From positions 1-24,863 of the IMG/VR virus record IMGVR_UViG_3300009187_000073: 24,863 nucleotides of DNA; one strand, written 5' to 3'. The notes under the pieces were generated by a model. It did not search any database. It saw only the letters and a program-made list of their open reading frames with translations, and was not told the DNA's origin. Made by a program: the position numbers and the translations under genes. This DNA is from a virus. Shown piece after piece: positions 1 through 24,863 of the stretch (positions are counted from its first letter, which is position 1; every line of letters starts with the position of its first letter).

Positions 1-136
1 TAAAAGCCTTACCCAAAATACCAGATTTTGTCCACTTGTGTGCACCCCAACGTAAACGAACATTACGTTTGGTTTGACCAACGTATTGTTGTCCGTTAAC
101 TTTGTTAGTGATTAGGTAGATTAATCCGTATTTCAT
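1..136 (-). CDS. GIY-YIG homing endonuclease, N-terminal part, inside the intron (cut by window edge)
   Basis: Reading the minus strand from the ATG at 136 gives a protein beginning MKYGLIYLITNKVNGQQYVG, followed by QTKRNVRLRWGAHK. This is the start of a GIY-YIG nuclease domain: the first signature strand reads GLIYLI (GIY position), then comes the N-K-V-N-G-Q-Q-Y-V-G turn (YIG position, here YVG), then an Arg-rich helix containing the likely catalytic Arg. Family members nick or cut DNA at intronless alleles so that their host intron spreads. The weak A/G-rich leader AAAGAAAG precedes the ATG. It lies within the group I intron that interrupts the probable capsid gene, consistent with an intron-borne homing gene. 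Only about 45 codons are in the window, so the DNA-binding C-terminus cannot be seen. Confidence 0.85.
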   Translation of the reverse strand, partial: MKYGLIYLITNKVNGQQYVGQTKRNVRLRWGAHKWTKSGILGKAF

Positions 137-471
137 TTTATCTTTCTTTTAGCGTTCCAGGTTTTTTCCTCAATTTTCACTATACTGTTACCAGTATAGG
201 GCCCTTAACTTAACAAGTCAAGGCGTCTTCGTCTGATCCGGCAAAAGTCACTCCGTGTTCTAACATACTGTTATCATTGAGTTTTTCTCAATAGGCTGGT
301 CATTTCTGCCAACCTCTACCGTTTCATTTTGTTATTTCGGTAGTTCGGACTATCGCATCAACTTTCGTTGCCAACTCGTTTAGTCTCTCACGGTGCTTTC
401 GCTTCCGCCTTGTCACCCTCTACAGGGCTTCCAAGTCAATTAGAGTCGGTTTAGGCTCGGCTTAGAAGTTA
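1..471 (-). other. Group I intron (5' part) interrupting the probable capsid gene
   Basis: The minus strand after the first exon carries group I hallmarks. The exon ends CTCGGT and pairs with the internal guide GCCGAG (461-456), giving a six-pair P1 (472-477 with 456-461) with the diagnostic U-G pair at the splice site (472/461). P7 is GACTA (385-381) with TAGTC (352-348), the latter inside GATAGTCC, which resembles the conserved S element. P9 is CTACCG/CGGTAG (343-338 with 321-316). A GAAA-capped P6-like hairpin lies between P1 and P7, and an eight-pair hairpin with a GUAA loop lies at 180-199. The host reading frame stops three bases into the intron. The 3' end and second exon are outside the window. 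Subtype not assigned. Confidence 0.85.
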
Positions 472-660
472 ACCGAGGATAATTGGCTGGTGATATAAAT
501 TCCCAGGTTGCTTATCCTTGCTCATGAACTTGATCTTATTTAGCAACTTAACCCCATCTGGGATTAACTCTGCAAGACGATCGGCATAAGTTTCTTTGAA
601 AAATCCATTCAATGTTCCAACGGTATTATTTGGAGTACCGTAAGTATTTGCACTTGCCAT
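472..660 (-). CDS. Probable major capsid protein, first exon (63 residues)
   Basis: The ATG at 660 follows AAAGGAAA at good spacing. The 63 codons end in Leu-Gly, and the last base of the Gly codon (472) is the U of the intron P1 wobble pair, so the intron sits in phase 0. Without splicing, translation would stop at TAA just inside the intron. The peptide (MASANTYGTPNN, then FFKETYADRLAELIPDG, then LYHQPIIL) resembles the N-terminus of phage capsid proteins of the kind encoded after portal and scaffold genes. The assignment rests mainly on gene order: scaffold-like protein, small head protein, then this gene. The fold-defining part is off the window, so another head protein is possible. Confidence 0.65.
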
Positions 661-683
661 ATACTATATTTCCTTTCTATTAA

Positions 684-1007
684 TTATTCTTTTACAACGT
701 ATTTTAAAATAACACTGTCGGCAGCAACCATAGCTGCACTGAGTGTTAGAGTTACTTGTGAATCAGCAACGCCGCCAGAAGGAGTTCCAATTGCAATTCC
801 AGCTTGAGCGATTAGATAAACACCAACGCTGTCGTCACAATGTAAAGCAGCCCGAACTTCAGCAACAGGCTCACCCACTTGAATTACAACATTGGTTCCT
901 GCCCCAAGAGCAATAACACCAATGTCTGATAGTTTTAAACAAAGTTCCTGCACTTTTAGTGCAACCGAAAGAACTTTGTCGTCTTTTGATTGATAAGAAA
1001 TTGACAT
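684..1007 (-). CDS. Small head protein, possible capsid decoration/stabilising protein (107 aa)
   Basis: A 107-residue protein with no signal peptide or membrane segment. It is rich in Val, Ala and Gly, with alternating beta-type stretches (VIALGAGTNVVIQVG, AGIAIGTPSGG, SQVTLTLSAAM). The start at 1007 follows AGGAAA six bases upstream. It sits between the scaffold-like gene and the interrupted capsid gene, 23 bp from the latter, a slot often filled by decoration or head-stabilising proteins in tailed phages. The size and beta-rich composition fit, but I recognise no family motif, so the function is inferred from position. Confidence 0.5.
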   Translation of the reverse strand: MSISYQSKDDKVLSVALKVQELCLKLSDIGVIALGAGTNVVIQVGEPVAEVRAALHCDDSVGVYLIAQAGIAIGTPSGGVADSQVTLTLSAAMVAADSVILKYVVKE

Positions 1008-1127
1008 ATTATTTCCTATATTTGGTTAAATGGTTAATAGTTAATTGCCTTGTAATCTTCTTAGATATTTCCACTCAGTATACCTGGTTATGGAAAGTCT
1101 TAGTTGACTACCCTATAAAACAAACGA

Positions 1128-2063
1128 TCAAACTCCGAAAAAGTCCTTATAAGACATTTTCTTTTCAGGTTCTTTTACAGAAGTTTTACCGCCCGTATCT
1201 TTTACTGCTTTAGCCGAAGAAACAGCAACTGCTTCTTTAGCCTTAGCAAGATTCTTTTTACGAAAATTAGCTAAACGCTGCTTTCCTAAAAACTGTTCTA
1301 ATGCCTCATCTGGCATAGCGTTGATGAGGGTTTGAATATCTTTTTCAAGTTCTTGTTTTACAAGAGGAATAACATCTTCAGCAGAAACATCATATCCTTC
1401 TTGCAAAGCTACAAGCATATAATCTGCAATCTTCTTAACCACATATGGTTCTTTAGGAAGATTAGAGCTTTCTAAAGCAGCGGTCATTTGCTGATCGTAC
1501 TTCTCGTATGCTTGCTCTTGTAGTCGTTCAAATTCTTTTTGTTCGAATTGTTGTTTTTCTTGTTCACGTTCTTGTTTAAGAGAACGAAGTTCTTCTTCGA
1601 TTCGTTCTTTTTCAAGTTGTTCAGGTGATTTTTGGGAGTTTTCAATTTCTTGTTCAATAATTTGTCTTGCTAATTCACGTTCATCAATACTAAGTTCTTT
1701 AAGAAGCTTGCGAGGGTTTTTAGTGCCTTCGGTGATTAGCTGACGAATTTCTTTTTCAAGCTGGGCATATTCTTGAGCGCGTTTTGTTCCCATGCGTGAC
1801 ATTTGAAGGTGGCGCTTCATGTATTCAATAGCTTCAGGATCATCTGGAATTTCAAATGGAAGATCTTCATCAATCTCACGTCCATCTACTTTTAGACGGA
1901 GAGAACGAAGCCTAGCTGCTTCTTTAACGGCAGCTTTTGCTTCTTGACTAGAGTTTTGGGTTGTTTCTGGGGCATCTGCAATTTCGGCAGAAGAAGATTC
2001 GAATACCTCGCTTGAGGTTTCGGGACTAGCTGATTGTACAGCTTGTGCTGATGAATTATCCAT
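1128..2063 (-). CDS. Probable capsid scaffolding protein (311 aa)
   Basis: The architecture is typical of scaffolds. The N-terminus (residues 1-50) is low-complexity, rich in Ser, Ala, Glu and Gln and probably disordered. A conserved-looking block follows around 55-105 (VDGREIDEDLPFEIPDDPEA). Residues about 100-195 are a long, highly charged coiled coil with Glu/Gln/Lys/Arg runs. The C-terminus is basic and ends KKMSYKDFFGV, like the short capsid-binding tails of scaffolds. The start follows AAGG nine bases upstream. It precedes the small head protein and capsid exon in transcription order and lies just downstream of a TTAACAACTATAAT promoter-like motif, consistent with high late expression. 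The portal gene is far upstream rather than adjacent, which is slightly unusual. Confidence 0.7.
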   Translation of the reverse strand: MDNSSAQAVQSASPETSSEVFESSSAEIADAPETTQNSSQEAKAAVKEAARLRSLRLKVDGREIDEDLPFEIPDDPEAIEYMKRHLQMSRMGTKRAQEYAQLEKEIRQLITEGTKNPRKLLKELSIDERELARQIIEQEIENSQKSPEQLEKERIEEELRSLKQEREQEKQQFEQKEFERLQEQAYEKYDQQMTAALESSNLPKEPYVVKKIADYMLVALQEGYDVSAEDVIPLVKQELEKDIQTLINAMPDEALEQFLGKQRLANFRKKNLAKAKEAVAVSSAKAVKDTGGKTSVKEPEKKMSYKDFFGV

Positions 2064-2130
2064 AATATGATACCTTTTTTACGCCCTTACGGGTAGTTTA
2101 AAGTGAACCGCTCGACATGAGTAGGTTTCT

Positions 2131-2144
2131 ATTATAGTTGTTAA
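2131..2144 (-). promoter_or_regulatory. Promoter-like motif TTAACAACTATAAT upstream of the scaffold gene
   Basis: One of eight copies of the TTAACAACT(A/T)TA motif in the window. Here it reads toward the scaffold, head protein and capsid genes, with about 68 bases between it and the scaffold ATG. It includes a perfect TATAAT. It could be read by host sigma factor or by a phage RNA polymerase; the sequence does not decide. Confidence 0.55.
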
Positions 2145-2146
2145 TA

Positions 2147-2257
2147 TTATTTACCTTTCTTAATATGCTTTTTAATTCTATTAAACCGTTTCTTATCAGA
2201 ATACAATTCTTTATATAATGGCTTTGTTGATTCGTATGTGTTAGAAGATGCTGACAT
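2147..2257 (-). CDS. Small basic protein (36 aa), function unknown
   Basis: A 36-codon frame beginning MSASSNTYESTKPLYKELYS and ending in a Lys/Arg-rich helix (DKKRFNRIKKHIKKGK). The start at 2257 has a strong GAGGAAT ribosome-binding site formed by the last codons of the upstream 330-aa gene, whose stop is four bases away, so the two are probably translationally coupled. It matches the style of the small, Lys-rich products in this cluster, such as the 45-aa gene at 4264-4401 (MSKFKRLKKVIKKK). No domain is recognised. The position just before the late promoter and scaffold gene suggests a minor virion or DNA-associated role, but this is a guess. Confidence 0.6.
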   Translation of the reverse strand: MSASSNTYESTKPLYKELYSDKKRFNRIKKHIKKGK

Positions 2258-2260
2258 ATA

Positions 2261-3253
2261 TTATTCCTCAGAAGCTGGCATCCTATTTTTCTTTTTTTGT
2301 TCAGTTAGCATATTATTTAAACGTCTGTATTTAGCTAATTCAGCTTCTTCTTGTTCTTGTGTTTGCGTTGAAGTTGGACGTAATAATTCAAGAAATGGAG
2401 CAGCTCTTCCTGCTAGTTTTCCAGCCATTCCTAATCCAGTTTCAGCAATATCAAGACCTACTTCTGGAATGTTGCCCTCTTTCACATCCATAGCAGCACC
2501 AACAGCACCTAAACCTGTTGCAACTTTAGGCAAAGCCCCAAGAACTTTTTGTGTTCCACGTCCCATAGATGACTTTAAATTTGAAAATTGTTTTTCTCTA
2601 GCTATTTGATTTTTGATTTTACCAATATCAACATCCCTAGCGCCTTCGGGGTCTTTTATGACAGGAGTTGTATCCATAGGCATACCCTGCTCTAACCATT
2701 CACGCACTCTTTTAGTGGATCGGGATGCTTCACTCAATCTTTCCATTTCTTGGAGTGCTTCTGCTTTTGTTGCTTCGTCAATATTAATACCAGCTTCTTT
2801 AAATTTATTAGCAATTAGTTCACCAGAAACACCCGCTTGTTTTAATTCTTCTGCGAAACTTGGTGGTGGGGAATATTTTCCACCAATATAAGAAGCTTTA
2901 CCTAGTCCCTCACTGGGATATTTTTTTTCAATTTCAAGTGCTTCCATTGCAATTGGGTCTTCATAAATATCTTTTGCTAGTGTCCTACCTCTAGATTTTA
3001 TATCTTCCAATGTCTTTTGTTTTAAATCAGGTGGTAAATCTTCTAGACTTTTCCCAAAATAAACAGTATCTTTTTGTTTAGCTAAATCTTCAAGATTTTT
3101 TGTTTGTTGTTGAGCAAATTCTTCAAATTGAAGTTCTTTACGGCGAGCATTTTCAAGATCTCGAAGAAGTTTTTTTTCTTTTTGTTCTGAAGTCATATGA
3201 GTAATATCGGTTGCATCTGGGTCTGCTTCTAATATTTTTTTTGCCTTCGCCAT
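2261..3253 (-). CDS. Probable virion-associated protein (330 aa), function unknown
   Basis: A mostly helical, charged protein. Residues 1-30 contain the motif KKILEADPDATDI...TSEQKEKK. The middle is acidic and basic coil. Residues about 235-290 form a Gly/Ala-rich stretch (VLGALPKVATGLGAVGAAMD, then GLGMAGKLAGRAAPFLELL) that could insert in a membrane or act as a flexible internal-protein segment. The last residues are TEQKKKNRMPASEE. The N-terminal motif and the C-terminal tail are both recapitulated in the 35-aa gene at 3687-3794. It lies in a cluster with the lytic transglycosylase and small basic proteins, upstream of the scaffold, so an internal or ejected virion protein is plausible. 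I do not recognise the family. Confidence 0.7.
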   Translation of the reverse strand: MAKAKKILEADPDATDITHMTSEQKEKKLLRDLENARRKELQFEEFAQQQTKNLEDLAKQKDTVYFGKSLEDLPPDLKQKTLEDIKSRGRTLAKDIYEDPIAMEALEIEKKYPSEGLGKASYIGGKYSPPPSFAEELKQAGVSGELIANKFKEAGINIDEATKAEALQEMERLSEASRSTKRVREWLEQGMPMDTTPVIKDPEGARDVDIGKIKNQIAREKQFSNLKSSMGRGTQKVLGALPKVATGLGAVGAAMDVKEGNIPEVGLDIAETGLGMAGKLAGRAAPFLELLRPTSTQTQEQEEAELAKYRRLNNMLTEQKKKNRMPASEE

Positions 3254-3256
3254 ATA

Positions 3257-3499
3257 TTAATCCTTTAATCTTTTCTTTAATTTAGAGAATCGCACTTTGC
3301 TTGTTTTATGACCAACTTTTTGTTTATCAGCAATAGCTCTTTTTCTTTCAGAAGAAGATAGCTCTGACCACGTTTTGGGTGTGTCGGATGTAACTTTTTT
3401 AGATGGTCTGCATTTAGGAGTGCCTTTAGTGGTGCCTGATCCACATTCGTCACCCTTTTGGTTAGTCCATTTTTCAGCAAACCATCTTTTGAGGCTCAT
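3257..3499 (-). CDS. Small basic viral protein of the RWFxEKW type (80 aa)
   Basis: Begins MSLKRWFAEKW, followed by a Cys-Gly and Pro-Lys-Cys-Arg-Pro-Ser segment (C19, C30), then a SELSSSERKRA helix and a very basic tail (SKLKKRLKD). The RWFxEKW...CG...P.CRPS arrangement resembles short proteins that I recall from phycodnaviruses and aquatic phages, possibly annotated DUF5872; this is from memory and unchecked. Two cysteines may form a disulphide or a metal site. The start at 3499 overlaps the upstream stop as ATGA, indicating translational coupling. Function unknown; the charge suggests nucleic acid contact. Confidence 0.7.
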   Translation of the reverse strand: MSLKRWFAEKWTNQKGDECGSGTTKGTPKCRPSKKVTSDTPKTWSELSSSERKRAIADKQKVGHKTSKVRFSKLKKRLKD

Positions 3500-3687
3500 T
3501 TATAACCACCACCACGAGCCTTATATGTTTTAACAATCCAAGCAGATGCATATGCAGAAGGAAAACGATCAAATTTTTGTTTAGCTTCAGCTTTAACACG
3601 AGAATATAAAGCAGAATCTGTTGGCTTAGACCCATCAGAAGTTTTACCTAATGATTTTTTTAGGTTTTTAAATTTAGACATAAACAT
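3496..3687 (-). CDS. Small basic viral protein with PSAYASAW motif (63 aa)
   Basis: After a basic leader (MSKFKNLKKSLGKTS) comes ALYSRVKAEAKQKFDRFPSA, then YASAWIVKTYKARGGGYK. This last block matches a short viral pattern I recall from cyanophages, other aquatic phages and giant viruses: RVKxEAKxKF, PSAYASxW, YKxRGGxY. The exact family name is not certain. The start at 3687 shares TAATG with the stop of the 35-aa gene, and an alternative start is two codons downstream. It overlaps the next gene by four bases. Function unknown, but the invariant-looking aromatic and basic positions suggest a compact folded domain. Confidence 0.7.
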   Translation of the reverse strand: MFMSKFKNLKKSLGKTSDGSKPTDSALYSRVKAEAKQKFDRFPSAYASAWIVKTYKARGGGYK

Positions 3688-3794
3688 TATTCTTCTGAAG
3701 CAGGTACTCTATTTTTCTTTTTTTGTTCTGGTGTTTCTTCTAAAATACGAGTTGCGTTTGGGTCTTCATTTAATTTTCTTTTTAAGTTTGCCAT
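3687..3794 (-). CDS. 35-aa protein sharing motifs with both ends of the 330-aa protein
   Basis: Begins MANLKRKLNEDPNATRILEE and ends TPEQKKKNRVPASEE. The first 30 residues align with the start of the 330-aa protein (MAKAKKILEADPDATDI...SEQKEKK), and the last 14 align with its end (TEQKKKNRMPASEE). At the DNA level a 20-base stretch is identical near both stop codons (about 3707-3726 and 2292-2311). It sits four bases after the stop of the transglycosylase gene with AAGG near the ATG, and shares TAATG with the next gene. The tight coupling on both sides argues that it is a real gene. Function unknown. Confidence 0.65.
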   Translation of the reverse strand: MANLKRKLNEDPNATRILEETPEQKKKNRVPASEE

Positions 3795-3797
3795 ACC

Positions 3798-4259
3798 TTA
3801 CTTCTTACCAGCTATGTTTCTTTTTTTAATTGAATTTTTCAAACCACGAAACTTTTTAATATAATCAGAATCATCTAAATCATCTTCATCAATACTTGAA
3901 GCTAATTTATTATGCCCTTGATTCCACATATAGGCAGCTTTTTCTTCATCATTTTTCGAACGTTTTAAAACGCGAGTTGCAATATCATCTGCTAAATTTT
4001 GTTCTATTCGATCTTGATTTGCTAAAAATTCTTTTAATTGCTCAGGATTCATTTGTTGCATTAATGCTTCATCTGGACCGATTTGCCCCTTTAGCTCGCG
4101 TCTTTTAATAAATTCTTGAGCTGTTTTAGGCATGATTCCATATTCACCTATAGCAGCATCTCCTTCATGAATGCCAGATTTAATCGTTGTGTGATCTAAA
4201 TCTTTTCCACCAGAAGATTCAATTTGTTTTATAATATTTAAAAAATGTTTTTTATCCAT
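3798..4259 (-). CDS. Lytic transglycosylase / lysozyme-like virion enzyme (153 aa)
   Basis: Cleaves peptidoglycan strands, probably locally during DNA entry. The sequence shows the SLT-type pattern: I-x-x-I-E-S-S-G-G-K-D (catalytic Glu in QIESSGG, near residue 14), then AIGEYGIMPKTAQEF (the GxYGIMPxTA motif), then a helical middle, then AAYMWNQGHNK (matching the AAYNxGxG motif near the end of the fold). There is no signal peptide, consistent with a virion component rather than a secreted endolysin. I chose the ATG at 4259, seven bases after the upstream stop. A TTG at 4274 would add five residues (MRFNC) but has poor spacing to the AAAAGG. It sits among small virion-like genes rather than beside the M15 endolysin. 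Confidence 0.75.
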   Translation of the reverse strand: MDKKHFLNIIKQIESSGGKDLDHTTIKSGIHEGDAAIGEYGIMPKTAQEFIKRRELKGQIGPDEALMQQMNPEQLKEFLANQDRIEQNLADDIATRVLKRSKNDEEKAAYMWNQGHNKLASSIDEDDLDDSDYIKKFRGLKNSIKKRNIAGKK

Positions 4260-4263
4260 ACAA

Positions 4264-4401
4264 TTAAAACGCAATACCTTTTAATTTTTTAATGCTAGGT
4301 TCATGCATTTTTTTTAAAAATTCTTTAGGGTGTTCAGAAGCTTGTTTTTCAGCAGTAGCTTTCTTTTTAATAACTTTTTTAAGTCGCTTAAATTTAGACA
4401 T
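4264..4401 (-). CDS. Small Lys-rich protein (45 aa), function unknown
   Basis: A 45-codon frame starting MSKFKRLKKVIKKKATAEKQ and ending SIKKLKGIAF, with about a third Lys/Arg. It starts one base after the stop of the 85-aa gene (TAATATG) and stops four bases before the transglycosylase ATG, so it is embedded in an uninterrupted translational chain. Its N-terminus is similar to that of the 63-aa protein (MSKFKNLKKSLGK), suggesting a shared leader or common ancestry of the small basic proteins in this cluster. No domain recognised. Confidence 0.65.
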   Translation of the reverse strand: MSKFKRLKKVIKKKATAEKQASEHPKEFLKKMHEPSIKKLKGIAF

Positions 4402-4402
4402 A

Positions 4403-4660
4403 TTAATCTCGCTTGGATTTGTTGCCAATACATTTCCATTTACGGCGGCTTAAATTGTTTGGGGAGTTGCTATCACTACGCCAATCGCCTTTGATTTTAT
4501 TTGATCTAGCACAATATGCGTCCGCTTTAGACGTGGAGGGTCTTATGCGATCACCACCATCAGATGCTTTACCAGCTTGTCCATAAGACACCTTGCGTGT
4601 CCTACCACCAACGGTTTTAATAATCTTTGTAAATCGTTTACCCTTAGCTGGTTTTGCCAT
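4403..4660 (-). CDS. Small viral protein of the KGKRFTK / YCARS type (85 aa)
   Basis: Begins AKPAKGKRFTKIIKTVGGRT, then KVSYGQAGKASDGGDRIRPS, then KADAYCARSNKIKGDW and NSPNNLSRRKWKCIG. The strings YGQAGKA, GDRIRP.T.K.D.YCARS and SPNNLSRRKWKC are those of a short viral family that I recall as DUF6321 from cyanophages and large DNA viruses; the name is unverified. Two conserved Cys (in YCARS and KWKC) may bind metal. The start at 4660 follows TTAGGT, and an AACAACTATA promoter-like motif lies just upstream, so this is probably the first gene of the block down to the scaffold. Function unknown. Confidence 0.75.
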   Translation of the reverse strand: MAKPAKGKRFTKIIKTVGGRTRKVSYGQAGKASDGGDRIRPSTSKADAYCARSNKIKGDWRSDSNSPNNLSRRKWKCIGNKSKRD

Positions 4661-4673
4661 AATTATTACCTAA

Positions 4674-4688
4674 CGTATAGTTGTTATT
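4674..4688 (-). promoter_or_regulatory. Promoter-like motif ATAACAACTATACG upstream of the small-protein block
   Basis: Copy of the recurring TAACAACTATA motif, about 15 bases before the ATG of the 85-aa gene. It overlaps the last codons of the upstream 58-aa gene. It probably drives the whole block from 4660 leftwards. Confidence 0.5.
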
Positions 4689-4860
4689 TTATAAATAAAA
4701 TGTATAAAAATAATATAATATTAAAAAATACTGAGGTAATAAAGGCTTTTTTATAAGAATTATGTAGTTTTTTATGTTGCCTATGGGCAACGCTTAAATC
4801 AATGAATTCTTTTTTTGGTTTGTGTTCTTTTGGATTTTTTTTAAATATAACAACGGCCAT
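4684..4860 (-). CDS. Small single-span membrane protein (58 aa)
   Basis: Starts MAVVIFKKNPKEHKPKKEF, continues with a His/Lys-rich segment (SVAHRQHKKLHNSYKK) and ends with a C-terminal hydrophobic span (about residues 40-57, ITSVFFNIILFLYILFI) followed by Lys. The predicted topology is an N-terminal cytoplasmic basic domain with a tail anchor. I chose the ATG at 4860; a longer frame from 4908 would run back through the strong terminator hairpin at 4887-4910. No ribosome-binding site precedes 4860, because the promoter-like motif TTAACAACTTATAAT abuts the ATG directly, so the message may be leaderless. Function unknown; a lysis accessory role is possible. Confidence 0.5.
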   Translation of the reverse strand: MAVVIFKKNPKEHKPKKEFIDLSVAHRQHKKLHNSYKKAFITSVFFNIILFLYILFIK

Positions 4861-4875
4861 ATTATAAGTTGTTAA
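4861..4875 (-). promoter_or_regulatory. Promoter-like motif TTAACAACTTATAAT abutting a start codon
   Basis: Variant of the recurring motif with TT in place of TA after AACAAC. It lies between the terminator of the 685-aa gene and the ATG at 4860, with no space for a leader. The same variant and same abutment occur at the endolysin (18371-18385). Confidence 0.45.
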
Positions 4876-4878
4876 AAT

Positions 4879-4910
4879 AAAAAAAAGGATGGGGCATTTC
4901 TGCCCCATCC
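4879..4910 (-). terminator. Intrinsic terminator after the 685-aa fibre-like gene
   Basis: On the minus strand, GGATGGGGCA pairs perfectly with TGCCCCATCC around a GAAA tetraloop (ten pairs, 4887-4896 with 4901-4910), followed at once by eight T. It lies 25 bases beyond the stop codon at 4935. Confidence 0.9.
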
Positions 4911-4934
4911 CCTATTATATTAATTTAGTATATA

Positions 4935-6992
4935 TTAAGCTAAAGTAAAATCAAAGGAAGAAACTCCTTCAATTTCTGATCGCTTAACAACAAGAAGACT
5001 TCGATCTGGTTTAGATATAATCACCTTGTGAAGTTCAAAAACATCACCAGTCATCATTCCAGAACGTAGTTTCATTGCTTTCTGTGATTCAAAATCACGG
5101 AAAGATGCCACTAAACGCTTTGAGCTGCCTTGTTTTTTATAAATAAAGGTAACAAGTTCCCAACTAGATTCACTTGAGAATTGAGCATCAGCTGCTACTT
5201 TTGGTAGTGCTTTTACCATATCCTTGGTCATTTCAACTAAAACGGATTGACCTGGAATTGGTTGAGTTGCAGAAACTAATGCTTTATCTACAGTGACGTT
5301 ATTTTCTGAAGTTCCAAGTGGAACATAAAAACCAGTGTTTCCTCTTCCACCACTAACTTTATTTACGTTATTACGAACAACAATTCCTTCTTGACGGCAA
5401 CGTATTGCAAAGTTAGCAAAAACGGTATTCGGTTCCCCAGCACCAAAAATACCATCAATTTCGTTATTTTCAACTAATCCACCAAAGGATTCAATTGTAA
5501 CAGCAGAATTGAACATTGATTTGTTACCAGTAGCACTAATAACAGCACCAGATTGACCTTTAATCAAATTGTTTTTAAAGGTGAGGTTTTTGAAGTTATT
5601 ATTTTGTGGTGTAGTATTTGTTCCAATGTAAACAAAGTTTCTTGCAACGTTTGGTACAGAATACGCAATATTAACTACAGTAAAACTAATTGTTTGCCCA
5701 ACAGTTCCAGAAATAAGTTTATTAATTGTAACGTTATTTCCAGACACAGATTGAACCTGCCCCTGACTAGTCCAAGCAGATGAAGTCATTGAACCACCAA
5801 CAACAATACCTCTTGTGCTTCCTACTTGTATAACAGATTGAGCACCAATCGAAACAATGGTTGCGTTTGCTGTAAAAGTGCTGAATCCAGGCACATCTGC
5901 TGGTTCGCTACCAACGAATGTTTTTCCATCGAAAACGCAGTTTTGTATTACTCCATTATCTGAAAGGGTTGTACCACCAGACATAACAGCAGAGTCACCA
6001 TTCGCAGTGAATCTACAATTTTCAATTAAGAAATTAAGATATCCACTACCACTAGAGTTACCAAAACCTAAAGCAGCACCTTCCTGCCCAACGCTTCCGT
6101 CAAATCCAATAGCGGTTAAATTACGAATAACCATTCCATTTGAATTTTGAGTAAAAGCAATGGTAGCGGGGACGCTGCTGGTATTTATCGTCTGTGTAAT
6201 TGATACGTTTGTTCTTGCTGCTTTAAAGCTAAAAACAACTTTTGAACCAGTTGCACTGACAGGAGTTGATAGTGTAATGACCTTAGTAGTAGCATTAATA
6301 GCAGAAATAACCGATTCAACGCCACTCCCTACAATTTTTTGTCCAACAACAATACCAGTAACACTTGGTAGTGTGATTGTTGTACTTCCTTGTGTTACGT
6401 TTGCAGCTAATTTAAAAGACAATACAACACCTGATCCACCAGCAGAAGTTGCTGCATCTAAAGTGATAACCCTAGTGGTTGCATTGATTGCTGTAATATA
6501 AGCATTAACACCAACACCTTCTACTTTCATTCCAACAACAAGACTTGTTGTGTTTGGTAATGTAATTGTTGTTACACCAGAAGCAACTGTTGTTGTTTTA
6601 GAAACAACAGTAGGATCTGCCGAAGCTACTGTGGGCAATGATACGCGGAATTGTGTTGCGCTAATAATTTGCGAAACCCGCGATCCAGATGTAATATTAG
6701 TTCCACTTACTGATTTACCACGAACTAAAGCGGCAGTTGATGAAACTGTTATAACATCTTCTCCTGAAAAGAAAGAAGAACCAGTAAGAACATCATTTGC
6801 TAGTTTGCCTTGAAGAACGGTAAGATCTTTTCCAGCACCTTGCATTGTTATGGTTTTACCCATAAAATCAATGTTTTCGTTCCAAGTACCTTCGCCGATA
6901 TTAACAATATCACCAGTAACTGCATCGTAAATAGCAGACTGGATTTGTGTGTGGGTTCCAGACCCATCTTTTTTTACATAAAATGTAGACAT
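4935..6992 (-). CDS. Beta-helix fibre/spike-like structural protein (685 aa)
   Basis: The N-terminus (residues 1-62: FYVKKDGSGTHTQIQSAI, DIVNIGEGTWNENIDF, KTITMQGAGKDLTVLQG) is the classic entry of a pectate-lyase-type right-handed beta-helix, as in phage tailspikes. Residues about 75-133, 136-194 and 199-257 are three related units of about 60 residues with the pattern TTITLP..T.LVVGMKV.G.GV...I.AIN.TT.VITL; a weaker fourth occurs near 370-430. Helix-type text resumes (NGMVIRNLTAIGF, NFLIENCRF, VIQNCVFDG, NNLTFKNNLIKG). The C-terminus (about 600-685) looks like a separate globular domain. Start ATG follows AAGGAAA. No catalytic residues were identified, so binding or depolymerase activity is open. 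It has its own terminator. Confidence 0.75.
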   Translation of the reverse strand: MSTFYVKKDGSGTHTQIQSAIYDAVTGDIVNIGEGTWNENIDFMGKTITMQGAGKDLTVLQGKLANDVLTGSSFFSGEDVITVSSTAALVRGKSVSGTNITSGSRVSQIISATQFRVSLPTVASADPTVVSKTTTVASGVTTITLPNTTSLVVGMKVEGVGVNAYITAINATTRVITLDAATSAGGSGVVLSFKLAANVTQGSTTITLPSVTGIVVGQKIVGSGVESVISAINATTKVITLSTPVSATGSKVVFSFKAARTNVSITQTINTSSVPATIAFTQNSNGMVIRNLTAIGFDGSVGQEGAALGFGNSSGSGYLNFLIENCRFTANGDSAVMSGGTTLSDNGVIQNCVFDGKTFVGSEPADVPGFSTFTANATIVSIGAQSVIQVGSTRGIVVGGSMTSSAWTSQGQVQSVSGNNVTINKLISGTVGQTISFTVVNIAYSVPNVARNFVYIGTNTTPQNNNFKNLTFKNNLIKGQSGAVISATGNKSMFNSAVTIESFGGLVENNEIDGIFGAGEPNTVFANFAIRCRQEGIVVRNNVNKVSGGRGNTGFYVPLGTSENNVTVDKALVSATQPIPGQSVLVEMTKDMVKALPKVAADAQFSSESSWELVTFIYKKQGSSKRLVASFRDFESQKAMKLRSGMMTGDVFELHKVIISKPDRSLLVVKRSEIEGVSSFDFTLA

Positions 6993-7049
6993 ATTTTTTT
7001 TCCTTTTTATTTAACCGATCTGGAATTAGATCGTTATATAAGAAGCAAA

Positions 7050-7075
7050 GGGGCTAGTGATTTCTCACCAGCCCC
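7050..7075 (-). terminator. Terminator hairpin after the 995-aa gene
   Basis: On the minus strand, GGGGCTGGTGA pairs with TCACTAGCCCC around a GAAA loop: eleven pairs including one G-U that would be an A-C mismatch on the other strand, so it acts on minus-strand transcripts. The following tract is only TTTGCTTCTT, so termination may be partial. It lies 25 bases past the stop at 7101. Confidence 0.75.
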
Positions 7076-7100
7076 TAAGCTAAACTAAACTGCTAAGTTA

Positions 7101-10088
7101 TTAGCTAACTTGGCAATCTTCGCTCTCAATTTCAACAGGGAGAGCTTGTCCTGAGTTCTTACCTTTAAGGTCAACGGCGCGAGCCTTTTTAACCGTAATT
7201 TCAGAAGTTTTTGCAGCAACGCGAAGACCAACGGCCTTTTCTTTGCCTTCAAGAGCTTCAGCACGAACGTTTTCAACTGATACGTCGGATGACTTACCGC
7301 GAATTTCAACGCCAGCAATCATGCTACCTGATTTACTGTCTGCAACAAGAACATCTTCAATAGATCCATCGGTACATCCGTTAATGGAAACACCGCGAAT
7401 TTTATGAACACCTGATTCTGGTTCAGACTCTTCATTGACACCGAATGCAACTTGTTGTGCATCCGAGCCTAGAGACTTAATAGAATCTTTTGCATCAGCA
7501 GTCTGGTGATCTTTAATCACAACGCGCTCAACGCTGAATCCAGCGGCACTGTCAATACGAACACCGAAAGAACCTTTATGAACGTGATGTTGTCCATCGA
7601 GGTTACGAACGAGTTTGTAGGTGACTGGACCACTTCCTGAACCGAATCCGAGTAGAGAAGCGCACTGTTCATAAGTAACAGGAGTTTCGCTGTCGGCAGT
7701 TACAAGAGCTAAAGTTTCAGAGTTAACAAGTTTTAGCTTGAAGAGACTGTCGCTTAGATCTGGCAATAGAGCTGCTGAGTAAGCAACGGTTTGACGACGA
7801 TCAGTTCTAGCTGCTGCTTGTTCAAGAATTTTATCTTTGTCGATAGACAAAGATCCATCTGCTTTTTCAAGCCAAGGATAAATTTCACCATAGCCATAAT
7901 AAGTGCCGTCATCTTGGAAAATATCTCCCTGATAACCACCTTTTAGACCAACGTGGTTAGCAGTAAGAGCACCAAGAGCACTCATCATTGATTTACGAAG
8001 TGCAAGAACACCGATATCAATGTTTGAATTATCAACGCCACCTAGCTGTGCTTGTGGAATCGCTCCGGTGAAGTACTTTTTAAGTAATTGCGCTGCTTCA
8101 ACTGCGGCAAGACCAGCTTCAACAACATCGTTTCCTTTGTACAATCCGCTTGCTTTTTTAGCGGTCCATGCAGAAGAACCACCAGCTGCAACATAGTTAG
8201 CTACAGCTTTAGCTGCTGTATCAAATGAGTCTACTGGTTTTGCTTCGGCAGCATATGCTTTTGCAACAGATTCAATCGCTTCTTTTGAAAGAAGGAGTGT
8301 TGCTGGTGCCATAGAAGCTGCATCAGATTGAGCATTAGTGTATCCAAATGGACGCAATCCGTTTCCATTAAAGGTTTTGTTAAATCCCTTTCCTGGGGCA
8401 GCAATTGCAATTGTTTCCATTGGAGCAAGATGCATTCCACTGAAAGTACAATCAAGAATATAAATATCTTGAACAGTACCGCCGCGAGAAGACGCTAGAG
8501 GACCAACGCCTTCGGAACTAGACCCAACACGGAAACCATAAGAAACAGAGTCAGGATAACGGAATCCATCTGATGTTCTTGGGTTTTGTGCAATAAGGTT
8601 AGTAGAACGTGGAATCTGTGCAACACTTGTCATTTGCTGTAAACCGTTCATAGCAAGACCAGCGCGATTAGCTCCAGCAACGTTTAATGCATTGTGGCCA
8701 GTGTTAACTTGAATGTAAGTGTCATCGGCAGATTTCATTGATTTGCGATGAGCAGCTTGCATTGCGAGAAGGGCTTTACGAACACCAGCTGCTTGAGCAG
8801 AAGGAACACCTGCTGTAACAAGTTCAGCTTCTGATTTAATTACAGGATAACGTGTTGTTTTCCCGTTTCCGAAAGTATCGGTTGCACCGCTCGCGATTGA
8901 ATCCCACTTCATCCAAGGACAAGCTAATGCCCCAGAGGTTGCCCAAGTTGAAGGACGTTCAAAATAACCAAGCATAATTTCTACGTTAGCTAACTGTGCA
9001 TAGTGAGAAAGCGCCATAGAGCTGTTTGAAACTGCTTTATTGAGCATTTCTTGATGAACATCTTTAAAAACAATCTGTGAAGAATCGTTAAAAATTGCTG
9101 TTCCGAAATATGAACCTTGGTTAACAGTTGAAGCGTTTCCTGAAGAAATACCTTCAACTAAGAGCCCTTTTACAAAATGGCCGCGAATAGCAAAGTGGTT
9201 GTTACGAGCGAGTCGTCCAACACCAGTTGAGCTATAGATGTGAGCATTTTGAGCACCTTTTGATGAAAGACCAGCAAAGTGACCATCTGATAAGTCAATG
9301 ATTGAGCTAAAAGCGGCAACTCGATTTGGACGCTCGTGCGCACCAATACTAAAACCAGCTAAATCAATAACTTGATCCTTACCCCACATACGAATCTCAG
9401 AGTTTACCCCAAGAAGCATGATTGGTTGTCTAGATGCATCGGTAGTAGACCAAAGAGACACTGGATCTTTAAGATACTCAACATCACCGCGATAGTTAAC
9501 GGGTTTTGCAAATCCACGGTGAGAAAGTGACTCTTGTTCAACTGTACCAGGGAGTGCGTGAACTAATCCTGTATTTTGAACGCCGTTTAAAGTGCTGTTT
9601 GCCGCTTGAAAGCCAGGGAAAATAGCGTTACGAATAGCGTTAACAATATCGCCCATTAGTTTTAATTGACAAGGAACTTCACCAAGAATAACAGTTCCCC
9701 AACGAAGTGCAGCATCGTCAGCGAATAGTAGAACTGTTTTTCCAGAAGCACGCTTTTTAAGCGCATCCATCATTGTTCCAGAAGGAATTCCGTCTGCGAT
9801 GTTGGCTGCTTTAATAGAAGCAAGGTCAAGAACAACGCGAGTACCAATAACAGTACCATCTTCGCGATGATCGGGAACGCGAGTTTCGCGACGACCATTG
9901 TTAGCAACAAGTGCTCCACCAACAGCAGCTGGTGCTGTTGATGAACCTGGCGCTCCACCAACAGGAATCAACCCAATTGCTTCGTCGAAACGAATTGTGC
10001 CACCTGCTTCATATTTTTTTACAAGACGCTCGCGCTCTGCTTTTAGTTTTTGATAGAGTGCTTCGCCTTTTAATTTTGATTTACTCAT
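7101..10088 (-). CDS. Large beta-helix-like virion protein (995 aa)
   Basis: The N-terminus (1-30) is a charged helix (KLKGEALYQKLKAERERLVK), possibly for virion attachment, and then the protein becomes Gly/Ala/Val-rich. Many rung-like segments suggest a parallel beta-helix: VNSEIRMWGKDQVIDLAGFS, NNHFAIRGHFVKGLLVEGIS, GTAIFNDSSQIVFKDV. Near the end a regular series of about 20-25-residue rungs appears (HKIRGVSINGCTDGSIEDVL, AGVEIRGKSSDVSVENVRAE, VGLRVAAKTSEITVKKARAV). A helical insertion rich in Ala occurs around 580-650. It lies between two other large fibre-like genes and has its own AAAGGT ribosome-binding site and terminator. I see no enzymatic motif. It is most likely a fibre, spike or capsid-surface protein; the specific family is not recognised. 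Confidence 0.65.
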   Translation of the reverse strand: MSKSKLKGEALYQKLKAERERLVKKYEAGGTIRFDEAIGLIPVGGAPGSSTAPAAVGGALVANNGRRETRVPDHREDGTVIGTRVVLDLASIKAANIADGIPSGTMMDALKKRASGKTVLLFADDAALRWGTVILGEVPCQLKLMGDIVNAIRNAIFPGFQAANSTLNGVQNTGLVHALPGTVEQESLSHRGFAKPVNYRGDVEYLKDPVSLWSTTDASRQPIMLLGVNSEIRMWGKDQVIDLAGFSIGAHERPNRVAAFSSIIDLSDGHFAGLSSKGAQNAHIYSSTGVGRLARNNHFAIRGHFVKGLLVEGISSGNASTVNQGSYFGTAIFNDSSQIVFKDVHQEMLNKAVSNSSMALSHYAQLANVEIMLGYFERPSTWATSGALACPWMKWDSIASGATDTFGNGKTTRYPVIKSEAELVTAGVPSAQAAGVRKALLAMQAAHRKSMKSADDTYIQVNTGHNALNVAGANRAGLAMNGLQQMTSVAQIPRSTNLIAQNPRTSDGFRYPDSVSYGFRVGSSSEGVGPLASSRGGTVQDIYILDCTFSGMHLAPMETIAIAAPGKGFNKTFNGNGLRPFGYTNAQSDAASMAPATLLLSKEAIESVAKAYAAEAKPVDSFDTAAKAVANYVAAGGSSAWTAKKASGLYKGNDVVEAGLAAVEAAQLLKKYFTGAIPQAQLGGVDNSNIDIGVLALRKSMMSALGALTANHVGLKGGYQGDIFQDDGTYYGYGEIYPWLEKADGSLSIDKDKILEQAAARTDRRQTVAYSAALLPDLSDSLFKLKLVNSETLALVTADSETPVTYEQCASLLGFGSGSGPVTYKLVRNLDGQHHVHKGSFGVRIDSAAGFSVERVVIKDHQTADAKDSIKSLGSDAQQVAFGVNEESEPESGVHKIRGVSINGCTDGSIEDVLVADSKSGSMIAGVEIRGKSSDVSVENVRAEALEGKEKAVGLRVAAKTSEITVKKARAVDLKGKNSGQALPVEIESEDCQVS

Positions 10089-10121
10089 AGTATACCTTTC
10101 GATAGTTTATTTTATTATAAT

Positions 10122-10166
10122 AAAAAATGGAGATGTGTGGCTAATGTTATTAAACACACACCCCCA
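10122..10166 (-). terminator. Intrinsic terminator after the 888-aa repeat fibre gene
   Basis: On the minus strand, TGGGGGTGTGTG (10166-10155) pairs with CACACATCTCCA (10139-10128) over twelve pairs including two G-U, with a 15-base loop, followed by six T. The two wobbles would be mismatches on the plus strand, so this terminates leftward transcripts. It lies 18 bases after the stop at 10185. Confidence 0.9.
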
Positions 10167-10184
10167 TTACAAAGTTGTTAATTC

Positions 10185-12851
10185 TTACGAACGAACATCT
10201 TTTAAATACCTTACACGTAGTTTGTCACCAAGTGCAAGTGCTTCTGCTTCTCCTTGTAACATAGAGCCAGCAAAAGTTAATCTTGTTTTTCCGTTCATGA
10301 CAGAAACTTCATAATCTTCACCTTCAAGCATCATTAAACGATCAATTGAGAAAACAATTGACATTGAGAATGCTTTATGGCTAAGTTCAATGTAGTTATT
10401 TGCAATAGTTTGTGAAGAAACCATGAAGGAATCAACAGCAAAACGACCACCGAAATCATCAGCAAGACTTTCTGCGTATTGTTTTGCTTCCTGTTTAGCA
10501 GCAGCAATATAACCAGTGACAGAAGTAGCAAAATTTTCATCATTACCAAGAGCTTCTGCTAACTCACGAAGAGTATCGAGCATCTCTGGCGCAGAATCAA
10601 TAACCGCTGCTACTTTTTGATTGGTGTATTCTTTAGATTCAAAAAGAACGCGACTGTCTTCAGAAGCACGTAATGCTTCTTCTGCATCAATTTCATATTG
10701 AAGTTGAGCTTCACGAGCCATCGCACGAGTTTCTTCTGCAAGAACTTCAGCGTCGGTGTATACTTTAGATTCAGAAAGAACACGAATATCTTCGCTTGCA
10801 CGAAGTAGTTCTTCAGCATCAATTTCAGATTGAAGTAAAGCTTCAACACCCATTGCTCGTGTTTTTTCAGCATCGGTATAAGTTTTAGCTTCACCAAGAA
10901 CACGAATATCTTCAGAAGCACGAAGTGTTGCTTCTGCTGAATCAGCGGCAATACGTGCAGCGGTTTCAGCAGCTTCAGCTGCCATTGCGCGAGTTTTTTC
11001 AGCATCAGTGTATGCTTTAGCTTCACCAAGAACTCTTACATCTTCGCTTGCACGAAGAGCCGCTTCAGCAGCTTCAGCTGCCATCGCACGAGTTTCTTCT
11101 GCGTTAACATCAGAAATACGATCTACAATTTCTTGATCTAAGTCAAATCGTAATTCTTGTGCATAACCATCTAAATCGTCAAGATCTAGTCTGATTGCAG
11201 CATCAGCAGCAGCAAATTCAGAACGAATTGCAGCTTCTTGTGCCATTGCACGAGCTTTTTCGACATCAGTGTATGCTTTAGCTTCACCAAGAACTCTTAC
11301 ATCTTCAGAAGCACGGAGGAGTTCTTCGGCATCAATTTCAGATTGAAGCTGGGCTTCACGAGCCATTGCACGAACTTCTTCAGCATCAATTTCGGATTGA
11401 AGTTGAGCTTCACGAGCCATCGCACGTGATTCTTCAGCATCAATGTCTGACTGAAGTCCAGCTTCAGCTGCCATTGCACGAGCTTTTTCAGCGTCGGTGT
11501 ATGCCATTGCATCAGATTCAGCTTTAGCAATTGACCCTTCACCAGTTCCTTCTATAACATCTAAACGAGTTTCATGATCGTATAGTTGTGATAAAATTTG
11601 TGAGGTTGCAGTTTGATCTGAAGCAATATACTCAGCAATTTCACGAAGAGTATTATACGCTTCGGGAGCGGCATCAATAACAGACGCAATGCTCATGTCT
11701 GTGTATGCTTTAGATTCACTTAATACACGGGCATCTTCAGATTCACGAGTTAAAGCTTCAGCAGCTTCAGCAGCCATTGCACGAACTTTTTCTTCGTCAG
11801 TATATGCTTTAGCTTCACCGAGAACCCGAATGTCTTCAGAAGCACGTAATTCTTCTTCTGCATCAATTTCAGATTGAAGTGCTTCTTCTGCAAGCTGTGC
11901 TCGGGATTCCTCTGTCCAAATTTGTTCTTGAAGATATTGCTCGGCTGCCATTGCACGAACTTTTTCTTCGTCAGTATACAATTTAGCTTCACTTAATACA
12001 CGAATATCTTCAGAAGCGCGAGTTGTAATTTCTTGCTCTATATCAAAATGTAATTCGTCAAGACCTAGTCTGATTTCAGCATCAGCAGCTGCAAATTCAG
12101 AACGAATTGCCGCTTCTTGCACCATTGCACGATATTCTTCATTAAGAACTATTTGATTGGTGTAAGTTTTAGATTCAGATAATACACGAACGTCTTCAGA
12201 CGCACGAAGTTCTGCTTCAGCAGCTTCAGCTGCCATTGCGCGAGTTTTTTCTGCGTCAGTATATAATTTAGACTCAGAAAGAACGCGAGCATCTTCAGAA
12301 GTTCGAGTTGCAATTTCAGAATCTAGATCATCACGAAGCAATTGATCAGCAGCTTCTCTAGCTGTTTTTTCAACTAAATCAGCAGCAGCAAAGTCATAAC
12401 GAATGTCGGCATCTTCCGCAGAACGGATTGCTGCTTCTTCTGAAACTTTTTCGTCTGTATAATCTTTAGATTCTAGTAAAACCAAAGCATCAGCAGCTGC
12501 AAATTCTCCACGAATTGCAGAGTCTGCATCTTCACGAGCAGCTTGTTCAGCGGCATCAGCGGCTGCACGAGCAAGAGCTTCTGCTGCATCAGCAGCTGCA
12601 CGAGCAAGAGCTTCTGCTGCATCACCAGCATCAACATAAGATTTTCTTGCCAATTCATTTGCATGAGTTGGGTCATAAGAAACTCTTGGCATCTCTAGAA
12701 GTTGGAATTTATTATCAGAATCTAGTTTAAATAAAGCAGCTTCAGAACCATCTACTTTAAGTGCTTTAAATGAATCTTCATTTAAAAATAAGACTTTAGA
12801 ACCATCTACGCTCTGCGAACGTAAAAACTTCTTTTTGATTTGAATACTCAT
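10185..12851 (-). CDS. Long repetitive fibre protein with coiled-coil repeats (888 aa)
   Basis: Residues 1-75 form a small N-terminal domain (RSQSVDGSKVLFLNEDSFKA, with a second VDGSEAALFKL). Residues about 75-115 are Ala/Glu repeats (EALARAAADAA). Then come about twelve units built on R.SED.RVL.E.K.YTD.EK.RAMA.EA, a trimeric coiled-coil-type pattern. Two modules of the type VIDxAPExxxTLREIAExI occur mid-protein and near the end; that motif is widespread in phage tail fibres. The last 85 residues are globular (SSQTIANNYIELSHKAFSMS to GDKLRVRYLKD) and resemble the end of the neighbouring 147-aa protein. I chose the ATG at 12851, which has AAAGGAGA at ideal spacing; an in-frame ATG at 12902 has none. 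An inverted repeat could hide this ribosome-binding site. Confidence 0.85.
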   Translation of the reverse strand: MSIQIKKKFLRSQSVDGSKVLFLNEDSFKALKVDGSEAALFKLDSDNKFQLLEMPRVSYDPTHANELARKSYVDAGDAAEALARAAADAAEALARAAADAAEQAAREDADSAIRGEFAAADALVLLESKDYTDEKVSEEAAIRSAEDADIRYDFAAADLVEKTAREAADQLLRDDLDSEIATRTSEDARVLSESKLYTDAEKTRAMAAEAAEAELRASEDVRVLSESKTYTNQIVLNEEYRAMVQEAAIRSEFAAADAEIRLGLDELHFDIEQEITTRASEDIRVLSEAKLYTDEEKVRAMAAEQYLQEQIWTEESRAQLAEEALQSEIDAEEELRASEDIRVLGEAKAYTDEEKVRAMAAEAAEALTRESEDARVLSESKAYTDMSIASVIDAAPEAYNTLREIAEYIASDQTATSQILSQLYDHETRLDVIEGTGEGSIAKAESDAMAYTDAEKARAMAAEAGLQSDIDAEESRAMAREAQLQSEIDAEEVRAMAREAQLQSEIDAEELLRASEDVRVLGEAKAYTDVEKARAMAQEAAIRSEFAAADAAIRLDLDDLDGYAQELRFDLDQEIVDRISDVNAEETRAMAAEAAEAALRASEDVRVLGEAKAYTDAEKTRAMAAEAAETAARIAADSAEATLRASEDIRVLGEAKTYTDAEKTRAMGVEALLQSEIDAEELLRASEDIRVLSESKVYTDAEVLAEETRAMAREAQLQYEIDAEEALRASEDSRVLFESKEYTNQKVAAVIDSAPEMLDTLRELAEALGNDENFATSVTGYIAAAKQEAKQYAESLADDFGGRFAVDSFMVSSQTIANNYIELSHKAFSMSIVFSIDRLMMLEGEDYEVSVMNGKTRLTFAGSMLQGEAEALALGDKLRVRYLKDVRS
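10620..12485 (-). repeat. Internal tandem coding repeats, about 12 degenerate units
   Basis: The central part of the 888-aa fibre gene repeats the coding pattern for RASEDxRVLGEAKAYTDAEK followed by RAMAAEA. Units vary from about 33 to over 70 residues because of inserts such as QLQSEIDAEE, itself repeated back to back. Many units keep near-identical DNA (for example TTCAGCAGCTTCAGCTGCCAT on the plus strand), which makes the region prone to recombination and to assembly collapse. Confidence 0.85.
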
Positions 12852-12853
12852 AT

Positions 12854-12914
12854 TTTCTCCTTTTATGAGCTTTAAATACACCACTCCCTTGAATAGAAAC
12901 ATCCAAAGGAGAAA
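12854..12914 (-). promoter_or_regulatory. Inverted repeat that could mask the fibre gene's ribosome-binding site
   Basis: In the leader of the 888-aa gene, TTTCTCCTTT (12914-12905 on the minus strand) is the exact complement of AAAGGAGAAA (12863-12854), which contains the Shine-Dalgarno sequence three to nine bases from the ATG. The loop is 41 bases. If the stem forms, translation from 12851 would be blocked. Confidence 0.5.
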
Positions 12915-12928
12915 TATATATTATTTGA

Positions 12929-13372
12929 TTAATTGTGGTCGTATATAATGCGTATTTTATCGTCTATTCCAGCAACATAATCATAATCAAAGCCATCCCA
13001 CTTTAATTCGTTGCCTTCTACAATAAAATCAACGCCAAAAAAAAGGGCACCACCACCCTCTTTAATATCTACCTGCACAAATTGGGGGTTGATTGGGGTT
13101 TTGTCAAGAACTATTTTTTTAGCCATTAATTCCGCCGAAGTTACAATAACATATTGAATTCTTCGAGCGTTATTTTTTAATAAATATTGTGGATGGGGGT
13201 TTGCTGTTGTCATGTGCTCTAGTAACACAACTTCACTATTTGAAAGGAGTGTTTCTAAACCAGCATCGTTTTTAGAATAAACAAGTCCATCTGCTTTTGC
13301 ATAAATTGTAACTTTATTTGTAAGAGGTGTTTCTGGAACTGCTGTTGTTTTTTGTAAAATAATTTGGCTCAT
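12929..13372 (-). CDS. Small fibre/adaptor protein with C-terminal domain shared with the long fibre (147 aa)
   Basis: The N-terminal half reads QIILQKTTAVPETPLTNKVT, YAKADGLVYSKNDAGLETLL, then HMTTANPHPQYLL, a pattern seen in phage tail-fibre attachment proteins (the NPHPQYL box is common in fibre N-termini). The C-terminal half (RRIQYVIVTSAELMAKKIVL through GVDFIVEGNELKWDGF to DDKIRIIYDHN) parallels the last 85 residues of the 888-aa fibre: both have a strand, I.L......., a GxDF/GEDY turn, then L.W/T.F and a (G)DKxRxxY ending. It starts at 13372 sharing TAATG with the upstream stop, with AGAGGTT upstream. It is probably a tail or neck structural protein that pairs with the long fibre. Confidence 0.6.
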   Translation of the reverse strand: MSQIILQKTTAVPETPLTNKVTIYAKADGLVYSKNDAGLETLLSNSEVVLLEHMTTANPHPQYLLKNNARRIQYVIVTSAELMAKKIVLDKTPINPQFVQVDIKEGGGALFFGVDFIVEGNELKWDGFDYDYVAGIDDKIRIIYDHN

Positions 13373-13578
13373 TATATAACCTCTACAATTCCATTAATGC
13401 CAACTTCAACATTACCCGTTTCATTCATGTCAATATAACCATTCACTGTAACGGTTCCAACATTTAATGTGATTTTAGTTGTTAAAATAAATTCATCAAA
13501 ATTTGCAGTAACGGGTGGAAGCGGTTGTTCTCTAAATGTTAATTCTGTTGTTGCTGGGTCGTATTGTAATAATAACAT
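13372..13578 (-). CDS. Small beta-rich structural protein (68 aa), function unknown
   Basis: Begins MLLLQYDPATTELTFREQPL and continues with alternating hydrophobic strands (LTTKITLNVGTVTVNGYIDM, NVEVGINGIVEVI). There is no membrane segment despite the hydrophobic start. It is sandwiched between the 127-aa and 147-aa genes, one base from the former's stop and overlapping the latter's start, so the three are translated together. The VGTVTV string echoes VGSVEV in the 127-aa protein. It is probably a small structural or adaptor subunit; no family recognised. Confidence 0.55.
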   Translation of the reverse strand: MLLLQYDPATTELTFREQPLPPVTANFDEFILTTKITLNVGTVTVNGYIDMNETGNVEVGINGIVEVI

Positions 13579-13579
13579 A

Positions 13580-13963
13580 TTAAGTAACCGTTAAACTGGC
13601 AATTTCTCTTTTTGTACCATCGACATATGTTACTGTAACAACTGCAACAATTTCACCAGCCGACCCACCTCTTTTATATGTATATGTGGATGTAGTTGAT
13701 GTGTGTATCCCATTAAAATAATCAAAGGATTCTTTAACTAAGCCATTGCTAACTTTTAAAGAATTATCAACTGCTACATCAGCAAAACGTGTACCATTTC
13801 CTATTTTAACAGAATCGGTTTGATGATCAACAGCAACTTCAACTGAACCAACAACAACTGTTGCCTCTGTTGTGGTCCGCAAAGCTCCTGTTGTATCATC
13901 GAATGCATGTTGTAATACTTGAGCGGAGTCTAATCTAGAAGGAGATGGTTTGTTACTTGGCAT
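13580..13963 (-). CDS. Small beta-rich structural protein, possible adaptor (127 aa)
   Basis: Begins MPSNKPSPSRLDSAQVLQHA, then FDDTTGALRTTTEATVVVGS, then TDSVKIGNGTRFADVAVDN. The SxRLxxAQ...AFDxxTGALRT opening and the DSVKIGNGT turn are patterns I associate with small phage structural proteins encoded near portal genes. The C-terminal half alternates polar and hydrophobic residues (STYTYKRGGSAGEIVAVVTV), consistent with a beta sandwich. It directly follows the portal gene (17 bp away). A neck/adaptor or fibre-base role is inferred from the position only. Confidence 0.55.
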   Translation of the reverse strand: MPSNKPSPSRLDSAQVLQHAFDDTTGALRTTTEATVVVGSVEVAVDHQTDSVKIGNGTRFADVAVDNSLKVSNGLVKESFDYFNGIHTSTTSTYTYKRGGSAGEIVAVVTVTYVDGTKREIASLTVT

Positions 13964-13980
13964 AATCTACCATTGAATTA

Positions 13981-16047
13981 TTATTGTAACATTTGGTCTG
14001 CTGTAACCGGCATATTCTCAAATGGAGGGGGCGGAGATGGCACACCTGGAACTTGTAATTGTTGGCCGGTTGCGGCTTGCACAGTTTCACCAGCTTGAAC
14101 ATTACCACCTTGTGTTTGCATCATTTGTTGCATTTGTGAATTTTGAATTGATTGATTTGATGGCATTTCTTGTCCAGCTAATGGTCCTTGTTGCATACCA
14201 ATAGGAGGAAGGGGTTGCTCTCCAACAAGTTGTAATAATGCTGGATCTGTTTCTCTTAATGAATTTAAATGTTTTTCAATGTGTTCTAAAACAAGACGAA
14301 CAAGATCCGGGTCGCGGCGTAGATCTGGATCGGAAAGAACCGCTTTGTGTTCGTTAATATGAAGACGATGTTTGTCTAAAGGAGAAACCAAAACTTCTCT
14401 TCCTTCTAACATCTGCTCGTTTTCTGATTTAATTAAAAGCAATTCATTCATTTCACCTTCAAACATAGTTTCAATCTTACCTGTGTTAATTACTTGAAAA
14501 TATTGTTCGGGTGATTTAATAAGATTCATTTGTAGCATTTGTTCAGCCATTTGAACTCGACCGGCAGTTGTTCGAGAAAGAGGGTTACCAACATCAACAA
14601 CAACGCGATTAATTGCGGAAATTTGTTCGCCTGTAAATTCTTTTAAAAGTGGGCGGTTGTTTTTACCAACCAAAGCAATAACTTTAGGAGTCGTTGCAAA
14701 GTCTTTTAAAATTTGAATGATTGCAGTTCCAACATCCTCAATAAGTTTTACATAACTTTGTTGAAGACCTGAAATATATTGCAATGACATTGATTGAACA
14801 AGTGCAAGTGCTGTACCCGATTTAAGAGAAGCTTCAGGATTTCCACGAGTTACACTATTAACACCCGAAATAGTTTCAGCTGACTGAATTAACATATTTA
14901 AAAAGTTAAATACTTCTGGTGGAGTTGATGTTAATTGAAGCGGTTCAGGACGAGCGTTACCTTCAATAATGTTCATCGCACCATCTAATGTATTAACTGC
15001 AATATCAGCACCGCGAGGAACGAATAAATTTTGAACACCAAAGGCGTTTTGGTTGGTCATAATTGTGCTGTAAAGCGAGTTAATACCTTCTTGAATAGGA
15101 AAGATATCAAACATCGGAGTATAACCGTATGGTGTGCCCATAATCTCACGAGGAGTAATACGGAAAACAGGTAGAACACGGTACGGCATTTTTGTGTCTA
15201 ATAAAACAATCTCCGAATCAACGAAAAGCATGTACCGACCGTCTGGCATTGCTTCTGTTCGCTTATGATAAAATTCATATACCGGAATATCGTCGGTTTC
15301 ATCGTTGCTAAATACAGCCAAACGATACACTGCGCTTTGGTTTTTAGGTTTTACACCAAGAAGTTTTTCTTTTAACTCGGGATATTTTGCGATTAAATTA
15401 TAACGATTTTGAAATGAACGAGTTAAAATCCACTCGTTGTTCCAAGTCTCTTTTGTGCCGTCTACAACAACATCAAAAGGAGAAAGATTAGTGAATTCAA
15501 GCTCACCCTCATACACCATTTCACCAGTCTCAGGATCTGCGTCATATGCTTCGCCCGCAGTCGCGTTCCAATCTAGTTTAACATATCCAGAACCAAGAAC
15601 AATTGCCATTTCGGTTGCTTTTTTAAGACAATCCTCAAGGTGTTTTTCACGCATATAATAATCTAAAACACCATTAGCTACATAAGTTTGTGCTAATGAC
15701 TTATAATCCGTGTTTACAGCTCTAGCTTCCATCATAGGACGGTTGGCTGTAATCATTGTAAAAATGTGTTGAGCGATGTTTGCAAAATGGTTAACCGGTA
15801 ACATGGTAAGTTCACCCTGTTCACCAGAAAATTCAACTCTATGGCCATATCCAAGGTCATTAGAATAAGCCCCGTGGTAGGCCCGCCACATTCTAGACAT
15901 TTTCTCCAAGTAAGCGTTGGCTCTTAGAAGGTTAAAAAAGCTATCACCTTTAGCTAAAAGGATTCCCGCGCAGTCCTCTGCTTTTTTTTGAGCAAAGTAA
16001 ACTTCGTCTTGTTGTTTTTGATCCATTTTAGTAAAAGGAGTATCCAT
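13981..16047 (-). CDS. Portal protein, P22-like type (688 aa)
   Basis: Forms the dodecameric DNA gate at one capsid vertex, docks the terminase and connects to the tail. The order of motifs fits the large P22-type portals: an N-terminal helical clip region; RMWRAYHGAYSND...GELTMLPVNHFANIAQHIF; then a stretch through VANGVLDYYMREKHLEDCLK, VLGSGYVKLDWNATAGEAYD and FDVVVDGTKETWNNEWI; then PREIMGTPYGYTPMFDIFPI and SGVNSVTRGNPEASLKSGTA in the core. A long helical barrel-like C-terminal part follows, ending in a Gln/Met/Pro-rich tail (620-688) that is probably disordered. The length is close to P22 portals and longer than T7-type. The start at 16047 has GGGTGA upstream; a second ATG lies at codon 8. 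A promoter-like motif lies about 50 bases upstream, so portal expression may be uncoupled from the terminase. Confidence 0.88.
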   Translation of the reverse strand: MDTPFTKMDQKQQDEVYFAQKKAEDCAGILLAKGDSFFNLLRANAYLEKMSRMWRAYHGAYSNDLGYGHRVEFSGEQGELTMLPVNHFANIAQHIFTMITANRPMMEARAVNTDYKSLAQTYVANGVLDYYMREKHLEDCLKKATEMAIVLGSGYVKLDWNATAGEAYDADPETGEMVYEGELEFTNLSPFDVVVDGTKETWNNEWILTRSFQNRYNLIAKYPELKEKLLGVKPKNQSAVYRLAVFSNDETDDIPVYEFYHKRTEAMPDGRYMLFVDSEIVLLDTKMPYRVLPVFRITPREIMGTPYGYTPMFDIFPIQEGINSLYSTIMTNQNAFGVQNLFVPRGADIAVNTLDGAMNIIEGNARPEPLQLTSTPPEVFNFLNMLIQSAETISGVNSVTRGNPEASLKSGTALALVQSMSLQYISGLQQSYVKLIEDVGTAIIQILKDFATTPKVIALVGKNNRPLLKEFTGEQISAINRVVVDVGNPLSRTTAGRVQMAEQMLQMNLIKSPEQYFQVINTGKIETMFEGEMNELLLIKSENEQMLEGREVLVSPLDKHRLHINEHKAVLSDPDLRRDPDLVRLVLEHIEKHLNSLRETDPALLQLVGEQPLPPIGMQQGPLAGQEMPSNQSIQNSQMQQMMQTQGGNVQAGETVQAATGQQLQVPGVPSPPPPFENMPVTADQMLQ

Positions 16048-16093
16048 TTATTCACCCACAAATAACCATAATTGCATTAGTTAAGTTTCTATA

Positions 16094-16110
16094 CAAGTAT
16101 AGTTGTTATT
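16094..16110 (-). promoter_or_regulatory. Promoter-like motif ATAACAACTATACTTG upstream of the portal gene
   Basis: Copy of the recurring motif at the very end of the terminase gene, reading toward the portal and leaving a leader of roughly 45 bases. Just downstream, CTATACTTGTATAG forms a short inverted repeat overlapping the TATACT. Confidence 0.55.
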
Positions 16111-17566
16111 TTTTCTTTACGTTAAAAATAGCTCGATAAACATCGTTTGCTTGTTGGCCGTAAAAATTTTTAGGGTTATTAACATATAAATCTTTTAAAT
16201 CATAATTATAATGAGCGGGATATGGATTTTTATTATAACTTACAGATCTTACAAGATATTTAGCGGCATCTACAGTATCATAATGACCATTATCAGGCGA
16301 ACGAGCAAAAGTTGTTTTGGTTTCTACATTTTTCCATTTACAATTTCTTAGATGACGAATAAGGGTCTTACATTTTGGGTTTATTATAATTTTTTTAGTG
16401 GCAAGCATAACCCTAAGATTATTTAATGCAGATTCATTGTCATCTTTTTTAGCCGGAACAAACGTTAATTTATTATTAGATATACGAGTAATTTCTTGTG
16501 TAACAATATAATTAATGTCACTAACACGAGTGTGTGGAATTTTAATTTCATTACTTATAGGATTAGTCCAAAGTTCAATTTCTTTTTTAAGAATTTTTTC
16601 AGTTAAATCTGGTAGTTGTAATTCTTTTCCACTTAAAACTATTTCATCTTCAAAAATTATTTTATCTGCTTTAAAATCATAATAAGCGAATAAAACAGCA
16701 GTTAAGTCTTTGTACCCAAGATCCATTGCAACATATGTATCGTAAAATGGTGGTTTGGGCCACTCTTTAATAATTTCTTTTTCTAACTCAACCGTGAATT
16801 CTGGGAATAAAACATTTTCTTCTTCTCGAATAACTTCACAAAGATATTCACGTCTAAACTGAGGAGAGTTTTCTCCACCCATTTCTTTAATTGCACGATC
16901 AATTTGTTCTTGAGCAAGCATTGGGTTATCAAAAATTGTTTTTTTAGTAAGAGTTGAGTTTAATTCAGCTTGTTCGATAAACTCATAAAAGTCATGATCT
17001 GAGTCTGTTGGGGGTGTGGAAGCTAGGATAATTTTACCACCAGTATGCATTAGAGTTGGTAATAAAATAGATTTAACAATGTGTTTTAAATTATCACAGA
17101 AGCCAGCCTCATCTACAAGAACAAGATCAGACTTTTGACCCCGTAGGCGTTCGTAGTGTTTGTTATCACTACCGGCTAACTGAATAGAACTTCCATTAGA
17201 AAAATGGTATGTAAATTTACTTTCAATATATGTTGGCTTTAAATGCTCGGGACAGTCTTCTAAAAGCATTTTAAAAATAGGATCAAATATGTTTTTAGCG
17301 TGAAGCTTAGTGTCAGTTAGAAGCTTTACAATGGAGTTTGATTTACGAAGACATTGCTCTAAAGCGATAAGAGCAAGAGCCACAGATTTACCACTCTGAC
17401 GAGCTAATAGCCATACAAGGGTAGCATTATCATCTGCGTCATTAAAGATTTTACGCATGTCTTTTTGAACAGCGTGACATTTCCAAGACAGTTCGCCCCG
17501 AGCCCAAAGCTCAGCAACCGCATCTTTTTTGCTTATTTTATTTTTAAGAGAATGTTCCTTGCTCAT
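16106..17566 (-). CDS. terL: Terminase large subunit (486 aa)
   Basis: Packages DNA into the prohead using an ATPase and cuts concatemers with an RNase H-like nuclease. Visible motifs: Walker A ARQSGKS (residues 55-61), Walker B LVLVDEAG (148-155) with the catalytic Glu, and the coupling motif ILASTPP (180-186). Nuclease acidic residues are in VAMDLGYKD (D282), a middle Asp near 350 (TRVSD) and GHYDTVDAAKYL (D430, D433). The length is typical. The start at 17566 lies 23 bases inside the upstream gene, suggesting coupled translation with the probable small subunit. The classic Walker A variant with Arg in place of the first Gly (xRQSGKS) is normal in terminases. Confidence 0.95.
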   Translation of the reverse strand: MSKEHSLKNKISKKDAVAELWARGELSWKCHAVQKDMRKIFNDADDNATLVWLLARQSGKSVALALIALEQCLRKSNSIVKLLTDTKLHAKNIFDPIFKMLLEDCPEHLKPTYIESKFTYHFSNGSSIQLAGSDNKHYERLRGQKSDLVLVDEAGFCDNLKHIVKSILLPTLMHTGGKIILASTPPTDSDHDFYEFIEQAELNSTLTKKTIFDNPMLAQEQIDRAIKEMGGENSPQFRREYLCEVIREEENVLFPEFTVELEKEIIKEWPKPPFYDTYVAMDLGYKDLTAVLFAYYDFKADKIIFEDEIVLSGKELQLPDLTEKILKKEIELWTNPISNEIKIPHTRVSDINYIVTQEITRISNNKLTFVPAKKDDNESALNNLRVMLATKKIIINPKCKTLIRHLRNCKWKNVETKTTFARSPDNGHYDTVDAAKYLVRSVSYNKNPYPAHYNYDLKDLYVNNPKNFYGQQANDVYRAIFNVKKK

Positions 17567-17972
17567 TATCTAACATTTTTAATAGATCGTCGTTATTCAT
17601 TTTTTGTGTTTGAATTGATATAGACGAGCTAGAACCTTTTGATAAAAGTATTTTTGTAAATATTTCAACGCGCTTTGCTTCTTCAAGAGTAAGTTCTCTA
17701 TCCATTGAAATTTCTTTCATTCGGGCCAATTGAACTTTAGCAATCATTTCTTCATCAGATGATGCTTCTACTTGATAGGCAATAAAATTTTGTTTTTCTT
17801 CTTGAAGAAGTGGAGTTGATTTTTCAAGAAGATCCTTTAATTCAACATTTTCTTCTTCTAATACCTTGACTTTTCTAGATAATGATAGAATTGTTTTATA
17901 TTGTGCTTCTGCGTATTTTTGCAAAGAAGCAGCATCTTTAAATTGTTCTAGCATTTTATCTATTGAGTCCAT
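17544..17972 (-). CDS. Probable terminase small subunit (142 aa)
   Basis: A charged helical protein. Residues 1-60 contain a coiled-coil-like stretch (YKTILSLSRKVKVLEEENVE), and residues 80-115 are acidic and basic helix (ARMKEISMDRELTLEEAKRV). The C-terminus is QKMNNDDLLKMLDNEQG. It overlaps the large terminase start by 23 bases and shares TAATG with the upstream membrane protein. Small terminase subunits are of this size, oligomerise through helices and are usually encoded immediately before terL, so position and composition agree. I do not see a clear N-terminal helix-turn-helix, which lowers certainty. Confidence 0.6.
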   Translation of the reverse strand: MDSIDKMLEQFKDAASLQKYAEAQYKTILSLSRKVKVLEEENVELKDLLEKSTPLLQEEKQNFIAYQVEASSDEEMIAKVQLARMKEISMDRELTLEEAKRVEIFTKILLSKGSSSSISIQTQKMNNDDLLKMLDNEQGTFS

Positions 17973-18259
17973 TAGAATTTAACAGCGGATCTAATCTGCT
18001 GCCCTAGCTTCATAGTTGAAACATGAGAACGTAGTTCTTCGGCTTCTTTTTTAGATTCAATGGATTGTTCTTCTAGTGTCTTTAAACGACCTATCAAAGA
18101 ATTAAGAATTTTATCTTCTTCTCGATTAATCATGTATCCAGCGAATCCAGTTAAAATAGCAAACACAGGGGCGTCTTGCAAAGAAGCACCTGACATTAAC
18201 ATTTTTACACTAAAAGCAACAAAAAGACCAAGAGGGATATACTTAATATACTCTTTCAT
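17972..18259 (-). CDS. Membrane protein with coiled-coil tail, holin-like candidate (95 aa)
   Basis: The N-terminal third contains two hydrophobic spans (about residues 8-22, IPLGLFVAFSVKMLM, and 30-45, APVFAILTGFAGYMIN) joined by a short polar turn. These are followed by an acidic/basic coiled coil (ILNSLIGRLKTLEEQSIESK) and a basic C-terminus. Two short spans, a size near 95 residues and a gene next to the divergent endolysin are consistent with a class II-type holin. A membrane anchor for packaging or another function is possible. The start at 18259 has GAGGAAA upstream. It is the first gene after a promoter-like motif and is followed without gap by the terminase genes. Confidence 0.5.
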   Translation of the reverse strand: MKEYIKYIPLGLFVAFSVKMLMSGASLQDAPVFAILTGFAGYMINREEDKILNSLIGRLKTLEEQSIESKKEAEELRSHVSTMKLGQQIRSAVKF

Positions 18260-18354
18260 AGTGTTTCCTCGATGAATTTAAAAAGTGATGGTTTCGTAAG
18301 CCACTGATTTTATTTGCCTTAATATGGCGGTTGGCATTGAAGAAATCACTTCTT

Positions 18355-18385
18355 ATAGTATAGTTGTTAATTAACAACTTTATAT
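18355..18385. promoter_or_regulatory. Back-to-back promoter-like motifs in an 18-bp palindrome
   Basis: Positions 18362-18379 read AGTTGTTAATTAACAACT, a perfect palindrome made of two motif copies facing away from each other. The minus copy (TTAACAACTATACT) faces the holin-like/terminase operon and the plus copy (TTAACAACTTTATAT) abuts the endolysin ATG. It probably fires both ways, tying lysis to packaging gene expression. Confidence 0.6.
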
Positions 18386-18820
18386 ATGAGTGATAAAATA
18401 AAAATTAAAGATGATTATTATATTTGGAACAAAGGCGACAATCTTTGGATTAATAATTGGTTTAAAACCAAAGAATTTGAATGTAAATGTTCCAATAAAG
18501 AATGTGTAGAACAAAAAATTGCGGTTGAACTGGTTAATCGTTTAACTGAAATTAGAGACTATACAAAAAGCCCAATGAGGGTCACATCTGGGTATCGTTG
18601 TAGTAAACACCAAGAAGAAATTAGAAATAGTGGAACATCAACAGTTGTTGCTAAAAAAAGCACACACGAGCTGGGTAATGCTGCCGACATTTCTGTTTCT
18701 AGCTTAACAACATTAAATTTATTACCGATTGTAGAAAAAAAGTTTAAATCAATCGGTATTGCGAACAATTTTTTACATGTTGATCTTAGGGACGATAAAG
18801 CTCGTCGCTGGAAATATTAA
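18386..18820 (+). CDS. Endolysin, M15-family peptidoglycan peptidase (144 aa)
   Basis: Zinc peptidase of the D-Ala-D-Ala carboxypeptidase / L-Ala-D-Glu endopeptidase group (Peptidase_M15_3 type), cutting cell-wall peptides for host lysis. It opens with WFKTKEFECKC, then RVTSGYRCSKHQ (the TSGYR box), the zinc motif STHELGNAADI (H94, D101; SxHxxGxAxD) and the last ligand in NNFLHVDLR (H131, with D133), ending RRWKY. There is no signal peptide, so it would need a holin to reach the wall. The start at 18386 has no ribosome-binding site and directly abuts a promoter-like motif, suggesting a leaderless message. It is the only plus-strand gene between two minus-strand blocks, and its last bases overlap the stop of the convergent gene (TTAA shared). 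Confidence 0.9.
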   Translation: MSDKIKIKDDYYIWNKGDNLWINNWFKTKEFECKCSNKECVEQKIAVELVNRLTEIRDYTKSPMRVTSGYRCSKHQEEIRNSGTSTVVAKKSTHELGNAADISVSSLTTLNLLPIVEKKFKSIGIANNFLHVDLRDDKARRWKY

Positions 18821-19257
18821 GCATCATTACAAAATTGGGTCATATTTTCTTTAACCTGATCATATAAAACGTCTTCAGGTAATTGAATCAAATATGGGTT
18901 CATATAATTATCTTCTGTATCAACATGGTGTTTATCTAAAATACAATGGGTTAGTTCGTGGAACATCAATTGTTTTTTTGTTTCTAGATTAGAAATTGTC
19001 CAATAATTTTCATCAATCAATATCTCTTTGCGATGTAAATAAACGGTACACAGTCCGATATTGTCATCTGTTAATTTACTAAATCGTATAGAAAATTGAT
19101 TTGGTTTTTGTATTTTATTACATTGCTCTTTTCCAAGAGCCATAAATTCTGCATAATATACATTAAGATCTTTATCAATATTATTTAATGGTATAGTAAA
19201 AAACAATATAATAGCAGAAAACCAAGCAGCTAATAACCCCATTTTAGTTCGCCTCAT
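18817..19257 (-). CDS. HExxH metallopeptidase-like protein with N-terminal membrane segment (146 aa)
   Basis: Residues 7-23 (GLLAAWFSAIILFFTIP) form a signal peptide or anchor after a positive RRTK. The rest would be outside the cytoplasm. The zinc signature is HELTHCILDKH (H100, E101, H104, H110), the spacing of HExxHxxxxxH peptidases, followed by NYMNPYLI, whose Met119 may serve as a Met-turn. A strand before it (LHRKEILIDENYW) fits the edge strand of such folds. Cys at 46, 70, 105 and 143 could form disulphides in the periplasm. The start at 19257 gives the positive N-region; an ATG at 19242 has the better-spaced GAGG and is the alternative. It is not a known endolysin, so its substrate is unknown. 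Confidence 0.65.
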   Translation of the reverse strand: MRRTKMGLLAAWFSAIILFFTIPLNNIDKDLNVYYAEFMALGKEQCNKIQKPNQFSIRFSKLTDDNIGLCTVYLHRKEILIDENYWTISNLETKKQLMFHELTHCILDKHHVDTEDNYMNPYLIQLPEDVLYDQVKENMTQFCNDA

Positions 19258-19453
19258 TTGATTTTCTTCTTGCTCTTAATTTAATCATGTTTTCATGCGA
19301 ACGCTTTACGTTACAAGAACCACATACTGAACCATTCCATAATTTTCCAGTTTCATCTACTGTTTTTTTATTTTTTCCGTCCGGGTATTTTCCCGTTTCT
19401 ATTCTATCTTTTAAAACTTTACAAATCTTACATATTCTTTTATTGTTTTCCAT
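19244..19453 (-). CDS. Small zinc-knuckle-like protein (69 aa)
   Basis: Contains CKIC (C8, C11) and CGSC (C44, C47), a two-pair layout typical of a small zinc ribbon, with a basic helix after it (KRSHENMIKLRARRK). This resembles short phage proteins sometimes annotated as HNH-like or recombination-endonuclease-like zinc fragments, but the H-N-H residues needed for nuclease activity are not evident. It overlaps the 80-aa gene upstream by 14 bases and the metallopeptidase-like gene downstream. A nucleic-acid-binding role is inferred from the Cys pairs and charge. Confidence 0.55.
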   Translation of the reverse strand: MENNKRICKICKVLKDRIETGKYPDGKNKKTVDETGKLWNGSVCGSCNVKRSHENMIKLRARRKSNEAN

Positions 19454-19682
19454 ATTTATTTCTCAATTTTAAAGGCACACTCATTGTATTACACACATCC
19501 AGTTCATGTTGTTTTATTCCACCTAAAGTTAAAATAGACATTAATTCTAATATATTATTCTCATTAAGAACGTCAACAGTATCGGAATATTTCATTTCAT
19601 TAAATGTGTTATTTATTTTAAAAATTTTTTTATACTTATTACCCATGTCTAGTTGTTTAATTTTTTTATTAAGTCTGTTCAT
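19440..19682 (-). CDS. Hypothetical protein (80 aa)
   Basis: A charged protein with a basic N-terminus (MNRLNKKIKQLDMGNKYKK), a Leu-rich middle helix (DVLNENNILELMSILTLGG) and a basic end. No motif is recognised and there is no membrane segment. It starts at 19682 by ATGA overlap with the stop of the 65-aa gene, with GAGG ten bases upstream inside that gene, so it is translationally coupled. Both overlaps support a real gene. Confidence 0.5.
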   Translation of the reverse strand: MNRLNKKIKQLDMGNKYKKIFKINNTFNEMKYSDTVDVLNENNILELMSILTLGGIKQHELDVCNTMSVPLKLRNKYGKQ

Positions 19683-19876
19683 TCTGATCCAGCCTCATAG
19701 TTGCATTTACAGCAGGTTAATTTATCAGTGACGGGGTGCCTTGACCAATCGTGAATTTCGTCAATTTCATGACATTTTGGGATTGGTTTTGGTTTGTTTC
19801 TATTTTCAGCAACATTTACTGCATTAAAAAACATATAACCAAGTACCATCATAAGCATAAAAATCAGCAATTCCAT
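19679..19876 (-). CDS. Small membrane protein with Cys/His tail (65 aa)
   Basis: Residues 1-20 (MELLIFMLMMVLGYMFFNAV) form one membrane span. A Lys/Pro linker follows, then a tail with Cys35, His36, His42 in the string HDW, and Cys55, Cys56, Cys58. The C...H-x-W...CxxC layout (KCHEIDEIHDW, then LTCCKC) is common in small phage zinc-ribbon proteins, here tethered to the membrane. A good ribosome-binding site (TAGGAG) precedes the ATG at 19876. It is the first gene of a four-gene overlapping chain running to 18817. Function unknown. Confidence 0.6.
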   Translation of the reverse strand: MELLIFMLMMVLGYMFFNAVNVAENRNKPKPIPKCHEIDEIHDWSRHPVTDKLTCCKCNYEAGSE

Positions 19877-19901
19877 AATAATCTCCTAGACTTACAAGAA
19901 T

Positions 19902-19915
19902 TTAACAACTATAAC
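19902..19915 (+). promoter_or_regulatory. Promoter-like motif TTAACAACTATAAC in antisense orientation
   Basis: A full match to the recurring motif but oriented rightward, toward the 3' ends of the minus-strand genes at 19954-20166 and 20211-20732. No convincing plus-strand gene follows; the GTG-initiated frame at 19931-20197 has no ribosome-binding site. It could make an antisense RNA or be inactive. Confidence 0.35.
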
Positions 19916-19953
19916 TAAAGTTGCACGTATGTGAACCTAATAAACATTACGTA

Positions 19954-20166
19954 TCAACTACGACGAGCTTCAAACAGCGAGTCGCCGACGTTACCAATTA
20001 ACGTACCGACAACATCAGTTATTCGCCACGGATTAGTGTATTCACCACTTCTATCCTTTAAAACCCAAACAAAACTACCTACCAAGCCAATAGAAAGACA
20101 AAAATCTTTTTTTGGCTTTCGTAAATTTCTTACTATATATCCATACATAACACCATCCATACCCAT
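19954..20166 (-). CDS. Hypothetical protein (70 aa)
   Basis: Reads MGMDGVMYGYIVRNLRKPKK, DFCLSIGLVGSFVWVLKDRS, then TNPWRITDVVGTLIGNVGD. It has a possible weak hydrophobic segment (LSIGLVGSFVWVL), and the GLVGSFVWV / PWRITDVVGTLIGN strings look conserved rather than random. The ATG at 20166 has AAGGTG at seven bases. The opposite frame (19931-20197, plus) overlaps it completely but lacks a ribosome-binding site, so I prefer this strand. A later Met (MYGYIV) is an alternative start. Function unknown. Confidence 0.5.
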   Translation of the reverse strand: MGMDGVMYGYIVRNLRKPKKDFCLSIGLVGSFVWVLKDRSGEYTNPWRITDVVGTLIGNVGDSLFEARRS

Positions 20167-20210
20167 ACAACTACACCTTATGTCTTACATTAATTAATTC
20201 TTTTGTTACA

Positions 20211-20732
20211 TTATTTTATGTGTTTTGTATCTTTATAGAATAATGTGGTCAAAGAATTATCGGAATATATTATGTTGTTTACTTTATTGTTGGGATAGTT
20301 GGTTTGTATGAAAGACGATGCATCATCCATTTTATCGAATATACCAACAATAATTTTATCGTTACGCTTATTAACCAGTAGAACGTGTATTTTATAATCT
20401 TTTGTAACGGCTATACGAACTTTATAGGACACAATTAATCTGTTAGTGTATGGAGTATACCCAGCGGATACAAACGCTTCTATAAGCTCTACAGCACGTA
20501 TCTTACGCGTTTTTATATCACACCCCCCCGATACAAGTAAAACGAATTGAAGATTGGGTAAATCACGGATTAACTTACGGCAGGAGTGAGATTTATCCTG
20601 AATTTGTGATATGTTTCTAGATACAGCTGCTAGAATATTATTACTATGAGAGATAAAGAATCGTTTATCTTTTTCATTAATAAAACCCCATACTCCGGGT
20701 TTAGAATAATCTAGTAAATCTTTTATGTTCAT
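20211..20732 (-). CDS. Degenerate GIY-YIG-like protein (173 aa)
   Basis: Residues 11-45 (KPGVWGFINEKDKRFFISHS, then NNILAAVSRNISQIQ) follow the GIY-YIG layout: GVW at the GIY position, FIS at the YIG position, an Arg (R39) after the SNN turn, Glu82 in AVELIEAF and Asn97 in YTPYTNR. Two catalytic Tyr positions are Trp15 and Phe26, so nuclease activity is doubtful. The C-terminal part (about 110-160) is a second small unit (YKIHVLLVNKRNDKIIVGIF, then DKMDDASSFI) that looks like a separate module, perhaps DNA- or protein-binding. The ATG at 20732 has no clear ribosome-binding site. A promoter-like motif lies about 145 bases upstream. It is the first gene of the minus-strand cluster. Confidence 0.6.
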   Translation of the reverse strand: MNIKDLLDYSKPGVWGFINEKDKRFFISHSNNILAAVSRNISQIQDKSHSCRKLIRDLPNLQFVLLVSGGCDIKTRKIRAVELIEAFVSAGYTPYTNRLIVSYKVRIAVTKDYKIHVLLVNKRNDKIIVGIFDKMDDASSFIQTNYPNNKVNNIIYSDNSLTTLFYKDTKHIK

Positions 20733-21032
20733 AAATTAACATCATATAATTGTGTCAATCAGTTTCATCCCATTTAATGATATCAACGACTTACAGAGTG
20801 ACAAATTACCTTTACACTAAGACAATATACAAAATAAACCCTATTTGTTGATATAACGCACATACAGGGTGTTTCTGTAATAGTTGTTAACTAATCTAAT
20901 TGTGTTTCTAGAATATATATTAAAAATTCGCGGATGGGCTTGGCTAACGCTATCGCACTCACAAAGTACCCTACCCCCCCCCTCCTCCTGGCATACTTCC
21001 TGCTACCTGCAATCCCCATACCTCAACTCAAC
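20733..21032. other. Gene-free divergent region, AT-rich then C-rich
   Basis: This stretch separates the leftward genes from the rightward RNA and genes. It holds one promoter-like motif, an AT-rich segment (about 20910-20927), a run of nine C at 20974-20982 followed by TCCTCCTGG, and ACAGGGTGTTT (20864-20874), which recurs at 21191-21201. No frame has a ribosome-binding site. Any promoter for the rightward RNA should lie here, but I see no clear -35/-10 pair. Confidence 0.5.
20877..20890 (-). promoter_or_regulatory. Promoter-like motif TTAACAACTATTAC upstream of the GIY-YIG-like gene
   Basis: Copy of the recurring motif followed by AGAAAC, the same bases that follow the scaffold copy (AGAAACC). 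It faces leftward with a leader of about 140 bases before the ATG at 20732. That leader holds no frame I can support. Confidence 0.5.
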
Positions 21033-21672
21033 CAGTTGAATAAACTGAACTAGTTGTGGCATGCCGTATGCAAGAAAGATTTTAGCACTAAATCGAATCG
21101 GTTGAATTTAGCCCTCTATTATATACAGGGTAGAACTAAACGGGAATGGTTTAGGTGGTGTCGAAGACCTTGACAGTGTCGATAAGTTCTACAGGGTGTT
21201 TGAATGGTGTGGCATGGGGAAGTCTAATGATATCAGGTATTTAGACGTTGGCATGGCTGCTGCAGTGATCGGTAGCATGACGATGCAGTCATGGGATAGC
21301 ACTAGATTCTCTCTCTCTCCTCTAGTGTTAACTCTCTCCTCTCTCCCGAAATACCCCACGGACGGGGTATCGTTGGCGGATGGTTCCCGCTAACCTGACG
21401 ATGGGAAACCCTTTGCATGAGTTGGTCTTCGTGCATCGTATAAGATAGACAAGCGATCGCGTGGCACTATGCCTGACGATTGCGCCGATAGGGTACCATG
21501 CTACAGCCTTAACTGGCTATGCTTTAACGCCCTATTGCCCCCGATAAGACGGTTACTGGTCCGGGGAATAGCCGATAATAAACGGTAGAAAGTCCGTTGC
21601 ATCGGAGTAGGTTCGAAACAATTCCAGGAATGGAATTGTCGCAAGGATTAACCTTGCCTGATGATGAACCTA
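21033..21672 (+). ncRNA. Large ornate structured RNA (about 640 nt), class not assigned
   Basis: A dense set of local helices covers this segment. Examples: CTAAAT/ATTTAG (21088-21111), GTAGAAC/GTTCTAC (21130-21136 with 21186-21192), CTAAAC/GTTTAG (21136-21154), GTCTAA/TTAGAC (21222-21246), CATGAC/GTCATG (21276-21293), CACTAGA/TCTAGTG (21300-21327), ATACCCC/GGGGTAT (21351-21370), GTTGGCGG/CCGCTAAC (21372-21394), ACGATG/CATCGT (21398-21439), GCGATCG/CGATTGC (21453-21483), CGATAGGG/CCCTATTG (21486-21537) and CCGAT/ATCGG enclosing AACGG/CCGTT (21572-21605). The end is a three-way junction, TAGGTTC/GAACCTA (21608-21614 with 21666-21672), holding two perfect hairpins. All wobble pairs are G-U on the plus strand. 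The ends are approximate. It lies just upstream of, and is probably co-transcribed with, the rightward genes. GOLLD or ROOL membership is possible but unchecked. Confidence 0.7.
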
Positions 21673-21689
21673 AACAAAGAGGATATATC

Positions 21690-21800
21690 ATGAAAAAACA
21701 AATTGACGCCATCGAATCCGAACTAAACTCTAATCTCTTTAATTTAACTTTAATCGTCTGCGGTGTTTTAATTCTTTACTGCATTAAGTTTTACGCTTAA
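21690..21800 (+). CDS. Small single-span membrane protein (36 aa)
   Basis: Begins MKKQIDAIESELNSNLFN and ends with a hydrophobic span (LTLIVCGVLILYCIKFYA, residues 19-36). The ATG at 21690 has AGAGGA at six bases. A longer frame from 21597 would run through the terminal three-way junction of the structured RNA and is unlikely. It is the first rightward gene, 17 bases after the RNA's last helix, so the RNA may act as its leader. Function unknown. Confidence 0.6.
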   Translation: MKKQIDAIESELNSNLFNLTLIVCGVLILYCIKFYA

Positions 21801-21825
21801 TAATATAACTAAGGAGTCAATGTAT

Positions 21826-22185
21826 ATGTCACAAAATACCTTGAAAATTAATGTTTCACCACCAATTGAAACAAAATGGGGATTTGATTTAACGTCAATC
21901 ACTGCTGAAAATTGGGGGAGAGTCCTACAGGCAGTTGGTATAAATAAAAAACCAAAACATGAAGACGTTATGTGGATTTGGTCCGGGGACGGAATTAAAA
22001 TTCACACTGGGAATGATCCAATTTCGGGTAAATATGCTCAAGGCCGTAGAGACGTAGAAAAGGATTATGCCAGCTATATTGGTTTATATGGGGAGAAGGC
22101 ATTAGTTGAAAAGGCCGCTAAAATTATCCGCGACCTTGCCGACGATATTAAGGAAGAAACACCAAACAATAGTGGATTTATATAA
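21826..22185 (+). CDS. Hypothetical protein (119 aa)
   Basis: Begins MSQNTLKINVSPPIETKWGF, with a middle rich in Trp and Gly (DVMWIWSGDGIKIHTGNDPI) and a helical end (ALVEKAAKIIRDLADDIKEE). It is soluble, with no known motif. The ATG at 21826 has AAGGAG at nine bases; the ATG at 21820 is too close (three bases). The leader CTAAGGAGTCAATG is near identical to that of the 211-aa gene, part of a shared ribosome-binding string in this arm. Gene family not recognised, though it looks conserved and folded. Confidence 0.65.
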   Translation: MSQNTLKINVSPPIETKWGFDLTSITAENWGRVLQAVGINKKPKHEDVMWIWSGDGIKIHTGNDPISGKYAQGRRDVEKDYASYIGLYGEKALVEKAAKIIRDLADDIKEETPNNSGFI

Positions 22186-22236
22186 ACCGAAATCCAATAT
22201 TATAGTAATATAACCTTATATTAAGGAGTCGATGAT

Positions 22237-22872
22237 ATGTTAACCAAAAATGCTAAAATGAAACGCTCAGAGGGTTCGAGGTTTAAAAAAATATTCAATT
22301 GGACCATCCCCGCATTCATGACCAAGGACGGGTTTAAAACCTGCCCAATGGCCGGAGTTTGTGCGTCCGGTTGCTATGCTCGGATGGGCGCTTATGTTTG
22401 GTCCAATGTTTACGGAAAGCACGAGGCAAACTTGAAGCTAACCCAAGCCCCTGAATTCGTTCAGGCTATGAGTCTTGAGGTTAAGCGAGTCAAGGCGGAC
22501 CTAGTCCGTATCCATGACGCCGGTGACTTCTACTCTCTTGAGTATCTTTTGAAGTGGATTGACATTGCAAAACTCAATCCATCGGTGCAATTCTACGCAT
22601 ACACCAAAAGCGTAAGCATGGTCAAAAGTGTGACATTGCCTGATAACTTGACCATTATTTTCTCTCTAGGTGGGCGAGAAGATTACTTGATTGACACAAA
22701 AACCGATCGGCATAGCCGAGTTTTTTCCTCGATTGAACAATTGCAAGCTTCGGGATACGTCGATACTAGTCACGACGATACCCATGCAATCGGCGTCAAT
22801 CATCGAATCGGGTTAGTATACCACGGCAATAAAAAATTCGATAACACGGCATGGGATCGGGTTAGCGCATAA
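22237..22872 (+). CDS. Gp88-like phage protein with Cys cluster (211 aa)
   Basis: Matches the pattern of the Gene product 88 family first named in mycobacteriophages: a Cys-rich box CPMAGVCASGCYARMGAY (Cys at 36, 42, 46), a downstream Asn/Lys-rich helix, then RIHDAGDFYSLEYLLKWIDI and VQFYAYTKSVSMV. The three-Cys cluster plus HDAGDFYS recalls iron-sulphur or radical-SAM-like small proteins (the related phage Gp37/Gp68 group), but a full SAM-binding set is not seen. The end (VSSIEQLQASGYVDT region and HRIGLVYHG) fits the family length. TTAAGGAGTC lies upstream. The function of the family is not established. Confidence 0.65.
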   Translation: MLTKNAKMKRSEGSRFKKIFNWTIPAFMTKDGFKTCPMAGVCASGCYARMGAYVWSNVYGKHEANLKLTQAPEFVQAMSLEVKRVKADLVRIHDAGDFYSLEYLLKWIDIAKLNPSVQFYAYTKSVSMVKSVTLPDNLTIIFSLGGREDYLIDTKTDRHSRVFSSIEQLQASGYVDTSHDDTHAIGVNHRIGLVYHGNKKFDNTAWDRVSA

Positions 22873-22891
22873 TAAAAGAAAGGGCCGCGAT

Positions 22892-23101
22892 ATGGTTAAG
22901 GAATTGCTAATAGATCATAATGGGCGGGAATTATACCTAGTCGGGAAAGTGTACTATGGGAATAGACTTGACCCTGAAGATAGGGGCGATATCACAGGGT
23001 TCAAAGTATTCGATGAACTAACAAGCGAGGATATCACTGAGGAACTTTCTTGGACTGAGCGCGACAAGCTGGAACAAATTCTTTTCGATCAAGGAAAATA
23101 A
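22892..23101 (+). CDS. Hypothetical protein (69 aa)
   Basis: An acidic, compact protein (MVKELLIDHNGRELYLVGKV, then EDRGDITGFKVFDELTSEDI, then TERDKLEQILFDQGK). The alternating pattern at the start suggests beta strands and the end is a helix. GAAAGGG lies upstream of the ATG at 22892, and the gene follows the Gp88-like stop by 19 bases. No domain recognised; it could be a small regulatory or inhibitor protein, without evidence. Confidence 0.6.
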   Translation: MVKELLIDHNGRELYLVGKVYYGNRLDPEDRGDITGFKVFDELTSEDITEELSWTERDKLEQILFDQGK

Positions 23102-23117
23102 TATAGCAATTTTTTGA

Positions 23118-23160
23118 TGCGGCGTGAGCCGTGACATAGCCTAGGGACGGGCCGATTTTT
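23118..23160 (+). other. GC-rich hairpin region in the rightward operon
   Basis: CGGC-GTGA-GCCG (23120-23131) is a small hairpin with a GNRA loop; nearby GGACGGGCCG ends in five T (23156-23160). It resembles a weak or attenuated terminator between the 69-aa and 53-aa genes, but the stem next to the T run is not clean. Function uncertain. Confidence 0.3.
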
Positions 23161-23180
23161 ATAATAATTAAGGAGTCTTT

Positions 23181-23342
23181 GTGTGTGAAGTAAACTGTTT
23201 TTGTTTAGTGTGTGAATTAGAAAACGCCGATCGTCGCGGAATTATTACCCTAGAGAATTCAGACCGTGATGAATTAACTAGAGAAGAGCTTAGGGATTTA
23301 GACTTATTCGATGAATTTGTGAAGGCTGGCTTGGGTAGTTAA
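23181..23342 (+). CDS. Small Cys-containing acidic protein, GTG start (53 aa)
   Basis: Reads MCEVNCFCLVCELENADRRG, then DELTREELRDLDLFDEFVKA. The first eleven residues hold four Cys (positions 2, 6, 8, 11), a potential metal-binding knuckle. The rest is a highly acidic helix. Translation would start with GTG at 23181, placed four to nine bases after the arm's common AAGGAGTC leader; no ATG exists in frame nearby. The next gene begins three bases after its stop. It resembles small acidic phage proteins but I cannot name it. Confidence 0.55.
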   Translation: MCEVNCFCLVCELENADRRGIITLENSDRDELTREELRDLDLFDEFVKAGLGS

Positions 23343-23345
23343 TAT

Positions 23346-23543
23346 ATGAAAAAATTAGTGGCAATCGTATCGGTGGTAACGGTAAATGGGGATATACTTT
23401 GGCATACCAGAAAGGGATTAAGTGACGATAAAACAAGGGCAACTATATTCAAAACAGTCGAGCATGCTTTAAAATTATGCAGAAAAAAATATAGCCCAAT
23501 ACTAGGGATTGAATTAAAAAATTGGAAAGCGAGCGAATTATGA
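23346..23543 (+). CDS. Hypothetical protein (65 aa)
   Basis: MKKLVAIVSVVTVNGDILWH at the start suggests a buried beta hairpin rather than a secretion signal. A basic helix (DDKTRATIFKTVEHALKLCR) follows, then a short tail. It is positively charged. A weak GGGT leader lies before the ATG, within the end of the preceding gene, so it is probably coupled. Its stop TGA overlaps the next ATG (ATGA). Not recognised. Confidence 0.55.
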   Translation: MKKLVAIVSVVTVNGDILWHTRKGLSDDKTRATIFKTVEHALKLCRKKYSPILGIELKNWKASEL

Positions 23544-23626
23544 GCGTTGACATGATTTTTTTTCTTAATCTTTTCATGAGTTTAACGTCTATCGTTATAT
23601 CAACTTATATTCTTTTGGGTAAATAA
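23540..23626 (+). CDS. Tiny membrane protein (28 aa)
   Basis: A 28-codon frame: MSVDMIFFLNLFMSLTSIVI, then STYILLGK. It is almost entirely one membrane span. It overlaps the stop of the preceding gene as ATGA and ends one base before the next ATG, so its placement between two coupled genes supports a real gene despite its size. There is no separate ribosome-binding site. Function unknown; tiny single-span proteins of this type can modulate host membrane enzymes or holins. Confidence 0.45.
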   Translation: MSVDMIFFLNLFMSLTSIVISTYILLGK

Positions 23627-23627
23627 C

Positions 23628-23873
23628 ATGACAAAGGCAAATATGGTTTGGAGATTAATTCAGAAGTCTAAAGGAAAATTTTTCTCAATTACTTTCGAAA
23701 AGAAGGACGGGACACTCAGAAAAATGGTATGCCGCACCGGAGTAAAAAAACACTTGAAAGGTGGAACATTAAAACATAATCCAGCGGAATTCGGGCATGC
23801 TATCGTGTATGATGTTCAGAAGAAAGGATATAGAACGATCAACATGAATACAGTAAAGGATATCAGTCTATGA
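23628..23873 (+). CDS. Small conserved phage protein, SH3-like candidate (81 aa)
   Basis: The core KGKFFSITFEKKDGTLRKMV, CRTGVKKHLKGG, HAIVYDVQKKGYRTINM is a pattern I recall from many small phage proteins: a five-stranded, barrel-like layout with the FFSITF-KKDG-TLRKM hairpin, a GVKKHLKGG loop and a DVQKKGYRxIN strand. It is basic and may bind nucleic acid or protein. It starts one base after the tiny membrane gene and shares ATGA with the next gene. The family is widespread but without known function as far as I can recall. Confidence 0.6.
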   Translation: MTKANMVWRLIQKSKGKFFSITFEKKDGTLRKMVCRTGVKKHLKGGTLKHNPAEFGHAIVYDVQKKGYRTINMNTVKDISL

Positions 23874-24055
23874 ATAAGACACCTGAAAAAAACTTAGTCG
23901 ATTCAATTATTAGATATGAAAATGGTGAATTGCAACAGGCCGAAATCATTGAATTTTTTCAAGACTTAATCGACTCGGGAACGGCATGGCAACTGCAAGG
24001 TACATACGGAAGAACAGCGAAAACTTTAATCGACTTGGGATACTGTACAAAATAA
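23870..24055 (+). CDS. Small conserved phage protein, ENGEL/YGRTA type (61 aa)
   Basis: SIIRYENGELQQAEIIEFFQ, then DLIDSGTAWQLQGTYGRTAK, then TLIDLGYC. This is a compact all-helical pattern, E-N-G-E-L, F-F-Q-x-L-I-D-S-G-x-A-W-x-L-Q-G, Y-G-R-T-A-x-x-L-I-x-x-G-x-C, which I recall from many unrelated tailed phages as a short uncharacterised family. The ATG overlaps the upstream stop (ATGA). The strict aromatic and Gly positions suggest a conserved fold. No function can be given. Confidence 0.65.
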   Translation: MNKTPEKNLVDSIIRYENGELQQAEIIEFFQDLIDSGTAWQLQGTYGRTAKTLIDLGYCTK

Positions 24056-24114
24056 AAAAAAACCTGTTGTAACGAATAAAAAAATAATATAGAAATAAAT
24101 TAAGGAGTAAGAAA

Positions 24115-24855
24115 ATGGAAAACCAAAAGATTGTTAATGTAGCAGATCAAGCCCATCCTAAAATGTCCCCACGGTATAAGACCGTCCAAACTAATCTTAT
24201 TGCGCAGAAGTTCAAAGATCTTGGATTCATTGTAGATGGTGTGCATCATCGACGTTCTCGCACTTTGCAAGCCGGTTATGGGCGGCATATGGTAAAGCTA
24301 TCACATCCTGAACTACTCAAGTCAACCGATCATAATGATGTGAAGATGCAACTAATCGTCACGAATTCTTTTGACGGTTCTTCTGCATTCAAAATTCAAC
24401 TCGGGTTCTTTCGGTTTGTATGTGCCAACGGAATGATTGTCGGTGAAACTCTTGAAAGCTATAAGCATAAACACACTGGAATGATTCTTGAAGAACTAGA
24501 CGAGTCAATTGAACGGATTGCCGCACAAGTTAAGAATCTTTCAGGACTCCTCTCTAAAATGAAAGAAAAAAATCTTTCCACTGCACAGATAATCTCATTC
24601 GAGCATGAGGCCATGAAACTTCGGAGTGATAAAATTCAGGCAGTCGAGTGGACTGCTCGGCGTGAGGAAGATAAGCCTTTGGATTTGTTCACTGTTTATA
24701 ACCGAATTCAAGAGGATCTCGTGCGGGGCGGCACTGCTGCTACAAGTGCAAGTGGTCGGGTCCGTGTTCTCCGTGAGATCAAAGGAGTCGACAAGCTCCG
24801 TGAATTGAACGAGAAATTGTTTGACCTTGCTGTCAAATATGTAGAAGCTGCATAA
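24115..24855 (+). CDS. DUF932-like phage/plasmid protein (246 aa)
   Basis: Matches the DUF932 (phage/plasmid-like) pattern: an N-terminal region SPRYKTVQTNLIAQKFKDLG, a middle GFFRFVCANGMIVGETLESY followed by KHKHTG (the family signature of ...CANG(M/L)...-KHTG), and a helical C-terminal half (IAAQVKNLSGLLSKMKEKNL; NRIQEDLVRGG; REIKGVDKLRELNEKLFDLA). The length is within the family's range. The ATG at 24115 has AAGGAG at six to eight bases in the common TTAAGGAGTA leader. DUF932 proteins are frequent in phage early or accessory arms with no established biochemical role. The gene is complete, ending eight bases before the window end. Confidence 0.75.
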   Translation: MENQKIVNVADQAHPKMSPRYKTVQTNLIAQKFKDLGFIVDGVHHRRSRTLQAGYGRHMVKLSHPELLKSTDHNDVKMQLIVTNSFDGSSAFKIQLGFFRFVCANGMIVGETLESYKHKHTGMILEELDESIERIAAQVKNLSGLLSKMKEKNLSTAQIISFEHEAMKLRSDKIQAVEWTARREEDKPLDLFTVYNRIQEDLVRGGTAATSASGRVRVLREIKGVDKLRELNEKLFDLAVKYVEAA

Positions 24856-24863
24856 TATAACAA

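Follow-up and report, generated by a model that had tools for sequence, protein, structure and literature searches.

Introduction

Type II hammerhead ribozymes were described in phages in 2011, including clusters that flank genes (PMC3088659). A 2026 preprint describes guide-RNA (vrRNA) arrays interspersed with hammerheads in VIPR systems (PMC13142463). Retrozymes and other hammerhead circular RNAs (PMC7761336) place a small RNA between two direct hammerheads; those described are mostly type I or III, occur as repeated copies, and belong to eukaryotes. The reason phages carry hammerheads was still called unknown in 2023 (PMC10085705).

The window analysed here is the whole 24,863-nucleotide stretch of an environmental phage (IMG/VR record IMGVR_UViG_3300009187_000073). 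It contains a switch point between leftward structural and packaging genes (terminase, P22/SU10-like portal) and rightward genes (GP88 family, DUF932). The minus strand at 10185-12902 also encodes a probable long, fibre-like protein of 905 aa, which is built from repeats of a SEDxRVLxEAKxYTDxEKxRAMA-like unit.

Between the two gene blocks lies a conserved, plus-sense, structured noncoding RNA built around two ribozymes of the type II hammerhead class. Like the prophage clusters (PMC3088659), this phage group has several same-sense hammerheads close together, and in five relatives they bracket small genes. The window's clade differs in that its hammerheads enclose a conserved noncoding RNA.

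The VIPR arrays (PMC13142463) are the nearest precedent, as they too hold a phage noncoding RNA set off from its neighbours by hammerheads. Unlike vrRNA, the RNA of the window is one folded unit. Identity with vrRNA was rejected because the defining GGY/NN tandem repeats (9-16 units) are absent from the window, which has no exact three-unit run and a best tolerant score of 3 of 9 units. Unlike retrozymes, the locus is of type II, is present in a single copy, has two unlike ribozymes, and resides in a phage. A retrozyme- or viroid-like repeated unit was also rejected, as the two end ribozymes have different helices and the record holds one copy.

Among the matches listed in a literature search that covered mostly journals outside subscription, hammerhead-bracketed phage noncoding RNA was reported only in the VIPR preprint, and no report on sigma-54 promoter arrays in phages appeared.

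Extent of the Structured RNA

A sequence-only reading of the window had proposed a structured RNA of about 640 nucleotides at 21033-21672. A structured RNA is present, but it is about half that length (21344-21672, approximately 330 nucleotides). Its position at the change of gene direction and its conserved, noncoding character were borne out by double-sided pair changes, both within the clade and with a distant relative, and by the lack of a convincing reading frame across the region. The plus-strand sense also held, and the five wobble pairs named in its favour are all G-U or U-G on that strand. The reported base composition was accurate, with G or C at 34 of the 60 positions in 21361-21420. 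The GC fraction per 500 bp is 0.474-0.476 here, compared with 0.320-0.398 in three intervals to the left.

For the 671 nucleotides at 21020-21690, the plus strand has a folding z of -2.89, matched by 0 of 20 shuffles, and the minus strand one of -2.19, matched by 1 of 20. This signal sits on the right side. The segment between the predicted cuts has a z of -3.77, with 0 of 200 shuffles as stable, and the cargo alone has a z of -2.58 (1 of 200). The left part, 21033-21343, has a z of -0.39, with 23 of 100 shuffles as stable, so it is not unusually structured. Folding energy therefore upholds the proposed RNA in its right half and not in its left, which looks like promoter DNA with three sigma-54-type sites. 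The coordinates of all features are given in Table 1.

Table 1. Features at the gene-direction switch of the window.
Feature	Coordinates	Strand	Basis or remark
Conserved intergenic element with TTCTAGAA palindrome	20871..20984		BLAST pieces
Sigma-54-type (-24/-12) site 1	20989..21003	+	TGGCAY-N6-TGC pattern
Sigma-54-type site 2	21057..21071	+	TGGCAY-N6-TGC pattern
Sigma-54-type site 3	21249..21263	+	TGGCAY-N6-TGC pattern; putative transcription start near 21275
Hammerhead ribozyme 1, type II	21344..21406	+	Predicted cut after 21371
Predicted excised RNA, 269 nt	21372..21640	+	Between predicted cuts
Hammerhead 1 possible pseudoknot	21382..21410	+	Loop I GGUU 21382-21385 with tail AACC 21407-21410
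Cargo RNA between ribozymes	21408..21607	+	Nine helices in tested model; covariation, fold z
Hammerhead ribozyme 2, type II	21608..21672	+	Predicted cut after 21640
First rightward gene, 36 aa	21690..21800	+	Start 17 nt after hammerhead 2; AGAGGA upstream

Hammerhead Ribozymes

The descriptor used for scanning demands the full hammerhead core and three stems. It identified exactly two hammerheads in the window, both on the plus strand, against a chance expectation of 0.06 per window in Markov simulations. The two copies have 19 and 22 stem pairs; 19 or more were reached in 0 of 100 simulations. Neither complete ribozyme had been recognised in the sequence-only reading. The terminal three-way junction that it described does exist, and is hammerhead 2, the three-way junction of the minimum-energy fold.

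Hammerhead 1 has 4, 7, and 8 pairs in stems II, III, and I, and hammerhead 2 has 7, 9, and 6, respectively. Both contain the core in the order GAAA, stem III, UH, stem I, CUGANGA, with a UH cleavage site and an open stem II. The catalytic core, the three stems with stem II open, and the phage setting are those of type II hammerheads (RF02276; PMC3088659). Both copies differ from that type in carrying one extra U after the CUGANGA element (CUGACGA in hammerhead 1, CUGAUGA in hammerhead 2). Double-sided changes were found at one pair in stem I of hammerhead 1, and at two pairs each in stems II and III of hammerhead 2. Both have intact cores and are predicted to self-cleave.

Hammerhead 1, whose stem II is short, may also form the pseudoknot between loop I and the downstream tail. 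Perreault et al. (2011, PMC3088659) reported this contact in most type II hammerheads. In the clade its four pairs are invariant across four distinct sequences, so covariation lends it no support and the sequences give no test of the pairing.

The Rfam Hammerhead_II model (RF02276) matched hammerhead 1 at a permissive threshold (21344-21413, 31.7 bits, E 4e-4), below its gathering cutoff of 37 bits, and did not list hammerhead 2 even at E up to 10. Run over 39 related records, the model matched four at E up to 0.1, one of them above the cutoff. The hammerhead copy of relative L009 scores 40.6 bits, and record L003 was missed though it is identical to the window. The model is read here as narrow, because the full core and covarying stems are present. 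RF02276 covers the short pseudoknotted form, and the type II assignment was therefore kept on the core and covariation.

Cargo RNA and Its Conservation

Relatives were gathered by terminase searches and a GP88 search. The module of two ribozymes and the cargo between them is 100% identical in L002, L003, and duplicates, and matches at 88-90% in L004, L006/L030, L024/L032, and L031. The predicted cut-to-cut distance is 268-269 nucleotides across this clade. The L004 match is bounded by 21329 and 21678, with a gene just upstream and a different small gene after it. In L031 approximately 180 nucleotides are inserted after hammerhead 2. The module is thus retained where neighbouring genes differ.

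An 88-pair structure was compared across the clade, which offers four distinct sequences only. Pairing is kept in 97.2%, and the ribozyme cores are unchanged. Eight of the 88 pairs changed on both sides, a result seen in 0 of 500 shuffles, with 0-1 such pairs in slid controls. These eight are spread over stem I of hammerhead 1, stems II and III of hammerhead 2, and three cargo helices. Further pair types within the clade were no better than in shuffles (367 of 500).

A covariance model of the cargo alone (R1), run over 67 loci at E up to 1, matched six clade loci and one distant relative, L124. The L124 match (minus strand 819-983, E 0.03) ends at the L124 hammerhead (748-820), as in the window. 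With L124 added, 18 of 52 pairs are double-sided compared with 1-2 in slid controls, a figure that leans upward because the L124 alignment was fitted to the model. The gene next to the cargo differs in L124, and a sigma-54-type site lies about 70 nucleotides before the RNA. The descriptor scan found no second, upstream hammerhead in L124; the 5' hammerhead is seen in the window's clade only. The order shared by both is therefore promoter-like site, cargo RNA, hammerhead, gene. A second model (R2), built from the window and L124 and run over 63 loci, returned these two, an antisense L124 match (E 1.4e-4), and two further matches with E above 1. The cargo was found in no other relative with either model.

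Wider searches gave little more. An 18-mer search of genome contigs returned 13 stretches, which were treated as chance because BLAST of 20733-22240 gave only 20-base matches, in three of them. Two motif patterns returned 56 and 64 stretches in viral contigs, with no hammerhead near the motif except in the clade contigs and L208, which is the L124 contig. A DNA search of phages gave 10 records with matching stretches of 23-40 bases and no cultured relative. The top terminase match in a named phage (L170) is 31% identical, and all 440 matches are below 60%; the scan detected no hammerhead in L170, which has one sigma-54-like site.

Rfam release 15 contains no family matching the cargo RNA. At gathering cutoffs there was no match, and at E up to 10 there were six, none a known riboswitch and none GOLLD, ROOL, OLE, HEARO, or RNase P, the families against which a scan had been suggested. 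No tRNA or tmRNA was found. Protein coding between the cuts was rejected, as every plus frame has stops and the longest ORF in the window's copy is 39 aa. A GTG frame of 27-30 aa, with different ends and no evident ribosome-binding site, is common to the window, L004, and L006 because their DNA is alike. As far as these searches show, within the literature and databases covered, the cargo is a new RNA family, and its bracketing by hammerheads is also new.

No intrinsic terminators were found in 20700-22300. The first rightward gene has a hydrophobic C-terminal half and no family match.

Upstream Promoter-Like Region

Three TGGCAY-N6-TGC sites lie upstream of hammerhead 1, all on the plus strand. 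None occurs elsewhere in the window, and 0.28 were expected on both strands. The sigma-54 -24/-12 consensus is YTGGCAYR-N4-TTGCW. Sixty distinct sites from 19 related loci were picked by the TGGCAY-N6-TGC pattern, and their fit was judged at positions the pattern does not force. A pyrimidine precedes TGG in 49 of 60, a purine follows CAY in 54, and A or T follows TGC in 59; T precedes TGC in only 30. The sites thus fit the consensus at most unforced positions and are putative promoters. The interval 20700-22300 also has more sigma-70-like sites than expected (10 compared with 4.7, sd 1.9), so the promoter type is not fixed as sigma-54. The enhancer-binding domain PF00158 was found in 0 of 9 phage records and the RpoN DNA-binding domain PF04552 in 0 of 7, records that are possibly fragments. 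The host may supply RpoN and an enhancer-binding protein.

The conserved intergenic element that precedes these sites also holds a run of C. BLAST pieces within or overlapping it are 69-88% identical in L004, L006, L009, L015, L017, L019, L023, L024, and L031. Its TTCTAGAA palindrome, or a neighbour of it, lies 83-120 nucleotides before the first sigma-54-like site in the window, L004, L006, L031, L009, and L017. The element is possibly an activator- or repressor-binding region. Between it and the third site, the stretch 20985-21246 drew no match at E up to 0.01 from any clade member other than those identical to the window.

Similar arrays exist in other viral contigs. The GP88-bearing contigs L036 (9.6 kb) and L040 (12.7 kb) contain 22 and 13 sigma-54-type sites, which likewise fit the consensus at unforced positions, with A after TGC in 29 of 34 and T before TGC in 24 of 34. 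L034 has 11 sites and L039 has 7. In L122, L127, and L132 both strands of a single intergenic region carry sites, so such an array may drive genes in both directions.

Discussion

The best explanation of the locus, and a probable one, is a self-processing early leader that releases a trans-acting folded RNA. A plus-sense transcript would originate in the promoter-like region before 21344, with the sigma-54-type sites as its probable promoters. Hammerhead 1 would cut it after 21371 and hammerhead 2 after 21640. The cuts would free a folded noncoding RNA of 269 nucleotides with, from the hammerhead mechanism, a 5'-OH and a 2',3'-cyclic phosphate. The first rightward mRNA would begin with a 5'-OH, and a 6-bp hairpin would stand immediately before its ribosome-binding site. 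The liberated RNA is taken to be the product under selection because of its covariation, its persistence despite changes of neighbouring genes, and its presence in L124. It would be a stable small RNA that works in trans, its most likely partner being a protein of the host or the phage. Hammerheads in the relatives also favour this reading. Among 51 terminase-oriented loci scanned, 20 have a hammerhead in the early-gene sense; there were 32 sense matches and 2 antisense. Many of the 31 loci with none stop short of the region, and others reach it yet have none. Sequence simulated from 20 of these loci (1.02 Mb) yielded one match with the same scan, and a strict scan of other viral contigs (1.0 Mb) found only the L124 contig again.

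The main rival, possible though the less probable reading, is plain mRNA maturation, in which the hammerheads divide a long early transcript into messages of gene length whose ends are protected, and the structured segment between them is a leader or spacer with no trans role. This was proposed for prophages by Perreault et al. (PMC3088659). In L009, L144, L147, L152, and L153, two or three hammerheads bracket small genes, each with a segment holding a gene of 93-122 aa; the L144-L152 and L147-L153 protein pairs are 46-47% identical. Of the 32 sense hammerheads, 21 are followed at 1-48 nucleotides by a start codon that has a ribosome-binding-like sequence. The cargo helices covary, however, and the cargo is kept in L124 beside a different gene. 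A spacer alone would need no such fold, and maturation only is disfavoured for that reason.

Two side observations concern these genes and ribozymes. Homologues of the bracketed L009 protein are also present in L118/L119, L127, and L162. L069 has a single strict type II hammerhead (8010-8061) just upstream of a gene that appears DUF932-like by eye.

A natural allosteric ribozyme is improbable. The cargo would be a sensor that sets the rate of hammerhead 2 through the open stem II, putting the early message under the control of a ligand or protein. The cargo does directly abut stem II of hammerhead 2 and of the L124 hammerhead, but no ligand is known, no known riboswitch was matched, and in the clade hammerhead 1 would cut the 5' side of the domain itself.

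It is still less likely that the excised RNA is circularised in the manner of retrozymes and either spreads or functions in circular form. In favour of such an element are the two same-sense hammerheads, separated by a few hundred nucleotides, and the bounded match in L004; hammerhead ends are also substrates of RtcB. The two ribozymes differ in all helices, unlike those of tandem-copy elements. The window record has one module copy, and each of three longer records has one match. A search by Perreault et al. for circular or spliced products of clustered hammerheads turned up none (PMC3088659).

That the RNA is a divergent member of GOLLD, ROOL, or another giant phage family, as the sequence-only reading suggested, is very unlikely. 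The phage location and the many local helices speak for it; against it stand the ribozyme boundaries, the halved length, the unstructured left half, and the lack of any such Rfam match at E up to 10.

One elaboration of the self-processing leader is a long shot. The hammerhead products of the phage could switch on its early sigma-54 promoters and induce RtcB, which could circularise the excised RNA. RtcR, an enhancer-binding protein of the host that drives sigma-54 promoters, is activated by RNA ends with a 2',3'-cyclic phosphate (PMC9879122), and the array of sigma-54-type sites is directly upstream of the hammerheads.

For a self-processing leader, the exact cut sites and the 269-nucleotide RNA are predicted and can be tested in vitro. 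This phage group offers a repeatable setting, in which the early region has type II hammerheads of one sense next to sigma-54-type promoter-like arrays. The dense arrays of such sites in phages may merit a study of their own. The cargo between the hammerheads is exchangeable, being a small gene in some phages and a folded noncoding RNA in others.
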